From: Candidatus Sumerlaea chitinivorans
GTDB lineage: Bacteria > Sumerlaeota > Sumerlaeia > Sumerlaeales > Sumerlaeaceae
Assembly (NCBI GenBank): GCA_003290465.1
Contig: CP030759.1
Location: 1,765,144-1,829,143 of the forward strand
Length of the DNA stretch: 64,000 bases
Direction of reading: 5' to 3'
This document shows, one piece after another, positions 1 through 64,000 of this stretch. The notes under the pieces are model-generated. The model searched no databases. It had not been told where the DNA came from and saw only the letters and a program-made list of their open reading frames with translations. The translations under genes and the position numbers were made by a program. Every line of letters starts with the position of its first letter. Positions within the stretch are counted from its first letter, which is position 1.

Positions 1-2879
1 TTTACCACGCAAAAAACCGAAAGACCTACAGCTGCAATAACACTTCCATCCTACCAGGAACGTTGATGCGTGAGGAGGGGCAGGCACCTGTTTCCGACGC
101 AGACGTGAATGCAGCCCACGACGGAGCGGGAGCAACATACGACTTCTATTGGGACATCTTGGGACGCGACAGCATCGACAATGCAGGGATGATCCTCATG
201 TCATCGGTGCGCTACTGTCCCTCATCCTCACAGTGTCCTTACGAAAATGCGTTTTGGAATGGCACGCAGATGGTCTATGGAAGGGACATGACGGCCGACG
301 ACGTGTGCGCCCATGAGCTGACCCACGGCGTCACCGAACATGAGTCTAAGCTCTTTTACTATATGCAGTCGGGCGCCATTAACGAAGCCATGTCTGATAT
401 TTTCGGAGAGATTGTGGACCAAGTGAATGGCCTCGGGACGGACACTCCGGCCGTGCGATGGAAACTGGGTGAGGATCTGCCAGCCTCCATTGGGATCATC
501 CGTGATATGGCTGATCCCACTGCCTACGGCCAGCCTGACAAGGTGTCGAGTGGGCTTTACTACTGTGGCGCTGGCGATCAAGGAGGAGTCCACACAAATT
601 CGGGCGTGGCGAACAAGTGCGCGTACCTTATGGCCGATGGAGGCACCTTCAACGGCTACACGGTCAACTCGATGGGTCTCTACAAGACGGCACGGATTTG
701 GTATGAGGTTAACTACAACTACCTGACAAGCGCCGCCGACTTCCAAGATCTCTACGATGCCCTAATTCAAGCCACGCGTGCGCTTGTTGACACGACGGTC
801 AACGACTACGGGGCGGGCCAGACCATCACCTCTGCTGATGTGCAAAACGTCAAGAATGCAGTGGACGCGGTCGAGATGAATCTCGCCCCAACTGGCTGCG
901 CTGCAGTCGAGGCAGCTTACTGCTCATCGGACGGCAAAGCGCCCAACTGGATTTGGTTTGACGATCTGGAGAACCCTTCGAGCGGACGGTGGGTGCGCGG
1001 CTATGCCATCGGCGGGAATCGCTGGTACTACCCACAAAACACCCATCCGTACACGGGCTTTGATGCCACCTATGCCACGAGCGGCCAGTACAACTTCTTT
1101 GGAGATGACGACAGCGTACGAACCGACTCGTGGATTTCGATGACCCAGAGTGTGGCTTTACCAACCACTGCGAGCGCGATCTATATGCATTTCCGCCATG
1201 CTTACGACTTTGAGGCGCCTACCTATGACGGCGGAGTGATCGAATACAGCGTGGACGGTGGGGTCACGTGGCTGGATGCGGGCAGCTTGATTGACACAAA
1301 CGGTTATACGGGAACGATTACAACAGGGTTCTTAAATCCGCTCGCCGGCCGCTCCGCATTTTGCGGTACAAGTAACGGCTATATTTCTACGCGGCTGAAC
1401 CTCACGGATCTGGCCGGTCAAAACATCCGGTTCCGCTTCCGCATCGGTACGGACACGAGTGGGTATGGCTGGGGATGGTTTATTGATGATATCGGCATCT
1501 ACGTTTGCAGCTACCGCGTAGAAGAGAAACAGCGGGAGACGTTCACCGCTCTACCCAGCGGATGGATGGAGTTTGTGAAGATACCATCAAGTGGCAGTTA
1601 TGCGGGCACAAGCTATGATGCGACCAGCGGTACGCTGCGTGCATGGGTCTCCGCTGCTCCTGACCGCTACCGCATCGTTGGTTGGCTGGCAGGAGCGAGT
1701 CAGTGGCTGAATTACTCGCAAGTGGGAACCAACAACTACGTGCGGGCAAAGTTCTATGTGTACGCCGGCGGTCAGAGCGATCCATCGCAGCTCAACTCGA
1801 TTCCGAATTTCCGACTGCGGGTTTCGCATCGCTTCGCTTTGAACTCGATGCTGGAAGTTCTCCCCCACTCCAGTGCGACTGCAGGGGATGAGCCAGTTTC
1901 ATTGGAGCTTCGTCCATCGACCGATCCCACGCGCCCCTCGCTCTATCGCGTGGATCTCGCTCCAATAGATATCCCCTACCTCCAACAGAATCCTGCTCAA
2001 GAAGGTTTCACCCACGGATTCGAGATCTACGCGCTCGACCCGCAAGATAACGGGTACATTGCGCTCACGGAGTCTTCGCTGGGAGTCTACCCACGTGCAG
2101 CAGTCTCCGTGTCGGGTTCGAACCTCATGTGGCTGAAAACCTACGCACCAAGCTCGACCGACGCCGGCACACTTAACCCGTACCTGTCTGGCGCTACCCT
2201 CGACCGCTTTAGCCTTTTGATGTACCCCGACGGCGTTTTCCCGACGCGGGATAACTCGGTGGCACCGACAGTGTCGGCGGGAACGGGCGGCGTGACGATG
2301 GATTCTACGAGTTTCGACAACGAAGGCGGCAGCCGCGTGGGCGTGGTCGCTATTGACTTTGACGCAGGCTCAAATTTGGCGCAGCGTGTGAGAATCAACG
2401 AGAACAAACAGTACATGGTGCGGTTCCACGTGACCTCGACGCAGCAGTCGAACCGCAATCCCCAGCTTCGCATGCGAGCTCGAACAGTTCGATTTGCCTG
2501 GACACAAAAGTATGAAGTGGGCGGGGCTTGGGCAATCAATACGACGGAACATTCAACGATCGCCGCTCAGTACCTGCCGGGTGTCGGCTGCGGAAATCCG
2601 GATAAAATTGGCGCTGAGTTTGGCGGGTGGTACACGCTACTCACGCACTCTCCGCTGAATATTGACATTCGACCAGACGTCAGCGGCCTACTCAGCTCAC
2701 GGATGCCCAATCTGAGCAGTCAACCGGGGCCCGGGGTCAACGCACCGTCGCTCCGCGATCTGAAGGTAGGCGTGGACTTACTCGATACCATGAGCGGAAG
2801 TGTGAATGCCTATCTGGAAGCTGGACGGTTTACCGTAGACCGTATCGAGGTCTTCCAATTTGACATGATCCCAGATTGA
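1..2879 (+). CDS. Secreted M4 (thermolysin-type) metalloprotease with jelly-roll and novel C-terminal domains, 5' partial
   Basis: This is a zinc endopeptidase, probably secreted and degrading extracellular protein. The reading frame is open from base 3, so the signal peptide and most of the propeptide lie before the window. The zinc motif HELTH is at bases 312-326, the third ligand lies in NEAMSD (Glu codon 384-386), and the catalytic His lies in GGVHTNSG (codon 591-593). All key M4 residues are intact. After the catalytic domain (to about base 930), a beta-rich region that starts at WIWFDDLENP (about base 948) looks like a MAM or jelly-roll domain. A further 450-residue module (about 1518-2876) has no family I recognise. 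Both C-terminal parts recur in the next gene. The protein ends in ...FDMIPD with no obvious sorting signal. The M4 call is secure; the role of the C-terminal part is unknown. Confidence 0.9.
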   Translation, partial: YHAKNRKTYSCNNTSILPGTLMREEGQAPVSDADVNAAHDGAGATYDFYWDILGRDSIDNAGMILMSSVRYCPSSSQCPYENAFWNGTQMVYGRDMTADDVCAHELTHGVTEHESKLFYYMQSGAINEAMSDIFGEIVDQVNGLGTDTPAVRWKLGEDLPASIGIIRDMADPTAYGQPDKVSSGLYYCGAGDQGGVHTNSGVANKCAYLMADGGTFNGYTVNSMGLYKTARIWYEVNYNYLTSAADFQDLYDALIQATRALVDTTVNDYGAGQTITSADVQNVKNAVDAVEMNLAPTGCAAVEAAYCSSDGKAPNWIWFDDLENPSSGRWVRGYAIGGNRWYYPQNTHPYTGFDATYATSGQYNFFGDDDSVRTDSWISMTQSVALPTTASAIYMHFRHAYDFEAPTYDGGVIEYSVDGGVTWLDAGSLIDTNGYTGTITTGFLNPLAGRSAFCGTSNGYISTRLNLTDLAGQNIRFRFRIGTDTSGYGWGWFIDDIGIYVCSYRVEEKQRETFTALPSGWMEFVKIPSSGSYAGTSYDATSGTLRAWVSAAPDRYRIVGWLAGASQWLNYSQVGTNNYVRAKFYVYAGGQSDPSQLNSIPNFRLRVSHRFALNSMLEVLPHSSATAGDEPVSLELRPSTDPTRPSLYRVDLAPIDIPYLQQNPAQEGFTHGFEIYALDPQDNGYIALTESSLGVYPRAAVSVSGSNLMWLKTYAPSSTDAGTLNPYLSGATLDRFSLLMYPDGVFPTRDNSVAPTVSAGTGGVTMDSTSFDNEGGSRVGVVAIDFDAGSNLAQRVRINENKQYMVRFHVTSTQQSNRNPQLRMRARTVRFAWTQKYEVGGAWAINTTEHSTIAAQYLPGVGCGNPDKIGAEFGGWYTLLTHSPLNIDIRPDVSGLLSSRMPNLSSQPGPGVNAPSLRDLKVGVDLLDTMSGSVNAYLEAGRFTVDRIEVFQFDMIPD

Positions 2880-3031
2880 CATCAACGCAGAGTAGGGATT
2901 GAGAACTGAGAAGGATGACAGTCGTAAGAAACTTTTAAATATTACGGGAAGAGCGATCTCTCCATGGTGGGGAAGTTCACCTCCACTGTGATAGAAATAG
3001 GGAAGAGCATACGTCAGGAAGGAGTTACGCC

Positions 3032-6000
3032 ATGATGAAGCGGGCGGCGCTTTTAAGTGCAGCACTTGCTCTTTGGAGCGTATTTTCGGGAGCGGTGGCC
3101 GTCAGCAAAACAGATATGGGATACGCTGGAGCCGACGATAAGTCCACGCTGCGTGCTCTAGCACCTACAGCTGAATCCGACGACTGCAATAGCAATCTCA
3201 ACCCAGATAGCGACGACATTACGCTCCAGCCGGACAAAGTCCTGTTTTCGGAGGACTTCGAAGGCAATCAGTTTAGTTCTGACTGGATTGTAACGGGTGG
3301 TTGGCGCCTTGCCAAATCGGCTGCGGAGGACGAGCAAGAGTGTATCCCTGAAATTGTCAGTGATACCCCTACCCAAGCCGCGGCCTTAAACCGCAAACCT
3401 GACGGGGATGACCCAAAATCCTGTACCTACGACTTTGGGGGACGGGTTCGGGCTGCCTTAACGTTGGCAACCCCCGTGAGAATTCCCCGCTTTGGCGCCT
3501 ACCTAACTTGGGCGAACTTCATCATGACAGAAGGTTTGCCGGTGGTCGATCAATGGTTCGTGGAAGTCAGCGCAAACAACGGGACAACGTGGGAAATCGT
3601 GTACGATGGGGAAGGAAGAAGCACCGAAACGTGGGAGCCTTTGCAGGTGGACCTCTCGCAGTATGCGGAAAAGAGGATCCTTGTTCGATTCCGGTTTGAT
3701 TCGCGCGATGGGCTCAACAACAATTTCCTCGGCTGGTACATTGACGATGTTAAGATTATCTCCTATTTTGCTCTAAGCTATGACGAGAACTCGAATGGAA
3801 TTCCGGATGACTGCGAGGAGGACTGTAATTCGAACGGCATTGTAGACGATGTAGATCTAACTCGGGGCATCTCGCAAGATTGTAACAGCAACAATATTCC
3901 TGACGAATGCGAGGTTACAGATCAGTTTGTCTTTCAATGGCGTTTCGACCCAACCGTAGCAGAAGAGTTCACCACTAAGATTGTCACACTAACTGGGGGT
4001 CTCCCGCCCCTTGCAAGCACTCCAGTCAAACTCCACTTCTACGGCTACGGCCTCTATGGGCGGAGAGCCGAGAACTCGATCGACGTCTACATCAACAACT
4101 CAAATTTTGGCTCCGTTCAATTGCCGCTCGCTCAAAGTCCTTGTGGCTATGGTTTTTCTGATCTTGTCTTAGAAGCAAACGCGTACAATGGCGCCCTAAA
4201 CTTCACACAGAACCTTCTGAAACTTATCCCCGGCGAAAGCATTTCGCCGCGCTGTGAGTCGTCGTTCTTGGAAGTCACCCTCTCGTACGGCTACTCCACT
4301 CTGGCCAAAGACTGTAATGGAAACGGCGTGCCCGACGAGTGTGATCTGGGCAACGGGACGTCCAGTGATTGCAATGGAAACAGCGTCCCAGATGAGTGTG
4401 ACCTTGCGGAGGGCACCTCACCAGACTGCAATAACAACAACGTACCGGATGAGTGTGACCTTCTCAGCGGAACGTCCTACGATTGCAATGCCAACGACGT
4501 CTTAGACGAGTGTGACATTGCCCAACGCACGTCTCTTGATTGCAACAGCAACGGCGTTCCAGATGAATGCGACCTTGAAAGCGGGGCGTCTGCCGACTGC
4601 AACGTCGACGGGATTCCCGATGAATGTGATATTCTTGAAGGAATCAGTCAGGACTTAAACGACAACATTGTGCCAGACGAATGCGAATTCGAATATGCCG
4701 TCGGCCAGTGCGGTGGGGATTTATCCGTATTAGAAACCCTCTGGTTCGATAATTTCGAGAATCCGGCTGCAAACCTTTGGACAACTGGGACGATCACGGG
4801 AGCCTGCACATGGTCTTATCCGCCTCCATCGGGTTTCGAAAATCCATTCAGTGGGCAGCTCAATGCCTTCGGTGGGCATTACCCAATCCCGAGCGATTCA
4901 TGGCTTGCCATGAGAGATTTCGTACAGTTGCCGGCTGAAGGGGTCATCACGCTAACAGTAAAGCACGCCTACGACTTCGAATATGGTTTTGCTTACCGCA
5001 CCATCTATGAAGGGGGCGTCATCGAGTACTTGGTGGAGGGAAGCGGATCTGGCTGGCAGGACGCTGGACCGCTTATGACGGCAAACGGCTACCGGGGAAC
5101 GATTAATCTTACCTATGGCAACCCGTTGGGCGGACGAAACGCATTTGGCGGGACGAGTAATGGCTATATCACCACACGGTTGGATCTCACAGCGTTGGCC
5201 GGAAAACGAATTAAGATCCGGTTCCGCGTCGGTACAGACGTCGCAGTTGCGAGCGGCGGCTGGTCGGTAGATGATGTACGGATCACACGGTGCTACTACG
5301 GCGTCGAAGAGCAGGTGCAGAATGATTTCCCGACGGGAGCGGGCTGGAGCGAGTTTGTCAGAATTCCGGATGCAACTGCACCGGGATACGCGGAAACGGA
5401 CGTGGATAGCGCTAACACTGCGCTTCGAGCCCGGGTGAGTGCGTCGCCCGATCGCTACCGAATTGTCGGGTGGTTTACCAATGCGTCGAACTGGCTGCCT
5501 TATTCGGTGGTCGGGCCAGACCGTTACGTACGCGGGAAATTCTACGTGTATGCAACCGGGCAGACTAATCCGAGCCAGATTAACTCAATTCCCAATCTGA
5601 GAATGCGCTTGGCAAATCGCTTTGCGGTTTCTTCGATTCTTGAGGTGCACCATCATGTCGGCGCGGCAGCGGGTGATGAGCCTGTAACCTCCGAAGTACG
5701 GCCTTCCACTGATCCCGAGCGGCCTTCGCTGTATCGCGTCGACTTTGACCCGGTGGACGTGCCGTACCTGATCGGAAATCCGTACACGGAAGGGATCCTG
5801 CGGGCCTTCGAAGCGTACTCGTTTGAGCCACAAGACAATGGCTACATTTGCCTCACAGAATCGTCGATTGGGGTTTATCCGAAAAGCATCGTCACGCCGA
5901 CGTCTGCTGCGCTGATGTGGCGCAAGACGTATGAAGTGGCGGATTTGAACCCGTTCCTTCCCAACGCGAGTTGGGACCTCTACAGCCTCGACTTCAGTGC

Positions 6001-6679
6001 AGTTCCGTCGGGTCAAGGGTATGTACCACCTCGTGATATCGACTTTACCCCTGAAATCATTTATTCCGCAACCACAGGGGTCACGGTCGATTCTACGTCA
6101 CTCGACAATCGCGTCGATGGGCGTTATCTGGTGGGTATCGCGACGTTGGACTTTGATCCGGGAAGTGATTTGGCTCAACGCGTGCGAGTGGAGGAGAACA
6201 AACAGTACATGGTGCGCTTCCACGTGACCTCCACACAACAGTCGAATCTCAACCCGCAGATGCGTTGTCGGGCGCGCACCCTGCGATTCGGATGGGCACA
6301 AAAGTACGAGGTGGGCGGCGCATGGGCCATCAACACACCCGCCCACTCGACGATTGCTGCGCAGGCCTTGCCGGGCATTGGATGCCTCAACCCCGACAAA
6401 ATTGGCCCGTTTGATTTCAGGGGCGGCTGGTACACGCTCATCATGCATTCGCCAATGAACGTCGATATTCGGCCTGAGCTGTCGGGCCCCCTCGCGGTGC
6501 GCATGCCAAATCTGAGCGCGCAACCGGGACCGGGGGTAGCAGCTCCATCGCTTCGTGATCTCAAAGTCGGATTCGATCTGATTGATACCATGAGTGGAAG
6601 TGTGAACGCGGATCTGGAAGCGGGGAACTTCACACTCGATCGAATTGAAATCTATAGTTATGATCTGATCCCCGACTGA
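3032..6679 (+). CDS. Large secreted protein with DCNxNxVPDECD repeats and the same C-terminal region as the upstream protease
   Basis: The protein has 1215 residues. An N-terminal signal peptide (MKRAALLSAALALWSVFSG) follows a good ribosome site, AAGGAG, seven to eight bases before the ATG. Order of parts: a jelly-roll/MAM-like domain (about residues 65-250, ending GWYIDDVKI), two or three degenerate DCN repeats (about 255-295), an unassigned beta-rich stretch (about 300-425), seven tandem 19-residue repeats (427-559), a second jelly-roll domain (about 570-755), and a 458-residue C-terminal module. The last two parts align along their length with the M4 protease just upstream, down to the shared ...IPD end. 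No catalytic motif is visible. The Asp/Asn spacing of the repeats resembles calcium-binding thrombospondin type 3 or dockerin loops, so an extracellular, calcium-stiffened scaffold or adhesin is plausible but inferred. It is the same-strand neighbour of the protease, 152 bases apart. Confidence 0.85.
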   Translation: MMKRAALLSAALALWSVFSGAVAVSKTDMGYAGADDKSTLRALAPTAESDDCNSNLNPDSDDITLQPDKVLFSEDFEGNQFSSDWIVTGGWRLAKSAAEDEQECIPEIVSDTPTQAAALNRKPDGDDPKSCTYDFGGRVRAALTLATPVRIPRFGAYLTWANFIMTEGLPVVDQWFVEVSANNGTTWEIVYDGEGRSTETWEPLQVDLSQYAEKRILVRFRFDSRDGLNNNFLGWYIDDVKIISYFALSYDENSNGIPDDCEEDCNSNGIVDDVDLTRGISQDCNSNNIPDECEVTDQFVFQWRFDPTVAEEFTTKIVTLTGGLPPLASTPVKLHFYGYGLYGRRAENSIDVYINNSNFGSVQLPLAQSPCGYGFSDLVLEANAYNGALNFTQNLLKLIPGESISPRCESSFLEVTLSYGYSTLAKDCNGNGVPDECDLGNGTSSDCNGNSVPDECDLAEGTSPDCNNNNVPDECDLLSGTSYDCNANDVLDECDIAQRTSLDCNSNGVPDECDLESGASADCNVDGIPDECDILEGISQDLNDNIVPDECEFEYAVGQCGGDLSVLETLWFDNFENPAANLWTTGTITGACTWSYPPPSGFENPFSGQLNAFGGHYPIPSDSWLAMRDFVQLPAEGVITLTVKHAYDFEYGFAYRTIYEGGVIEYLVEGSGSGWQDAGPLMTANGYRGTINLTYGNPLGGRNAFGGTSNGYITTRLDLTALAGKRIKIRFRVGTDVAVASGGWSVDDVRITRCYYGVEEQVQNDFPTGAGWSEFVRIPDATAPGYAETDVDSANTALRARVSASPDRYRIVGWFTNASNWLPYSVVGPDRYVRGKFYVYATGQTNPSQINSIPNLRMRLANRFAVSSILEVHHHVGAAAGDEPVTSEVRPSTDPERPSLYRVDFDPVDVPYLIGNPYTEGILRAFEAYSFEPQDNGYICLTESSIGVYPKSIVTPTSAALMWRKTYEVADLNPFLPNASWDLYSLDFSAVPSGQGYVPPRDIDFTPEIIYSATTGVTVDSTSLDNRVDGRYLVGIATLDFDPGSDLAQRVRVEENKQYMVRFHVTSTQQSNLNPQMRCRARTLRFGWAQKYEVGGAWAINTPAHSTIAAQALPGIGCLNPDKIGPFDFRGGWYTLIMHSPMNVDIRPELSGPLAVRMPNLSAQPGPGVAAPSLRDLKVGFDLIDTMSGSVNADLEAGNFTLDRIEIYSYDLIPD
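4310..4708 (+). repeat. Seven tandem 57-bp (19-residue) DCNxNxVPDECD coding repeats
   Basis: Seven consecutive units start at 4310 and step exactly 57 bases. The consensus is D-C-N-x-N-x-V-P-D-E-C-D-L-x-x-G-T-S-x. The last unit has lost its first Cys (DLNDN). Degenerate copies also occur at about 3800-3915. Each full unit has two Cys and a DxNxNxxxDE pattern like calcium loops. The repeats are in frame throughout. Confidence 0.92.
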
Positions 6680-6708
6680 TAGGTTGGTTGACAGAGTGGA
6701 TTCTTAGG

Positions 6709-6740
6709 CGAGAGCCACAGGCTCTCGCCTTTCTTTTCTC
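6709..6740 (+). terminator. Intrinsic terminator after the DCN-repeat protein gene
   Basis: A perfect 10-bp stem GGCGAGAGCC / GGCTCTCGCC with a 3-base loop is followed by TTTCTTTTC. It lies about 30 bases after the stop codon at 6679. Confidence 0.9.
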
Positions 6741-7004
6741 AATAAGACGAACGACCAGCACGGCTCTGCTGGCATTGCAAGGGAGGCAGAATGATCGGGA
6801 TCCCAAGCAAGTGCGTATGGTTCCGAGATGCGCTGAGATGCAAGTCTCGGCTGCTTACTTGGGACCCGTTCAGCTACTCACTTTTTTCATCATGCTCGAG
6901 TCTCCAGCGCAGGCGCATTGCAGTGCAAAGAAAGTTTGCGTAGTGAAAACAAGTAGAGGTGTCCGCCTCGCTGCTGAAACGCGGGGGTTCGAGTTGAAAA
7001 GAAA
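6741..7004. other. Non-coding stretch between convergent genes
   Basis: I see no supported gene or RNA here. An open plus-strand frame from 6688 runs through the terminator hairpin, lacks a ribosome binding site and has no protein-like pattern, so I leave it out. Confidence 0.4.
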
Positions 7005-7307
7005 CTATTTTTCGATCGTTGGCCGACTCACCTTGCCAGCATGTTTGGGGGCCGGGATACTACTTTGGCGATGACGCGCGTGCCAATCGCTTAGAGCATC
7101 GAGTGCGACATAGTACATCGGATCCGCGTACCAACAACCCGTGTCCGGCGAGTACAGATAACAGCGCGAGTAGTCGCCCGTGATCTCTGGACCAGCCTTT
7201 GCGGTGCGGCGTTCTTTGCCAAATCTGCAAACACCAGCACAGCTTAGCGCGCTACTCAACACCAACACCGTCGCGATTAGCATTACTCTCATCGGCTTAC
7301 ACCCCAT
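7005..7307 (-). CDS. Small secreted or membrane-anchored protein, unknown function
   Basis: About 100 residues. The chosen start is the ATG at 7307 (MGCKPMRVML...); an ATG at 7292 is also possible and a longer frame reaches 7352. The N-terminus is a typical signal sequence (MRVMLIATVLVLSSALSC) followed by Cys residues. No canonical lipobox fits exactly, so it is either a non-standard lipoprotein or a cleaved secreted protein. The mature part is charged, then Tyr/Asp-rich (DYSRCYLYSPDTGCWYADP), with four Cys in all after the signal. The ribosome site is weak. I recognise no family. It stands alone, convergent with the preceding gene and divergent from asd. Confidence 0.45.
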   Translation of the reverse strand: MGCKPMRVMLIATVLVLSSALSCAGVCRFGKERRTAKAGPEITGDYSRCYLYSPDTGCWYADPMYYVALDALSDWHARHRQSSIPAPKHAGKVSRPTIEK

Positions 7308-7466
7308 CAGTTTTTCACTTGCATGATGGTTCTTGCGTAGCAGGTGTAGCACGGTAAAGAAGTTTTTCTTCTAACCGGCGCCATCATCGCGTCTTTTGTG
7401 TCACGAGAGTTGTTCGGGGCAAGACGTATGGTGGGTGCGTGACCGAAAAAGGAGAAATTAGAAGCC

Positions 7467-8495
7467 ATGAAACTCAACGTTGCGATTATGGGTGCCACCG
7501 GCGCGGTGGGGCAAGAAATGCTCCGCACGCTTGAAATGCGGCATTTCCCGTGTACGTCGCTCAAATTATTGGCGAGCGAGCGCTCAGTAGGAAAAAAGTT
7601 CCCATTTCGGGGCCGACTCGTACCCGTCGAAAAGCTCACCCCAGAGAGCTTTGAGGAAATTGACATTGTGCTGGCCTCGGCCGGTGCATCGGTGAGCCGC
7701 GAATTCGTGCCCTATGCAGTGAAGGCCGGCGCGGTAGTGGTGGACAATACCAGCGCCTTCCGCATGGAACCCGACATCCCGCTGGTGGTCCCAGAGGTGA
7801 ATGCAGATGCGTTGGCCAACCACAAAGGCATCATCGCCAATCCAAACTGCTCGACCGCTCAGATGGTGGTGGCGATCGCACCGATTCATCGGGCTGTGGG
7901 AATCAAGCGGTTGGTTATCTCCACTTACCAGTCGGTGAGTGGCACGGGCCAAAAGGCGATTGATGAGTGCTTGCGCCAAACGCGGGAGATTCTGCTCGAA
8001 GGCAAAAAGGAAGTCGAACGCAAGGTTTATCCCCATCAGATCGCGTTCAACGTGCTGCCGCACATTGATGTGTTTTTGGAAAACGGATACACGAAAGAAG
8101 AGATGAAGATGGTCAACGAGACGCGAAAGATTCTCGGCGACCAAAGCATCGCGATCACAGCGACAACCGTGCGTGTCCCCGTCATTCGCGGCCATAGTGA
8201 GTCGGTGAATATCGAGACCCACAAGAAGATCACCGCTTCGGAAGTGCGCGAATTGCTTGCCAAAGCGCCGGGGGTTGTCGTGGTGGATGACCCGAAGAAT
8301 TGCGATTATCCGACTCCAATTTACGCGGAGGGACGCGACGAGACCTACGTTGGCCGCATTCGAGAAGATATTTCGAATCCCAACGGCATCGAAATGTGGA
8401 TCGTCAGTGACAACTTGCGGAAGGGTGCGGCGTTGAACGCTGTGCAGATCGCAGAAGAGCTCATTGCCCGCAAACTGATCCGGGCCGCACAGTAG
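7467..8495 (+). CDS. asd: Aspartate-semialdehyde dehydrogenase
   Basis: This enzyme makes aspartate semialdehyde from aspartyl phosphate with NADPH, the branch point to lysine/diaminopimelate, threonine and methionine. The N-terminal nucleotide-binding motif is GATGAVGQEM (residues 9-18). The catalytic Cys is in ANPNCSTAQ (about residue 128). The substrate-binding His lies in RVPVIRGHSESV. The length of 342 residues is normal for the family. The start is supported by AAGGAGAAA upstream of the ATG. The gene stands alone and is closed by a strong hairpin at 8528. Confidence 0.97.
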   Translation: MKLNVAIMGATGAVGQEMLRTLEMRHFPCTSLKLLASERSVGKKFPFRGRLVPVEKLTPESFEEIDIVLASAGASVSREFVPYAVKAGAVVVDNTSAFRMEPDIPLVVPEVNADALANHKGIIANPNCSTAQMVVAIAPIHRAVGIKRLVISTYQSVSGTGQKAIDECLRQTREILLEGKKEVERKVYPHQIAFNVLPHIDVFLENGYTKEEMKMVNETRKILGDQSIAITATTVRVPVIRGHSESVNIETHKKITASEVRELLAKAPGVVVVDDPKNCDYPTPIYAEGRDETYVGRIREDISNPNGIEMWIVSDNLRKGAALNAVQIAEELIARKLIRAAQ

Positions 8496-8523
8496 TTCGC
8501 CAAAGTTACTCTCCCGAAAAAGA

Positions 8524-8566
8524 CTCGCCGCCGGACAGGCATCTGTCCGGCGGCCAATTTTATTTC
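8524..8566. terminator. Bidirectional intrinsic terminator between asd and gyrB
   Basis: A perfect 11-bp stem CCGCCGGACAG / CTGTCCGGCGG with a 4-base loop. The plus strand continues CCAATTTTATTT and the minus strand continues CGAGTCTTTTT, so it can end transcription of asd (+) and also of gyrB (-), which ends 200 bases away. Confidence 0.85.
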
Positions 8567-8777
8567 ACAATCGCTATCGCGGATGTTCGCTTTTGCCGCT
8601 CCTCGCGTGTCCCCGAAGCGCCAAGAGAAGGTAGAACATCAAACATTGCGAGCGGAACACGGATCGTAATCACACAAAAGGGAAGCGCGCCAGACGACAT
8701 TCCCTTCCCCCGAGCCGGCACAGATCTGCACCGCCCACTTGCTTGGACAACTGCCACGCGAACTCGGCATGGTGGGC

Positions 8778-11381
8778 TCAAATGTCCAAGTTGCGAACCT
8801 CTGGGGCATGGCGCTGAATGAAGCGGCGGCGCTTCTCGACATCATCACCCATAAGCGTCGAAATCACTTCTTCCGCTTCGTAATCACCCACCATCTCGAG
8901 GTTGACCTTGATAAGGGTGCGTCGCGCGGGATCCATTGTGGTTTCCCAAAGTTGCTGGGGATTCATTTCACCCAGACCTTTGTAGCGTTGGATGACGACG
9001 CCTTTCTTACCGATCTCCTTGACGATCTCCAACACGTTGCGAAGTGAGTGCGCGTAGTAGGTCTGCTTGTCTGCCTCGATGCGGAACGGTGCTTGATCGT
9101 TTGTCAGCTTGTATTGATCGCCCGGTGCGAGGTCGTACAACCCAATGTCGATATTCGCGCGTTGAAGGCGTCGGGCAAGCTCGGCGATTTGCTCCGCTTC
9201 CGCGTGTAAATCCGTGCACTCATAGCGACGTTGCACAGGCTCGTCGTCGTCCTGCTCCACTTCCGCTGAAGCATCCAATGCTAATTCTTCCTGAATGGCC
9301 TGAGCGCCTTTTGGCTTCTCCTTTTTGGGTGGCTCGGGCAATGCCTGAGGTTCCACTTCATCCGCTAATCGTGAGAATTCTTCTTCGGTGAAGGCAAATT
9401 TGTGCACCTCGCCATCTACGAAGAGACCCAGCGGCCACCGCTTCTGGGGATCACTGGCGCGGCGGGAAATGTACTCGCGCAGCGATAACCCTTTTCGTTG
9501 CAGTGTGCGGTCGAGCTGCTCCAAGGCCATAATGGTTTCAAGCACCTGAAGGAGCTCAGACCTGCGAATTGGGTCGCTGGCTCCGTTTTTGCCGTTGCCG
9601 CGCAAGAACAGTGTAGCTTCCTCACTTCCGTTTACGAGCAGGAAACGATCCTTGTCTTCGTCCCTCTGGAGGTATTGTTCCACTTTGCCCTTCTTAATCT
9701 TGTAGAGAGGGGGCTGGGCAATGTAGACGCGTCCTTGAACAATCAGTTCGGGTAGGTAGCGGTAGAAGAAGACCAGCAGGAGTGTGCGGATGTGCGCGCC
9801 GTCCACGTCCGCATCGGTCATGATGATGCATTTGCCGTAGCGAAGCTTCGTGATATCGAAACTATCTCGGATGCCGGTTCCAAGGGCGGAGACGATGGTG
9901 CGAATCTCGGCGTTGGAGAGCATCTTGTCGACACTCGCGCGCTCCACGTTAATGAGCTTTCCGCGAATCGGCAGAATCGCCTGAAAGTGACGATCGCGGC
10001 CCTGTTTGGCGCTACCGCCGGCGCTATCGCCCTCGACGATGTAGAGTTCTGCGCGCTCAGGATCCTTCTCTGAGCAATCGGCAAGTTTGCCGGGGAGCGT
10101 GCCACCCTCCAGTGCCCCTTTGCGCACGATTTCTTTCGCCTTACGCGACGCCACGCGTGCCATGGCCGCCAGCACGCATCGCTCGATGATCTTGCGAGCG
10201 ATCGAGGGGTTTTCCTCCAGATATTCGGAGAGCGCCTCGTTTACGATTTGCTCGACGATCCCTGCAACTTCGGTATTCCCGAGCTTGATCTTCGTCTGAC
10301 TTTCAAATTGTGGATCGCTGATTTTCAGGGAAAGAACGCACGTGAGGCCCTCGCGAACATCGTCACCTGTAAGACCTTCGCCTTGCTTGTCCTTGCCGTT
10401 CGTTAGCTTCTTTAGTAGGTCGTTTTTGCGGGCGTACTCGTTCAGAGTGCGGGTGAGGGCTTTGCGGAAGCCCATCACATGGGTTCCACCTTCCGTCGTG
10501 TGGATGTTATTCACGAACGAGTAGAAGTTTTCGGTGAAGAGGTCTGTGTACTGCATGCACACTTCGACGTCCACGTCCTCTAAGATCTCTCCGCCATCGA
10601 GGGTGGGCTTGGTCACCTGACGGGTTTTGTGGAAATAGATGGGCTTCGGATTGATAACGTTCTTTCCCGTGTTGAGCTGCTTAACGAACTCCACAATTCC
10701 GCCTTCATAGCGGAACTGATGGCTCCGGCCCTCGCCCCGCTCGTCGCGAAGCGTGATCGTGATCCCTTTGTTGAGAAACGCGAGCTCACGGAGGCGGTTG
10801 GCTAACGTATCATAGTTAAACTCGATGGTCTCAAAAATCATCGCGTCGGGCTTGAAGCGCACGCTTGTGCCCGTCTTTTTGGCAGGACCGACTTTTTCCA
10901 ACGGGGTCTTTGTGACACCGCGCTCGAAGCGCATTCGATAAATGGCCCCATCCCGCCGCACTGTCACTTCGAGCCACTCGCTCAATGCGTTGACAACACT
11001 GACACCCACCCCGTGGAGACCGCCCGAGAACTTGTAGGCTTCCTTTTCAAATTTTCCGCCGGCATGGAGAACCGTCATCACGACTTCCAAAGTGGATTGG
11101 TTTTTGCGTTCTGGGTGAGGTTCGACCGGGATTCCGCGCCCATCGTCGGTGACGGTCACCGAGTTGTCGATGTGGATCACAACCTCGATGTTCTTGCAAT
11201 AACCGGCTAAGGCTTCGTCGATGGAGTTATCCACGACCTCGTACACGAGGTGATGGAGCCCCTGCGGTCCGGTGGAGCCAATGTACATGGCCGGTCGCTT
11301 GCGGACCGCTTCAAGACCTTCAAGAATTCGAATCGAGGAGGCGTCGTAGGTTTGCGAGCTTTCTCGGACAGCTTTACTCAT
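8778..11381 (-). CDS. gyrB: DNA gyrase subunit B
   Basis: The 867-residue ATPase subunit of gyrase, which introduces negative supercoils. The GHKL ATPase motifs are [20 protein letters not shown] and [15 protein letters not shown]. The TOPRIM domain has [19 protein letters not shown] and [10 protein letters not shown]. The C-terminus carries the usual [21 protein letters not shown] and ends in RNLDI. It is somewhat longer than a minimal GyrB because of a Lys/Pro then acidic insertion (about residues 700-750, [11 protein letters not shown] ... [11 protein letters not shown]) in the TOPRIM-to-tail region, a place where other GyrB proteins also carry insertions. It is read in the same direction as the glycosyltransferase gene upstream but separated from it by 220 bases, so it probably has its own promoter. 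Confidence 0.97.
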
Positions 11382-11436
11382 TGTTAGAAATGAATCTCAC
11401 CTTTCTTTCTCAAAACTACTTCAGCGCACGCAACTG

Positions 11437-11453
11437 CCACTCTTTATGAGTGG
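11437..11453. other. Short perfect inverted repeat in the gyrB leader
   Basis: CCACTC-TTTAT-GAGTGG lies 56 bases before the gyrB start. It could be an operator or a leader hairpin; only the symmetry is seen. Confidence 0.3.
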
Positions 11454-11600
11454 AGAACACGGGCAGGCCGTCAATAAGAAACCTTCAAAACCCCAGTTTT
11501 CTTCACCACGAAAAACACGGGCACAAATGCTGAAATTTCAATGGTTTGCAAACCACAACTTTTGGCTACGCGAGAACTGTAGATTCAGCATAAATGAATC

Positions 11601-12389
11601 TTACAGATGCGGTTGGGCTGGCTCCCTTTTTTCGTCGAGATTCATCGCTTCGGATGCTGTTTCAGCGGGGGCTTTTTGAGGCTCCTCGGGTTCAGGCCAT
11701 GGGGGCAATTTGCCGGTCCGGCGCAGAAACTCATAACGGAACAATTCGCGGATGTGATATAGGGTCGTGCGAAGTTTTCCATAGCGCACCCAGGTGCGAG
11801 CGCTGGTTTCCACAACCTGCGGCAAAAGAACGAATCGCCCCATCTTCCGAAGCCGGAGCACGAGATCCACATCCTCGCAGAAGCCCAAATCGCGAAAACC
11901 GCCGACCTGCTGGAAAATAGAGGTGCGCACAAAGATTCCTTGATCGCCGTAGACGCGGTGGACCACCCGAGACCGCAGATTTACAGCAAAGGTTACCAGC
12001 CGATAAAAGAGATCGTTCCCGCGGAGGCAAAACCGGAACGCTCCCCCAACCACCGAGGGGTCCTCCAAAGCGGCAAGAAGCGCCTCAATGGTCCGTGTGT
12101 CTGGGAGGGTCGAATCGGCGTGCAGGAACCATAGCGCGGGGGCACTCGCAAACCGAGCACCGTAATTGAATTGCCCCGCTCGACTGGGGGAACAACTCAC
12201 GACGGTTACAAAGGGGAAACTCGCAGCCACGGCGGCGGTATCGTCCGAGCTCATACCATCGACTACTATGACTTGACAGTCAGAGAGTGCAGTTTGGCGC
12301 GATAGCGACCGCAGGACACTCGCAATCGTGTGTTCCTCGTTTCGCGCTGGGATCACAATGGTTAGTTTCGGATTTCGACGTCCCACCAT
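11601..12389 (-). CDS. Family 2 glycosyltransferase (rSAM/selenodomain-associated type)
   Basis: A 262-residue GT-A-fold glycosyltransferase, probably cytoplasmic and acting on a lipid-linked or surface glycan. Visible motifs: TIVIPARNEEHTI at the N-terminus, VVDGMSSDDT (nucleotide binding), LHADSTLP (the DxD-like metal site), GDQGIFV, and EDVDLVLRLRK near the active site. The pattern HADSTLP...GGAFRF...GDQGIFV...EDVDL fits the subfamily often annotated as 'transferase 2, rSAM/selenodomain-associated'. The start at 12389 has TCAGGAG eight bases upstream. The acceptor is unknown and no rSAM partner is present here. It is divergent from the repeat protein gene at 12773. Confidence 0.88.
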   Translation of the reverse strand: MVGRRNPKLTIVIPARNEEHTIASVLRSLSRQTALSDCQVIVVDGMSSDDTAAVAASFPFVTVVSCSPSRAGQFNYGARFASAPALWFLHADSTLPDTRTIEALLAALEDPSVVGGAFRFCLRGNDLFYRLVTFAVNLRSRVVHRVYGDQGIFVRTSIFQQVGGFRDLGFCEDVDLVLRLRKMGRFVLLPQVVETSARTWVRYGKLRTTLYHIRELFRYEFLRRTGKLPPWPEPEEPQKAPAETASEAMNLDEKREPAQPHL

Positions 12390-12553
12390 TCACTCCTGAA
12401 ACCTTCTACAAACTATGCTGCATTGTTGTGCAATCTTGCGCTGTTTCAAGTGCCGAATGCACGTAAGGGCTACCTTTGAATATACCGTGGACGGGTCAAC
12501 GTCGGCGTGCGGGACTCAAAAAGGCTAAGGGCACACTACCAAACAAAAAATAT

Positions 12554-12576
12554 GGTCCCGGGTTGACAATGGGACC
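12554..12576. promoter_or_regulatory. Inverted repeat spanning the -35 box of the repeat-protein promoter
   Basis: GGTCCC (12554-12559) and GGGACC (12571-12576) are perfect inverted copies with 11 bases between them. The spacer holds the TTGACA hexamer, which is where a repressor or activator would be expected to bind. Confidence 0.4.
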
Positions 12577-12592
12577 GAATCGGTTCTAAACT
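12563..12592 (+). promoter_or_regulatory. Likely sigma-70 promoter for the Cys-rich repeat protein
   Basis: A perfect -35 TTGACA at 12563-12568, an 18-base spacer, then TAAACT at 12587-12592 as a 4/6 match to the -10 box. Transcription from here would give a leader of about 170 bases before the ATG at 12773. Confidence 0.55.
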
Positions 12593-12648
12593 ATTTTCAC
12601 AGTCGTCCAATCGTGGACATTCTCGAATCGAAGGAGGTACGGTTCTCC

Positions 12649-12669
12649 ATGGGTCAGGGCGTTGGGTAA
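12649..12669 (+). CDS. Possible leader mini-ORF (six codons)
   Basis: ATG GGT CAG GGC GTT GGG TAA follows a perfect AAGGAGG (12631-12637) with 11 bases spacing, inside the 5' leader of the repeat-protein gene. The ribosome site is better than that of many real genes here, which is the only support. It could be a leader peptide or simply a ribosome-binding decoy. Confidence 0.25.
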   Translation: MGQGVG

Positions 12670-12719
12670 GAAATGTGCGCGAGTAGTCCCTGTCCATTCT
12701 TCCAAAACGATGCGGTTTC

Positions 12720-12734
12720 GGAGGGTGCCCCTCC
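12720..12734 (+). other. Hairpin in the leader of the repeat-protein gene
   Basis: GGAGGG-TGC-CCCTCC is a perfect 6-bp stem with a 3-base loop, 38 bases before the start codon. No T-tract follows, so it is not a terminator; it may stabilise the mRNA or affect translation. Confidence 0.35.
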
Positions 12735-12772
12735 ACACGCTTAGGGTCGATTCATCACATAGGAGCACAGCA

Positions 12773-15472
12773 ATGAGAAGAGTGTTTTCAAGTTTGGTCA
12801 CGATTGCCGTAAGCCTGCTCGGACTCACAGGCTTGCAGGCACAAACCCTTCCAACTCCAACCCCGCTTCCTACTATTGGGGGGCGGATTGTCGTATCCGT
12901 GCCGCCGCAATGTACGACTGGCACTACGGTCCAAATCATCGACGTCAACACAAGCCAAGTGGTGGCGAGCGGCTCGATCAACGCTGCTGGTCTCTATGAC
13001 ACTGGCTGCGTGCTCGCCTGTAAAGGCAACAAACGCTACGTGGTTCGGGTGTTGAATCCGAATTGCGTTTTCGTGCCGTCTGAAAAGGTTGTGAATGTGC
13101 GTTGCAGCCTCAACTGCAACAAACCAACAAAGGTGAGTTTTGGCTGCGATTGCGCGCAGCAGGGTGGGCGGCTGATCGTTCAGGTTCCGCCAAGCTGCGC
13201 TGTCGGGACCACCGTGCAGATCACTACTTTGAGTGGGGCGCCCGTTTGGAGCGGGCCGTTGCCAGCAAATGGGATTCTCGACACGGGCTGCAAACTGAAG
13301 TGTCCGGCAGCTTATGTCGTGAAGCTCAAGAATGCGAATTGCACGTTCTCGCCCTCGTCTGCAGTGGTTCAGGTCCCGTGCTGCCCGAACTTCGCAAAAG
13401 TGGCGTTTAAGTGCCAGTGCGCCGAACCCCGCGGACGCATCGTTGTGCAGATGCCACCGACATGCGCGCCCAATACTACGGTGAATATCTACGATGCAGC
13501 GGGGACATTGGTAGCGAGCGGACCGGTCAGCGCGAGCGGGGTATTTGATACGAAGTGCACATTGATCTGTCCCGGTGTCTACACCGTCCAGCCCGTAAAC
13601 CAGAACTGCACGTTCCTCCCGGCTCAGAAAACAGTGGAGGTTGCCTGCTGCCCAGAATCCTCCACGGTGATGTTTGAATGCACATGCGAGCCCCCAAAAG
13701 GTCGCATTCGGGTGCATGTGCCGACGGATTGCACGACCGACACTGTGATCACGATCACGGATGTGCAGGGGGTGACGGTAGCCTCCGGGCCGGTGAATGC
13801 AAACGGAGTCTTTGACACTGAGTGTACGTTGCCGTGCCCGGGAACCTACACCGTGACAGCGGAGAATCCGAATTGCCTCATCATTCCGCAAAGCCAGCAG
13901 GTTCAGGTGGCTTGTTGCCCGGATGTGACGGACGTCCAACTTGGCTGTCGGTGTGACTCGCCGAAGGGACGATTGATCGTAAACACCGATTGCCCACCGG
14001 GGACGATCACCGAGATCATTGTGAAGGATGACCAAGGCAATGTGGTGACAACTGGAACCGCCGCTCCAAACATGCCTTTCGATACTGGATGCACCTTGCC
14101 GTGCACAAAAACTTACACTGTCGAAGGCATTCACCCGCAGTGCGAAGTGACGTCGGCCACCGTCCAAGTGCCTTGCTGCGATGTCGGAGTCGCGGACGTG
14201 GTGCTGCATTGCAATTGCGAACCTCCGAAGGGACGCATTAAGGTCCAAGTAAACACGAATTGCACAAGCGGTACCACCGTAACAATTCAGGATGCGACGG
14301 GTGCCACGGTCGCATCGGGCCCGGTCAATGCTAACGGTGTTTTCGATACCGGCTGCACGTTGACCTGCCCGGGAGTCTACGTTGTCACGCCGCAGGCAAC
14401 AGGAATTACCTTCCAACCGCCCAGCGCGCAGGTGCAAGTTGGGTGCTGCCCAGATCTGACGCAGGTTTCTTTTGACTGCGAGCAAACGACACAGCCTTGC
14501 ACGCCGCCTCCGGCAGATATGGTGGCTTGGTGGCCGCTGGACGAGCCGGCCGGCGCAACGAGCGTGGTTGATATCGTTGGAAGCGTCGCGAATAACGGCA
14601 CGCCGAAACCGAATGGCTCGGCCGGCAGTGGCAACGGCCCAAACCCGGTTACCGGCATGGTTGGTGGAGCCCTCTACTTCTTCTCGAACCACTTTGTAGA
14701 GGTCCCGCACGATTCCACGGATCTGGATTTTGGAACTGGAAGCTTCACCATTGACGCGTGGGTAAACGTCGTACCATGTGGCTCCGGCTGGTATGCCCCG
14801 ATTGTTGAGAAATACGACTACACGCAAAATGTGGGATACCGCTTGGGCGTGGATAACACGAACCTTGTCTTCACGATCAACGGCTACTCTATCGTGGCAC
14901 CTGGCGCTGTTCCAACTGGTAGCTGGCAGCATGTGGCAGCCACTGTTTTTGTCAGCGGGTCTGGGAACTCAGGAGTGACTCTTTATGTCAACGGCTTAGC
15001 GGTACAAACATGGTTCCTAATGTCTCCGCTGGGATCCGTTTCCAACTCAGTCCCCCTCTGGATCGGCTACTCCACCCCATCCCAGCAAGGCCTCTGCGAG
15101 ATCGCAATTGATGAGCTTGAGCTCTTCAAACGGGCACTGACGCAGGCTGAAATTGCAGCCATCTACAATGCAGGCCCGGCTGGGAAATGTCGGACAACTG
15201 GCCGCATCTGGGCAAGGGTAGGACCATGGTGCTTGGACATGGCGCAGGTGGTGTTCAATGTCTATGATGCGAACCAGAACTTGGTGCTGCAGGGAACACC
15301 GGATCCGCAGACGGGAGCATGGCTGAGTCCGTGCACTCTCGACTGCACCCAAACCTATACGGTCGTGCCGGTGAGCACGCCGCCGCTGCCCTTTACGCCC
15401 CCCTCGTGGCAGTTGCAGGCGACATGTTGCCCGGGCGTGCCACAAATGGCAGCAAGCTTCGGATGCCCGTAG
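12773..15472 (+). CDS. Secreted surface protein: seven Cys-rich ~89-residue repeats with an inserted LamG-like domain
   Basis: About 899 residues. The start is the ATG at 12773, because it has AGGAG eight bases upstream and opens directly into a signal peptide (MRRVFSSLVTIAVSLLGLTG, cleavage near LQA/Q); the frame itself is open further upstream. A short Thr/Pro linker is followed by six repeats starting near 12881, 13166, 13433, 13700, 13967 and 14231. Each reads GRI-V-V-x-P...C...VASGPVNANGVFDTGCTLxCPG-Y-V...C-F-P...VxVxCC...C-x-C and holds about six to eight Cys. Next comes a LamG/concanavalin-like domain (about 14518-15175, MVAWWPLDEPAG ... WVNV ... SWQHVA ... IDELELFKRALTQAEI), then a seventh diverged repeat (15200-15469). 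The LamG part suggests glycan or matrix binding. I do not recognise the repeat as a named family. The many disulfides point to an extracytoplasmic location. Confidence 0.85.
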   Translation: MRRVFSSLVTIAVSLLGLTGLQAQTLPTPTPLPTIGGRIVVSVPPQCTTGTTVQIIDVNTSQVVASGSINAAGLYDTGCVLACKGNKRYVVRVLNPNCVFVPSEKVVNVRCSLNCNKPTKVSFGCDCAQQGGRLIVQVPPSCAVGTTVQITTLSGAPVWSGPLPANGILDTGCKLKCPAAYVVKLKNANCTFSPSSAVVQVPCCPNFAKVAFKCQCAEPRGRIVVQMPPTCAPNTTVNIYDAAGTLVASGPVSASGVFDTKCTLICPGVYTVQPVNQNCTFLPAQKTVEVACCPESSTVMFECTCEPPKGRIRVHVPTDCTTDTVITITDVQGVTVASGPVNANGVFDTECTLPCPGTYTVTAENPNCLIIPQSQQVQVACCPDVTDVQLGCRCDSPKGRLIVNTDCPPGTITEIIVKDDQGNVVTTGTAAPNMPFDTGCTLPCTKTYTVEGIHPQCEVTSATVQVPCCDVGVADVVLHCNCEPPKGRIKVQVNTNCTSGTTVTIQDATGATVASGPVNANGVFDTGCTLTCPGVYVVTPQATGITFQPPSAQVQVGCCPDLTQVSFDCEQTTQPCTPPPADMVAWWPLDEPAGATSVVDIVGSVANNGTPKPNGSAGSGNGPNPVTGMVGGALYFFSNHFVEVPHDSTDLDFGTGSFTIDAWVNVVPCGSGWYAPIVEKYDYTQNVGYRLGVDNTNLVFTINGYSIVAPGAVPTGSWQHVAATVFVSGSGNSGVTLYVNGLAVQTWFLMSPLGSVSNSVPLWIGYSTPSQQGLCEIAIDELELFKRALTQAEIAAIYNAGPAGKCRTTGRIWARVGPWCLDMAQVVFNVYDANQNLVLQGTPDPQTGAWLSPCTLDCTQTYTVVPVSTPPLPFTPPSWQLQATCCPGVPQMAASFGCP
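12881..14500 (+). repeat. Six tandem ~267-bp repeats encoding the Cys-rich module
   Basis: Unit starts are spaced 285, 267, 267, 267 and 264 bases. The repeat is clear at protein level (GRI...GPVNANGVFDTGCTL...CCP) but diverged at DNA level, so it is an old duplication rather than a recent slippage array. Confidence 0.85.
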
Positions 15473-15527
15473 CGCATTGAAACAAATTGCCGTTAGTCTC
15501 TACCGGCGCAATGTGATGGGTCGGTAT

Positions 15528-15567
15528 GGGCGCCTTGGGGACGGGCTCTCCAAGGCGCCCTTTTTTT
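15528..15567 (+). terminator. Intrinsic terminator after the repeat-protein gene
   Basis: A perfect 11-bp stem GGGCGCCTTGG / CCAAGGCGCCC with an 11-base loop is followed directly by seven T. It lies 55 bases after the stop codon. Confidence 0.93.
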
Positions 15568-15862
15568 GAACCTCGCTTCACTTGTCGTCCACCCATCACC
15601 GTCTATTCCCTATGCACGTTCGTCGAAACTCCGCATCGGTTACCGGTGGTCGGGCTGCCATTTCTGCAAAGATTGCGGCGTTGTGGTGGAGACCGCGAAG
15701 TTCATGGATGACAACTTGCAGAGGTTTACAGCTACCACCAACCGTCGAGCTTATTTTCTTGTGTTCATTCGGGCTTTCTGTCATATGCGTAAGTGGAACG
15801 GAGGACCTCCGTGCTCAACGTGCCCTCCACCACTGGAGCGCAAAAGAAAGGAGGGGCAAACC

Positions 15863-16333
15863 ATGACCATTGCTGTGCGCCTGAAAAAGTTGCTCGACGA
15901 GGCAGACGTTCCGTATCGAGTGGAGCAGCACCCCGTGGCCTACACAGCCCAGGAAGTAGCTCAAGCCACGCACGTCTCGGGGAAAGAGTTTGCCAAAACG
16001 GTGATCGTGGTTGCAGACGGGAAGCACCTTATGGTTGCTCTGCCTGCAAGCCATCGGATCGACCTAGCTGCGCTAAAGGATTATCTCGGGTGCAAAGACG
16101 TCCGCCTTGCCACAGAACACGAATTTGCCGGTGAATTCCCTGACTGCGAGATTGGGGCAATGCCACCGATCGGGTCGCTTTATTCGCTCCGGTTACTCGC
16201 AGCAGCACCGCTCAAGGAGGACGAAACGATCCTCTTTAACGCTGGCTCGCACCGTGAGGCGATCCTCATGAAGCGCGAGGATTGGGAGCGATGCGCCTCA
16301 CCCGAGTGGGGTGATTTTGCTCGACCAGCGTAA
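15863..16333 (+). CDS. YbaK/ProX-type aminoacyl-tRNA deacylase
   Basis: A stand-alone 156-residue YbaK-domain protein. The family clears mischarged tRNAs, typically Cys-tRNA(Pro) or Ala-tRNA(Pro). The ATG at 15863 is chosen because a perfect AAAGGAGG lies about ten bases upstream and because family similarity begins at MTIAVRLKKLLDE; the frame is open far upstream without protein-like content. Visible motifs are HPVAYTAQEVA, the conserved Lys region SGKEFAKTVIV, and the substrate loop EIGAMPPIG near residue 100. Which tRNA it edits cannot be told. The gene is single and follows a terminator. Confidence 0.88.
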   Translation: MTIAVRLKKLLDEADVPYRVEQHPVAYTAQEVAQATHVSGKEFAKTVIVVADGKHLMVALPASHRIDLAALKDYLGCKDVRLATEHEFAGEFPDCEIGAMPPIGSLYSLRLLAAAPLKEDETILFNAGSHREAILMKREDWERCASPEWGDFARPA

Positions 16334-16367
16334 ATTCGTCGAAAGAAGCGATCCACTCACAACGGGC

Positions 16368-16949
16368 TCAGCGCTGTTTTGAATCGCACGCCTTCTCGAG
16401 AAAGAACTTGGGGGCGAAGATCGGCGTGGGAACGGGAGTTTGCTTTGCACTCGAGCTTCCTAACGCCGAGCTGCTGCTGCTCGTTTTGGTTGGTTCTGGA
16501 GTCCGAAGCGGTGACGTCCGAAAGAGGGTTGTACCAGCAGGATTCTCAAAGTAGGCTGTAGAACCAAAGAGCTCCTCTCGCCCGAGCAATCGTCCACCAG
16601 AGTCGTAATAATATACTGTGTTTCCCGTTCTGGTCGCCTTACCAAGACTCATGCCAGAAGGGTCGTAGAAATAAGTCGTATTGCCCGTCGTGGTTTGGCT
16701 TCCCACCGTTTTACCAGTTGAATCGCGGTAATAAAAGGTTCCCGAACCACCCGGAGAGACTTGGAGACAAGTTTGCCCACTCGGTTTTTCGAACCGAATA
16801 CTCCCCGAAGGATAAGACGGGACCGAAGCTCGAAAAACAGTTTTTCCTGAAGAACTGTGGTACGTGACTGTCTCCCCAAGAGCTGGGATCGCGGCTGCAA
16901 CCAAAGCGACCGTGAAAACTGTGCTTGCGTAATGGCGGGTGAGTGTCAA
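16368..16949 (-). CDS. Small secreted protein with YD-repeat-like units
   Basis: About 193 residues. The frame runs open upstream through the tRNA-Leu gene, so the real start must lie inside. A TTG at 16949 has AAGGGGGG about eight bases upstream and opens into a signal peptide (TVFTVALVAAAIPALGE). The mature part has about four 20-residue units of the form G-x-T-x-YYYD-x-x-G-x-x-L-G (for example GNTVYYYDSGGRLLGREELF), reminiscent of RHS/YD repeats but far too short for an RHS toxin. The tail is Ser/Thr/Pro-rich (TKTSSSSSALGSSS). The function is unknown. It would be transcribed just downstream of the tRNA gene on the same strand. Confidence 0.65.
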   Translation of the reverse strand: MTLTRHYASTVFTVALVAAAIPALGETVTYHSSSGKTVFRASVPSYPSGSIRFEKPSGQTCLQVSPGGSGTFYYRDSTGKTVGSQTTTGNTTYFYDPSGMSLGKATRTGNTVYYYDSGGRLLGREELFGSTAYFENPAGTTLFRTSPLRTPEPTKTSSSSSALGSSSAKQTPVPTPIFAPKFFLEKACDSKQR

Positions 16950-16986
16950 CGGCGTGCCCCCCTTATACTGAAGATGAACTACAAAG

Positions 16987-17071
16987 TGCCGGGGACGGGA
17001 TTCGAACCCGTATGACCCAAAGGGTCGAGGGATTTTAAGTCCCTTGCGTCTGCCACTTTCGCCACCCCGGC
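16987..17071 (-). tRNA. tRNA-Leu (anticodon UAA)
   Basis: Read on the minus strand, the acceptor stem GCCGGGG pairs with CCCCGGC, with discriminator A at 16987. The anticodon arm AGGGA-CTTAAAA-TCCCT gives anticodon TAA. A long class II variable arm (GACCCTTTGGGTC) and a T-arm with GGTTCGAATCC are present. CCA is not encoded. Confidence 0.96.
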
Positions 17072-17253
17072 TCATTATTCAGCTATATGTACCAAGAGCA
17101 ACACACTTACGTTCATTCTGTACGCATGCCGCTGGCATGCTGGGGAATCCCTGCAATCCCGTGACGAAGTGGGTAAAGGTACGACATCCTTGGCTAAACA
17201 TCTACCCACGGTTCGACACTAAATGATTCCCGTCGGCATGCGTTGGGGCTAAG

Positions 17254-18270
17254 CTATGGACGAAGCTTCATTGCCGCGCGCACTTCACGCATGGTTTCCT
17301 CGGCAACGGCAGCCGCGCGCTCAGCCCCTTTGCGCAAGACCTCGTCGACGTAATCCGGATTGCGCTCGAGCTCCTCACGCTTGCGGCGGATTGGGTCCAA
17401 CATTGCGTTGAGAATCTCGGCCAGCTCCTTCTTGTTTTGAGTGCAGCCGCGCTTTCCCTGTCGGTCCTCTTCCCATGACACGAGATAGCCCTCTGGGTCA
17501 TAGATTTTCCGCAACTGGCAGACTACACAGTTTTCCGGCACGCCGGGGTCGGTTTTACGGATTTTTGTTTCGGTGGTCACCATCTGATTCACTTTCTCCA
17601 CGACCTCTTCCGGCGTATCGCGGATGAAAATGGCGTTCCCGTAGGAGCTGCTCATTTTGCGCCGATCAATGCCGGGGAGAGTGCCAGTCGCCTCGCTAAT
17701 GAGTGCCTGAGGCTCAGGAAAGATCTCTCCGTATAGATGATTGAAGCGGCGGGCAATTTCGCGCGCGATTTCGAGATGAGGCGCTTGGTCACGCCCGACG
17801 GGAACAACTTCGGCTTTGTAAATCAGAATGTCTGCGGCTTGGAGAACAGGATAGCCCAACAGCCCGTAGGAGATATACTCGGCGACGTTCTCCTCGTTGT
17901 ATTTTTCGGCTAACGTGGCAATCTTATCTTTGTAAGTGGGCTGCCGCTCGAGCCACCCCACGGGCGTGATCATGGAGAGGAGCAAATGTAGTTCAGCGTG
18001 CTGCTTGACGTCTGACTGCAGGAAGATCGCCGTCTTCTCGGGGTCGAGTCCGACGGAAATATAGTCCACGACGAGCATGCGCGAATATTTCTCGATCACA
18101 GCAGGATCCTTAAACTGCGTCGTGTAGGAATGCCAATTCGCCACAAAGCAAAACATGTCGTAATTGCCCTCGTTCTGAAGACGCACCCACTGACGCAGCG
18201 CGCCTTCCAAACGGCCAAGGTGGATCGGGCCAGTCGGTTGCATTCCGCTAAGAAGTCGTGGACGTTTCAT
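17254..18270 (-). CDS. trpS: Tryptophanyl-tRNA synthetase
   Basis: A class I synthetase of 338 residues that charges tRNA-Trp. The HIGH-equivalent is PIHLGRLEGAL near the N-terminus, and the KMSKS-equivalent is KMSSSYGNAI (about residue 205). The SGMQPTG start is typical. The length is normal for the bacterial enzyme. The gene is on the same strand as hisF but 240 bases away, so it is likely a separate unit. Confidence 0.97.
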   Translation of the reverse strand: MKRPRLLSGMQPTGPIHLGRLEGALRQWVRLQNEGNYDMFCFVANWHSYTTQFKDPAVIEKYSRMLVVDYISVGLDPEKTAIFLQSDVKQHAELHLLLSMITPVGWLERQPTYKDKIATLAEKYNEENVAEYISYGLLGYPVLQAADILIYKAEVVPVGRDQAPHLEIAREIARRFNHLYGEIFPEPQALISEATGTLPGIDRRKMSSSYGNAIFIRDTPEEVVEKVNQMVTTETKIRKTDPGVPENCVVCQLRKIYDPEGYLVSWEEDRQGKRGCTQNKKELAEILNAMLDPIRRKREELERNPDYVDEVLRKGAERAAAVAEETMREVRAAMKLRP

Positions 18271-18510
18271 AGTTCCCTTTCTCTTCTCGTCTGTTCGTCA
18301 TGTAGTTCGCGAAAAGGGCAAACCGCTTACGCCGATGAAATCAAGAAGCATTTGCGCAGGCACAGTCGCACGGCCAACGCCTGAGGGAAAAGCTTTTCTC
18401 GTTTTCACTGCCTTTACTTGGGTGCCAAACATCCACTGAGGATGTTGAGCGGGGCTTAGAATCGCCGTTTCCCACTTCACGGACGGCCGCTGGCCAAGCC
18501 GCTCAGCAAT

Positions 18511-19299
18511 TTAGGCGAGTGAAGCGGCAGGCGCGGGGCGAACGGGAATTCCGCGCTCAGCAAGGTACGCCTTCGTCTCCGCAATCGAATAAATGCCAAA
18601 ATGGAAAATGGAGGCGGCAAGCACAGCATCCGCCTTACCGAGGAGAATCGCCTCAGCGAGGTGCTCAAGCGTGCCCGCCCCACCAGAAGCGATGACAGGT
18701 ATTGTGACCGCCTCGCTGATGGCTCGCGTGAGCTCGAGGTCGTAGCCGTCCTTCGTGCCATCGCGATCCATGCTGGTCAGTAAAATCTCGCCAGCACCGA
18801 GTTCCTCCACCTTGCGAGCCCATGCAATCGCATCCAACCCGCGGGGACGGCGACCTCCATGAGTGTAGACTTCAAAGCGATAGGGAGCATCTGGCGCGGC
18901 ACGTTTTGCGTCGATTGCGACGACAATGCACTGGCTCCCAAAACGGGTCGAGGCAGCTTGGACAAACTCGGGATTCTCGACGGCACTGGTATTGAGTGAC
19001 ACTTTGTCAGCGCCTGCGCGCAAGAGATCACGGATATCTTCGAGCGTCCGAATGCCACCGCCTACGGTGACAGGCATAAAGACTTCAGCGGCGGTGCGCC
19101 GGACCACATCTATCATGATTTGGCGCTTTTCATAGCTCGCTGTGATGTCCAAGAACACCAGCTCGTCGGCCCCCGCACGGTCGTACGCGATAGCGCATTC
19201 GACTGGGTCACCGGCATCAACGAGGTTCACAAAGTTGACACCTTTGACAACGCGTCCGTCCTTGACGTCCAAACACGGGATTATACGTTTCGTGAGCAT
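18511..19299 (-). CDS. hisF: Imidazole glycerol phosphate synthase, cyclase subunit
   Basis: The TIM-barrel subunit (262 residues) that closes the imidazole ring in histidine synthesis, using ammonia from HisH. The catalytic Asp residues are in [12 protein letters not shown] (residue 11) and AIDAKRA (about residue 130). Other signature motifs are [12 protein letters not shown] and [15 protein letters not shown]. HisH is not adjacent. hisA lies 0.5 kb upstream on the same strand with trxA and a terminator between, so the his genes are near each other but not in one tight operon. Confidence 0.97.
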
Positions 19300-19411
19300 C
19301 GTTAGGTTCTATTCCTTACGTAGTACTTTCATTTTTCCCACGACCGAATCTTCTGCGTAGAGAGGAAGCCTTTCGTATCATGCCGCGGGCTTTGATGAAT
19401 CTGCGGGAGCT

Positions 19412-19457
19412 CTAAAACAGGCCGCGCCCGAATCCTTCGGAGAGGATTGCGGGCGCT
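19412..19457 (-). terminator. Intrinsic terminator after trxA
   Basis: On the minus strand a GC-rich stem (GCGCCCGCAATCC pairing with GGATTCGGGCGC, one bulge) is followed by CCTGTTTTAG. It lies about 28 bases after the trxA stop and separates the hisA-trxA unit from hisF. Confidence 0.65.
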
Positions 19458-19484
19458 GACAAGCGGCGAATTGGAAGGTTCAAC

Positions 19485-19814
19485 TCAGACGTGCTTGTCG
19501 ATGACCTGCTTGAGCATGGGCTTTGGAAGCGCGCCGACAATGCGTTCGACGAGCTGTCCATTCTTGAAGATCATGAGCGTTGGGATGGAAGCGATGCCGT
19601 AACGGGCGGCTACCTCTTGATGGTCGTCCACATTGACTTTGCCGACCTTGAGCTTACCATTGTACTCGGTGGCAAGTTCATCAATGATTGGGGCCACCAT
19701 ACGGCACGGACCGCACCACGGAGCCCAGAAATCCACGAGATATGGAACAGGGCTTTGGAGCACTTCGGCATCAAAATTGCCATCCGTTAGCTCATGCACG
19801 AAGGCTGAAGCCAT
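19485..19814 (-). CDS. trxA: Thioredoxin
   Basis: A 109-residue cytoplasmic disulfide reductase with the redox site WCGPC in [12 protein letters not shown] and the conserved cis-Pro region ASIPTLMIF. The length is typical. The start codon lies two bases after the hisA stop, so it is translated from the same message as hisA. Confidence 0.97.
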
Positions 19815-19816
19815 CG

Positions 19817-20584
19817 TTACTTTTCCTTTCGGTGGGAATGGATCAAGGCTATGGCGTCGGCAAGCGAGAGCCTGCCGTCGTACAGAGCCTTGCCGACAAT
19901 TACGCCACGCAACTTTTCATTATTCAGGGCGAGAAGGCCTCGGATATCGTCGAGCGATCCCACTCCCCCTGAAGCAATTACCTCAAGCTTGGGGATCGCG
20001 AGGACCTCGCGGAGTGCATCGTAGTTTGGAGATGTAAACGTACCGTCGCGGGCGATGTCGGTATAGATCACCGTCAGCGGGCCAAGTCGCGCAACCAATT
20101 CGCGCAGGTAATCGGTGGCGCGCACAGCAGAGGTGTGGGTCCACCCGCGGGTGGCGAGCATGCCATTGCGTGCGTCCGCACCAACAATAATACGGGATCC
20201 ATATTTTGCGACCATGTCTGTGAGAAATGCCGGATCCTCCAAGGCTTTTGTCCCCAAAATGACGTAATCAATCCCAAGGTCAAAAAGCGTTTGCACAGTG
20301 GTCGCGTCCCGAATTCCTCCTCCGACTTCGATTTCTACTGTGCAGGCTTCGCGAATCTTTTGAATGGTGGCGAGATTCTTTGGCGCGCCTTCGAAAGCGC
20401 CGTCCAAGTCTACCACATGGATACGCCGGGCACCCGCTGCCTCGTACGCCTGCGCAACATCGGGGGCTGGCACGCTGTAGCGTGTTTGGCGAGCGGCGTC
20501 GCCTTGCTCAAGGCGCACGCATGTGCCACCCATGAGGTCAATGGCAGGAATAATTTGAAATTGTGGGGATGCGTGCAAAGTCAC
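19817..20584 (-). CDS. hisA: Phosphoribosylformimino-AICAR ribotide isomerase
   Basis: A TIM-barrel isomerase of histidine synthesis, 255 residues. The catalytic Asp is in [14 protein letters not shown] and the second is in [16 protein letters not shown] and [12 protein letters not shown] bind phosphate. The start is GTG at 20584, supported by GGGAGCGG about eight bases upstream; the ATG seen just upstream is out of use because it runs into a stop after five codons. It forms a two-gene unit with trxA. Its ribosome site sits right behind the rpoD terminator tail. Confidence 0.96.
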
Positions 20585-20596
20585 GGATCCGCTCCC

Positions 20597-20631
20597 ATAA
20601 AAAGATAGGCGGTAGGGTCAACCCCACCGCC
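20597..20631 (-). terminator. Intrinsic terminator after rpoD
   Basis: On the minus strand GGCGGTGGGGT-TG-ACCCTACCGCC forms an 11-position stem with a 2-base core loop, followed by TATCTTTTTA. It ends only 12 bases before the hisA start, so hisA must be read through or have a promoter close by. Confidence 0.8.
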
Positions 20632-20675
20632 TTGGCAATACCAACATTGGGGAGAACTCGTTCATCCCCTGCAGT

Positions 20676-22460
20676 TTATTGTTCGAACAGTTCGACGAGA
20701 TATTTCCGCCGGCTCGGATGGCGAAGTTTGTTTAGGGCCTTTGTCTCGATCTGGCGGACACGCTCACGCGTGACGTTGAAGATCGTCCCCACCTCTTCGA
20801 GGGTTCGCGGGAAGTCGTTGTTCCCAATCCCGAATCGCAAGCGAAGCACCTTTTCTTCGCGCTCGGTAAGGGTCTTGAGGACTTCTTCGATCCGCTGGGA
20901 CTTGAGCACGTGCGCCGCCTGCTCGGCAGGGTTCGGAGCATCCGGATCATTGATGAAGTCACCAAAGGTCGAGTCACCATCCTCGCCGATGGGTGTTTCG
21001 AGGGAAATGGGTTGTTGAGCAATTTTTAGCACGCGGCGGATTTTGTCCACCGGCATTCCCATTTTGTCGGCGAGTTCCTCGGGGGTGGGTTCGCGACCAA
21101 GCTCCTGAACAAGATAGCGGCTTGCACGCGAGAGCTTGTTAATGGTTTCGATCATGTGGACGGGAATACGAATGGTACGTGCCTGATCGGCAATCGCACG
21201 TGTAACTGCTTGGCGAATCCACCACGTTGCATAGGTAGAAAACTTGTAGCCACGTTGGTACTCAAACTTATCGACTGCGCGCATGAGGCCGATGTTGCCC
21301 TCTTGGATGAGATCGAGGAACTGGAGGCCCCGGTTGACATACTTTTTCGCAATCGAGACGACGAGGCGGAGATTCGCTTCGACGACTTTCATTTTCGCCC
21401 GGTGAGCAATTTTCTCGCCGGCTTCGATCTCTTTGACGATCTGGGACAATTCTTCGTACGTGTTCCCAGCCTCTTTTTCGAGGCGCTTCACCAAACGCTG
21501 AGCCTCACGCACTCGCTTGTCGAGTTTGATGAACTGGTCGAGCGTGAAACCGTATTTCTTTTCCAGCGCTTTGGCTTCGGGGGAATTCTTGCGCGTCTTT
21601 TTAACGATACGGCGCAGATCCTCTTCACTGAGCATCGTTTCCAAAAGAACAGTGCGGATTTCCTGATTCGCACGATCGATCTGCGCGTAAACGTTTTTGA
21701 TGTGGGAGGCAATTTTTTCGATCTCAGTAAAGTTAAGATCGATCTTGAGCAAATGCTCAAAAATCGTTTGCCGATCCTTCTCGATTTGCTTGTGAAGCTG
21801 GTCGCGCTTGCGCTGGGACAGGTCTGGATTATCAAGCTCATCGAGCTTGTTCATAATGTCCGCGTAGAGCGCCAAAATCGCGTCGAGATTGTCAAGAATG
21901 TGCGCGGTGTAGCGATTGCGCTCTTCGGGATTATTCTCATCGACGTTCGCACGCAATACGTCGTTTAGGTTGACCGCTCCCGACTCAACGCGGGTGTGAA
22001 GCTTCTTGAGCTCGATCGCGGTGGCACTGGCGCGCGCGATGGCCGCGGTAATTTCGTGGCGTCCCTTTTCGATCTCTTTGGCAAGGGTGATCTCTTCCTC
22101 GCGCGTGAGAAGAGGGACTTTTGCCATTTCGGTGAGGTATTGACGCACCGGATCATCAGTTTTCGACCCGTCGCCATCGCTCTCCTCCGGCAACTCGTCT
22201 TCGAGCGCCTTGGCGAAATCGAGGTCCTGCTCTTCTTCGACGGCGTCCTCACCCTTAGCCGCAAAAGCTGCGGCATCTTTGTCGTCGTAGACTTCAATGT
22301 CGAGCTGCTCTAATTGCTCGAGCAGCGAGTCCATTTCCGCCGTGGTGGCATTAGCTGGCAGGAAATTGTTGATATCCTCGTAAGTGAGGTGTCCTTTTTC
22401 CCTGCCCAGTTCAAACAAAGACTCGTAGTCTTGGTAGTTCGAGTCGCGGCTTGGCGTCAT
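20676..22460 (-). CDS. rpoD: Primary sigma factor RpoD (sigma-70)
   Basis: The housekeeping sigma factor, 594 residues. Region 1.1 is at the N-terminus ([17 protein letters not shown]), followed by an acidic linker and region 1.2 ([11 protein letters not shown], residues 102-112). A non-conserved region of about 200 residues follows (about 150-345). Region 2 has [17 protein letters not shown] (383-399) and [13 protein letters not shown] with the promoter-melting aromatics. Regions 3 and 4 have [17 protein letters not shown] as the -35 helix-turn-helix and RHPSRR at the end. The ribosome site GGAAGGGG precedes the ATG. All elements of a group 1 sigma are present. Confidence 0.98.
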
Positions 22461-22922
22461 AGCAATGCGCCCCTTCCGTGGACTTGGTCAGGTAACTCCG
22501 CAAATGTCATCGCTCTCGACCGTGGTTTTCGCAGGCGAGTCCTCGCTTCCGTAGCCCAATCGAGGTGAAAAATCACCACTCCCGAAATCCACCATCTTGC
22601 CTATGTTCATGGCAACAAAAGGGAGGTAAATATGGGTAGGAAGTTCGGACGCTCGTCATGCGGTCGGTCAGGCTCTTCTTGCGAAGTACCATCTCCAAGA
22701 GAATCTTAAAGTTTGGCGCGCCACCGCGCTTTGGCGCGCGCATGATGATAAACAGCAGTGTTTCCTGCTTATTCAGTCCGGGCGTCCGGGGGGCCAAGTC
22801 TCAGAGTTCTTGGCGCCCACCGGAAACACCCGAGCCATGCTTAGGTTTGGCAACCCATCAAAGCCCACATGGTTGCCAGGGCAGGAGACTTTTTCCTGCT
22901 TTCGCAATCACAATTAATCAAT
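22461..22922. other. 462-base non-coding stretch upstream of rpoD
   Basis: No supported gene. It should hold the rpoD promoter, but I find no clear -35/-10 pair. It contains an 8-bp inverted repeat (22848-22878), a second small hairpin GCAGGA-N7-TCCTGC (22881-22899), and GGCGCGCC/GGCGCGCG copies at 22715-22740. Confidence 0.4.
22848..22878. other. Inverted repeat upstream of rpoD
   Basis: TGGCAACC (22848-22855) and GGTTGCCA (22871-22878) are perfect inverted copies with 15 bases between. No T-tract follows on the minus strand, so it is not an obvious terminator for the gene before it. Confidence 0.35.
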
Positions 22923-23333
22923 TCAGAAATCAGGATCGGAGAACGGGAAGAAGTCGTCGTCCTCCGGTTCCTCGGCGTCCATAGCCGCAGATTCGATCAG
23001 GCTTCTGTACTTCTTACGGAAATTGGAAATCTTCTTGTCCGCAATCAGATCAAAATTCAATGGGCTGGCTGGATCATAGAATTCCATTATCGCGTTCAGG
23101 CCAGATTTCGCATTCTCACGGAGTTGGAAAAAGCGATCCACAAACGCTTGGGTTGTTCGGTCACTGTCCGGCACGGGTGGCCTTTGATCGAAAATCTCAG
23201 CCATGTAGACATCAACTGCCCTTCCCTGTGCAGCATCGAGCTCCCATTCAGCATCGGCGAGCCGATTCAATAGCTCAGTGAGTTCTGCTTCGGACGCCGC
23301 TGCCTCTCGCTCAAAGGTCTCGAGATGATGCAA
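22923..23333 (-). CDS. Distal part of a frameshifted sigma-70-like protein (degenerate region 2)
   Basis: A 136-residue frame whose first usable codon is a TTG at 23333 with hardly any ribosome site. I read it as the continuation of the gene that starts at 23989, reached by a -1 shift at the A6 run 23335-23340. Joined this way, the C-terminal part aligns with RpoD residues about 319-420: EREAAASEAELTELLNRL matches [18 protein letters not shown], and FFQLRENAKSGLNAIMEF matches [19 protein letters not shown]. The promoter-melting Trp pair of RpoD region 2 is replaced by Lys-Lys (ADKKIS). The protein ends in an acidic tail (EEPEDDDFFPF) and has no sigma region 3 or 4. Homology is my reading by eye. 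Confidence 0.6.
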   Translation of the reverse strand: MHHLETFEREAAASEAELTELLNRLADAEWELDAAQGRAVDVYMAEIFDQRPPVPDSDRTTQAFVDRFFQLRENAKSGLNAIMEFYDPASPLNFDLIADKKISNFRKKYRSLIESAAMDAEEPEDDDFFPFSDPDF

Positions 23334-23989
23334 CTTTTTTCCAGCGCTACGATGTCGGATAAAGTCTTCTCGTCCATTTCCAAGGCTGGTTGGTCCTCAT
23401 TGCGACCACTCGAGGCATTTTTAGCGATCGATTTCAGCTCGGTCTCGGTCAGCTCTAATTGCTGAAGAGCTGCTCTGAGCTCCTGACGATCTTCGTGCCA
23501 AATGCGAAGCTTTTCTAAAATGGAGTTGGCAAGCTTACGAATGCTCGCATTGGTAAGGTTCAATTCGCGCAGCGCATGAAGAATCCGCACGCGCGAGTCC
23601 TCGCAATCTCTGAGCAGGCTTTTTTGTTTCTCCGGAGCTGTATCGGGCGAATAAGCTTGCTGCCACAGGCTTCGGATACGCGCACATTCAAATAGGATTG
23701 CTTCGATAGAATGTTTGAAGCGATTTTGCCATTTTCGTGGGTTCGACACGCACGAACGCGTTGTTAATTGCATTCCTTTTTTGGGAAACTCGATTGCAGC
23801 ATATTCACGCAGGGCATCCGCAAGAAGGCTGGTGCTGGAGATGATTTTCAGAAGCTCATCGCGTGCTTCTTCCATTTGCGTTAGATACTCTTGGCGCTCT
23901 TCCTTGCTCTCCACTCTCCTTTCCCTGTAATACTCGATGACCACGAAGACGGTGCTAAAACTGGCGGCTCGATTTTTCTCCTCGCCCAT
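23267..23989 (-). CDS. Proximal part of a frameshifted sigma-70-like protein (region 1.2 end and non-conserved region)
   Basis: A 240-residue frame. The start is the ATG at 23989 with a perfect AAAGGAGG upstream. The helical sequence aligns without large gaps to RpoD from the end of region 1.2 through the non-conserved region. KEERQEYLTQMEEARDELL matches Rpo[20 protein letters not shown] (residues 120-138), LRELNLTNASIRKLANSI matches [18 protein letters not shown], and DRQELRAALQQL aligns with [12 protein letters not shown]. The match breaks off at codon 218 exactly where the A6 run occurs and continues in the next frame (22923-23333). The last 22 residues of this frame (SCIISRPLSERQRR...) are off-frame sequence. 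The gene lies 460 bases upstream of rpoD on the same strand. It could be a sigma decoy or regulator made by slippage, or a decaying duplicate. Confidence 0.65.
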   Translation of the reverse strand: MGEEKNRAASFSTVFVVIEYYRERRVESKEERQEYLTQMEEARDELLKIISSTSLLADALREYAAIEFPKKGMQLTTRSCVSNPRKWQNRFKHSIEAILFECARIRSLWQQAYSPDTAPEKQKSLLRDCEDSRVRILHALRELNLTNASIRKLANSILEKLRIWHEDRQELRAALQQLELTETELKSIAKNASSGRNEDQPALEMDEKTLSDIVALEKSCIISRPLSERQRRPKQNSLSY

Positions 23990-24450
23990 TTTTTCCTCCT
24001 TTTCTGGCCGTGGCCCCTGCCCCCTCGCCAGCGACATCGTACCACCCCGAACCAAGCTGTGGAGAGTCACCGTTTTCCGAATTGCCCAAAGACGCGGTCA
24101 CACACACGCACACGGTGGTTCATCGCGGAGTATCAGCAAGACAGGAAAACGGACAACTTTAGCCGTGGATGGTAAATGCGGCGCGTGCGAGGTAGCTTGT
24201 TGGATTTATCTCCATTTGTGGTGAAGAAAGCCACTGCCCCCCCCTATTCTACTGCAGGATTAATGCTCCGGGTGCTTTTTATTCACATGGGTATTTTTTC
24301 CTCAATGTCGTTTTTGGGAGGCCACCCAATCCCATTCAGGATACCCCTGCAACATTCTGTCTCCGCATTTCGGGTAGTGCTTCGCATTGCGCCGGATTCT
24401 GTTGAATTCTTTGGCGACGAAGTCATTTCTAACCCACGGGACAGCGAACA
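23990..24450. other. Divergent intergenic region of 461 bases
   Basis: It lies between the sigma-like gene (-) and the TsaC fusion gene (+), so it must hold both promoters. I find no convincing promoter pair, RNA gene or repeat. Weak open frames here lack ribosome sites and overlap each other. Confidence 0.35.
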
Positions 24451-26394
24451 ATGGTGCGGGTGGCAATCGTCTATACGGAAGCGGCAAATCCCTCCGCATG
24501 GGAAGAGTGCGCTCGCTCGTTGCGCGACCAAGGGCTTGAGGTTTTGCTTTTTTGCGCTGACCCATTGCGCCGCGGGCCTCAGCTTCTCGAATTTCTTGAG
24601 CAGGCCCACCGAGAGAACGTGGCCAGCATTTTGGCGATCGAGGGCAACGTCCTTCGCTGCGCACCCATACTATCGGGCCACAGCAACGTTCCGGTTTTTG
24701 CCTTGTGCACCAGTTCTGAAGCAACTGACTCAGCGGCTTTGCGCGTGTTGAGTGACGAGCCGGAGTTTGCACTGGTGCAGCCGCCAACAGTCGCAGCCGC
24801 CGTGGGTCTTTTGCTGCGAGTCTTACAAAGGGTGCCTCAGACTCAACCTGCTGACACTTCGTCAGGTGAAAGAAAGTCACCCGTCGCACCAAAATCGGAG
24901 AGCGGTCAGGTGCGTGCAAAGCCGGCAGCGGTAACCGCTCGTGAAAAACATTCCGACAGCGATGATTGGTTGACACGCATCGCGAGCAATTTCCGCCCAC
25001 AGCTTAAGACTCAACGCATCCCGACACATCGGCCCAACGCCCCTCGGCCACTTGAGTACAGCGTGGAACTGCGCAAGGTGGTTGCGACTGCACGCGATAT
25101 TGCTGCGGCCTACGGAAGCGAATTTGTCGGCACCCTTCATTACCTTGCGGCCATCATGGACTCCCCGCAGAGTATCGGGCACGAAGTTCTCCGGCGAACA
25201 AACGTGGATTTTGACGCGCTGGCGCAACGGCTCACTTCAGCTTTCCCCAAGGCGGAAACTCAAACCGTAGCGACGTTCGCACCGGATGCAGGCGCGACTG
25301 CAATGGTCTCGCTCGCGCGACGGATTGCGCGCAATCGGGGGCGTCCGCTCTTGACGACCGCAGATTTTCTCGAGGCGATCGCCACGCAGGCTGAGTCTGT
25401 CGCGGCCCAGATCCTCGACGAAGTTGGTGTCACGCTGGGCAAGCTCCATCAGCTTTTTGAAGCGCCCGATTTGCCCGCTGAAACGTTACCTGAATCAACG
25501 TTGCCCAAGGAGCCCGAACAAGCTCCTGTCGTGGAGATCGACCCGCAAGAGGTGCTGCGGCTCGAGTCTCGCTTTTTCAGACAACAACGCAGCTCCCGCG
25601 AGACTCATGCGGCTGCCCGAAACATGCTGTCCCATCAAGCCGAAGACAATAAGTCGACCGCGACTTCGGTACATATCGAGGTTACCGAGACTTGCCGTAT
25701 ACCTACGGACAGCGCGGAAACAAAGGATTCGAAAGGTCGGACGGTGCCACCAATCATCCTTAAGTGTGATCCTCTCAACCCACCGCTCGAAGTAGTGGAA
25801 CGAGCCGCGGATTTCCTGCTGGAAGGCAAGACGGTCTGTTTCCCCACGGACACTGTGTATGGCGTGGGGGTGGACGCGACCAACCCTGATGCGGTGGAAC
25901 GATTGTATTCCCTGAAGGAACGGATGCGCGAGAAACCCATTGCGGTCCTTATCCACTCTACCACCCAGTTACGTCACATTGTGCAGGAAATCCCACACGA
26001 CCTTGAGCCCATCATGGAAAAGTATTGGCCGGGACCGCTGACGATCGTTTTTCGACGTCGCGCCCGGAATTTCGAGGCGATTTCGCGTGATAACACGATC
26101 GGGCTGCGGATTCCCAACCACTATGTGACGCTGGCCATTCTGAGTATGGTGGGAAGGCCACTCGCTACCTCGAGCGCCAACATCTCGGGTGATGTGAGCG
26201 CAGTAGAGCCCCATGAGGCGCTGGCTCAGTTAGGGGACCGGCTCGATATGCTCATTGACGCAGGGCGCACGCCGGGAGGAAGTGCTTCTACCGTCCTCTC
26301 GGTGGTCGAAAAACCTTACCGCATTTTGCGTCAGGGCCCAGTAAGCAAAGAAGAGATCGAAACGCTTTTGGGCAACGAAGTTGTCGTGGGGTAA
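24451..26394 (+). CDS. Three-part fusion: PurE-like domain, Clp-N-like domain and TsaC/Sua5 threonylcarbamoyl-AMP synthase
   Basis: 647 residues. The C-terminal part (about 440-645) is a complete YrdC/TsaC domain that makes threonylcarbamoyl-AMP for the t6A base of tRNA. It has TVCFPTDTVYGVG, LKERMREKPIAVLI, YWPGPLTIVFRRR, IGLRIPNH and LATSSANISGD. The middle (about 200-350) looks like a double Clp-N repeat (LRKVVATARDIAAAYGSEFVGTLHYLAAI and AMVSLARRIARNRGRPLLTTADFLEAI), the substrate- or adaptor-binding fold of ClpA/ClpC. The first 130 residues resemble PurE/AIR-carboxylase in layout (VRVAIVYTEAANPSAWEECARSL ... SGHSNVPVFAL ... PTVAAAVGLLLRVL), but the catalytic loops are not clearly kept. 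Low-complexity linkers join the parts. The TsaC call is firm, Clp-N is likely, PurE-like is tentative. It converges on the GT4 gene, with stops five bases apart. Confidence 0.82.
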   Translation: MVRVAIVYTEAANPSAWEECARSLRDQGLEVLLFCADPLRRGPQLLEFLEQAHRENVASILAIEGNVLRCAPILSGHSNVPVFALCTSSEATDSAALRVLSDEPEFALVQPPTVAAAVGLLLRVLQRVPQTQPADTSSGERKSPVAPKSESGQVRAKPAAVTAREKHSDSDDWLTRIASNFRPQLKTQRIPTHRPNAPRPLEYSVELRKVVATARDIAAAYGSEFVGTLHYLAAIMDSPQSIGHEVLRRTNVDFDALAQRLTSAFPKAETQTVATFAPDAGATAMVSLARRIARNRGRPLLTTADFLEAIATQAESVAAQILDEVGVTLGKLHQLFEAPDLPAETLPESTLPKEPEQAPVVEIDPQEVLRLESRFFRQQRSSRETHAAARNMLSHQAEDNKSTATSVHIEVTETCRIPTDSAETKDSKGRTVPPIILKCDPLNPPLEVVERAADFLLEGKTVCFPTDTVYGVGVDATNPDAVERLYSLKERMREKPIAVLIHSTTQLRHIVQEIPHDLEPIMEKYWPGPLTIVFRRRARNFEAISRDNTIGLRIPNHYVTLAILSMVGRPLATSSANISGDVSAVEPHEALAQLGDRLDMLIDAGRTPGGSASTVLSVVEKPYRILRQGPVSKEEIETLLGNEVVVG

Positions 26395-26399
26395 AGCAC

Positions 26400-27569
26400 T
26401 CAGACTCTTGCTGTCCGCCGCTCAAGAGCCCGACGGTAAGCTTCCAAAGTCCGCTCGGCCCGAATATCCTCCGTAAAGCGTTCGAGGACTTTGCGCCGAG
26501 CTGCTTCACCCATGCGGCGTGCTTCCTCCGGATTCCCCAGAAGGCGAATGAGCGCCGATTCGAGCGCTGCATCGTCATCTTCCGGCACAAGCAAGCCATC
26601 GGCCCCGTGTGAAATTGTATCCACGAGGGCACCCTTGCGCACAGCGATGACAGGGCGAGCTGTCGCCATAGCCTCCAGTGCAGCGCGCGCACTGCCTTCG
26701 CTTCCGAGCCCAAGGAGAAGCCCCACGTCCATTGCCGCATACGTCTCTGGGAGATCGTCGGTCCGGTAGCCAGTCAGCAGGACACGGCCGCGATACTGCG
26801 GTTTGCGCAATTCGTGACGAAGGAAACTCTTAAGTTCTCCTTGGCCCACAATCCAAATAGTGGAGTTTGGAACCGTGGCGACAACACGCGGCGCCACACG
26901 AAGCAACCAGCGGTGCCCCCGATTGTAGCCCAGATGAGCGACGAGACCGGCCACGCGTGCGTCCGGGGGTTCGCCCATATCGGCACGGACAAGAGCGGCG
27001 CCGGGGAGGTCTGGCCGAAACCGGTTTGGATTCACCCCACCGTAAATCACCTCGACTTCGTCGCAGAGGCGCGGATAGGCGTTCTCGATGATACGTTTCT
27101 GTTCTTGGGAGACGGTGATAATCAGATCGGTTGCGCGTTGAAAAAGCCAAGCATGCGCCGGATCGCGCCGCATGGATTCATAGCGATGAACGGTGCGAAC
27201 GAGCAGCGGCCGTGTTGGGCCAAGTCGCCGCAAGGCAAGAGCTGCGATCCAATGATCATGGATCAGGTGGCAATGAACAACGTCAACCTGCTCGCGTTTG
27301 ATGAACTCGCAAAGGCCACGGATCGTTTCAAGCTGAACCCACGGCCGGTAATCGTAACGAAGCTCAAAACCCGTGGCACGGGGTACGCGTCGGGCTTCCA
27401 CGACTTGCTCGAACGAACGCCCCCAAATCCCTGCCACCCAGACGGTGTGGCCACGGGCCTGCTGAAGCTGCGCAGTACTTACTGCAGGCTCGGCCACCCC
27501 CGTCCAGCGACTCGTCGCAAGCAGATGCAAAATTCGCAATGGTTCTGTACTGGCACGCCAGCTGGTCAT
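26400..27569 (-). CDS. Family 4 glycosyltransferase
   Basis: A GT-B-fold retaining glycosyltransferase of about 389 residues. The ATG at 27569 is preferred over a TTG at 27590 because GAGAG lies upstream and similarity starts at LRILHLLATSRWTG. The N-terminal domain has QLQQARGHTVWVAG and VDVVHCHLIHDHW. The C-terminal domain has the nucleotide-sugar region VAHLGYNRGHRWLL, IVGQGEL, LTGYRTDDLPETYAAMDVGLL and the E-x7-E-type element EGSARAALEAMATARPVIAV. The sugar and acceptor are unknown; neighbouring envelope genes suggest a surface glycan or LPS. Confidence 0.9.
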   Translation of the reverse strand: MTSWRASTEPLRILHLLATSRWTGVAEPAVSTAQLQQARGHTVWVAGIWGRSFEQVVEARRVPRATGFELRYDYRPWVQLETIRGLCEFIKREQVDVVHCHLIHDHWIAALALRRLGPTRPLLVRTVHRYESMRRDPAHAWLFQRATDLIITVSQEQKRIIENAYPRLCDEVEVIYGGVNPNRFRPDLPGAALVRADMGEPPDARVAGLVAHLGYNRGHRWLLRVAPRVVATVPNSTIWIVGQGELKSFLRHELRKPQYRGRVLLTGYRTDDLPETYAAMDVGLLLGLGSEGSARAALEAMATARPVIAVRKGALVDTISHGADGLLVPEDDDAALESALIRLLGNPEEARRMGEAARRKVLERFTEDIRAERTLEAYRRALERRTARV

Positions 27570-27660
27570 TGAATTTGACTCTCGTGGCAAGCAATTGGGT
27601 GTGTGAAGTGGAATTATTCACGCGATATTTGCAAACACTTTTGCTGAGGTAAACCTGATC

Positions 27661-30600
27661 ATGCAAAAGCAGGCACCGCTCGCACGTGACGGCAAAAAAG
27701 TAAACAGGACATTCTCGTTCCTTTGCTACGCGATGCAATGCTTGAGGATGTTGGGTAAGATAAGACGAGCTCGGGAAATCATTGTTTGTTCAGTCGCTTT
27801 TGTTTGTGCAGTCAGTTCCCCTCTCCAAGCAGCTTCCCCGGTGCAGACCCATCCTCTGGACAACCTGTCGACTACTCTCCCCGAACCTGAGTGGATTGCG
27901 GAGGCTGCTGAACTGTGTCGGCAACGGCTTGCCGAGCCAGACGCTCGTGTCGTGCGGACTAATGCTTCCGCGCAGGAATTGTTGGTCGAATTTGAGGTAG
28001 TACGCGTTCCCTCAGATGGCATGGTACGCATTCCCTTAGTCATTCCTCGCGGTGAGATTACCAGCTTCACTTTGCTGCAAATCGTGCGGGGCGGAAGCAC
28101 CATCACGGATGAGGCGACTCTAAAAAGCGTTCTGTGTAGCGTGGAGGAGTTAGGGTACGTTCGTGCTTTTCGGATTGCCCGGCTAAAAGTGCGTGTGGGA
28201 GAGCCCCCCTTCAGGCTGCCCACCATTGAGCGCGGCACCGTCAGCATCCGTTTCGCACCGGCGCCCCCCAACCGAGATCCCAATGCAATCCGATTCTGGC
28301 AACAGAACCGCGTGGGGATTTTCCGGCGGTTGCTCAATCAATTTGTCGCAAATCCACAAGACCTTGAGCGCTACATCGTGATTCCCGAAAGCGCAATACC
28401 GAGCTCGGTCAGTCAGCCCGCTCCTCCGCCGGAGGCCATCGCGCGGTCGCCGTTCCGTATGCGCATTCCAATTGAAGTGGACGGCATTTACCAAATCTCG
28501 GGAGCGGATTTGGAGTCGTCCGGTGTGGTGGGAAGTTGGATTGACCCACGTCACATCCGTCTCCTACTACGAGGCAAGGATGTTCCGCTGCTTTATCTAC
28601 CTGCGGACGGTACGCCGGCAAACCAGCTACGACCGGGCGACCGACTCGTTTTCTATGGCAGGGCAAACCCCTCTCCCTTTACCCTCCGCAACATTTACTG
28701 GCTAATCTATGACCCGGAAAACAAGCATCCCCAAATGCAAGCTGCTCGCCAGCCAGAAGAGACCGAACCAGCGGATACGGCGGCGGCTTTCTTCGAGAAG
28801 CATCTGATCGAAACCGACTCAAAAGTACTCACTCGGAGCGATCAATTTCTCTCGATACTTGGCTACCGATGGGTTTGGCAGCAACTGGAGCCAAACAAGC
28901 CATTCCGCGTTGAGTTCGATCTGCCCGGCCTGGCTCCTGTGGCGACTGACCTCCCCGGCGTTCTCAACCTATACGTTCATTCGTTCCCTTCGGACTCAAG
29001 CGCGACCGTGCAACTGCGCATCAATGATGTGGCTGTTGGGACATTCTCGGTTAGGAATCTTTCGGACGACCGCAAAACTTTCAAAATCCGCAGCTCAGCA
29101 TTGCGGGAACACGGCAACCGCGCCGAGATCACTCTTTTGAGCTCATCCCCTACTCCCAACCGGGCCGAGCAGGCGGAGATTTATTTGGATAATCTGGAGC
29201 TTTGGTACCGCCGCTTGTATCAGTGGGATGGGAGTGCTTTCACCTTCCATTCCCCCGACACTGGAATCAGTTCGACCAGTGCAACAAGAACGTGGGAGTA
29301 TGTGATCGGGGGGATACCAAGGGGAGAAGAACTCGTCGTTCTCGATGTCACCGAGACACATCCCTTGGTCGTCAAACACCGCGTGCAGGAAAAATCACCG
29401 GGGAATGCCGTCCTTCAGGTGCGCGCTATTGAAACTGGACTTCGACAATACGTCGCGATGCCTGTGAAGGCCATTCCGTCCGCTCCCCTTCTACCCGAAG
29501 GGGGCGAAACGACCAATCTGCGGGCACCCAACGTGAAAGCTGACTATATTATTATCGCGTACCGGGATTTTCTCGCCCCCCTCACCCCGTTGGTTCGCGA
29601 ACTGGAGAAAGCAGGGCATCACGTGCTTGTGGTGGACGTGCAATCGGTTTACGATCAGTTTGCGGACGGAGAGGAGACTCCGGAAGCCATTAAACGTTTC
29701 TTGGATTATGCGGCGCGTCATTACGAAGGGTCGGCGATGCATCCGCCCGCCAGCTATGTCTTACTGGTGGGTGATGCCACCAGCGCTTATCGGAATGAAT
29801 TTCGCAATCACGTCATCAACTACGTTCCCACGTACCGTATGGCGACGACACCGGGGGGAGCCGAGCAATGGGCCTCAGACCACTGGTACACGACTTTCTT
29901 CGGTAAGGATGACTTAGCTGACGCGTTCATTGGGCGGCTCTCCGTCAATAATGTGCGCGATCTGGAGAACATCGTTGCGAAACTTGTGGAGTACCGTTCC
30001 CAACCGCGTAGCGACTGGCAAAGGCAGGATTGGACGAGAAGCGTGGCATTCATCGCGGACCACTCGGAGTTCTCCGAGCCAGTCAACCGGGTAATGAAAA
30101 CGGTCCCCCCCTCGCTGAATACGGAGAAACTCTCGCTGGACGATGAGCCGTGGGAGGACAACTTCTACTATCCTAGGGAGATCGCAGAAGCGAAGCGTGC
30201 CAAGGTAAGCCGAGAGATGACGCGGAAAATCCGTGATCTTTTCAACAAAGGGGCCGCTGTGGTGAGCTACTTTGGTCACGGCTCTCCGAACATTTGGTCC
30301 ACGCAGCGCATCTGGTTTGGAGGTGACAGTGAGAACTCGGACAACCTTATGTTGCGCAATCGCGACAGGCTCCCATTCGTCATGAATATGACTTGCAATA
30401 GCGGGGCGATTGATTACCCGATGCCTAGGTGGAACATTTGCATTAGTGAGGATTTCCTTCGGGTTCCCAACGGCGGCGCAATCGCCTGCTATGTGCCTTC
30501 TGGCCCCGGCATGACCTTGTTCCACGAACAGTTCTCGAAAGAGATTAACCGAGCACTCTTTGCTGAGCAAACCGAGCCAGTGGTGCCAGCGCTCACCCTT

Positions 30601-32085
30601 GCAGGTTGGCGTTATATTCTTCAGGAAGGCTACACCAATTTAGTCCGCATGTTTATCTATTTGGGGGATCCAGCACTGTCGCTTCACCTCCTGCAATCCG
30701 GAGGGATGTTTCAATTGGGTTTAGCCAAGGCCGAGGAGCTATCGCTGGTCGAGATGGCGCTGCTCTCCGATCGAGTGGTCGAGGTCGGCACGACAGTGGC
30801 GGTCCGTGCTCGGCTCCGCAACAACTCGTGGGCGCCGGCACGGGAAATGACAGTGTCGTTGAGCGGCAATGGGCTCGAGCCCTCAGACGCGCCCAGTTTG
30901 AGTTTCTTCCCCGGCGAAGAACGAGAAGTAGTACTTTCGGCGCGAGTCGGCAGAGGTCTCTGTCCTGTCAATGTGCGAGTAACCGCTCGGCAAGGCAGTA
31001 GCAACGTGTTGAGGCCAGAGCCAGCTGTCGCAGTCTGCGGCCGACAACACGACGAATCGGCACCGCTCCTCATTGCAAAGGAGCTCACGGAGATTGAATA
31101 CCGCAATGATGCGGGGCTCCCGACCGCAGTCGTGCGGTCAGAGCTCTTCAATCTTACTACGGCCACGTTGCCGACGTTCACTGTGGCGCTTGAGGACCTG
31201 AACGGTGCCCTTCTTGAAGATACGCGCACAAGTGTGCCGGCATTGAGCGCAGGACAAAGTTATCGCTTTGAATTGGTGCGCCCCTATCGGCGCACAATCC
31301 CCGACCGAGAGGAGGTCCGAATTCGCCCAGAACTTCCACATTGGGTTGCAAAGCAGGAAGAAATTGAAAAGCCTACCCTCACCCTTGGGCTGGAAAACAT
31401 GCCCGACCTCGCCATTCTTCCGGGGGGGATTCTGCCACACAAGGCCATGCCGGTGGATGGTGAGACCGTTTTCTTCCGTGTGGCTGTAGAAAATCGGGGT
31501 GGAACCGTAGCTCGCAATGTTCGGGTGGATGCCTACGATGGGGACACGAGTACGGGGCAACCTCTACTTTCGCGCATTCTGAAAAAGTACGATCCTGTGA
31601 AATTGGCCCCGGGAGAACGCGGAGTCGTCACAGTACGTTGGGATCCATTTCAGAATGCGGGCGAACATGAGCTCCTGTTCCGCGTGTGGGGGGCATGCGG
31701 CAATCTCGAGAAAGACCTCACAAACAATTCTCGAACGATCCGCCTGCGCGTACTGGAGAAGTACCGGTTGAAGCCAGCTGGGCTTACCGTCATCCCTCCC
31801 GAGAGCAGTGGTCCGAATGCAAACAAGCTTCGCGTGCGGGTGAAGGTGCGCAATGAAGGTGAGAGCCCGGCCCACGGGGTCAAAGTTGTTGTGTACCGAG
31901 ATCGCAAGAACAAGACGCCCTCAAATGTGCTCGGCGAGACGTTGATTGAGGAAATCGCGCCTAAATCCGAGCAAGAGATCGAGATCGCCTACGATTTGAA
32001 ACCGCAAGATGCGGGGAAGCGATTTGAGCCCGTGTACGAGGTATTTCTGAAGGGGTCCTTGCAACGTGTCCCGTGGCCGGAATAA
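27661..32085 (+). CDS. Secreted C25 (gingipain-type) cysteine protease with CARDB-like domains
   Basis: 1474 residues. The signal peptide is around residues 30-57 (REIIVCSVAFVCAVSSPLQAA). The ATG at 27661 has a distant GAGG, so an internal start at 27733 or 27748 is possible. The central domain (about 620-1010) has the caspase-like C25 pattern: VLLVGDATSAYRN and FIGRLSV, the catalytic His in VVSYFGHGSPNIW, and the catalytic Cys in FVMNMTCNSGAID. The N-terminal half is beta-rich and unassigned. The C-terminal 400 residues contain repeated CARDB-type Ig-like units (VENRGGTVARNVRV ... NNSRTIRLRV; VRNEGESPAHGVKV). There is no type IX secretion C-terminal domain that I can recognise, unlike many Bacteroidota relatives. 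A role in extracellular proteolysis or processing of surface proteins is inferred. Confidence 0.83.
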   Translation: MQKQAPLARDGKKVNRTFSFLCYAMQCLRMLGKIRRAREIIVCSVAFVCAVSSPLQAASPVQTHPLDNLSTTLPEPEWIAEAAELCRQRLAEPDARVVRTNASAQELLVEFEVVRVPSDGMVRIPLVIPRGEITSFTLLQIVRGGSTITDEATLKSVLCSVEELGYVRAFRIARLKVRVGEPPFRLPTIERGTVSIRFAPAPPNRDPNAIRFWQQNRVGIFRRLLNQFVANPQDLERYIVIPESAIPSSVSQPAPPPEAIARSPFRMRIPIEVDGIYQISGADLESSGVVGSWIDPRHIRLLLRGKDVPLLYLPADGTPANQLRPGDRLVFYGRANPSPFTLRNIYWLIYDPENKHPQMQAARQPEETEPADTAAAFFEKHLIETDSKVLTRSDQFLSILGYRWVWQQLEPNKPFRVEFDLPGLAPVATDLPGVLNLYVHSFPSDSSATVQLRINDVAVGTFSVRNLSDDRKTFKIRSSALREHGNRAEITLLSSSPTPNRAEQAEIYLDNLELWYRRLYQWDGSAFTFHSPDTGISSTSATRTWEYVIGGIPRGEELVVLDVTETHPLVVKHRVQEKSPGNAVLQVRAIETGLRQYVAMPVKAIPSAPLLPEGGETTNLRAPNVKADYIIIAYRDFLAPLTPLVRELEKAGHHVLVVDVQSVYDQFADGEETPEAIKRFLDYAARHYEGSAMHPPASYVLLVGDATSAYRNEFRNHVINYVPTYRMATTPGGAEQWASDHWYTTFFGKDDLADAFIGRLSVNNVRDLENIVAKLVEYRSQPRSDWQRQDWTRSVAFIADHSEFSEPVNRVMKTVPPSLNTEKLSLDDEPWEDNFYYPREIAEAKRAKVSREMTRKIRDLFNKGAAVVSYFGHGSPNIWSTQRIWFGGDSENSDNLMLRNRDRLPFVMNMTCNSGAIDYPMPRWNICISEDFLRVPNGGAIACYVPSGPGMTLFHEQFSKEINRALFAEQTEPVVPALTLAGWRYILQEGYTNLVRMFIYLGDPALSLHLLQSGGMFQLGLAKAEELSLVEMALLSDRVVEVGTTVAVRARLRNNSWAPAREMTVSLSGNGLEPSDAPSLSFFPGEEREVVLSARVGRGLCPVNVRVTARQGSSNVLRPEPAVAVCGRQHDESAPLLIAKELTEIEYRNDAGLPTAVVRSELFNLTTATLPTFTVALEDLNGALLEDTRTSVPALSAGQSYRFELVRPYRRTIPDREEVRIRPELPHWVAKQEEIEKPTLTLGLENMPDLAILPGGILPHKAMPVDGETVFFRVAVENRGGTVARNVRVDAYDGDTSTGQPLLSRILKKYDPVKLAPGERGVVTVRWDPFQNAGEHELLFRVWGACGNLEKDLTNNSRTIRLRVLEKYRLKPAGLTVIPPESSGPNANKLRVRVKVRNEGESPAHGVKVVVYRDRKNKTPSNVLGETLIEEIAPKSEQEIEIAYDLKPQDAGKRFEPVYEVFLKGSLQRVPWPE

Positions 32086-32139
32086 ACGTAACGCATCCTT
32101 TGGGCTCCTCGCTGAAGTGAAGCGGACTGGGACAATTTC

Positions 32140-32811
32140 ATGAATGTCGGTGAGCTTGAAAACAGAACATTAATCAAGAGGGGCCGCACTTGGTTTTCGC
32201 CGGATGTGTGGCGCGTGTTACACGGGCCGGAGCGATTGATCTTGAAGGACTATAGTTGCCGCCCATTGCTGGGCCGCTTATGGGGGCGTTGGGTGGTGGC
32301 GCGCGAACAAGAGGTGCTGCGGCGGCTGGAAGGAATTCCCGGTGTCCCTCAATGGCGAGGCGCAGTCGGACACTATGGATTTCTCATGACAGAGCTCTCA
32401 GGGGATCCTCTTCCACGTCGAGGTTTACGCGCGCGAACCGGACCCGAGTTTTTTGATGCGTGCATGCGTCTGTTGGAGGACGTTCATGCGCGGGGCGTCG
32501 CGCATGGGGACATCCGGCGGAAGAATTTTCTTATGAGTCCAGACGGGGCACCTGCTCTAATTGACTTCCAGACTGCGTGGATCGACGGAAGGGGCTGGGT
32601 TCGACATCGGATCTTTCTGTTTCTCGCGACGGTTGATCGTTGGAATCTCGTACGCATGAAAATGAAGTCGTTCCCGCACGCTCTCACAGAAGGCGAGAGG
32701 GAGCTGCTTGCTCGCCCGCCACGATTGCTCCAGCTCGGTCGGTTTGTGCGTCAAAAGGTGTACGCGCGGCTGTTCCCCAAGCGCGCCCGCAAGACCACCG
32801 ATCTGGATTAG
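32140..32811 (+). CDS. WaaP/Kdo-kinase-like small protein kinase fold
   Basis: 223 residues with a minimal kinase-like core. LILKDYSCRPLLGRLWGRWVVAREQEVLRRLEG corresponds to the N-lobe, VAHGDIRRKNFLMS is the HxDxxxxN catalytic loop, and PALIDFQTAW is the metal-binding DF motif. The size and motifs fit the LPS core heptose/Kdo kinase superfamily, which phosphorylates LPS core sugars at the inner membrane. It could also be a RIO-like kinase. The Arg/Lys-rich C-terminus suits membrane association. It lies 54 bases after the C25 protease gene on the same strand and is convergent with dnaG. Confidence 0.72.
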   Translation: MNVGELENRTLIKRGRTWFSPDVWRVLHGPERLILKDYSCRPLLGRLWGRWVVAREQEVLRRLEGIPGVPQWRGAVGHYGFLMTELSGDPLPRRGLRARTGPEFFDACMRLLEDVHARGVAHGDIRRKNFLMSPDGAPALIDFQTAWIDGRGWVRHRIFLFLATVDRWNLVRMKMKSFPHALTEGERELLARPPRLLQLGRFVRQKVYARLFPKRARKTTDLD

Positions 32812-32813
32812 CT

Positions 32814-34670
32814 TCAGTGGCCAAAATTCGGAAGCATGCGCAGAACCGAGGTTCGTTGCGCAAGAAGAAGGGCCTCACGAAGTGCAGGATGATGCTCACT
32901 CAATTCCTCAACCATCTTGCGCCATGTTTCGCCCTCGGGGTCTTCGGGATACAAGTGGCGTAAGGTTGAACAATAGTCAGCAACCATCCTTTCAAAAAAC
33001 GAACGCTTGAGGCGTGCCAAGAAGGACGAGAGAGTCTCAGAAGTTAGCTGGTCCACGGGCTCGCCCTCCATGAACGCTACTTCGCGAAGAAACCGGGCAT
33101 CCTCGTCCGTCTCGTCGTCGCTGCATTCACGCAGGAGGCTTTCCCAACCAAGGAGCCTGCCCTCGGCATGAAGGGTGCGACACCGCTCGAACCATTTCCG
33201 CACGCGACTGCTCGCCAGCCAGTCGGGGACAACGTGCTCAAACGCCCAAGCGCGCATGTTTTCGTACTCTACGACAAGCTTGAGCAAGGTGCACTCACTG
33301 CGGGGCTCCGATGAGGTGGCATGGGTCAGCGTTTTTGCAAGCTGCTGGGGGGAACTCTTTTGTTTGGAGCGCAATTGCCGCAAAAGCGCTGCTTCGTCCA
33401 CATCGAGGCGCCGCGCTGCCATGCGAACGTATTCGCGCTGCGCCACAGCGTTCCGGACCCGTTGTAGGATTGGAATCAGGAACTGCACACACTCCACTTT
33501 CGCGGCAACCGTGCCACTGCCAAATCGCTCAATTGCCCTATCGAGGAAAAAATCAAAGAAGTCGCGCGATTTCGCGATGAGTTGCCGGAAGGGTTCGGTG
33601 CCGTATTCCACCAAGTACGAATCCGGATCGTGCGGATCGGGAAGCACAACAACCTGAATGCCAAGCTCGTACTCGAGCAGCACTTCGCAGCCACGCAGCA
33701 TTGCCTTCTGGCCCGCTTCGTCGCCATCGTAGGCGAAGAGCACGCGTCGGGCGAGCTTCTTCAGAGTTCCACCCTGCTCTTCTGTGAGCGCTGTTCCGCA
33801 CGTCGCGACAGCGTGGGTGAAACCAAACTGGTGAGCCCGAATGACGTCAAGGTATCCCTCCATGAGCAAGGCATAGCCCTCGCGCACGATAGAATCCTTC
33901 GCCAAATGCAAGCCGTAGAGGACCTGCCCTTTCCGGTAGATTGCGGTCTCGGGCGAATTGATGTACTTGGGCTCATCCGGCGCCGCATCAGGGGCATAGA
34001 CGCGAGCTCCAAAAGCTACGGGGCGGCCGAGCGAATCGCAGATTGGGAAAATGATCCGGTTGCGGAAGCGGTCGTAGACACGCCCCGATTCGCTGTGGCG
34101 GATAGCCAACCCGGCACCAACAACGGTCTCGGGTTCAAAGCCAGCGCGCTTTGCAGCTTCGGTGAAATCTGTCCAGCCTGTGGGTGCTAAGCCGAGCGAA
34201 AACCGTGTGGCCAATTCCGCATTGATTTTCCGCTTTGCAAGGTACTGAGTTGCAGGGTGCTTCGGGTCTTTGAGCGCCTTCTGCAGATTCGCCGCATAAA
34301 ATTCGCATGCTAACTTGTTAACTTCGTACAGCTTGGTTTTGGCGTCCTGAATCGCCTTGTCGGCAGTTCTTCGCTCAAATTCCGGGAGGGGAATACCATG
34401 CTTTTGCGCGAGAAGTTTGAGCGCATCCACCCATTCAAGATGCTCGATTCTCATGATAAAGCGGATCGCATCGCCCCCCACCCCACAGCCAAAACAATGG
34501 AAGATCTGCTTTGTGGGGCTCACATTGAAGGAAGGGGTTTTTTCGCGATGAAAGGGACAAAGTCCCCGGTAGTTCTGACCTGCTCGCTTGAGCGGAACGT
34601 ACTCACCGACGACTTCGACAATATCCACACGGGCGAGGAGTTTGTTGGCAAAATCAATGAGCGCGGACAT
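32814..34670 (-). CDS. dnaG: DNA primase
   Basis: 618 residues; makes RNA primers at the replication fork. The CHC2 zinc finger is CPFHREKTPSF ... HCFGCG (about residues 38-62). The RNA-polymerase core has FRNRIIFPICDSLGRPVAFGAR. The TOPRIM motifs are LLMEGYLDVI and FAYDGDEAGQKA. The helicase-binding C-terminal region (about 430-618) is divergent. The length is normal. rpoD is not adjacent, so the classic rpsU-dnaG-rpoD order is broken here. It converges on the kinase-like gene with two bases between stops. Confidence 0.97.
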   Translation of the reverse strand: MSALIDFANKLLARVDIVEVVGEYVPLKRAGQNYRGLCPFHREKTPSFNVSPTKQIFHCFGCGVGGDAIRFIMRIEHLEWVDALKLLAQKHGIPLPEFERRTADKAIQDAKTKLYEVNKLACEFYAANLQKALKDPKHPATQYLAKRKINAELATRFSLGLAPTGWTDFTEAAKRAGFEPETVVGAGLAIRHSESGRVYDRFRNRIIFPICDSLGRPVAFGARVYAPDAAPDEPKYINSPETAIYRKGQVLYGLHLAKDSIVREGYALLMEGYLDVIRAHQFGFTHAVATCGTALTEEQGGTLKKLARRVLFAYDGDEAGQKAMLRGCEVLLEYELGIQVVVLPDPHDPDSYLVEYGTEPFRQLIAKSRDFFDFFLDRAIERFGSGTVAAKVECVQFLIPILQRVRNAVAQREYVRMAARRLDVDEAALLRQLRSKQKSSPQQLAKTLTHATSSEPRSECTLLKLVVEYENMRAWAFEHVVPDWLASSRVRKWFERCRTLHAEGRLLGWESLLRECSDDETDEDARFLREVAFMEGEPVDQLTSETLSSFLARLKRSFFERMVADYCSTLRHLYPEDPEGETWRKMVEELSEHHPALREALLLAQRTSVLRMLPNFGH

Positions 34671-34810
34671 CGACGCTTAACCCCTTCGCATTCGTGATTG
34701 GTACGTGACGGTTGTACAGAACCGAGTGGGACGGATATTCGCAAGGCTTTTTCGGACGTATAAAGTGCCCCACTTCATTGAGGTGAGGGGGTGCCCCCTC
34801 CACTGCGCAT

Positions 34811-34853
34811 AACCAAAAAACAAATTGAGCGGAGCCCCAAGGAGGCTCCGCTC
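34811..34853 (-). terminator. Intrinsic terminator after the HU gene
   Basis: On the minus strand GAGCGGAGCC-N7-GGCTCCGCTC forms a perfect 10-bp stem, followed by AATTTGTTTTTTGG. It lies 35 bases after the HU stop codon. Confidence 0.9.
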
Positions 34854-34888
34854 CCCGTGCGTATCAGTTACAACTCAGCTGCGAATCA

Positions 34889-35167
34889 CTACAGAGAGTT
34901 TTTGAGCGACGGTGCAGGCTTGAAGCCTACGGTCTTGCTGGCTTTGATCTTGATGGGTTCTTTCGTCTTGGGATTCAGACCAGTGCGGGCCTTGCGGGCA
35001 CGGACGGTGAATGTCCCAAATCCCGGCATCTGGAACCGCTTTTCTTTCTTAATGGCCTTCGCGATTTCCTCGAATGTGCCATCAATGATCTCTTTGATCG
35101 CTGCTTTGCTGATTTCCAGCTTCGCAACGCGCTTTGCTACGGCGTCGATAAGTTCCTGCTTGTTCAT
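34889..35167 (-). CDS. hup: HU-family nucleoid protein
   Basis: 92 residues, a small DNA-bending dimer. The start ATG at 35167 (MNKQELIDAV) has AGGAAAGGAG upstream; the frame extends six codons further but without reason. The signature is FQMPGFGTFTVRARKARTG followed by NPKTKEPIKI, the beta-arm that wraps the minor groove. The length and motifs match HU rather than IHF. It is a single gene, divergent from tlyA. Confidence 0.96.
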   Translation of the reverse strand: MNKQELIDAVAKRVAKLEISKAAIKEIIDGTFEEIAKAIKKEKRFQMPGFGTFTVRARKARTGLNPKTKEPIKIKASKTVGFKPAPSLKNSL

Positions 35168-35210
35168 AACTGCTCCTTTCCTCAAGATCGGGGTTGCCCC
35201 CCAGTTTTCC

Positions 35211-35236
35211 GTACTACAATTATTGTTGCATAGTAC
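35211..35236. promoter_or_regulatory. Nested palindromes between HU and tlyA
   Basis: GTACTA (35211-35216) and TAGTAC (35231-35236) are perfect inverted copies. Inside them ACAAT-T-ATTGT (35216-35226) is a perfect 11-base palindrome. This sits in the 107-base divergent promoter region and is a candidate operator. Confidence 0.35.
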
Positions 35237-35274
35237 TGCGACTAACGTTGCGCAGAATTTCGGTCAATACAAAA

Positions 35275-36132
35275 ATGCAAGAATCTCGCGATGGGCAAGG
35301 GGATACTGCCGCGGCCAAAGGCAAGACACGATTGGATGTCCTGTTGGTTCAGCGGGGACTCGCCGAAAGCCGGGAACAGGCACAGCGTCTGATTTTGGCG
35401 GGAGCGGTCTCCGTGGCTGGCATGGGTAACCTCAAACCCGGGTTGAAGGTACCTTCGGACGCTCAGGTAACGGTGGTGGCCGGCGAGCGTTACGTGAGCC
35501 GAGGAGGGCTGAAACTGGAAGCCGCACTGGTTGGGTTCCAGATCGGCGTAGAGGGGCGGGTCTGTGCGGACGTTGGTGCCTCTACGGGTGGCTTTACGGA
35601 TTGCCTGCTGCAGCACGGAGCGCGGCTTGTGTACGCCGTGGATGTGGGAGCGAGTCGGCTTCACGAACGCCTTCGCCGCGATCCACGAGTGGTGATTGTG
35701 GACCACACGAATGCTCGAGAAATCCACCGATTGCAACTACCCGAAAAACCCACGCTGGCCGCGGTCGATCTCTCCTTCATTTCCATCCGTAAAGTGTTGG
35801 ACAGCATCTGGCAGTGGCTTGAAGTCGGCGCCGAGGTGGTGGCTCTTGTGAAACCACAGTTTGAAGCAACCCGGGCAGAGGCAAGCCGGGGCAAAGGGAT
35901 TATTCGCGATCCCAAGATCCACGCACGGATCCTACGCGAGGTCTTAGACTATGCCCAAACCCATGGGTGGCAAGTGCGTGGACTGATGCCCTCGCCGATC
36001 CACGGCGGGTCCGGAAATCGAGAGTACCTGTGTTGGCTCGTCCGTGGGAATGAATTCGGCGCACCACAGGCTGTGGGCATTGATATTGACGCTGTCGTAG
36101 AACAAGCTTTCAACACAACTTGCGAATCATGA
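35275..36132 (+). CDS. tlyA: TlyA-family rRNA 2'-O-methyltransferase
   Basis: About 285 residues. The N-terminal S4 RNA-binding domain has RLDVLLVQRGLAESREQAQRLILAG. The FtsJ-type methyltransferase domain has the SAM motif CADVGASTGGFTDCLL, then YAVDVGASRLHERL, AAVDLSFISI and LVKPQFEATRAEASRGKGI. The family methylates 16S/23S rRNA and is often misnamed hemolysin A. The ATG at 35275 has a poor ribosome site; an upstream start in the same frame (from about 35194) cannot be excluded. It is followed by NAD kinase 38 bases later, a common bacterial order. Confidence 0.92.
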   Translation: MQESRDGQGDTAAAKGKTRLDVLLVQRGLAESREQAQRLILAGAVSVAGMGNLKPGLKVPSDAQVTVVAGERYVSRGGLKLEAALVGFQIGVEGRVCADVGASTGGFTDCLLQHGARLVYAVDVGASRLHERLRRDPRVVIVDHTNAREIHRLQLPEKPTLAAVDLSFISIRKVLDSIWQWLEVGAEVVALVKPQFEATRAEASRGKGIIRDPKIHARILREVLDYAQTHGWQVRGLMPSPIHGGSGNREYLCWLVRGNEFGAPQAVGIDIDAVVEQAFNTTCES

Positions 36133-36169
36133 ACAAGCAGCGCAAGCGCAGCGGAAGGGAAACCACAAT

Positions 36170-37057
36170 ATGAAAAAGGTTGCGGTGATCGCCCATCTTC
36201 ATAAGGCCGAGGCACTGGCGGCGCTTAAGGACATTCGAGAATGGGCGTCCGCGCATGGGGTGGAGGTGGTGAGCAATTTGCGTGAGGCGGAGGGGGAGGA
36301 AGGACGGATCGGGGCGGAGGATGACGCCATTGTGCGCGAACGCTTCGCTGGCGCTGATGTGGCTGTCACCCTTGGCGGGGATGGGACGCTTCTGTACGCG
36401 GCTCATCTGGTCGCGCCGCTCGGTATCCCAGTTCTGGCGGTGCACCTTGGAAACCTTGGTTTCCACACCCAGGTGGAATGCTCGCGGCTTCGCCAGTCGC
36501 TCGACGAAATCGCTCAAGGACGTTACCGTACGGAGCCGCGGATGATGTTGGAGGCGGACGTGGCGATATTGCCGGGCGCCAAGCAGGAATTCCCAGAGGG
36601 CCCGCGGCTGGCTCTCAACGACGTGGTAGTGTCCAAGACAGCGTGGGGTCGAATGATTCATGTCCGAATCCATGTGGACGGCGAGCCAGCGAGCGATCTC
36701 TATGCCGACGGCCTACTCGTTTCTACTCCAACCGGGTCTTCGGCCTATAATTATGCTGCAGGCGGGCCGGTGTTGGAGCCGCACTTGGACGCCATCGTGT
36801 TGAACGCCATTTGCCCGCATCGCATGCACTTCGGTCCGGTGGTCTTGGGGCCAGAGCACAAAATCGAAGTTGAGTTTCACCCGCGTAAGCCAAGCGAGGA
36901 GGCACAGATACTCGTGGACGGTCGCCTGTGGTGCAGCGTAACGCACGAGCATAGCCTAAAGATTTCTCGCGCCCCAGTGTACCTTCGCTTGATCGTGCTT
37001 GAGAACGCATTTTTCCGTAAGCTGCGACAAAAACTGTCGTGGGGAGGTCTGATCTGA
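36170..37057 (+). CDS. nadK: NAD kinase
   Basis: 295 residues; phosphorylates NAD to NADP. The GGDGT motif is present (VTLGGDGTLLYAAH, about residue 68), as are NLGFHTQ, the conserved ALNDVVVSK region, and DGLLVSTPTGSSAYNYAAGGP. GGAAGGGAAA precedes the ATG. It follows tlyA and overlaps or abuts the TPR protein gene, so the three probably form one unit. Confidence 0.97.
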   Translation: MKKVAVIAHLHKAEALAALKDIREWASAHGVEVVSNLREAEGEEGRIGAEDDAIVRERFAGADVAVTLGGDGTLLYAAHLVAPLGIPVLAVHLGNLGFHTQVECSRLRQSLDEIAQGRYRTEPRMMLEADVAILPGAKQEFPEGPRLALNDVVVSKTAWGRMIHVRIHVDGEPASDLYADGLLVSTPTGSSAYNYAAGGPVLEPHLDAIVLNAICPHRMHFGPVVLGPEHKIEVEFHPRKPSEEAQILVDGRLWCSVTHEHSLKISRAPVYLRLIVLENAFFRKLRQKLSWGGLI

Positions 37058-37059
37058 CT

Positions 37060-39744
37060 TTGCGCCCGTACACTCATCGCTTTTCGATTCGGTGGATCCC
37101 CTGTGCCCTGCTCGCCTTAGGGTTGAGCATCGGCTTTGCGCAAGATGCTGCGCCCACGACTTCGAATCACGACTCCGCCCTTAGCCCAACGAAAGAGCAA
37201 TACCTGAACACAACGGGCGCGGTCCGGATGATGGAAACCGTGAAGCTCCCGCGCCCGCGGCATGCAGAAACCACCCAGACGTTTCGCCTTGGATCTTTGT
37301 GGAAACAGCTGCTTGCCAGCATGGGGATGACTCCTGATGACCTATTTGTGTTCGTGGGCACCCCCTATTTGTCGCCCGAGGATCAAGGCGACATTCAGGC
37401 GCGGCGGCATTATTGGCTGGGGCAGTACTACTTGGAGATGGAACAACCCGCTCAGGCGGTCGGTGAGTTTCGTGCCGCCTTGGAAGAACGACCAGATAGC
37501 ATTGCGATCAAGACGGCACTTGCAGACGCCTACATCCTTGCTCGCGATTACGATCGGGCGCAAGCAGTGCTGACTGAGGTGCTAAGTCAGGAGACCACCA
37601 ACGTTGAGGCCCTGATTATCAAAGCGCATCTTGCGATGAGCCGGGCGGAGGAGGCGGACGGCAAGGAGCGGGCCAAGCTTCTGGACGAAGCAGTCGAGGC
37701 CTTTGAGCAGGCCAAGCAAGTCCAACCCAAGAACTTGGATGTGTTGCGGGGTCTTGTGCAGGTCTACACTGCGAAACGGGACATCGAAAGAGTCATTCAG
37801 GCCTATCGCGACCTCGTAGCAGCAAACCCCAAGGATACGTACTCGATGTTTGTCCTCGCAAACATCCTTGCGCGCACGGGAAAGCGAGCGGAGGCGCGCG
37901 CGCTGTACGAAAAGGTGATCGAGCAACGCCGGGGGTTCGTGAATGGCTACATTTATCTGGGGCTGCTTTTGGAGGAAATGGGAGAGACGGCGGAAGCTCT
38001 CGAAACCTACAAACGAGCGCTACTCATCGAGCCGAGAAACCCCCAGCTCCAGCGCGTGTTTGAGAGCATGCTCGAGCGGATGACGCGAGGCAAAGGCCGA
38101 CAGGCGTTCCTGAAAGAATACGCAAAATTCGCAAGCGAATACCCCTATTCGACGGAGATCCAACGGCTCTACGCGGATCAACTGGCGAAAGCCAACGACA
38201 CTCAAGCGGCACTCCGTCAGTACCAGCGCGTGCTGGAACTCGATCCCGAAAATGTGGATGCACTTGTGGCTGCCGCTGGGTTGCTCGCGAAAGCGGGCAA
38301 ATACGAGGAAGCCAGTCAGTATTACGCAAAGGCGATTGAGCTGGCGCCTGAGCGTAGCGAAATCTACGACGGCATGGCAACGACCTTCATGCAGGTCAAG
38401 GACCGCAAACAGGCCATTGCGGTCCTGCAAAAGGCGCTCCAGCTGAACCCCAAAGTCCCAATGCTCTACGTGAACATTGCGTCGCTTCTCCAGCAGGAAG
38501 GAAAGCCCGAGGAAGCGGAGAAGATCCTCGAGCAAGGCATCGAAAAGCTGGGAGAAAAGGCGGAATTCTTCATCGCCCTTGGCGAAATAGCGGAGCGCAA
38601 GAATGACCTTGCTAAGGCCACAACCGCCATCCGCAAGGCTTACGAACTTGCGCCCAGCAATCAGCTCCTCTTTGGTCGCCTGTTAGGACTGCTGGTGCGG
38701 CAGGAGCGCTTTTCGGAAGTTCCAGAACTTCTCAAGCAGGCAGAGAATACCTTTCGAGCGAATCTGACCGAATTCTACTTGCTGGTTGCAGAGACCTTCC
38801 TGAGTGAAGGGGTGCTCGACCGTGCAGCCGAATACTACGAAAAGGTCATTGAAGCGGCGCCAGATAAATTGCCGGGCTATGGTCGGCTTGTGCAGATTTA
38901 CAACGTATTGGACCAGCACGAAAAGGCGCTTGCTGTCATTGAACGCGCTAAAAAGCAGTTCCCTGATAGCGAAGACGTGCAACGGATGCTCGCGGACACC
39001 TATCTGGATGCAAAAGAATATGCAAAAGCAGTCGAGATCTGTCGGAAGCTGATTGAGGCAAAGCCAAAGTCTCTGGACGGGTACCGACTGCTGGTGGACG
39101 CGCTCAACAAAGCAAACCGCTATGAAGAAGCGCTTGCAGCCGTGAAAGAAGCCGAACAACAAGTGGGCACCACGGAAGAGACTGAAGCCCTGCGGGCGGT
39201 CGCGCTCTTTCAGCAAAAACGCTACGACCAAGCTGCAGCCATTTTTACAAAGCTTGCGGAAAAGAAGAACAAGAACGCGGACTTCTACCTCTACATGCTT
39301 GGCTCGATTTACCTCGAGCAAAAACGCTTCGACCAAGCAGAGAAGATGCTGAGGCAAGCGATTGAACGGAATCCCTTGAACGATTCAGCGCTCAATGCCC
39401 TTGGCTACATGTTTGCTGAGCAAGGCCGGAATCTGGAAGAGGCGAAGGAGCTCATCGAGCGCGCCCTTGCAATCAACCCGAATGCTGGGCATATTCTGGA
39501 TAGCTTGGGTTGGGTGTATTTCCGAATGAACAAACTCGAAGAGGCGCTTCGCTACGTGCAAAAGGCACATCGGCTCATGGGCGACGACCCAGAAATCCTC
39601 AAGCATCTTGGAGATATTTATAACGCGATGGGTAAGCGCGCGGAGGCGGTGGAATACTGGAAACGTTCGTTAGCGTTGGATCCGACTCAGGCAGACGTGA
39701 AAGCGAATCTGATGGCCTCAGAAAAAAAGAAAAAACAGAAATGA
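37060..39744 (+). CDS. Large secreted or periplasmic TPR protein
   Basis: About 894 residues. The start is uncertain: GGGGAGG at 37041-37047 lies 12 bases before a TTG at 37060 and 6 before a CTG at 37054; a GTG at 37039 overlaps the end of nadK. All of them lead to the same signal peptide (IRWIPCALLALGLSIGFAQ). The rest, from about residue 115, is an almost unbroken array of roughly 20 tetratricopeptide repeats (for example YWLGQYYLEMEQPAQAVGEF; LNALGYMFAEQGRNLEEAKE). TPR arrays serve as protein-binding scaffolds; the final repeats resemble those of proteins linked to outer-membrane or pilus assembly. No enzymatic motif is seen. It is followed nine bases later by a small membrane protein. 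Confidence 0.88.
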   Translation: MRPYTHRFSIRWIPCALLALGLSIGFAQDAAPTTSNHDSALSPTKEQYLNTTGAVRMMETVKLPRPRHAETTQTFRLGSLWKQLLASMGMTPDDLFVFVGTPYLSPEDQGDIQARRHYWLGQYYLEMEQPAQAVGEFRAALEERPDSIAIKTALADAYILARDYDRAQAVLTEVLSQETTNVEALIIKAHLAMSRAEEADGKERAKLLDEAVEAFEQAKQVQPKNLDVLRGLVQVYTAKRDIERVIQAYRDLVAANPKDTYSMFVLANILARTGKRAEARALYEKVIEQRRGFVNGYIYLGLLLEEMGETAEALETYKRALLIEPRNPQLQRVFESMLERMTRGKGRQAFLKEYAKFASEYPYSTEIQRLYADQLAKANDTQAALRQYQRVLELDPENVDALVAAAGLLAKAGKYEEASQYYAKAIELAPERSEIYDGMATTFMQVKDRKQAIAVLQKALQLNPKVPMLYVNIASLLQQEGKPEEAEKILEQGIEKLGEKAEFFIALGEIAERKNDLAKATTAIRKAYELAPSNQLLFGRLLGLLVRQERFSEVPELLKQAENTFRANLTEFYLLVAETFLSEGVLDRAAEYYEKVIEAAPDKLPGYGRLVQIYNVLDQHEKALAVIERAKKQFPDSEDVQRMLADTYLDAKEYAKAVEICRKLIEAKPKSLDGYRLLVDALNKANRYEEALAAVKEAEQQVGTTEETEALRAVALFQQKRYDQAAAIFTKLAEKKNKNADFYLYMLGSIYLEQKRFDQAEKMLRQAIERNPLNDSALNALGYMFAEQGRNLEEAKELIERALAINPNAGHILDSLGWVYFRMNKLEEALRYVQKAHRLMGDDPEILKHLGDIYNAMGKRAEAVEYWKRSLALDPTQADVKANLMASEKKKKQK

Positions 39745-39753
39745 GGCAGACAC

Positions 39754-40086
39754 ATGGCCAAGAAAAAGCGTACGGAGAAATCAGCAGTTGTGCCCCCCCA
39801 TACTCCCGCGTTGGGCACCGAAGCTCCCTCCTCTGAATCGGATTCGAGCTCGCGCCTTGGGGGAGCCACTCCTCAGCTTTTTCGGGTTCGAGACTACGTG
39901 CTGCTAAATGTCATTTTTGATCTTTTTTGCATTCTCCAGCTAATCCTGGCGCGGGCCGTGCTTCGGGAAACCACGGGGCTGTACTTCTTCTTCGGTCTGC
40001 TCATGGTGGGATTCCTTCTGGTGAGCATTTTTGATTACTTTTACGATCGGACCGTTTGGCCTCCATCGCGTGAGGGAAAAGCGTAG
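39754..40086 (+). CDS. Small membrane protein, unknown function
   Basis: 110 residues. A basic start (MAKKKRTEKS) and a Ser/Pro-rich linker are followed by two hydrophobic segments (about residues 48-66, LLNVIFDLFCILQLILARAV, and 75-93, LYFFFGLLMVGFLLVSIFD) and a short cytoplasmic tail. The N-terminus is probably cytoplasmic. It sits nine bases after the TPR gene and 46 before aroA, so it is likely co-transcribed with the TPR gene and might anchor or accompany it. I recognise no family. Confidence 0.7.
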   Translation: MAKKKRTEKSAVVPPHTPALGTEAPSSESDSSSRLGGATPQLFRVRDYVLLNVIFDLFCILQLILARAVLRETTGLYFFFGLLMVGFLLVSIFDYFYDRTVWPPSREGKA

Positions 40087-40132
40087 CTGATCTGCGAATA
40101 CCTTTTCATCCATTCGTGGAGTGCGTTAAAGA

Positions 40133-41566
40133 ATGACAAACAGCAGTGAGCCACTTACATCATCGCTGATACCCAACTATCCATTTACAGCGGTCGTCGA
40201 AGGCGGGGAGCACTCCCTGAGTGGTGTCGTTTTGGCTCAGCCGTCCAAGAACTACTCGACCCGCTACTTGTTGGCAGCGGCATTAGCGGAGGGCGAAAGC
40301 CTTGTGCACCGCGTTGCGGTCAGTGAGGATAGCGCAGCGCTGCAGCGTTGCTTGACGCAACTTGGGGCCCAGCTGCGATTCCGGGGGCCACTCTTGGGCA
40401 CTCCACGCGATGAAGTTGCGGGATTGACGCTGGATCTGAGCGTGCGAGGTTTTGGCAAGCAGCCGCAGGTTCCGCCGGATGGCGTACTCAATGTTGGCAA
40501 TGCAGGGGCTGTACTCCGCTTTCTACTCGCCATTAGCGCCTTACTGCCCAAGGTCACATTCGTCACAGACCGGCCGGAGTCGCTCGGTAAGCGTCCAAAC
40601 GACGAATTGCTTGCTGCGCTCGAGCAGCTTGGTTGTCGCTGTGAGTCGCAGGCGGGGAAACTTCCCATTACGGTCTATGGTGAACAGCCCCATGGAGGGC
40701 AGGTGCAATTGAGTGGAGCGCGAAGCTCGCAGTTTCTGAGTGGACTGCTCTTTTTGGCACCGCTGGTGGGCGAACCTGTGGAGATTCGTATCGTCGATCG
40801 TCTGGTTTCCAAGGCTCCTGTAATGCAGACATTGGAAGTACTGGAGCGGTGCGGCGTACGCGTGACATATCATCCCGATCTTATGGAGTTCCATATCGAG
40901 CCCCAGGCCTACCACCCCGGGGAATTCTATGTGAATGGCGACTGGCCCGGGAGCGCTGCGCTGCTTGCAGCTGCAGCTGTGACCAACTCAGAAATTACGG
41001 TCGCTGGACTCTCCGACGACCAGCAAGGCGAGCGCTTAGCGGCTCGTGCGCTTGCCGATATGGGAGCGGCGGTAGAGTTTACAAGCACTGGAAACGGGCA
41101 GCCCACAGTGCGCCTTCGTGGCACAAGCCTAAAAGGAATCGAGTTTGACGGAGATTTAGCGACCGATGCCGTGCTTGCCTTGGTGGGGGCGGCTGCATTG
41201 GCGGAGGGGCGTTCCCGCTTCTACAACGTTGCCAACCTGCGCATCAAAGAGTGCGATCGGATTACGGAACCCTTGCAAGAACTGCGCAAAATTGGTGTGC
41301 GTTGCTGGGAAGGCAAGGAGATCGGCGACCCCGATCCGGATGCCATTATCATCGAAGGCAATCCGGATGGCTTCGAAGGCGGAGTCACAGTGGACGGCAG
41401 AGGTGACCACCGCGTAATTATGCTGCTCACCATTGTGGGGCTCCGATGTCGCAAAGGACTGCGCATTCGGGGCGCGAACCATGTGGCTAAGAGCTACCCG
41501 CTGTTTTTTAATCACCTCATCGGCCTTGGAGCAAGAATTCGGTTAGAGGAAGAGGGGGCTGCATGA
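40133..41566 (+). CDS. aroA: 3-phosphoshikimate 1-carboxyvinyltransferase (EPSP synthase)
   Basis: 477 residues; sixth step of the shikimate pathway. It has the two-domain fold with internal repeats. Motifs: SKNYSTRYLLAAALAEG, GNAGAVLRFLLA, a RPESLGKRPNDELLAALEQLG segment, GARSSQFLSGLLFLAP, LRIKECDRI and DGRGDHRVIM. The NAGAVLR replaces the more usual NAGTAMR, as in various class II-like enzymes. It is slightly longer than average. It overlaps the rhomboid gene by four bases (ATGA), so the two are translationally coupled. Confidence 0.95.
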   Translation: MTNSSEPLTSSLIPNYPFTAVVEGGEHSLSGVVLAQPSKNYSTRYLLAAALAEGESLVHRVAVSEDSAALQRCLTQLGAQLRFRGPLLGTPRDEVAGLTLDLSVRGFGKQPQVPPDGVLNVGNAGAVLRFLLAISALLPKVTFVTDRPESLGKRPNDELLAALEQLGCRCESQAGKLPITVYGEQPHGGQVQLSGARSSQFLSGLLFLAPLVGEPVEIRIVDRLVSKAPVMQTLEVLERCGVRVTYHPDLMEFHIEPQAYHPGEFYVNGDWPGSAALLAAAAVTNSEITVAGLSDDQQGERLAARALADMGAAVEFTSTGNGQPTVRLRGTSLKGIEFDGDLATDAVLALVGAAALAEGRSRFYNVANLRIKECDRITEPLQELRKIGVRCWEGKEIGDPDPDAIIIEGNPDGFEGGVTVDGRGDHRVIMLLTIVGLRCRKGLRIRGANHVAKSYPLFFNHLIGLGARIRLEEEGAA

Positions 41567-42225
41567 AAGGCTGGTGGTCCGAAGTAGACGCGTGGGTCAG
41601 CCGCTGGCTCACGCCCGTGGTGAAGTGGCTGATTTATATTTGCGTCCTTGTTTTTGTTCTTCTGCCATTTGCACCAACTTTTTTCGTACGACTTCTGGGA
41701 GCAAGCTTCGAAACGACGATCCTTCAGCTTAGAGTGTGGCAACTTGTGACGTACGCCTTTGTGCACGCAAGTTTTTCCCACATTCTTTTCAATTTGTTAG
41801 CGCTTGGGATGTTTGGTACACGTTTGGAGCTGCGTTGGGGAAACCGCACTTTTTTGCGATTCGTGCTTGTGGTTGCGATTGGTGCGGTGCTCACGCACCT
41901 TTTGCTTACGCCCCTTCTTGGACAACAGCAAGTGATGATTGTTGGGATTTCTGGGGTTGTCTATGGCATCCTTTTGGCTTATGCGTACTATTATCCCGAC
42001 GAGATCATCTATGTCCAATTCCTCATTCCGGTAAAGGCGAAGGTATTTGTGATTATCCTCGGGGTGTTGGCTTTCTTGTCCTCCATCGGGAACGTCAACA
42101 GTGGTGTCGCGCATCTGACTCATCTGGGAGGTCTGGTTGTGGCCTACTTATTTGTGAGATATCCTCAAATGTTTAGTCGCATCCCAGTCCCGGATTTTTG
42201 GAACCGGCGTTGGAGAGGATGGTGA
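41563..42225 (+). CDS. Rhomboid-family intramembrane serine protease
   Basis: 220 residues with about six membrane segments. The catalytic Ser is in VGISGVVYG (GxSG) and the catalytic His is in VAHLTHLGGL. The conserved YAFVHASFSHILFNLLALGMFG and W/R loop (RLELRWGNRTF) are typical. Its substrate is unknown. The start overlaps the end of aroA. CtpA follows 115 bases later, giving two membrane-associated proteases side by side. Confidence 0.9.
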   Translation: MKGWWSEVDAWVSRWLTPVVKWLIYICVLVFVLLPFAPTFFVRLLGASFETTILQLRVWQLVTYAFVHASFSHILFNLLALGMFGTRLELRWGNRTFLRFVLVVAIGAVLTHLLLTPLLGQQQVMIVGISGVVYGILLAYAYYYPDEIIYVQFLIPVKAKVFVIILGVLAFLSSIGNVNSGVAHLTHLGGLVVAYLFVRYPQMFSRIPVPDFWNRRWRGW

Positions 42226-42340
42226 CTTACCCAGCAGAGAAATTTTTGCTGGGGGGTCATGTAGTTTTGGGCTTGAAGTGCTTCTTAGTCCATAAGTTTT
42301 GACGCAGGAACAAATAACTAATCTGAGAACGAGGAAGTCC

Positions 42341-43975
42341 ATGTCGGACAAACCGAAACGACGTTTTTCTGAAAAGCACCTCTACTACGCGACCGTTGCT
42401 CTTATCGTTGTCTCCCTAATGCTCGTCGGGACATTTGCCCGGGCGGTGAAAAAGGCCGACGACGATCAGTTCTGGGAATTCACCGCCATGTTCAGCGAGA
42501 TCTATAAGGAAATCCAAGAGCGCTATGTCGAAGAGGTGGACTCGAAAAAGCTTTTCGAAGGGGCGCTTCAGGGAATGTTCCTGACGCTGGATCCTCATTC
42601 GCAGTATCTTGATCCTGACAATTACAGCCAGCTGGAAAAGGACACGGAGGGTGCATTCAGTGGGGTCGGACTCCACATCACGATTCGTGATGGCGTGTTG
42701 ACGGTTATTGCGCCGATTCCGGGGTCCCCAGCGGCAAAAGCGGGAGTGCGCCCGTGGGATCGCATCATTGAAATTGATGGCAAAAAAACGGAAGGTATCA
42801 CCATCATCGAAGCCGTAAAGAAGCTCACCGGCCCATCTGGCACGACCGTGACCATCAAGGTCTATCGCGAGGGCGAGCCGGATTTCCTTACGTTCACTCT
42901 CGTGCGTAAAAACATCAAGGTGGAGAGCGTCTACTACAAGATGCTTGACGACAAAATTGGCTATGCGCGTGTGGCAAAATTCAGCGATGCGACGTCGCGA
43001 GACCTGCGCAAGGCCATCGAGTTCTTTAAAGAAAAGAACGCGAAGGGGATCATTCTGGATCTGCGGTTCAACGCAGGCGGCTTGCTGAAAGAGGCAATCG
43101 ACGTTAGCAACCTTTTCCTGCCCAAAGGCAAAGTGATTGTCTCGACAAAAGGTCGCATGAAAAACCAGAATCAGGAATTCCGAGCAGAAAATGACCCAGT
43201 CACCGATCTCCCGTTGATCGTGCTTATCAATAAGGGAAGCGCCAGTGCCTCCGAAATTGTGGCTGGCGCAATCAAGGATCACCGCCGAGGAGTGATCCTT
43301 GGGGTCAAAGGATCGCGTAGCTACGGCAAAGGGTCAGTGCAAACGATTGAAGAGTTGGCGCACTCGTTTGAGAAAGACGAGAACGGCAACTATCGCCCTG
43401 CCGCGATCCGTCTGACCACAGCGCGCTATTACACGCCAAGCGGCGTTAGCATCGACAAGGTGGGGGTCACACCGGATATCGCCGTTGAGCTGCCCAAGGG
43501 ACACGAGGGCGAGCTACTGAAGCACGGGCTTTATGGCGATCCGCCTATGGAAGAAGAAGAGGTGACGACCACTCCCTCGCGCTTCACGTGGAAGAGCAAT
43601 CCGCTGGAGACGACCGCCCCTGCTGGCTCCACCCCCGCGCCATCGGACGATGAGCTCAATAACGAGGGCTCTCTCCAAGGCTCGGCTGTGAAATCCAAAG
43701 ACGAACAAACTACCTTGCCCGAACCCAAGAAGATCATTCCTCTGGATCGCAAGCTCTTCCCCGATGCGGAGGTCGAGGGCGAAGCGAAGAAAGAAGAGAA
43801 GAAACCCAAGAAGAACGGGCAATTCGTGGACTATCAGCTCGAAGTTGCCCGGCGGCTCTTGCTCGACTATATTGAAAAAGGCAAAGATTTCTTCGCTCCG
43901 GATTCTGGCATGCCGCCAGCGGTGGCTTCTGGACAGGACCAAGCAACGTCCCAAGCGGTGAGCCTCGCGCAATAG
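42341..43975 (+). CDS. ctpA: Carboxy-terminal processing protease (S41, CtpA type)
   Basis: About 544 residues. The ATG at 42341 has GAGGAAG upstream. One N-terminal membrane segment (YYATVALIVVSLMLVGTFA) puts the protease in the periplasm. Order: N-terminal helix region, PDZ domain (about residues 100-190, IPGSPAAKAGVRPWDRIIEIDGK), catalytic domain with Ser in NKGSASASEIVAGA and Lys in GSRSYGKGSVQ. The last 130 residues are a charged, Pro-rich extension not usual for CtpA, which ends in a helical DYQLEVARRLLLDYIEK segment. This family trims periplasmic proteins. Confidence 0.94.
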   Translation: MSDKPKRRFSEKHLYYATVALIVVSLMLVGTFARAVKKADDDQFWEFTAMFSEIYKEIQERYVEEVDSKKLFEGALQGMFLTLDPHSQYLDPDNYSQLEKDTEGAFSGVGLHITIRDGVLTVIAPIPGSPAAKAGVRPWDRIIEIDGKKTEGITIIEAVKKLTGPSGTTVTIKVYREGEPDFLTFTLVRKNIKVESVYYKMLDDKIGYARVAKFSDATSRDLRKAIEFFKEKNAKGIILDLRFNAGGLLKEAIDVSNLFLPKGKVIVSTKGRMKNQNQEFRAENDPVTDLPLIVLINKGSASASEIVAGAIKDHRRGVILGVKGSRSYGKGSVQTIEELAHSFEKDENGNYRPAAIRLTTARYYTPSGVSIDKVGVTPDIAVELPKGHEGELLKHGLYGDPPMEEEEVTTTPSRFTWKSNPLETTAPAGSTPAPSDDELNNEGSLQGSAVKSKDEQTTLPEPKKIIPLDRKLFPDAEVEGEAKKEEKKPKKNGQFVDYQLEVARRLLLDYIEKGKDFFAPDSGMPPAVASGQDQATSQAVSLAQ

Positions 43976-44103
43976 GCGCTGCAGAGCGTAGCGATGTTGG
44001 ATGCGAGCTTTGAGCTTGCGTCCCTCGCGTGCCGTCTCGCCATGGTGGATGCCATTCGCTATGCTGGCACACATTGATGAGCTCCGCCGAAGAGGCCTTG
44101 AGA

Positions 44104-45612
44104 ATGACCAACCCCTTCGACAACCTGAATGGCCAAGCTTTCCTGAACGAGGGGCGTACTTGGCTCGGCGCTCAAGAAGCAGAGGAGCAATCGCGCCCGC
44201 TCACCGTCTACGAGCTCACGCGCGAACTTAAGCGTTTGCTGGAAGAGGCTTTCCGCTTCGTCTATGTCGAGGGCGAGGTTTCGAACTTCAAGCGTCACAC
44301 CTCGGGGCATCTGTATTTCACCCTGAAGGATGAGGAAGACCGAGCTTCCATCAACTGCGTGATGTGGAAGACCGACGCGGTTCGGCTACGCTCCCTGCCC
44401 AAGGACGGCGACAAAGTAGAGGTGCGGGGAAGAATCACGGTTTACGAGCCGCGGGGTCAATATCAGATCGTGGTGAATGAAATTCGCCCCGCAGGACTCG
44501 GCCGTCTCTTCTTAGAATTTCAGCGGCTGAAGGAAAAGCTGGAACGCGAGGGGCTCTTCGCGCCAGAACGCAAGCGACCTCTGCCTCCCTTCCCCCGAGC
44601 GATTGGGGTGGTCACGTCGCAAACTGGGGCAGCAATTCGTGATATTCTGAAAGTTTTGGGACGGCGTGCGCCGCAGATTCCTGTTTTCATCTACCCGGTG
44701 AGGGTGCAGGGGGCCGAAGCGGCACGGGAGATTGCACACGGAATCCAACGCATGAACGAACTCGCGCTGGCCGACGTGCTCATTGTGGGACGTGGCGGCG
44801 GCTCGCTCGAGGATCTCTGGGCTTTCAATGAGGAGGTCGTTGCACGAGCGATCGCGGCATCCAGCATTCCGGTCATTTCAGCAGTGGGGCACGAGGTAGA
44901 CTTTACAATCGCTGACTTTGTGGCGGACGTGCGAGCTCCTACCCCGTCTGCCGCTGCAGAAATCGTGGCCAAGAGTTCAGGGGAGCTGCTTGAACAGATA
45001 AGTGCCTTGCGCAGGCGCCTTGTGCACACGATTGATCGACGCTTAGCTCCCTTACGCGAAGTACGCCACCTTCGGCAACGCATGGTGGGCGCAGTTCAAC
45101 GACGTTGCACCCGACTCGAAACCGCTTTGCAGCTGCGAGCTCGCATCATCCAAAGCGTTCGATTGCGTGTGAGCGCTTACCAGAGCGCGATTACGCGCTT
45201 TTCCGATCTCCTGCGACTGCAACGGCCCATGTCGATCGTGAACGAAACTCGCCAGCGACTGGACGACCTTGTGGAGAGGGCTGCTGCTGCGTTCAGCGAG
45301 CGTCTCGCACGGGCAAAACATTGCGCTGAATTACTCAGCGCTCGCCTGAAGGCGCTGGATCCTACAAGTATTCTCGCACGAGGCTACTCGATCACCTACG
45401 ACGCGGCGACACATCAGATTCTGAGACGAGCTGACGACACCGCGCCGGGCCGTGTGGTGAGGGTAGTGCTTCATCAGGGCGAACTTCGGGCAAACGTGGT
45501 GGCAACAACTGGTGCTCAGGATTGCGGAGGGCAGCACTCGTCCGCTCCCTCGGCGCCACAACCCGAGCTCCCTCTATTCACTCCTGACGACGAGCGGGGG
45601 ACCCAGCAGTGA
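44104..45612 (+). CDS. xseA: Exodeoxyribonuclease VII large subunit
   Basis: About 502 residues; with XseB degrades single-stranded DNA. The chosen start is the ATG at 44104 (MTNPFDN) with GAAGAGG upstream; ATG 44077 and the open frame from 44029 are alternatives. The OB-fold domain has VEGEVSNFKRHTSGHLYFTLKD. The catalytic domain has IGVVTSQTGAAIRDIL, RGGGSLEDLWAFNEE, SAVGHEVDFTIADFVAD and APTPSAAAE. A coiled-coil C-terminal region carries the ILARGYSI motif. The small subunit gene xseB is not next to it. It overlaps the following methyltransferase gene (GTGA), so they are co-translated. Confidence 0.95.
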   Translation: MTNPFDNLNGQAFLNEGRTWLGAQEAEEQSRPLTVYELTRELKRLLEEAFRFVYVEGEVSNFKRHTSGHLYFTLKDEEDRASINCVMWKTDAVRLRSLPKDGDKVEVRGRITVYEPRGQYQIVVNEIRPAGLGRLFLEFQRLKEKLEREGLFAPERKRPLPPFPRAIGVVTSQTGAAIRDILKVLGRRAPQIPVFIYPVRVQGAEAAREIAHGIQRMNELALADVLIVGRGGGSLEDLWAFNEEVVARAIAASSIPVISAVGHEVDFTIADFVADVRAPTPSAAAEIVAKSSGELLEQISALRRRLVHTIDRRLAPLREVRHLRQRMVGAVQRRCTRLETALQLRARIIQSVRLRVSAYQSAITRFSDLLRLQRPMSIVNETRQRLDDLVERAAAAFSERLARAKHCAELLSARLKALDPTSILARGYSITYDAATHQILRRADDTAPGRVVRVVLHQGELRANVVATTGAQDCGGQHSSAPSAPQPELPLFTPDDERGTQQ

Positions 45613-46415
45613 CCGAATTGCTTGATCAGCCGGGTGGTGAAAAACTGCTGGCGCAGACGAAACAAACGTCAGCTATCCGGTCGATGTTCGACCGGATCTC
45701 GCCCACCTACGATTTGCTGAATCATCTCCTGAGCTTCAACGTGGATCGTTACTGGCGTCGGGTTACTGCGGAGGTTGTGGTGGCGCATCAACCTGAGCGC
45801 GTCCTCGACGTCTGTTGTGGGACGGGAGATCTGGCGCTTGCTCTCCGGCGAGCAGCAATGCGGAAAGGATTGAATCTGAAGTGTATCGCCACGGATTTTG
45901 CCCCAGCAATGGTATGTCGCGCAGCCCAGAAGTTCGCCGCAACTGACCAGTCTGCCGCAGGATCGTTGAAAGCCGCAATTGCTGACACACTGCAGCTCCC
46001 ATTTCGTGATAACACTTTTGACGCGGTGACGGTAGCCTTCGGAATCCGCAACGTGGCGGACTTAGATGCAGGCCTGCGCGAGCTGGCCCGAGTGGTCCGG
46101 CCGGGAGGAATGGTCGCAATTCTCGAGTTTTCGCAACCACGATCCCGCGTGTTCGCTCCGCTGTACCGTTTCTACAGCTTTCGGGTCATGCCGTGGGTTG
46201 GAAAATTGATTTCTGGTACGCGCGCTTACGCTTACCTGCCTGCGTCCGTGGATGCCTTCCCAAGCGGGGAAGAATTCTTGAAACGTCTGCATGCTGCGTG
46301 CCACGGGGTCGTATGTTTGCGCGAACTGACCTTTGGGATTGCCACCCTTTACTGCGGGACCGTGGCTAAGCCGGGCGCCTCCAGTGATGCCCAACCCGCT
46401 ACAGGAGGTGCCTAA
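45609..46415 (+). CDS. ubiE: Demethylmenaquinone/ubiquinone C-methyltransferase
   Basis: 268 residues, GTG start overlapping the stop of xseA. The SAM-binding motif is VLDVCCGTGDLAL; the UbiE/MenG signatures are MFDRISPTYDLLNHLLSFNVDRYWRR at the N-terminus and FRDNTFDAVTVAFGIRNVADL. In anaerobes or diderms with menaquinone this is the last methylation of that quinone; no other quinone gene is here to say which quinone is used (menG is an equal name). It converges on fabZ with 22 bases between. Confidence 0.94.
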   Translation: MTELLDQPGGEKLLAQTKQTSAIRSMFDRISPTYDLLNHLLSFNVDRYWRRVTAEVVVAHQPERVLDVCCGTGDLALALRRAAMRKGLNLKCIATDFAPAMVCRAAQKFAATDQSAAGSLKAAIADTLQLPFRDNTFDAVTVAFGIRNVADLDAGLRELARVVRPGGMVAILEFSQPRSRVFAPLYRFYSFRVMPWVGKLISGTRAYAYLPASVDAFPSGEEFLKRLHAACHGVVCLRELTFGIATLYCGTVAKPGASSDAQPATGGA

Positions 46416-46437
46416 TCGCTAACTCTGACGCACCCCC

Positions 46438-46899
46438 TCACTTCTCCTGAACAGAGAGAGCAAAGGTGATGATCGCCTCGCAGGCCAATTCCCCATTCGC
46501 GTAGATTTTGCCCGCTGTTTTCCCGATCGTTTTTCGGCGATAGGTTTCCTCAACCTCGATACGCAGGACGTCGCCGGGCTGGACGATGCGTCGGAACTTT
46601 GCCTGATCCACTCCAGCGAGGAGAGCCAGGCTGTTGCCGCCTTCGCGTGCAAGGGCCAAAACAGCCCCTACCTGCGCCATTGCTTCGATCATGAGGACGC
46701 CGGGCATGACGGGCCGCTGGGGGAAATGCCCCTGAAAGAACCACTCGTTCATGGTCACGCATTTAGTTCCCACCACGCGCGTCTCGCTGATCTCGTCAAT
46801 CCGGTCGACAAGGAGGAACGGATAACGATGGGGCAAAATCTCCCGGATCTGATTGATGTCCAGTGGAGCCTTCAAATCAAAAGGTTTATCGTTACTCAC
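46438..46899 (-). CDS. fabZ: 3-hydroxyacyl-ACP dehydratase FabZ
   Basis: 153 residues; dehydrates 3-hydroxyacyl-ACP in fatty acid synthesis and supplies the same pool of acyl chains used for lipid A. The start is GTG at 46899 with AAAGGAA upstream; this matches the usual length and begins SNDKPFDLKAPLDINQI. The catalytic His is in FFQGHFPQRPVMPGVLMIEAMAQ with the Glu in the following helix. It overlaps the lpxC stop by GTGA, so the two are translationally coupled. In several phyla they are fused into one protein; here they are separate. Confidence 0.95.
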   Translation of the reverse strand: MSNDKPFDLKAPLDINQIREILPHRYPFLLVDRIDEISETRVVGTKCVTMNEWFFQGHFPQRPVMPGVLMIEAMAQVGAVLALAREGGNSLALLAGVDQAKFRRIVQPGDVLRIEVEETYRRKTIGKTAGKIYANGELACEAIITFALSVQEK

Positions 46900-47756
46900 A
46901 GTGCAAGTTCCTTTCGCAAGAATTCTACGAACATGGCATTGACGCGATGTCCACCACGCCAAACAAGGAAATGACCAGTCAACGGCGTTCCCACAAGCGC
47001 AAGATCGCCAATGAAATCAAGGATTTTATGGCGTACCGGCTCGTCCGGGAACCGTAAGCTTTCATTGAGGATGGACTTTCGCCCAATGACGACGGCACTA
47101 GCCAAGCTGCCCCCCCGGATAAGGCCGGCAGCACGCAAAGCTTCGATTTCGTGAAAGAACGCAAAGGTGCGCGCGGGGGCTATCTCGCGTAGGTAGTCGT
47201 CGGGCGTAACGACGAACGTGGCACACTGATTGCGCAACAACGGTTCATCGGAAGTGAAAAAGAATGTTACCCGAAGTTCCGAGGAGGGCAGGACGCTGAA
47301 TTCGGCCTCGGGGAGGACATAGGTGGTAGGGGAAGATACGGTGAGCACCGAGATGGTGGCATCTTGCTCCGTCATGCCAACATCGCCTAAGGCCTCCGCA
47401 TAAGGTAAAGCGCTCCCATCGAGGAAGGGCGGCTCCGGAGCGTCAAGTTCCACCAACAAGTTATCCACGCCGAGTGCATACGCTGCACTGAGTAGATGCT
47501 CGACCGTATGGACTGTTGCGTGGCCGTTGCTGAGGGTCGTGCGGCGCGTAAGTTCCGCCTCAACCACCATGGCGCGCGTGGCGGGAATGCATGGCGCATC
47601 TGGAATATCTCTACGCCGAAATTGGATCCCAAAGCCCGCAGGAGCGGGGTGGCATTCCATTACCACCGATCTTCCTGAGTGAACCCCCTCCCCTATTAAA
47701 GAAAACGATTTTGCGATCGTTTGCTGAGGGCGCGTCACCACAATATCTTTGTTCAT
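46896..47756 (-). CDS. lpxC: UDP-3-O-acyl-N-acetylglucosamine deacetylase
   Basis: 286 residues; the committed zinc-dependent step of lipid A synthesis. Zinc ligands: His in TVHTVEHLLSA and His/Asp in VRHKILDFIGDLAL; the general-base region is LTGHFLVWRGGHRVNAM. The LIGEGVHSGRSV start is typical. The length is slightly short of the E. coli enzyme but complete. It is the fourth gene of the outer-membrane block, and its presence shows that the organism makes lipid A. Confidence 0.97.
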   Translation of the reverse strand: MNKDIVVTRPQQTIAKSFSLIGEGVHSGRSVVMECHPAPAGFGIQFRRRDIPDAPCIPATRAMVVEAELTRRTTLSNGHATVHTVEHLLSAAYALGVDNLLVELDAPEPPFLDGSALPYAEALGDVGMTEQDATISVLTVSSPTTYVLPEAEFSVLPSSELRVTFFFTSDEPLLRNQCATFVVTPDDYLREIAPARTFAFFHEIEALRAAGLIRGGSLASAVVIGRKSILNESLRFPDEPVRHKILDFIGDLALVGTPLTGHFLVWRGGHRVNAMFVEFLRKELAL

Positions 47757-47814
47757 GGTTTCGTTTAACTTTGGTGTCGGCGAGAATTCACACGAGGAGT
47801 CGGTTGCTCAGCGA

Positions 47815-48606
47815 TCACTCGGGCTGTCGATCGACGGGCCGTTTCGGCTTTGCCCCGGCAGGAGCTTTTGTTTCTTTTGGGGTGGCTGTTTTTTCAACAC
47901 CCGGCTGCTGCGACTCAGGTGCCTGTGCTGGCTCGCTGGTCGAGTAAGGTGTGGGCGTGGCCCCTGCTTCTGCTGACTCTGATTTGGTTTCTTTGCTCTC
48001 CGCTGGCGGAGTTGTTTTGTCTTGGTTGGCTTTCTTTTCGGCAGCTGACGTACTCTTGGAAGCATCCGTAGGCTGGGAGGTGCCGGTTGCTGCTTCACGA
48101 TTCAGTTTCTCGATCACCGCGTCGGTGATGTCAGCTGCGCTGCTGCCATACAGCACCGCCTCACCCCGCAAAATAATGTCGAATTTCTGTTCTTTGGCTA
48201 CATCTTGGATGGCGAACAAGATTCGCTTCATAAGGGGTTCAAAAACTGTGGCGTCGAGCTCACGGGCTTTGCGCTCCGCGCGGTAGCCCAGATCATCCAA
48301 CTCGTTCTTAAGGCGCTGGATTTCCTTTTGTTTCTTTTCCTGCTCGGAGGCAGCCAATACCCCTTCCTTGCGTTCCAACTCGGACTGAAGCTCTTTGATT
48401 TGGCGACGTTTCTCGTCAATTTGCTTCTGCAAATCCTCGATATCGCTCTGAACGGAGTCCATGGCTGCGTTCACGGCTTTGGCTTTCCGTGTGACGCGGT
48501 CCACGTCCACATAACCGACTTTTGTCGTCTGAGCGGTGCCCAGACTGGCGAGGGAAAGAAGTGCAGTAATCACAAAGATAAGAACAATTCTCGGCGTTGG
48601 CACCAT
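47815..48606 (-). CDS. skp: Skp/OmpH-family periplasmic chaperone with a long low-complexity tail
   Basis: About 263 residues. The ATG at 48606 opens into a signal peptide (PTPRIVLIFVITALLSLASLGTAQ). The mature N-terminus KVGYVDVDRVTRKAKAVNAA is the OmpH signature, followed by a long coiled coil (about residues 45-115: IEDLQKQIDEKRRQIKELQ) and the closing beta/alpha part DVAKEQKFDIIL ... AADITDAVIEKL. The last 85 residues are a Ser/Pro/Glu/Lys-rich low-complexity tail not found in classical Skp. Its place directly after bamA is the classic bamA-skp order; it holds unfolded outer-membrane proteins in the periplasm. Confidence 0.92.
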   Translation of the reverse strand: MVPTPRIVLIFVITALLSLASLGTAQTTKVGYVDVDRVTRKAKAVNAAMDSVQSDIEDLQKQIDEKRRQIKELQSELERKEGVLAASEQEKKQKEIQRLKNELDDLGYRAERKARELDATVFEPLMKRILFAIQDVAKEQKFDIILRGEAVLYGSSAADITDAVIEKLNREAATGTSQPTDASKSTSAAEKKANQDKTTPPAESKETKSESAEAGATPTPYSTSEPAQAPESQQPGVEKTATPKETKAPAGAKPKRPVDRQPE

Positions 48607-48704
48607 TGTTGTGCTATCCTCATTCCTTTTCGATTTTCCGACTGTGACACACGGTGAAGCGTCTCGCGCGGCCATCATCGCTCGGTTGGACCTCCTCTAA
48701 CGCC

Positions 48705-51197
48705 TCAAAATGCAGAGGTGAAGGTGAAGTGGAAGAATTGGGTTTGATCCTTACTGTCACGCAGGACGGGCACAGCCAGATCCAGCGCAACCTGCGCGAT
48801 GGGCAGACGTAACCGCATCCCTGTTCCCACGGATGCCTTTGGCTTCGTCAGCTCGAACGGTTTGCGTCCAAGAACTCCGAAATCTGCAAAGAGCACTCCA
48901 GCCAGATTGTCGGTGAAGGGGTAGCGCAGCTCATTCTGCACGAGCAGTTTGGTGGATCCGCCAAGCGGAATGTCTTCATTGCCGCTGTCGTGCGGTCCTG
49001 CACCCCACAGTTTGAAGCCGCGCATATCCTGCGATCCTCCGAGGAAGAAGCGGTCGGCATAGCCGATGTTGGTTGCGTCGTAGGGCATAAGCCCCGCTTG
49101 CGTGCGCATAGCCCAGACCCAGTTGTTAAACACGGGCCGATACGTGGCATACTGACCTTCGGCCTTGAGGAGGAAGCCATCCGCGGCACCGGTCTCGACA
49201 CCTGCATACCAATAGCGTCCAGTCGTCGGGAAGAATGAGTCATCGCGGGTATCGCGAATGACTCGGTAGCGGATGGTCGCGGCTACGTAGTCGTTGAGCT
49301 TCTCCTTTGGCTCGTCCCCTTTATCGTAGCTGAAACTCACCGATTCGAGACGCACCCGCCACGCTTCCTTCAAGGTGTCGGTCAAAGGCTTCGTGAACTC
49401 GGCTGTGGCGCCAGTATTTGTCTGGTGGAAACCGCCCGTGCGCAGGTAGCGATGGTGGAAAACCGAGAACTGTGCCGCGGTATCCGTCCCACGGAAATAG
49501 CGGTCGAGATAGCTGACCTCGAAGCTCGTGATCTTCGAACCAATCGCACCACTGACGCGCAGATCGCGCGCCATGCCCGCAAGATTCCGCTCAATGTAAT
49601 TGGCGTAAATGAAGCCACCTTCCACATCCCCGAATCCAAGACCGAAGATCAGGCTGCCCGTGTTGCCTTGAGTGACTTCCACAACACAATCACGGACTGA
49701 AGGATCATCCGTCAGTTGGCTGTGAACTTTTACGTCTTCAAAGACGTTTAAGGAGCGCAAGCGATCTCGCGTACGCACTTCATCAAAACGGCGGTAGACT
49801 TGCCCCGGCCGCAGCCGTACTTCCCGTTCAATCACCTCTGTTTTCACAGGCGGGGTATAGCGCGAATAGAGCTTGCGGAGCCACCCCATCTCCTCGTCAT
49901 CCGGGTAATTCTGGGCAACGATCTTCACATCTCCCACGTAGATTCGCGGTCCTTCAGTAATGACCACGTCTACGTCCACGACTCCACGTTCTGAATCCTT
50001 GTGGAAATCTGGCTCAACTTTCGCTGCAAGGAAGCCTTCGTCGCCGTACATATTTTTCACTTTTTCGGCGGCGGCGTTGAACTTTGCAGCACTGTAGTAC
50101 GCGCCCTGCAAGCCAAGGAACGGCTGCAGCACCTCCTCGCGCGTGAAGAGTGTGTAGCCCCGTGCATCAATCCGGCCCACGCGGTAACGCGGTCCTTCGC
50201 GCACTTCGATCACCGGGCTTACCCACGATTGATCGGGACCATACACAAAGTCGCCGCGCTGCACATCCACGTCGAGAAAGCCGCGGGAAATATAGAGTGC
50301 CTTAATGGTTTCAAGGTCTTCCTGAAAGCGCGACTCGTTGTAATAATGAGTAAACGGTCCCCACGATCCCTTGTTCGTGGTGCGCAATTTGATGGTTAGA
50401 TCGCGAATGTGGTCGTTGCCGCGAATGATGAGGTCTTTAATCTTTGTTTTGGTGCCTTCGTCCACCGTGATCACAAGGTTGACCATGTTGCCGGCAGCTG
50501 GACGTTCTTCCACCCGCACGTTCGCATCGGTATAGCCTTTTTCCTCGTAATAGCGCTGTACCGACTCGCGAATCTTGTTCTGGGCCTGCACCGTATAAAC
50601 CTGTCCCTTTTTCACTGGGAGCTGGCTGAGGATTTTGTCGGTGGGGATTTTCACGTTCCCTTGGACTGTGATGTCATTGACCTTGGGATTCGGTTGGACG
50701 AGATAGGTGAGCTTTACGCCCCCGTCGGCGGTGCGATCGGCCTGGAGAAGGATGTTCGGCGAGAACAACCCCAGCTCATAAAGCCGGCGGATATCTTCCC
50801 GCTGTTTGTCCGGGTCGAGAGGCTCCCCCACACGCGTCTGGATCACGCGGAGAGCCTTTTTCGTATCCTCAGGATTGGCCCCACTCACGACAACTTCACG
50901 AACAATGGGAGCGTCGAAAATCTTGGGTTTCGGCGCAGGTGGTTGCATGCGAGCCGCTCCGCCCCCTCTTGCCTCCTGATCCTTCTCGAGGAACGATTTC
51001 TCGCGCACCTCGGGCTTGCCGGGGATTGAGAGATCCTCGGGGGCGTCGTCGCTGGGTTCACTCGTCATATCTGGCGTCGACAAGGTCGGCGCCGGTGCAC
51101 TGGGGAAGACAGAGGGTTGAGCAGGGAGCGCGATTGGAAGCATCCCAAATACCGCAATGCATAGTACTACGGCTCGGCGGAACGGCCTTATTCCCAT
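48705..51197 (-). CDS. bamA: Outer-membrane protein assembly factor BamA
   Basis: About 830 residues. The ATG at 51197 has GAGGAAAGAG upstream and opens into a signal peptide (RRAVVLCIAVFGMLPIALPAQ). A Pro/Ser-rich spacer (about 25-85) is followed by POTRA domains (about 95-440, for example VREVVVSGANPEDTKKALRV; VNDITVQGNVKIPTDKILSQL; IKDLIIRGNDHIRDLTIKL; YRVGRIDARGYTLFTREEVL; IYVGDVKIVAQNYPDDEEM), then the 16-strand barrel (about 490-830) with the FFLGGSQDMRGF (lid/VRGF-like) loop, and the terminal beta signal ending in Phe (FFHFTFTSAF). It inserts barrel proteins in the outer membrane. It is read after the PPIase gene and before skp. Confidence 0.97.
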   Translation of the reverse strand: MGIRPFRRAVVLCIAVFGMLPIALPAQPSVFPSAPAPTLSTPDMTSEPSDDAPEDLSIPGKPEVREKSFLEKDQEARGGGAARMQPPAPKPKIFDAPIVREVVVSGANPEDTKKALRVIQTRVGEPLDPDKQREDIRRLYELGLFSPNILLQADRTADGGVKLTYLVQPNPKVNDITVQGNVKIPTDKILSQLPVKKGQVYTVQAQNKIRESVQRYYEEKGYTDANVRVEERPAAGNMVNLVITVDEGTKTKIKDLIIRGNDHIRDLTIKLRTTNKGSWGPFTHYYNESRFQEDLETIKALYISRGFLDVDVQRGDFVYGPDQSWVSPVIEVREGPRYRVGRIDARGYTLFTREEVLQPFLGLQGAYYSAAKFNAAAEKVKNMYGDEGFLAAKVEPDFHKDSERGVVDVDVVITEGPRIYVGDVKIVAQNYPDDEEMGWLRKLYSRYTPPVKTEVIEREVRLRPGQVYRRFDEVRTRDRLRSLNVFEDVKVHSQLTDDPSVRDCVVEVTQGNTGSLIFGLGFGDVEGGFIYANYIERNLAGMARDLRVSGAIGSKITSFEVSYLDRYFRGTDTAAQFSVFHHRYLRTGGFHQTNTGATAEFTKPLTDTLKEAWRVRLESVSFSYDKGDEPKEKLNDYVAATIRYRVIRDTRDDSFFPTTGRYWYAGVETGAADGFLLKAEGQYATYRPVFNNWVWAMRTQAGLMPYDATNIGYADRFFLGGSQDMRGFKLWGAGPHDSGNEDIPLGGSTKLLVQNELRYPFTDNLAGVLFADFGVLGRKPFELTKPKASVGTGMRLRLPIAQVALDLAVPVLRDSKDQTQFFHFTFTSAF

Positions 51198-51342
51198 TGC
51201 TTCTCTTTCCTCAGTCACGTTGGCGTCTCTCAGAGGGCCTCTTGCGCCTCTTCGGGCGTAAGTACAATCCCTCTTCCTACTCTCTCATAGCCTTGTCCGT
51301 ATAGAGATAACTTCACAAAGGCAAGCACCAATTTCGCCGCTC

Positions 51343-53364
51343 TTATTGGAATGCAGGGTCGATTTTGATCGCAGAGCCAAGCTTTTGCCACTGGTCACGC
51401 AAGTATTCCGAAATAAGAACCTCAACCCGGCGATCCAGAAGCTCGGCTGTAATCTTTGGCAATTCGTTTCGGAATTCCTCCTGCGAGGGTGGAGTTCGCT
51501 CGGTCAAATGCCACACGATATAGCCGACTGGCCGTTGCTCGTTTCCTAAAGGCGATAGCTCGGTCTGGCCGGTTTTAAGCTTTAGAGAGACTTCTTCAAA
51601 GTTGGGAATATCCCCCACAAATGTGGCCACCTCGGAGCGCTTGAAGGGGGCACTTCGGGTCACCGTCAGGCCAAAGTCCTTGGCAGCGGTGCGCAGCCCT
51701 TCGAGGTTGACCGCTCGGTCACGAATCTTCTGAGCATCAGCCAAGGCGAGTTCTCGCGCTTGCGCATCGCGATAAGCTTTTTCTACACGATCACGAATCG
51801 CGTCGAACTCTGGAATATGTGCCGGGAATTCCTGTCGGAGCTCGATGACCAAATGTCGGTTTGCATCCGACAGGACGTCTGAACGGCCGCCTTTCTGGAG
51901 ATCCATGATTGCTTCCTGGAAGTCGCCAAGGAACCCGATCCCTTGAATGAATAGGGTTCCTTTATTGACACGGTCGGTAACGCGCACGGTCTGGCTCGTG
52001 ACTTCAGCCAGCTTCTCGAGGCTTGTGAATTTCTGGCTATTCTTGCGCAATTCCTCGCCCATCTGTTCAAACAGGGGCTGGACCTTCTCTTCGAGCACTC
52101 GCTCGCGAACCAAATCACGGACTTTTTCCAAAGGTTGGAGGGTCCCCTCTTTACGAGCTTCGACCTTCACGATGTGAAATCCTCGCGCCGTTTCAATGGG
52201 AGGATGCAAGGCGCCCACCGCGAGGTTGAAAACCGTAGAGGTCCACACGTCTCCGTAGAAGGTTTTTGCAGTCGTGCGGGAAATGAAACCTAAGTTGCCA
52301 CCCGCCGTTGTCTGCTCATCGCTCGATGTCGTCTGCTCATCCTTTTCACGCGGGGGGAACTCCGTGGCCTCGGAATAGCGATCGGCCAACGCGGCAAAAT
52401 CCTCACCTTTGACAATCTGCTGGTAAAGATCCTGCGCCCGCCGACGCACCTCTTCCGTACGCGAAGTGAGCTCCTCACGGGATAAGGGCTTGTCCGGCGT
52501 CGAACGCGGCCGGGCAAGGAAGATCTCGCGAACTTTGACCTTAGGCGGTAGCCGGAAATCTTCTTCGTGTGCGGCGTAGTAGGAAGTGATGTCGTCATCG
52601 GTGACAGTCACCGAGGTTTTCAGGTCGCTCTTGCGAACCAGAAGATAGGCATACACAACCTGATCGGGAACCTCGAAGTCTTGACGATGCTCCTCGTAAT
52701 AGCGCTTTAGGGTTGCCTCGTCTACCTTGACCTTATCGAAGTAATCCGAGACGGCTAAGCGCACGAAATCGACGACAAGCTTTTCATTGCGTTTCTTATA
52801 TTCAAGCCACGCATCGTAGACCGACACCCGAGTCTGTGCAGCCAAGACCTCGCGGATCCGCTGCAGGAGGAGGCTATAGCGCATCCGTAGGACGTAGTCA
52901 TCAAACGTCATTCCAGTGCGGCGTTCGATCATTTGAATGAAGAAGTCGCGTTGCTCTGGGGGGATTTGGCGCTTCAAGTCCTCGATGACATCGGACTCGG
53001 TTACGACGATCCCGTTTTGGCGTGCAAAATGTTCCAGAAATTTCAAATTGATTGCTTCACGGACAACCGCCTTGGGGGTGGCGACTTCCTCAATGACCTT
53101 TTGGTCAATCGGCTGGCCAGAGAGCTGAGAGTAAGCCTGCAAACGGCCAATGAGGTATTGGCGGGCGACCGCAACATCAGCTTTGCCGACCTCGACCTTA
53201 TCACGCATGCCAAACTTGATGGTAGCGGCGACACCCTCGGGCATGCCGCCGCGCCCGGTACGTCTCTGCCATCCGTAAAAAACCACGAAAGAGGGAACAA
53301 CAACAAATAAGACGGCGATCATGACGCCGCGCATGAATTTCTCGTGGCGTAGTTTCCTTAGCAT
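51343..53364 (-). CDS. Periplasmic peptidyl-prolyl isomerase, SurA/PpiD type
   Basis: 673 residues. An N-terminal membrane anchor (RGVMIAVLFVVVPSFVVFYGW) makes it PpiD-like, facing the periplasm. A SurA-N-like chaperone domain (about 50-200) precedes a PPIC/parvulin domain (about 265-420, KVREIFLARPRSTPD ... GGNLGFISRTTAKTFYGDVW ... ARGFHIVKVE). A C-terminal helical region with a second parvulin-like fold follows (about 440-640, ending GYIVWHLTERTPPSQEEF). As first gene of the block that runs bamA-skp-lpxC-fabZ it probably feeds outer-membrane proteins to BamA. SurA and PpiD are both possible names; the anchor favours PpiD. Confidence 0.9.
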   Translation of the reverse strand: MLRKLRHEKFMRGVMIAVLFVVVPSFVVFYGWQRRTGRGGMPEGVAATIKFGMRDKVEVGKADVAVARQYLIGRLQAYSQLSGQPIDQKVIEEVATPKAVVREAINLKFLEHFARQNGIVVTESDVIEDLKRQIPPEQRDFFIQMIERRTGMTFDDYVLRMRYSLLLQRIREVLAAQTRVSVYDAWLEYKKRNEKLVVDFVRLAVSDYFDKVKVDEATLKRYYEEHRQDFEVPDQVVYAYLLVRKSDLKTSVTVTDDDITSYYAAHEEDFRLPPKVKVREIFLARPRSTPDKPLSREELTSRTEEVRRRAQDLYQQIVKGEDFAALADRYSEATEFPPREKDEQTTSSDEQTTAGGNLGFISRTTAKTFYGDVWTSTVFNLAVGALHPPIETARGFHIVKVEARKEGTLQPLEKVRDLVRERVLEEKVQPLFEQMGEELRKNSQKFTSLEKLAEVTSQTVRVTDRVNKGTLFIQGIGFLGDFQEAIMDLQKGGRSDVLSDANRHLVIELRQEFPAHIPEFDAIRDRVEKAYRDAQARELALADAQKIRDRAVNLEGLRTAAKDFGLTVTRSAPFKRSEVATFVGDIPNFEEVSLKLKTGQTELSPLGNEQRPVGYIVWHLTERTPPSQEEFRNELPKITAELLDRRVEVLISEYLRDQWQKLGSAIKIDPAFQ

Positions 53365-53572
53365 TCCTCAGCACTACTCCGATTCAATTTTGTATCGTGT
53401 TTCCGACGAGCCGTTTCTCTCCCAGCCGAATGCCGCTCGGGGCAAACGCTCGGGCTTGCCTGCTGGGGGCACGAATCCCGCCGATTTTCTGACCGCAAGA
53501 CGCACGATAGTCCGCAGCAGCGCTCTGGCAAGTCAATAAAAAGTACGGTGCGGATTTTCCGCCGGGGGTATA

Positions 53573-54901
53573 TCAATCCTCAGAGCTCTCCAGACGCCGC
53601 CCAACCTCGGAAATAATGTGGAGGTGCTTGCCACCGGGGGAAGGCGGAATGCTCGCAACTTCTTGCCTGAGAATGCGACAATCTGAGCCCATAATGCCTT
53701 GGAGAGTTTTCGCAAGCTGCTCGATCTCGGCTGCAGCTGCCGGAGAGCGTGGGACATACGAAATGCGGATCTCATCGAAGTCTGTTTGGACGAGCTGGAT
53801 TTCTTCCGTGGTCTGCGCCTCAAGTAGTCGCGTCAGCCCTCGCACGACCGCCCCATCCCGGCGCACAAACGTGTCGCTATAGCGGCCGCGAATTGCCTCC
53901 AAGGCGGGCAGTGGCGAGCCACACGGGCACTGCCCAACTGCCCAACTGGCAAAATCCTCAACCTCATACCGTAGAAGCGGCATCGAGAAATTGTGAAGGG
54001 GTGTGACAAGGACGCGGCCCTCGACACCGGGCTCAACTGGGTGCCCCTCTGCATCCAAGAGCTCCACGTGGACCGCAAAGTTGAAAACGTGGTAGCGACC
54101 GTAGCGGCACTGTGCAGCGATCAATCCACACTCGCGCGTACCGTACGTATCATGCAAAGGGGCGCCAAAGAACGATTCAATACGCCTACGTTTCGCCGCG
54201 GTAACTGTTTCGGAGATTGTGGTAACGCATCGAACCGGTGGAATTTCTAATCCGAGCTCTTGGGCGAAACGGGCTATCCAGTACAATCGCCCCGGGTAGC
54301 CGTGGACACGGTCTGGGCGCATTTGAGATAAAACGCGAACATAATGCGCGACATCTTCTTTCGTAATCACGCAGGTGTTATAGAATTTGCACCGCGCAAG
54401 CCAGAGACGAAACCGTCTTTGCAACGCACCGGATGCCTTCTGCCGAGACGTGTTGAGCGTGCCGTAAAACACAACACTGGTGGAGCCGAGTGGGTCCAGC
54501 CCAAGCAGCTCATAATACAAATAGAAGTCGGTTGCGAGCAGCCAACTGTGAAATCCAGGATCGAGAAGCACTGTGAGCGGCTTGCCAGTAGAACCTGATG
54601 TGTGGGTGGGATAGGCTTTTCGAAGCGCGGAGTCCTCGGAATACAGATTCTCGAAATGGTCCCGAACGTCCGCCTTGGTGAGTATAGGGATCGCCGACAG
54701 TCCCTCGCGTTGAAATCTCTCGAGGTCGATGCGCTTGCGATAATAGGGCACGCGGTGTGCAGCATGGTGTACGAGGCGTTGCAGGTACGAGGGCACTTCC
54801 TCGCGCTCAATCAATTCGCGGGCGAGTCTATAACGAGCCATCGCCTCGCGAATTCGGCCTCGCTCAACAAGATTTGTTCGAAGCCAGCGACGGAGGTCCA
54901 T
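53573..54901 (-). CDS. CapK/PaaK-like AMP-forming ligase
   Basis: 442 residues of the phenylacetate-CoA ligase/CapK family of adenylate-forming enzymes. The ATP loop is THTSGSTGKPLTV (about residue 100); the adenylate motif is YGTRECGLIAAQC (about 245-257); RVLVTPLHNFSMPLLRYEVEDFA and the GRYSDTFVRRDG hinge (about 335) follow. The start MDLRRWLRTNLVERGRI fits. CapK-like members are usually tied to capsule or surface polysaccharide genes rather than phenylacetate breakdown, and no paa genes are nearby. The true acid substrate is unknown. It lies downstream of pilT on the same strand. Confidence 0.85.
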   Translation of the reverse strand: MDLRRWLRTNLVERGRIREAMARYRLARELIEREEVPSYLQRLVHHAAHRVPYYRKRIDLERFQREGLSAIPILTKADVRDHFENLYSEDSALRKAYPTHTSGSTGKPLTVLLDPGFHSWLLATDFYLYYELLGLDPLGSTSVVFYGTLNTSRQKASGALQRRFRLWLARCKFYNTCVITKEDVAHYVRVLSQMRPDRVHGYPGRLYWIARFAQELGLEIPPVRCVTTISETVTAAKRRRIESFFGAPLHDTYGTRECGLIAAQCRYGRYHVFNFAVHVELLDAEGHPVEPGVEGRVLVTPLHNFSMPLLRYEVEDFASWAVGQCPCGSPLPALEAIRGRYSDTFVRRDGAVVRGLTRLLEAQTTEEIQLVQTDFDEIRISYVPRSPAAAAEIEQLAKTLQGIMGSDCRILRQEVASIPPSPGGKHLHIISEVGRRLESSED

Positions 54902-54984
54902 ACTGGTAGCGGTTATTCCCGCTGACGCACCCTGTCAATAACTCACCCAGGGCCTAGGGAGGCCGCTTAGCCCATACCAAACCT

Positions 54985-56073
54985 CTACGCGATGATGGCT
55001 CCTTTGTCGCCGGTGGACATAATGCCTGCTACAAAGCGCTTGTAGGCGAAGAAGTCCTCGCAATACGCCGCGCCCTCGTCGAAAGTGATGATGTTGTCGC
55101 GCACGAGGTCTGCAAGTGCCTGATCAAAAGTGCGCATTCCGTCATCACGGCCCTTGATGACGGAGAAAATATCTGGGATTCGGTTCTCGCGGATAAGCTT
55201 GGCGATAGTCGAGTTCACCACCATGATCTCCATGGCGGCAATTCGGCCCGTTCCATCGGCGCGCTTCACAAGACGCTGCGTAATCGAGGCTTTCAGGTTT
55301 AGGGAGAGCTGTTCACGCAGCAGATCGTGTTCATTTTCTGGGAAGTAGCCGATGATTCGCTGAACCGTGTGGACCGCGCTGGTTGTGTGAAGTGTAGACA
55401 TGACCAGGTGCCCGGTTTCGGCCGCCTTAATAGCAACGCGGATCGTTTCACAATCGCGCATTTCGCCCACGAGAATGATGTCGGGGTCCATACGCATGGC
55501 CTGACGAAGTGCGACGTTGAAGTCTGGAACGTCTTTACCCACTTCACGTTGGCTGATCACCGATTTCTTGTTCACGTAAACATACTCGATCGGGTCCTCG
55601 ATCGTGATGATACGGGAGGCTTCGATTTCGTTTACGTAATCGAGCATAGCAGCAAGGGTAGTGGACTTCCCCGAACCCGTCATTCCCGTCAGCAGGATCA
55701 TTCCACGGGGGTTACGCGCGATTGTCTTGAGAACATCGGGCAGTTGGAGCTCCTCAATCGTTGGAATCTTCATCGGGATGAGACGCATCACGATACCGAG
55801 CTTCCCCATAGAGTAGTAGGCAACGCACCGGAAGCGCAAATCGTTGCCCAACTGATAACTAAAGTCGCACCCCCGCTGGCTTTCAAGCTCGCGGAGAAGA
55901 TGATGGGGCATCATGCGGTGTAGGATTTCGTGGATCTCCTTGTGATTGATCGGAGGAATTTCGACTTTCTTCAGATCGCCGTTGATGCGGAAAAATGGCG
56001 CCTGATCTTCCATCAAGTGAATGTCCGATGCACGGACCTTTTTTGCTCCGAGAAGCAGGGCATCAAAGTTCAT
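54985..56073 (-). CDS. pilT: Type IV pilus retraction ATPase PilT
   Basis: 362 residues; the hexameric motor that depolymerises pili for twitching motility. Walker A GMTGSGKSTTLAA, the Asp box ITIEDPIEYVYVNKK, Walker B MRMDPDIILVGEMRD, the His box GHLVMSTLHTTSAVHTVQRI, and an AIRNLIRE-like C-terminal stretch (STIAKLIRENRI) are all seen. The length matches PilT/PilU. It is divergent from pilC. PilB, pilin and secretin genes are not in the window. Confidence 0.95.
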   Translation of the reverse strand: MNFDALLLGAKKVRASDIHLMEDQAPFFRINGDLKKVEIPPINHKEIHEILHRMMPHHLLRELESQRGCDFSYQLGNDLRFRCVAYYSMGKLGIVMRLIPMKIPTIEELQLPDVLKTIARNPRGMILLTGMTGSGKSTTLAAMLDYVNEIEASRIITIEDPIEYVYVNKKSVISQREVGKDVPDFNVALRQAMRMDPDIILVGEMRDCETIRVAIKAAETGHLVMSTLHTTSAVHTVQRIIGYFPENEHDLLREQLSLNLKASITQRLVKRADGTGRIAAMEIMVVNSTIAKLIRENRIPDIFSVIKGRDDGMRTFDQALADLVRDNIITFDEGAAYCEDFFAYKRFVAGIMSTGDKGAIIA

Positions 56074-56213
56074 CGTTGCCTTACCACTCCCTCATTCCAA
56101 GTTGTTCGTCCTGTGTCGAGGCCACAGAATTTGCGAGTAAGGAAGGAACTTGTCGCCTGAGCAACGAAAAAATTCGCCGTGTAGAGTTTTTTTTCTTCGC
56201 GACCACGCATTCG

Positions 56214-56243
56214 ACATTTCCTCGGCATGTCTGTCGGAAATGT
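56214..56243. promoter_or_regulatory. Inverted repeat between pilT and pilC
   Basis: ACATTTCC (56214-56221) and GGAAATGT (56236-56243) are perfect inverted copies, 14 bases apart, in the shared upstream region of the two divergent pilus genes. A regulator binding there could control both. Confidence 0.4.
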
Positions 56244-56351
56244 GGGGCAAAATTCCGTAGGTACTATATATAGCATGCACTCAGAAATAAACGCCTTGCA
56301 CGTAAGGCACGCGTTGGGCCAAAGTGAGGATTGTTTGGAGGAACAAGCGCT

Positions 56352-57596
56352 ATGCCAACGTTTACATACGTTGCCAGAAACCCCCAGGGCAAAATCGTGA
56401 CTGGCAGGACAGAAGCGGCGACGCAAGGAATGGTCGTGAAGATGCTCAAAGAACAGGGGCTGACCCCAACTACCATCCAATTGTCAGCCGCATCGGCAGA
56501 TGTGCAAAGTACGGCGCGCCGTAAGCAAAAGCTTAAAAGAGGCCGGGCTACAATCGAGGATCTAGTGCTTCTTGCCCGACAGTTGGCAACGATGATCCGA
56601 GCTGGTTTGCCACTCATCGAGGTGTTGAACATTCTCGGTGATCAGGTCGAAAAGCTGGTCTTGCGAAATGTCCTACGGCAAATCGAGCGCGACGTTGCCG
56701 CTGGAAGTTCGCTTTATGAGGCGTTAGCGCGCCATCCCAGTGTCTTCAATCAGTTCTTCCTGAGCATGGTCAAGGCCGGTGAAGCCAGCGGTATGTTGGA
56801 CGCCATCCTTGATCAGGTGGCTACGTATTTGGAGAAATCGGCATCGATCCGCCGTAAGGTCAAATCCGCCATCATGTATCCAGCCGTCGTGAGCGTGTTT
56901 GCGGTTCTTATTATGACCCTCATCATGTGGAAAGTGGTGCCGGTTTTTGAGGAGATCTTTGAAGGGCTGGGGGGAAGCCTACCAGTTCTCACGCAGTTTG
57001 TGATTTCCGTCAGCCGCTTCATTCGGGACCGGTGGTATATCGCGTTGGCGGGACTGATCGCGGTCATTGTGCTCTTCAATCAGTGGAGCAAAACCAAAGT
57101 CGGACGCTACCGCATCGATTCGATGAAGCTGCGGCTCCCGATTTTTGGGCCGCTGTTGCTCAAGGTGGCAATTGCGCGCTTTAGTCGCTCGCTCGGCACG
57201 CTCATGCGCGCCGGTGTTAACATTCTGGGCGCTCTCGAAATTGTGGCCAAAACCGCGGGCAACGTGGTGATTGAAGAAGCAATTTACAAGACCAAGGCGA
57301 GCATCCAAGGAGGCGAGAGCCTTACGAAGCCCTTGGTGGAATCGGGAGTTTTCCCACCAATGGTTACCCGCATGATCGAAGTGGGGGAACGAACCGGTGC
57401 GCTTGAAAATATGCTCCACAAGATCGCGGAATATTACGAAGATCAGGTGGACGCCGCAGTCTCGGGCTTGACGAGCTTGATTGAACCCCTCCTCATCATC
57501 TTTTTGGGTGGAGCAATCGGTATTGTCGTGATCTCGATGTTCCTACCACTGATCAAAATGCTTGAGCTGGTACAGTCTGGCGGAAAACAGAGATAA
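56352..57596 (+). CDS. pilC: Type IV pilus inner-membrane platform protein PilC
   Basis: About 414 residues of the type II secretion F family. The ATG at 56352 follows GGAGGAAC. The N-terminal PTFTYVARNPQGKIVTG is typical, then two GspF domains (about 70-190 and 270-395) with EDLVLLARQLATMIRAGLPLIEVL and FSRSLGTLMRAGVNILGALEI. Three membrane segments (about 170-195, 220-245, 375-400) are present. It connects the pilus motor to the pilin polymer; PilT, its motor partner, is divergent upstream. Confidence 0.95.
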   Translation: MPTFTYVARNPQGKIVTGRTEAATQGMVVKMLKEQGLTPTTIQLSAASADVQSTARRKQKLKRGRATIEDLVLLARQLATMIRAGLPLIEVLNILGDQVEKLVLRNVLRQIERDVAAGSSLYEALARHPSVFNQFFLSMVKAGEASGMLDAILDQVATYLEKSASIRRKVKSAIMYPAVVSVFAVLIMTLIMWKVVPVFEEIFEGLGGSLPVLTQFVISVSRFIRDRWYIALAGLIAVIVLFNQWSKTKVGRYRIDSMKLRLPIFGPLLLKVAIARFSRSLGTLMRAGVNILGALEIVAKTAGNVVIEEAIYKTKASIQGGESLTKPLVESGVFPPMVTRMIEVGERTGALENMLHKIAEYYEDQVDAAVSGLTSLIEPLLIIFLGGAIGIVVISMFLPLIKMLELVQSGGKQR

Positions 57597-57619
57597 GCTG
57601 AGACCCACGAGGCAAAGAC

Positions 57620-58627
57620 ATGATCGACCCAGTCGTCGAACGGCAATACGCGGACACGAAGCAGCTTCTTGCGCTGTGGCAGCAGTTCTACGAGTTCTTC
57701 GAGATGGCACGAAAAGGCGAGGGACTGACTCCCGACAAAGAAGATCAGTTCCTTGAACTCAAAAGCCAAATCGCAATGGTGCACGATAGCTTCATGGATG
57801 CGCTGACCCGCGATCAAAATGTGGGGCAGAACATTTTGGATATAGTCACGCGCTCTGTGTCGCTCAAGCACCTCAACCGACTCAGCGTGGCCGATCAGAA
57901 GAAGATGGAGCTCGAATGGCACGAGAGCTATTTGCTGCTTACGGATACTGTTGCGGAACTGGAAGAGAAGCGCGCTCAGTTGGCCACGATGAGTGAAGCC
58001 CAGTACAGGGCTCAGAAAGCTGCGGGAGTTGCCACGCAGCGCATCACAAAAATTCTCACCAGCACTTATCTGAAAGTCGCAATAGTCGTCATTGGAGTTC
58101 TTTTTGGGACGGTGGGCGTGCAGGTGTTGGGAATCTGGGACTGGGATCGTCTCGGCGATTATCCAGCTTTCCATACACCCTATCGAGTTGGGAAGAAGAT
58201 TTACCGGACGTTTAATCCGGACAGTCCGTGGCGAAATATCGCTGTGTCGGACGGGGACCGGGCACCGACCGGGTCGACACGCTGGCCTGCAAAGCCGGAA
58301 ATCCAACCTGGGAGCAAGGAGCAAATCGTCGGGCAGATCCCCGTCAGAGAGGTTAAGGACATTCTCAGCAAAGCTACCGAGTACCGCCTCGAACAGTTCC
58401 GAAAAGGCATGGAAGGCGTCGTTGAAATCCACACATTCTTACTGCCTAGCGCGACAGACGCTCGCCAAGCCGTCCAGAAATGGGAAGATTTCCTGAAATC
58501 GCCAGCAGCGAAGAACTATGCTGGCAAATGGGTGATGATCCCCAATGTCAACGTCGTCACCCTGATCAAAGGTGAAAACGACGGACTGGTGAACCACATG
58601 CGTGCGCAGGTGTACGGTGGGCTGTGA
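57620..58627 (+). CDS. Single-span membrane protein, unknown function
   Basis: 335 residues, 23 bases after pilC and read in the same direction, so probably co-transcribed. The N-terminal half (about 1-150) is helical and charged (LEEKRAQLATMSEAQYRAQK). One membrane segment follows (about 153-173, YLKVAIVVIGVLFGTVGVQVLGIW), then about 160 residues that begin with PAFHTPYRVGKKIYRTF and include a conserved-looking alpha/beta part (VEIHTFLLPSATDARQAVQKWEDFLKS). The layout, a cytoplasmic coil, one span and an outer domain, would fit a pilus-associated or sensory protein, but I recognise no family. Confidence 0.72.
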   Translation: MIDPVVERQYADTKQLLALWQQFYEFFEMARKGEGLTPDKEDQFLELKSQIAMVHDSFMDALTRDQNVGQNILDIVTRSVSLKHLNRLSVADQKKMELEWHESYLLLTDTVAELEEKRAQLATMSEAQYRAQKAAGVATQRITKILTSTYLKVAIVVIGVLFGTVGVQVLGIWDWDRLGDYPAFHTPYRVGKKIYRTFNPDSPWRNIAVSDGDRAPTGSTRWPAKPEIQPGSKEQIVGQIPVREVKDILSKATEYRLEQFRKGMEGVVEIHTFLLPSATDARQAVQKWEDFLKSPAAKNYAGKWVMIPNVNVVTLIKGENDGLVNHMRAQVYGGL

Positions 58628-58640
58628 TACGTGTGAAGTC

Positions 58641-58662
58641 GGCGGGAGCCGCCTTCCTTTAT
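58641..58662 (+). terminator. Weak intrinsic terminator between convergent genes
   Basis: GGCGG-GAG-CCGCC is followed by TTCCTTTATT, 13 bases after the stop at 58627. The stem is only five base pairs. Confidence 0.4.
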
Positions 58663-59897
58663 TGGGTGCGACGACCTGATGTGCTAAAAGCCGCCCAGAT
58701 CGAACTCAACCACAGTACGAAGCTCGACAGGGTAGGGATAAATTGCTGAAAGAGTGCGGTCGTGTACTGGTGGAAGAGTGTGGCCACAAAGATTGGCAAC
58801 CAGGCGAGTACAATGATAAGGCCCTGGGTAGGTTGGATCTGACCAAGAAGCCACATGCGTGCTTGGACAGCGAGAGCTGGCAGCAGGACCACAAAATGGT
58901 GCCCCTCAACCACCGGCGAGATCACGATGAGTCCGACGACGGCGCTTGCAAGAGCGGCCTCCTGATTTACCCGACGATAGGCTAGCCACGCCGCGCTTAG
59001 CACGTAAAGCAACGCCGCCCCACCAATGATCCCACGTTCGATGCGTTGCATCCATGCGCTCTCTGTCGGGAACATACCGGAAGCGACAAGCTCACCGAAG
59101 TGACTGAGCGAGCGGGAGACGTGCTTAGTGAGTGCCGCAATGTCTGGGGCCACGCGGACCACATAGTCCCATTCGTCATGGAGCCGGCCTAACACTAAAA
59201 GCGCCAAGAGATAGAACGCACCTGTGCCCAGTGCACCTAGGAGAAATCGCCAGCGCCGAAACGCAACATAGTAAACTACCATGGCAATTGGTACCACTTT
59301 GACCAGAACGCTGAGGGCCCAAACACTCCCAGCGAGAAGCTCGTGTTTGCGATGCAACAGCCAAAAATGAAGCAAGAGGAGCAAAGCAAGGAGCGGGCCA
59401 ACCTGCCCGAGTTGGAGAGCCCAAGACAGTGGAGAAAACATACTAATGGATAGGGCGACAAGCGGTAGTAGCAGCCTACGATCCAGAAGTGGCTTCGGCG
59501 CGGCCAAGGACGTCACCTCGTTGTCGGCCTCACTCACCCACCGGTACGTTACCCACGTAGAAACAACGACCGCGGCCAAGAGCAGACCTTTCCAACACCA
59601 CTCCGCGATTTCGAATGGAAGAAATGCTAACCACGAGAATAGGAGGGCACTAAATTGGGGATATTTGAAAACCTCCCAACCATCCGCGCCGACCAGAATG
59701 GGGGGCTCGGCATAAACCGACCGCCCATGAACGAAATTCTCTGCCGCACGCCAAAGAACCGTAAAATCGACCCCGTGCATGGAGAACGGTTTGTACACAT
59801 AGTAGTACGCAAAATAGGCCACGGAAAGGGCCCACAAGGCGACGTACAGGTACCGAGGGGTTACTGTCGGTGCTTGCGGAGTCTCTTGCTGAAGCAT
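58659..59897 (-). CDS. Family 87 (DUF2029) polyprenol-phosphate glycosyltransferase
   Basis: About 412 residues. The ATG at 59897 has AGCAGGAAAG upstream; the frame is open further but overlaps the divergent rsmE start. There are about ten membrane segments. The family pattern is GVDFTVLWRAAENFVHGRSVYAEP near the N-terminus (Asp in the first loop), FKYPQFSALLFSWLAFLP, and GQVGPLLALLLLL. GT87 enzymes use lipid-linked mannose or arabinose on the outer side of the inner membrane. The acceptor here is unknown. Confidence 0.85.
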   Translation of the reverse strand: MLQQETPQAPTVTPRYLYVALWALSVAYFAYYYVYKPFSMHGVDFTVLWRAAENFVHGRSVYAEPPILVGADGWEVFKYPQFSALLFSWLAFLPFEIAEWCWKGLLLAAVVVSTWVTYRWVSEADNEVTSLAAPKPLLDRRLLLPLVALSISMFSPLSWALQLGQVGPLLALLLLLHFWLLHRKHELLAGSVWALSVLVKVVPIAMVVYYVAFRRWRFLLGALGTGAFYLLALLVLGRLHDEWDYVVRVAPDIAALTKHVSRSLSHFGELVASGMFPTESAWMQRIERGIIGGAALLYVLSAAWLAYRRVNQEAALASAVVGLIVISPVVEGHHFVVLLPALAVQARMWLLGQIQPTQGLIIVLAWLPIFVATLFHQYTTALFQQFIPTLSSFVLWLSSIWAAFSTSGRRTQ

Positions 59898-59982
59898 GCG
59901 TCTTTCCTGCTGGCATGGTGGCGATTTGTCCATGCAAATTGGATTGCAAGGTTGATGCCCAAAGCTGATTGAGACAAGGCAG

Positions 59983-60732
59983 ATGAGCGAGCGTTTCCAC
60001 ATTGGAAATCAACGTGTGGAGATAGGCATGCTTCTCACGCTCGACGAAGAGGAGTCGCACCATTTGGCGAGAGTGATGCGTATTCGGAGTGGTGCCACGG
60101 TACGGCTGTTTGGGGACGGGCGTGAGTATGATGCCATCATTCGCGACGTTGGCCGGCGCGTGACGGTGGAAGTGCTGGCAGAACGCTCCCCGCTGAGCCC
60201 ACCCCGGATTAGTCTGACCTTGGCGATCCCATGGCTCCGAGGTGGACGCACTGAATTTCTTATTCAAAAGCTCACCGAGTTAGGGGCAGAGCGCGTAATC
60301 GTGTATCACGCTGACCGACAAGTTATGCGGCCGGAGCCAGAGAAACTGGAGAGGCTCAGACGTGTCGCGATCGAAGCGTGTAAGCAATGCGAGCGCGCTG
60401 AGGTGCCTCGCATCGAGACGGTCGCCAATTTGGAAGAGGTTCTTGCCACTCCCTTGCCGGTCGGTGGGCTACGCGTGGTGGCTGCAGAGCGCAGCGATGC
60501 CCCACGCATGTCCGAGATTCTTCAAACATGGTTTAGCCAATTTCGCCCATACAATGAACAACGGCCCGCTTGTTTGATCATCACGGGCCCGGAAGGTGGA
60601 TTTTCCCCTGATGAACTCTCGGCGTGTGAGGGGCGATCTCAATTTGTCTCGCTTGGGCCACGCATCCTCAGGGCTGATACCGCTCCCATCGTCGGGGCCG
60701 TTCTCGCCCTTGCTGCAGCGGAGGAAATATGA
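59983..60732 (+). CDS. rsmE: 16S rRNA m3U1498 methyltransferase
   Basis: 249 residues, SPOUT fold. The N-terminal PUA-like domain has ESHHLARVMRIRSGATVRLFG. The methyltransferase knot has LIQKLTELGAERVIVYHADRQV, ACKQCERAEVPRIE, ITGPEGGFSPDE and SLGPRILRADTAPIVGAV. It is divergent from the GT87 gene and its stop overlaps the start of the sensor kinase gene, so both are on one message. Confidence 0.96.
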   Translation: MSERFHIGNQRVEIGMLLTLDEEESHHLARVMRIRSGATVRLFGDGREYDAIIRDVGRRVTVEVLAERSPLSPPRISLTLAIPWLRGGRTEFLIQKLTELGAERVIVYHADRQVMRPEPEKLERLRRVAIEACKQCERAEVPRIETVANLEEVLATPLPVGGLRVVAAERSDAPRMSEILQTWFSQFRPYNEQRPACLIITGPEGGFSPDELSACEGRSQFVSLGPRILRADTAPIVGAVLALAAAEEI

Positions 60733-62030
60733 TGAGTGTGGCGCCTCAAACAACAACCCGATGGGTTTACGCGCTCGCGATGGTGCTCCTCGCCGCCAGC
60801 TTGGCAATTCTATGGCACCTGCTGACACGGTTTGAGAAGGAACTCCAAAGCAATCTGGAACGCATACAGCGCGTCTTCTCGGATGAAACTCTGCTGAAGA
60901 ACCCCGGCGATTCCAACATCAACTTTGGTGCAATCGAGGAACTCGTCGAGAAGTATCGGGGGTCGCAATACGTGCGATCGATGACAATCACGAAACTATT
61001 TGGGAAGCGCGAACACATAGTGTATCCCTACTACTTGCCGGCGCTTTTCGCTCGGTCTTCCCAGGAGGTTTTGCCGGCATTTGCCAGCGATCTGGATCCA
61101 AAGCATGGCACATTTCGAGGGCATCCCCTCCCCTGGCGCTTGCCTACGGATGCTGTCCGCCTTCCCCTCATGGCGCGGGGACACGTTTTGGGATATCTCT
61201 ACGCCCGTGTGGACCGTAGTCCGCTGCGCAGTGTCCAGCTTGCGATTGCGTTGCTGACAGTTTTATTAGCAGTCACAATAAGCGTGTTCCTTCTTCAGTT
61301 CCGCAAGCAAGCCTCCGTCATTTCTCGCACAACGATTGAATTGGAAGAGAAGCGGCAAGAATTGGTGCGGCTCGAACGGTTGGCTCTGGCCGGGCAGTTG
61401 AGCGCAAATATCTTGCATGATCTGAAGAAGCCAGTGCTCAACATCAAGAGCGAGCTTGAAGAATTTGACGCAGATGGACAGCAGCAAGCGCCACTCGCCG
61501 AAGTGGTGCAACGCATGCGCGAGCAGGTGGGGGTCTTCCTTTCTATCCTGCGAGAAGGCAACTTGGAACGCTTTGTCCGGGGAGAGGGCGAAACGGAATG
61601 GCTCAGCATCAACGAAGCCATCGAGAGAAGTTTGGCCCTTGTCCGCTACGAACGGGGAGCCGTTCAACACAAGTTGCAACTCTGTCCAGATTTACCACCG
61701 GTTTTTGGGGTACCAGTGCGGCTGGTCCAAGTCTTCTCGAACTTAATCCTGAACGCCTATCAGGCAATGAATGGAAAAGGGACTCTCACGATTCGCACAG
61801 CTCGTGAGGGGAACCACATCGCTGTGGAGATTTCGGATACTGGACCCGGCATTCCTGCTGAGGCACTCGACAAGATTTTTCGACCTTTCTATTCAACCAA
61901 ACCTGCTGAAGTAGGAACCGGCTTGGGACTGTACATTACACGCGATATCATCGAAGAAATGGGCGGAAGGATTTACGTGACGAGTCACGAGGGTGGAACG
62001 ACTTTTAGGATTGAATTTCCTGTGGTCTGA
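60729..62030 (+). CDS. Two-span sensor histidine kinase (orphan)
   Basis: 433 residues. Membrane segments at about 12-32 and 172-192 enclose a periplasmic sensor domain of about 140 residues (FGAIEELVEKYRGSQYVRSM ... RLPLMARGHVLGYLYARVD). A coiled coil leads to the histidine box GQLSANILHDLKKPV (His about residue 235). The ATPase domain has NLILNAYQAMNGKG (N box), EISDTGPGIPAEALDKIFRPFYSTK (G1/F) and GTGLGLYITRDII (G2). All kinase motifs are kept. No response regulator is next to it. It overlaps rsmE and is followed six bases later by queA, so it is embedded in an RNA-modification message. Confidence 0.92.
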   Translation: MMSVAPQTTTRWVYALAMVLLAASLAILWHLLTRFEKELQSNLERIQRVFSDETLLKNPGDSNINFGAIEELVEKYRGSQYVRSMTITKLFGKREHIVYPYYLPALFARSSQEVLPAFASDLDPKHGTFRGHPLPWRLPTDAVRLPLMARGHVLGYLYARVDRSPLRSVQLAIALLTVLLAVTISVFLLQFRKQASVISRTTIELEEKRQELVRLERLALAGQLSANILHDLKKPVLNIKSELEEFDADGQQQAPLAEVVQRMREQVGVFLSILREGNLERFVRGEGETEWLSINEAIERSLALVRYERGAVQHKLQLCPDLPPVFGVPVRLVQVFSNLILNAYQAMNGKGTLTIRTAREGNHIAVEISDTGPGIPAEALDKIFRPFYSTKPAEVGTGLGLYITRDIIEEMGGRIYVTSHEGGTTFRIEFPVV

Positions 62031-62035
62031 AACAC

Positions 62036-63112
62036 ATGCGGACAGACCTCTTTGACTATCATTTGCCAAAAGAGCTCATCGCAGCGACACCCGCCGAAAA
62101 GCGGGATGCATCGCGCCTGCTTGTCCTTCACCGTGATTCCCAGACCCTCGAACATGCAGTGTTCGCCAGGCTGGGGAATTATCTGACCAGCGGCGATCTA
62201 CTCGTGATCAACGACAGCCGGGTGATCCGGGCACGTTTGCACGGAAAACGCATGGCGACCGGCGGACACGTCGAATTGCTGTTGGTGGAGCGGCACTCAC
62301 CTGCTTCGAACGCAGGGAAAGATACGTGGCTGGTTCTGTGTCGCCCAGCCCGAAAACTCAAACCGGGGGAAATGGTCTATTTTGCGAACAAGCGGCTGAC
62401 GGCTCGCATCCTGCACTACGCCGGTGAGGGGGAGCGCATTGTGGAGTTCGATTGCCCGAATGTTCTTGAATGGCTTGACCAAATCGGTGAGGTGCCGCTG
62501 CCGCCCTACATTGTGCAGCGCCGGCGCGAGCTTTTTGGGCCACGCCACGAAGTCTTGCCCGAGGATGTGGAGCGCTACCAAACGGTATACGCTCGCGAAC
62601 CCGGCTCAGTTGCCGCGCCGACTGCAGGGCTTCACTTTACCACTGAGCTCATGGAGTCTCTGAAACAGCAAGGCGTGCGCTTTGCGCGCGTCACCCTCCA
62701 CGTCGGCCCCGGCACCTTCAAACCTGTGGAGGCCGAAGAGATCGAGCAACATCGCATGCACGTGGAGCACTATTCGATTCCGAACGAAACAGTTACTGCA
62801 ATTGAAGAGACCCGACGGATGGGAAAGCGCGTCGTCGCCGTGGGGACAACGGTCGTTAGAACGCTCGAAGCCGCCGCAGACGAGGAGGGGCGGGTGCAAA
62901 GTGGCGACGGAGCGACCGATCTGATGATTGTTCCAGGCTATCGCTTTCGAGTTATTGATGCGTTGATCACCAACTTCCACTTGCCGCGCTCCACGTTGTT
63001 AATGCTGGTTGCGGCCTTTGCGGGGCGCGAATTTGTCCTGCGCGCCTACGAGGAAGCCGTAGCGCAACGCTACCGATTCTATAGCTATGGCGACGCCATG
63101 CTCATCCTTTAA
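62036..63112 (+). CDS. queA: S-adenosylmethionine:tRNA ribosyltransferase-isomerase
   Basis: 358 residues; makes epoxyqueuosine in tRNA. Signatures: TDLFDYHLPKELIAATPAE, LLVINDSRVIRARL, GEVPLPPYI, YQTVYAREPGSVAAPTAGLHFT, VTLHVGPGTFKPV, and the C-terminal NFHLPRSTLLMLVAAFAG. The length is normal. It is the third gene of the rsmE-kinase-queA unit. No tgt, yajC or secD lies next to it in this window. Confidence 0.97.
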   Translation: MRTDLFDYHLPKELIAATPAEKRDASRLLVLHRDSQTLEHAVFARLGNYLTSGDLLVINDSRVIRARLHGKRMATGGHVELLLVERHSPASNAGKDTWLVLCRPARKLKPGEMVYFANKRLTARILHYAGEGERIVEFDCPNVLEWLDQIGEVPLPPYIVQRRRELFGPRHEVLPEDVERYQTVYAREPGSVAAPTAGLHFTTELMESLKQQGVRFARVTLHVGPGTFKPVEAEEIEQHRMHVEHYSIPNETVTAIEETRRMGKRVVAVGTTVVRTLEAAADEEGRVQSGDGATDLMIVPGYRFRVIDALITNFHLPRSTLLMLVAAFAGREFVLRAYEEAVAQRYRFYSYGDAMLIL

Positions 63113-63166
63113 CAAGATGTGCTGTCACCACTGTCCGGCCTTTTGCGTTCCTACGGATCGGCAGCT

Positions 63167-64000
63167 TTAGACGCGTTGTTCGCGTCGTGCTTTCCGCTCC
63201 TCAAACAACACAAACAAAGTATACCCGGCGTGCACAAGGAGCACTGCCAGCCATACAAGGGGACGCAGAAAATGCGACTCGTTCCGCCAGAAACGCGCAT
63301 CGAGCTGGGCAAGGACAAAGCAGAGACTCCAGAGAACAAAGTTCAGCGCGAGGGTCCGGCCGTGAGTCCAGCCAGCCACAAGCAGGCGCTGATAGAGGTG
63401 CGTGCGATGAGCTTGGAGGAGATTCTCGCCCCGCAGGGCGCGGCGGATCAGCGTATAAAGCACATCCCACAAAAAGGGACTGAGGACGATTATCGCGGCA
63501 GCAAATGGAAAGCTGCTGTTTCTATCCTCGCACGTATGCAGTGCTGCCATGGCCAACACAAAGCCGACAAACTGGCTCCCAGAGTCCCCCATGAAGGTTT
63601 TGCGCGGCTGCTCTGTGGTGGGCAGGTTGAACATCAGAAACGCGAAAAGCACGCCTGCTAACGCCAGCAACACCACGCTCTGGCCGACTGCATATGGAAA
63701 ATCAAACGCCACAAGCGGCATGGCAATGGCAAGAGAGACCAAAGCCCCGAACAAGGCCGCCTGGCCATCCATGCCATCCATAAAATTGTAGGCGTTCATC
63801 ACTAACAGAATGAAGCTTACCGTGAATATGATGGCGAGGATCTCTACCAGAATCGGACTTAAGATGGTGCGGGACCATTGCTCGACTGCCACCGGCAAGG
63901 GACAAAACCCGGTCACCACCGCCGTTGCTGCTGCTGCAAGCTGAAATAGAAATTTCCAGTAGGGCTTAAGCTCAAAGACATCATCCAGAAAGCCACCCAC
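63167..64000 (-). CDS. MraY/WecA-family glycosyl-1-phosphate transferase, partial
   Basis: 277 residues, 5' end outside the window. The polytopic enzyme transfers a sugar-1-phosphate from a UDP-sugar to undecaprenyl phosphate. Visible family motifs: GGFLDD at the very edge, NAYNFMDGMDGQAAL, RKTFMGDSGSQFVGF (the Mg-binding NxxNFxDGxxG and GDSGS types), and HRTHLYQRLLVAGW (the HxxH-type loop). About seven membrane segments remain. The HRTHLYQRL form is closer to WecA/WbpL than to MraY, and no mur genes are beside it, so it probably starts O-antigen or another surface glycan. The C-terminus is charged (EERKARREQRV). Confidence 0.9.
   Translation of the reverse strand: MGGFLDDVFELKPYWKFLFQLAAAATAVVTGFCPLPVAVEQWSRTILSPILVEILAIIFTVSFILLVMNAYNFMDGMDGQAALFGALVSLAIAMPLVAFDFPYAVGQSVVLLALAGVLFAFLMFNLPTTEQPRKTFMGDSGSQFVGFVLAMAALHTCEDRNSSFPFAAAIIVLSPFLWDVLYTLIRRALRGENLLQAHRTHLYQRLLVAGWTHGRTLALNFVLWSLCFVLAQLDARFWRNESHFLRPLVWLAVLLVHAGYTLFVLFEERKARREQRV

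Follow-up and report, generated by a model that had tools for sequence, protein, structure and literature searches.

The window analysed here is a stretch of 64,000 nucleotides from the genome of 'Candidatus Sumerlaea chitinivorans' BY40, an organism that comes from a Western Siberian deep thermal aquifer (PMC8092238). It contains a full-length rpoD gene and, upstream of it on the same strand, two open reading frames that overlap in different frames and are treated below as one gene, X (Table 1). In five relatives the Clp_N/Sua5 gene is separated from rpoD by approximately 270-405 bp with no gene between them, in contrast to 1990 bp in BY40. The conserved 27-nt block is still in its place, and X thus lies beyond the old rpoD leader. 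This block stands out in an otherwise poorly alignable leader and is a possible regulatory element of rpoD. The Clp_N/Sua5 gene encodes an unusual fusion, in which Clp_N repeats are joined to a Sua5/YciO/YrdC (tRNA threonylcarbamoyl) domain at the C-terminus; an N-terminal stretch weakly resembles AIRC. The family C25 peptidase gene adjoins a group 1 glycosyltransferase gene and is kept near rpoD in relatives.

Table 1. Features at and around the rpoD locus of BY40, as positions in the window
Feature	Position	Strand	Description
Secreted-looking protein	12662-15472	+	936 aa; at least six cysteine-rich repeats of ~70 aa, C-terminal laminin-G-like domain
rpoD	20676..22460	-	594 aa, full length with regions 1.1, 1.2, NCR, 2, 3 and 4; parent family of X
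27-nt block	22660..22686	-	~200 nt upstream of rpoD; at a similar distance in at least two genomes of the same family
ORF2 part of gene X	22923..23336	-	joined residues 219-355; stop at 22923
C-terminal tail of X	22926..23204	-	~94 residues; unmatched by sigma regions 2, 3 and 4; no relative in 40 genomes of the phylum
ORF1 of gene X	23267..23989	-	240 aa from the ATG at 23989; residues 28-218 resemble RpoD ~120-320
A6 run, frame junction	23335..23340	-	-1 offset; the RpoD similarity runs on in the other frame
Shine-Dalgarno sequence of X	23995..24000	-	AGGAGG, perfect; 5 nt ahead of the ATG at 23989; read directly from the sequence
Clp_N + Sua5/YciO/YrdC gene	24451..26394	+	1990 bp from rpoD
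Family C25 peptidase	27661-32085	+	1474 aa; gingipain fold, CARDB domains

An earlier note on this DNA had joined the two minus-strand frames into a protein of 355 residues. This was confirmed, with the A6 run as the point of junction. In ORF1, residues 28-218 cover the end of region 1.2 together with the greater part of the non-conserved region (NCR); the final 22 residues are off-frame. The stretch 23205..23336 in the frame of ORF2 corresponds to RpoD ~322-366, the last helix of the NCR, and is followed by an unmatched helical tail, whose acidic end the note had described. Compared with RpoD 322-366, the segment in the ORF2 frame reached a z-score of 4.6, whereas the off-frame tail of ORF1 remained at -0.7. 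Because the sequence behind the frameshift matches RpoD in the frame of ORF2 and the off-frame tail of ORF1 does not, both frames were once a single gene. Programmed frameshifting is not supported, the A6 run being out of phase for the classical A-AAA-AAG tandem slip. As explanations of the frameshift, we consider a function lost only recently about as likely as a mistake in the assembly (or a truncation to 240 aa that is tolerated). Since it occurs in the only known copy and the neighbouring conserved genes are intact, a real inactivation of X is quite possible. The boundaries of X revealed no convincing repeats or target-site duplications, and neither an Rfam search nor a promoter scan gave a useful result.

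The similarity between X and RpoD is far above chance. A search with RpoD in the whole genome of BY40, a single contig of 3,289,105 bases, retrieved RpoD itself, one ordinary alternative sigma factor and, as third match, X (E = 5.6e-6). A hidden Markov model built from 14 Sumerlaeota RpoDs scored X with 45.8 bits; a model of 36 rows gave 39.6 bits, whereas approximately 2,000 shuffles reached 12.4 at most and the reversed protein 4.2. With hhalign, ORF1 matched an alignment of RpoD region 1.2 and NCR with a probability of 94.9% (E = 4e-8). When X was searched against 40 Sumerlaeota genomes, 27 others were matched; all matches were RpoDs in the same register, mostly from X residues 28-30 to ~261. 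The pieces 29-110, 110-165, 165-219 and 219-262 each recognised the collinear piece of RpoD, with z-scores of 5.8, 7.2, 5.2 and 4.6, respectively. Residues 28-262 of X are collinear with RpoD ~120-362, so that the end of region 1.2 and the whole NCR are kept as the note had stated; the N-terminal residues 1-42, compared with region 1.2, yielded a z-score of -0.8. The NCR of the BY40 RpoD is in turn collinear with that of the E. coli RpoD.

The comparison with Pfam Sigma70_ner and Sigma70_r2, which the earlier note had recommended, gave no match to either. For Sigma70_ner (PF04546), where X stayed below the curated cut-off, this is a weak test, as the RpoD of BY40 also fails it; distant Sigma70_ner matches were present in some Sumerlaeota RpoDs (genomes G021, G031, G035 and G037). 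Sequence searches with X in Pfam, NCBIfam, PHROGs and the PDB retrieved no significant family. Single-sequence AlphaFold models of both halves of X were all-helical with low confidence (pLDDT 51 and 57), and Foldseek searches with these low-confidence models found nothing below E 0.2 and no fold match.

The note had named a decaying duplicate as the plain alternative, i.e. a partial tandem copy of rpoD which lost its function and has been decaying without selection. The frameshift and the occurrence in one genome only are in line with this explanation, as are a GC3 and a codon bias below those of the neighbours; the synonymous codon fit of X was lower than in neighbouring genes and higher than in shuffles. 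Nor were invariant residues preferentially retained, X having kept 28% of 46 near-invariant columns of the RpoD NCR and 35% of the merely conserved ones. Neutral decay, however, predicts seven to eight in-frame stops, and X has none. Simulated drift from rpoD to 25-30% identity introduced approximately eight stops, with 0 of 200 runs stop-free, and a second neutral simulation resulted in a mean of 7.5 stops (minimum 0 in 150 runs). The GC content by codon position in the two parts of X (0.56/0.39/0.54 and 0.61/0.37/0.56) shows a gene-like pattern and the Shine-Dalgarno sequence is kept. Of 52 columns with a hydrophobic residue in RpoDs, 73% are hydrophobic in X too, compared to 54 ± 6% (maximum 69%) under neutrality; where such columns had changed, 60% were still hydrophobic, compared to 38 ± 8% (maximum 54%). 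Around X, neither remnants of regions 2-4 nor a second rpoD leader were found. A long neutral decay of X is rejected by these observations and a recent inactivation is compatible with them; the frameshift may have come late, and simple decay is too simple a reading. We regard the dead duplicate as possible but rather unlikely. The absence of stops, the codon-position GC and the hydrophobic pattern indicate that X was maintained as a folded protein while most of its divergence took place. Its retention did not serve the task of RpoD itself, since the near-invariant columns are no better preserved than the merely conserved ones.

The local alignment score of X was 146 with its own RpoD, 140-142 with RpoDs of the sister genus and 86-143 with other Sumerlaeota RpoDs. 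Nine RpoDs from outside the phylum scored 42-67, the level of shuffled sequences (~48 ± 8), and X therefore probably derives from a Sumerlaeota rpoD. This origin would also be shared by an ancient, possibly horizontally moved paralogue that was not duplicated within the genus and was lost or is unsampled elsewhere. Such an age would suit the identity of 18-24% to all Sumerlaeota RpoDs, from which X is about equally distant whether they are its own or others, the sharing of only one of eight residues specific to the own RpoD, and a base composition below that of the rpoD region. On the other side, X adjoins its paralogue on the same strand, reaches its top score with the RpoD of BY40, and has no homologue in 40 genomes of the phylum. 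An ancient paralogue appears doubtful to us. In a tree, the branch of X was saturated at 10, among other long branches, and took no supported position.

The orthologues beside rpoD which the note had suggested looking for in relatives did not appear: none of 35 rpoD loci contained an X-like ORF, and five relatives have no gene at this place. Searches for an orthologue in 40 Sumerlaeota genomes retrieved RpoDs only, the tail had no relatives in these genomes, and genome contigs, viral contigs, phages and plasmids gave no match to X. Sigma70_ner matches in 156 genomes were all located in frames of 583-753 aa, i.e. inside full-length RpoDs. A profile of the RpoD NCR was applied to 291 genomes, an insensitive search which missed X itself; the second matches in Sumerlaeota fell in an ordinary alternative sigma factor, namely in its region 1.2. 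The named relatives retrieved with the RpoD of BY40 belong almost exclusively to Candidatus Sumerlaeota. One genome listed in the same family as BY40 (G006, L035) encodes an RpoD only ~50% identical to that of BY40, compared to 74-78% in other members; it is either misplaced or from a very divergent lineage.

The earlier note had aligned X with RpoD residues ~120-420 and proposed a truncated sigma factor made up of the NCR and the core-binding part of region 2, with a role as decoy for the core enzyme or in sigma exchange. Its description of X as a paralogue derived from RpoD, located next to rpoD and devoid of regions 3 and 4, was supported, with no match to either region in X or in the DNA as far as rpoD. 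The alignment itself stood for RpoD ~120-362/366 (z 4.6-7.2) but not beyond (z 0.3-1.0). The match, including that of the hidden Markov model, ends at the start of region 2.1 (RpoD ~362-366). X residues 255-355 yielded a z-score of 0.3 against region 2 and of 0.3 against RpoD 430-594, and residues 275-340 a z-score of 1.0 against RpoD 366-430; a search with X against Sigma70_r2 (PF04542) remained negative. Residues 1-28 and 262-355 matched nothing. Three of the four paired stretches presented in the note fall within the supported match, and the fourth, FFQLRENAKSGLNAIMEF, lies in the unsupported part (residues 262-355). The replacement of the melting Trp-Trp by Lys-Lys was read from an alignment that has no statistical support at this position. 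A tail predicted to be helical would suit region 2, but such helicity is generic. As judged from its sequence, X is an NCR without detectable region 2, so that a core-binding decoy does not follow; we consider the truncated sigma factor very improbable. X as a functional sigma-70 was not supported, regions 2, 3 and 4 all being unmatched. A generic coiled-coil or charged-helix similarity of an unrelated protein, to which an all-helical, charged X with weak Pfam matches to unrelated helical families might point, is already refuted and deserves next to no credence, since shuffled and reversed X failed, only RpoD and never another helical protein was matched in 28 genomes, and RpoDs from outside the phylum scored at chance.

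Very probably, X is an NCR-only paralogue of RpoD which was coding through most of its history. A copy of a Sumerlaeota rpoD would have given rise to X in tandem upstream of rpoD, and X would have been cut down to the end of region 1.2 and the whole NCR, with a short N-terminus of its own and a new, acidic-ended tail of ~94 residues. Its evolution would have been very fast, with selection holding a folded helical domain and no longer the invariant residues of RpoD. The NCR touches promoter DNA at -16/-17 as well as β', and its contact with β' antagonises σ2/clamp binding and favours promoter escape; the regulators GrgA and RbpA also contact the NCR (PMC7403470). If active, X might, in a weaker step of this scenario, bind as a free NCR to the partners of RpoD's NCR, namely the β' face or NCR-binding regulators. 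Such a protein would act in trans by competing for the β' contact or for these regulators, and its effect would be to modulate the RpoD holoenzyme, not to hold the core enzyme in the manner of a sigma factor. Among putative activities of X, NCR contacts are more likely than a core-holding decoy, which is unlikely because region 2 is not detectable. The poor conservation of invariant NCR residues counts against retained NCR-specific contacts and hence against this mimicry of the NCR, which we propose as a tentative and somewhat improbable mechanism. As a whole, the identity and history of X with NCR mimicry as the favoured guess seem probable to us. A function of X at present and the lack of one are about evenly balanced; our prediction that X is still functional is made with slightly less than even confidence. 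That a free-standing NCR from a partial rpoD duplication influences the RpoD holoenzyme in trans, the frameshift being an assembly error or tolerated, is unlikely when taken as one combined statement.

Among known systems, X resembles the NCR of RpoD (Sigma70_ner, PF04546), as it aligns collinearly with residues ~120-362 of RpoD from its own phylum. In contrast to this domain, it stands alone without regions 1.1, 2, 3 and 4, is ~23% identical and has largely changed invariant residues. Split sigma factors of the SigO/RsoA type consist of separate region 2 and region 4 subunits which act together. With SigO/RsoA of Bacillus subtilis, X has in common that a partial sigma-like protein exists apart from the remaining sigma factor; RsoA, however, provides region 2, whereas no region 2 is detectable in X, and a partner fragment did not turn up either. 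A split sigma factor of this type was rejected accordingly, the only other above-threshold relative of RpoD in the genome being an ordinary alternative sigma factor. The T4 protein gp55 is likewise derived from a sigma factor and lacks a canonical region 4, but works via region 2, which X does not have. GrgA and RbpA provide a precedent for the NCR surface as a regulatory docking site (PMC7403470); they bind the NCR from outside, whereas X is itself an NCR copy.

Few parts of the housekeeping sigma factor are as poorly understood as the NCR. To our knowledge, no stand-alone NCR has been described so far, and a literature search, with most subscription journals outside its scope, found none. 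If our reading of X is true, an NCR-only protein kept to ~23% identity would mean that this domain can work outside a sigma factor, and X would be a natural trans-acting probe of the role of the NCR in promoter escape. If X is newly dead, it would still be a clear case of a primary sigma factor gene shedding a domain-sized paralogue.

Follow-up and report, generated by a model that had tools for sequence, protein, structure and literature searches.

A PurE-like, Clp-N and TsaC fusion protein, most likely the only threonylcarbamoyl-AMP synthase of Candidatus Sumerlaea chitinivorans

The window analysed here is a stretch of 64,000 nucleotides from the single-contig genome of Candidatus Sumerlaea chitinivorans (G000; phylum Sumerlaeota). 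It contains a gene that joins parts of three protein families in a single reading frame (Table 1). A prediction made from the letters alone had proposed a PurE-like domain, a double Clp-N repeat and a TsaC domain in this order, and all three domains are upheld by profiles and predicted folds. The full-length AlphaFold2 model, built on a 28-row alignment, has a mean pLDDT of 83 and a pTM of 0.44, and inter-domain contacts are not readable from it. A scan for promoters and terminators gave nothing above shuffled sequences.

Table 1. Features of the fusion gene and its immediate neighbours, in positions of the window
Feature	Position	Strand	Basis or remark
PurE-like / Clp_N x2 / TsaC fusion gene, 647 aa	24451..26394	+	ATG to stop
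PurE-like (AIRC) domain, residues 1-128, catalytic motifs lost	24451..24834	+	profile, fold, motif alignment
Low-confidence linker, residues 129-202, pLDDT mostly <60	24835..25056	+	AlphaFold2 model
Double Clp_N domain, residues 203-343	25057..25479	+	Pfam stretches 25090-25239 and 25315-25461, fold
L229, position of ClpC E32 (phosphoarginine site 2)	25135..25137	+	alignment; site from available part of PMC12583610
A304, position of ClpC E106 (phosphoarginine site 1)	25360..25362	+	alignment; site from available part of PMC12583610
Second linker, residues 344-435, low pLDDT; single predicted helix at 365-390	25480..25755	+	AlphaFold2 model
Complete TsaC (YrdC) domain, residues 436-641; no SUA5 domain after	25756..26373	+	Pfam, fold, NCBIfam
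KxR motif, K489-E-R491	25915..25923	+	alignment
SxN motif, S575-A-N577	26173..26181	+	alignment
rpoD-type sigma factor, divergent neighbour	20676..22460	-	kept in G001, G002, G003, G005
Glycosyltransferase, convergent neighbour	26400..27590	-	kept in G001, G002, G007

The gene place, with rpoD and hisA on one side and the glycosyltransferase and a C25 peptidase on the other, is partly kept in five relatives (G001, G002, G003, G005 and G007). The same architecture and location in relatives rule out a frame or assembly accident; the fusion is real and conserved, and the claim of a genuine multidomain design is confirmed. No PurE-TsaC or Clp_N-TsaC fusion is described in the literature searched; the negative is a weak one, since "purE" reads as "pure" in such searches. 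A contig search with the window's protein as lone query returned two matches, both TsaC-only. Among plasmids, 110 records matched, none with query coverage of at least 80%, and five among the matches listed were TsaC-only. The protein is classed with TsaC, in a new architecture, and not with PurE or the Clp proteins.

Two neighbouring genes deserve mention in their own right. The peptidase gene (27661-32085, plus strand), whose 1474-residue product combines a gingipain-type Peptidase_C25 domain with CARDB, stays beside the fusion in several family members. Beside rpoD lies a 267-residue open reading frame (23267-24070, minus strand). A single comparison with the sigma factor next to it gave a match of 28% across 113 residues (E 2e-6), within the sigma factor's non-conserved middle region. 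The frame has no counterpart in the relatives' neighbourhoods compared, and its sequence suggests that it is perhaps a diverged partial duplicate of that region.

The TsaC domain had been predicted to be complete, and fold, family profile and both catalytic motifs agree that it is. PF01300 (Sua5_yciO_yrdC) matches residues 455-629 with an E-value of 4e-53 (179.8 bits, cut-off 25.1), the NCBIfam profile TIGR00057 scores 179.7 bits against a cut-off of 123.2, and residues 436-641 match solved TsaC/Sua5 proteins by sequence. Residues 432-647 of the full model align with Thermotoga maritima TsaC2 at Z 33.8 (rmsd 1.3, 214 residues aligned). The KxR/SxN tetrad, given as the functional signature of TsaC/Sua5 in the available parts of PMC3223725, PMC10321239 and PMC9654439, is intact (KER 489-491, SAN 575-577). 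TsaD and TsaE are both encoded in the genome. No second TsaC was found in its one contig, the other YrdC match being HypF, and this outcome favours the original prediction; completeness is given as 96%, which makes a missed tsaC possible though unlikely in a single contig. Because there is no other TsaC in the genome and both motifs are intact, the fusion is most likely its only threonylcarbamoyl-AMP (TC-AMP) synthase.

At the other end of the protein, Pfam AIRC (PurE) matches residues 4-93 of the fusion protein alone with an E-value of 0.0048, below the family cut-off. When the N-terminal regions of 27 fused proteins were combined into a profile, it matched solved PurE at E 2e-47. Residues 1-128, folded alone with AlphaFold2, reached a pLDDT of 89, and the model aligns with PurE entries at Z 15-18 over 122-127 residues. 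The relatives' profile match and these fold matches rule out a generic Rossmann fold. The PurE catalytic motifs are lost, the SAHRTP position reading CADPLRRGP and the HLPG-type loop reading IEGNVLRCAPIL. His45 of E. coli PurE, named in structure entry titles, is presumably catalytic. A separate purE lies elsewhere in the genome (G000:C1:1264478-1264924), and because it does that job the fused PurE half may be regarded as a dead remnant. The motifs lend good support to the view that in this genome the TsaC half alone is alive and the PurE half catalytically dead. The predicted PurE-like domain stands by fold and profile, with one correction: it is a PurE in decay, which goes back to a purE-tsaC gene pair and a class-wide fusion.

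In the middle of the protein, Pfam Clp_N exceeds its cut-off in two stretches (51.7 bits against 20.7; the best at residues 214-263, E 9.5e-14). Residues 206-334 match a solved ClpC N-domain by sequence, and residues ~201-343 of the full model match ClpC and ClpB N-domains at Z of about 19-22. Family profile, solved relatives and fold point to Clp-N and to nothing else, as had been predicted, and any other identity is ruled out. A Pfam scan of the fusion found no AAA family. By phmmer score, the closest relatives are the ClpC-type N-domains of the class, and in a tree six fused Clp-N domains (that of G006 lay outside the set) form one clade with support 100/100. ClpC binds phosphoarginine through E32 and E106, according to the available part of PMC12583610. 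Both glutamates are kept in each of the 14 ClpC-type domains from the class that were used for comparison. The fused domains have lost both in five cases out of six, the window's protein included, and G005 retains the first only. With both glutamates lost the module is not a standard phosphoarginine reader, and a working reader of the ClpC kind is ruled out.

We searched 61 genomes, 40 of them, with the window's own, from Sumerlaeota. PurE-TsaC fusions occur in 28 of the 40, with one aligned protein each; the count excludes G014 and G018, which are truncated at contig ends or ambiguous, and G020, G023, G025, G027, G035, G037 and G039 yielded no fusion. A YrdC domain is present in all 28 proteins and an AIRC match in 24, and Clp_N reaches the Pfam E limit in five. 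The Clp-N insert between PurE and TsaC is confined to the window's family (f1), in seven of eight members (G000-G003 and G005-G007, with G007 counted although its contig starts within Clp-N). In the eighth, G004, no fusion was found, Sua5 only. Outside the family a plain linker joins PurE to TsaC. What sets the window's family apart is the Clp-N insertion alone; the PurE-TsaC fusion is spread through the class.

The same two genes stand side by side as separate genes elsewhere, with purE and tsaC/sua5 adjacent in one Sumerlaeota genome, G039, and in five from other phyla (G044, G045, G050, G058 and G059). A search of 77 genomes of G044's phylum found 63 with both halves, lying within 300 bases of each other in 52 of the 63, and none with both in one open reading frame. 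There the two often overlap by a few bases, a conserved purine/t6A gene pair. In G010, the fusion comes after, and overlaps, an open frame with purH domains. In the TsaC tree all fused domains group with those of G009 and G011 (support 99/98), apart from the phylum's stand-alone Sua5s. The G009 and G011 domains are unfused yet group with the fused ones, so the fusion either was lacking in the common ancestor of the class or was undone. The simplest account, well supported by these comparisons, is that the fusion arose early in the class from an existing purE-tsaC pair.

Both KxR and SxN are kept in 14 of the 28 fused TsaC domains, the window's included, and no separate competent TsaC/Sua5 was found in any of these 14 genomes. 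SxN is lost in the other 14, of which G032 retains KxR, and 12 of their genomes carry a stand-alone Sua5 with both motifs; none was found beside the motif-less fusions of G006 (66% complete) and G036 (80% complete). Separate open reading frames of ~590-850 residues with YrdC matches were taken as HypF by length, an assignment confirmed for that of the window's genome. G008 was rejected as an exception to the concordance: its 219-residue second copy passes TIGR00057 but has neither KxR nor SxN. The association of TsaC decay with a stand-alone copy gives a Fisher p of 6e-6, uncorrected for the genomes' relatedness. The tree places the losses in two groups, G002/G003/G005 and f7 plus f13, and G006 on a long branch of uncertain position; since the losses cluster in few clades, few independent events stand behind the concordance.

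A similar pattern holds for the other half. The PurE motif SAHR(T/S)P and the LPG loop are kept in six of 27 fusions (G010, G012, G019, G024, G028 and G030), and another strong PurE occurs in none of these six genomes. A separate purE is present in 20 of the 21 genomes with a decayed fused PurE; in the remaining one, G017 (82% complete), it was not found. Because the motifs are intact and no other strong PurE is present, the fusions of those six genomes are probably true two-enzyme proteins. In G035 the separate purE match (L063) sits in a 614-residue open frame, which may be a chance extension.

How the ClpC-like module might relate to TsaC is suggested by other genes of the genome. It encodes ClpC-type and ClpB-type proteins and an McsB-like kinase, which scores high, yet under NCBIfam's own cut-offs. 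ClpS was not found in it and is present in 5 of 14 control genomes. At G000:C1:2717198-2719793 (within L155:5893-8869), tsaD, an mcsA-like gene and an mcsB-like arginine kinase gene stand in a one-strand row. Rows of tsaD, a Cys-rich mcsA-like gene and mcsB occur in G000, G001 and G002, the mcsA-like gene of G000 having CxxC and, by Pfam, a UVR motif; in G007 tsaD adjoins mcsB by coordinates. This adjacency is found in four of eight f1 genomes versus none of 27 other genomes of the phylum with an mcsB match, and in many other genomes of the phylum mcsB, by coordinates, adjoins a Clp_N gene instead. In Bacillus subtilis, TsaD is arginine-phosphorylated and degraded by ClpCP under McsB/YwlE control, as stated in the available part of PMC7546277. 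The accessible portions of the literature searched on tsaD and mcsB contain no mention of the gene adjacency. The original prediction had linked t6A synthesis to a protein quality or regulatory interaction. The gene rows and the TsaD precedent speak for such a link and the lost phosphoarginine glutamates against it; by analogy with B. subtilis, a connection between t6A synthesis and proteolysis is plausible.

The reading that we prefer, with a probability of roughly 0.7, is that the fusion is the genome's only TC-AMP synthase, derived from a fused purE-tsaC pair, with a dead PurE retained for structural reasons and a Clp-N domain that puts TsaC either under the ClpC/McsA/McsB system or beside it. 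Fusion of the gene pair early in the class would have produced the ancestor of the window's gene, and a double Clp-N domain derived from a ClpC-type chaperone would have been added in the ancestor of f1. The loss of the phosphoarginine glutamates speaks against ClpC-like recognition by the fused domain, which may be a protein-interaction module with other contacts that brings TsaC within reach of the proteolysis system. The PurE remnant could be a structural or assembly part. TC-AMP made by the fusion would start t6A synthesis on tRNA, which TsaD would finish. The function of the TsaC part is likely and specific; the roles of the PurE remnant and of Clp-N are ones that we infer. Against the ClpC link, tsaD-mcsB adjacency is absent in four of the eight f1 members and is also seen in G002, whose fused TsaC has lost its motifs. 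It is tempting to speculate that f1 has two fixed connections between t6A synthesis and ClpC/arginine-phosphorylation proteolysis: tsaD would be co-transcribed with mcsA and mcsB, and TsaC would bear a mimic of the ClpC N-domain that competes for, or recruits, ClpC adaptors. We hold this stronger version to be decidedly unlikely; if true, regulated proteolysis would set translation fidelity, with a purine signal contributed by the older purE-tsaC pairing.

One could also envision the PurE and Clp-N parts as neutral baggage, a fossil of the purE-tsaC fusion plus an accidental insertion that merely tethers. PurE remnant and linkers do diverge fastest in f1 (mean identity 0.19-0.21, against 0.42 for TsaC), and either half decays where a stand-alone copy exists. 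However, identity in Clp-N averages 0.29 and reaches 0.57, a higher level than the 0.21 of the linkers; the Clp-N fold is kept, and the insert is retained in seven of the eight f1 members. Moreover, the motif-less TsaC domains of f7 and f13 are still at dN/dS of 0.05, 0.08, 0.16 and 0.19 in four pairs, values that are approximate because dS is near or above 1 in most pairs. This alternative is possible, if on the whole unlikely.

The signal of purifying selection suggests a non-catalytic role for those motif-less domains, and it lends itself to another view: that the fusion is a regulator or scaffold, a pseudoenzyme, first, with TC-AMP synthesis as a dispensable second job. This would explain why the protein survives with both halves dead in G002, G003, G005 and f7/f13, and motif-less versions do make up half of the fused proteins. 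We nonetheless find it rather unlikely, given the uncertainty on the dN/dS values and the 14 of 28 genomes in which no competent copy besides the fused TsaC was found, where catalysis can hardly be dispensable. In f7 and f13 (for example L024, L025, L026, L029, L031, L036 and L037), the linker from PurE to the motif-less TsaC half has short stretches that recur in several members, among them RPGA and TPxPQEP, which are possible linear motifs.

Chemical coupling, in which PurE and TsaC, both using bicarbonate-derived N-carboxy (carbamate) intermediates, would share CO2/bicarbonate, is very improbable and cannot apply to the window's protein, whose PurE site is destroyed: PurE uses N5-CAIR chemistry, TsaC2 was solved with N-carboxy-L-threonine (structure entry titles), the two genes are paired in most genomes of G044's phylum and six fusions have both halves intact, but gene pairing can also mean mere co-expression.

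The preferred reading, a TC-AMP synthase within reach of ClpC-type proteolysis, bears on a pathway that is among the few universal tRNA modifications and whose cellular tuning is poorly known. The PurE-TsaC fusion and the purE-tsaC pairs of another phylum together give a "Rosetta stone" hint that step 6 of purine synthesis is coupled to step 1 of t6A synthesis. The ClpC-type domain, the tsaD-mcsA-mcsB row and the McsB/ClpCP control of TsaD make a link between tRNA modification and proteolysis directly testable, and the motif-less yet conserved TsaC domains of sister families offer a natural enzyme-to-pseudoenzyme series. The architecture as a whole hints that purine synthesis, tRNA modification and protein degradation are connected in a way not described before.

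Compared with known systems, the fusion resembles PurE (N5-CAIR mutase) in fold and profile, and intact-motif versions exist in sister families; it differs in the loss of the SAHRTP and HLPG-type motifs from the window's copy. With the ClpC N-terminal domain it shares the double Clp_N repeat and the fold, and its highest phmmer scores fall on ClpC-type proteins from the class, but it lacks AAA modules and has both phosphoarginine glutamates replaced. Mycobacterial ClpC2, too, is without AAA modules. It has the Clp_N fold in its solved C-terminal domain (8ad9, Z 20.4) and, unlike the fusion, is not joined to a tRNA-modification enzyme. With TsaC/YrdC TC-AMP synthases the fusion shares the complete domain, its fold, and KxR and SxN, and it is the only copy found in the genome. 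TsaC is described as single-domain in the available part of PMC10321239, whereas ~430 residues precede it here. Sua5 has the same catalytic domain and in addition a C-terminal SUA5 domain. The fusion stops six residues past the TsaC domain, and the phylum's stand-alone Sua5s extend 100-140 residues beyond theirs. The YciO subgroup lacks KxR and SxN, both of which the fusion has, and so it does not belong there. HypF, TobZ and TsaN are likewise YrdC domains fused to partners (available part of PMC9654439; title of entry 8ide), but their partners are Kae1-like/TsaD and maturation domains, while those of the fusion are PurE and Clp_N.
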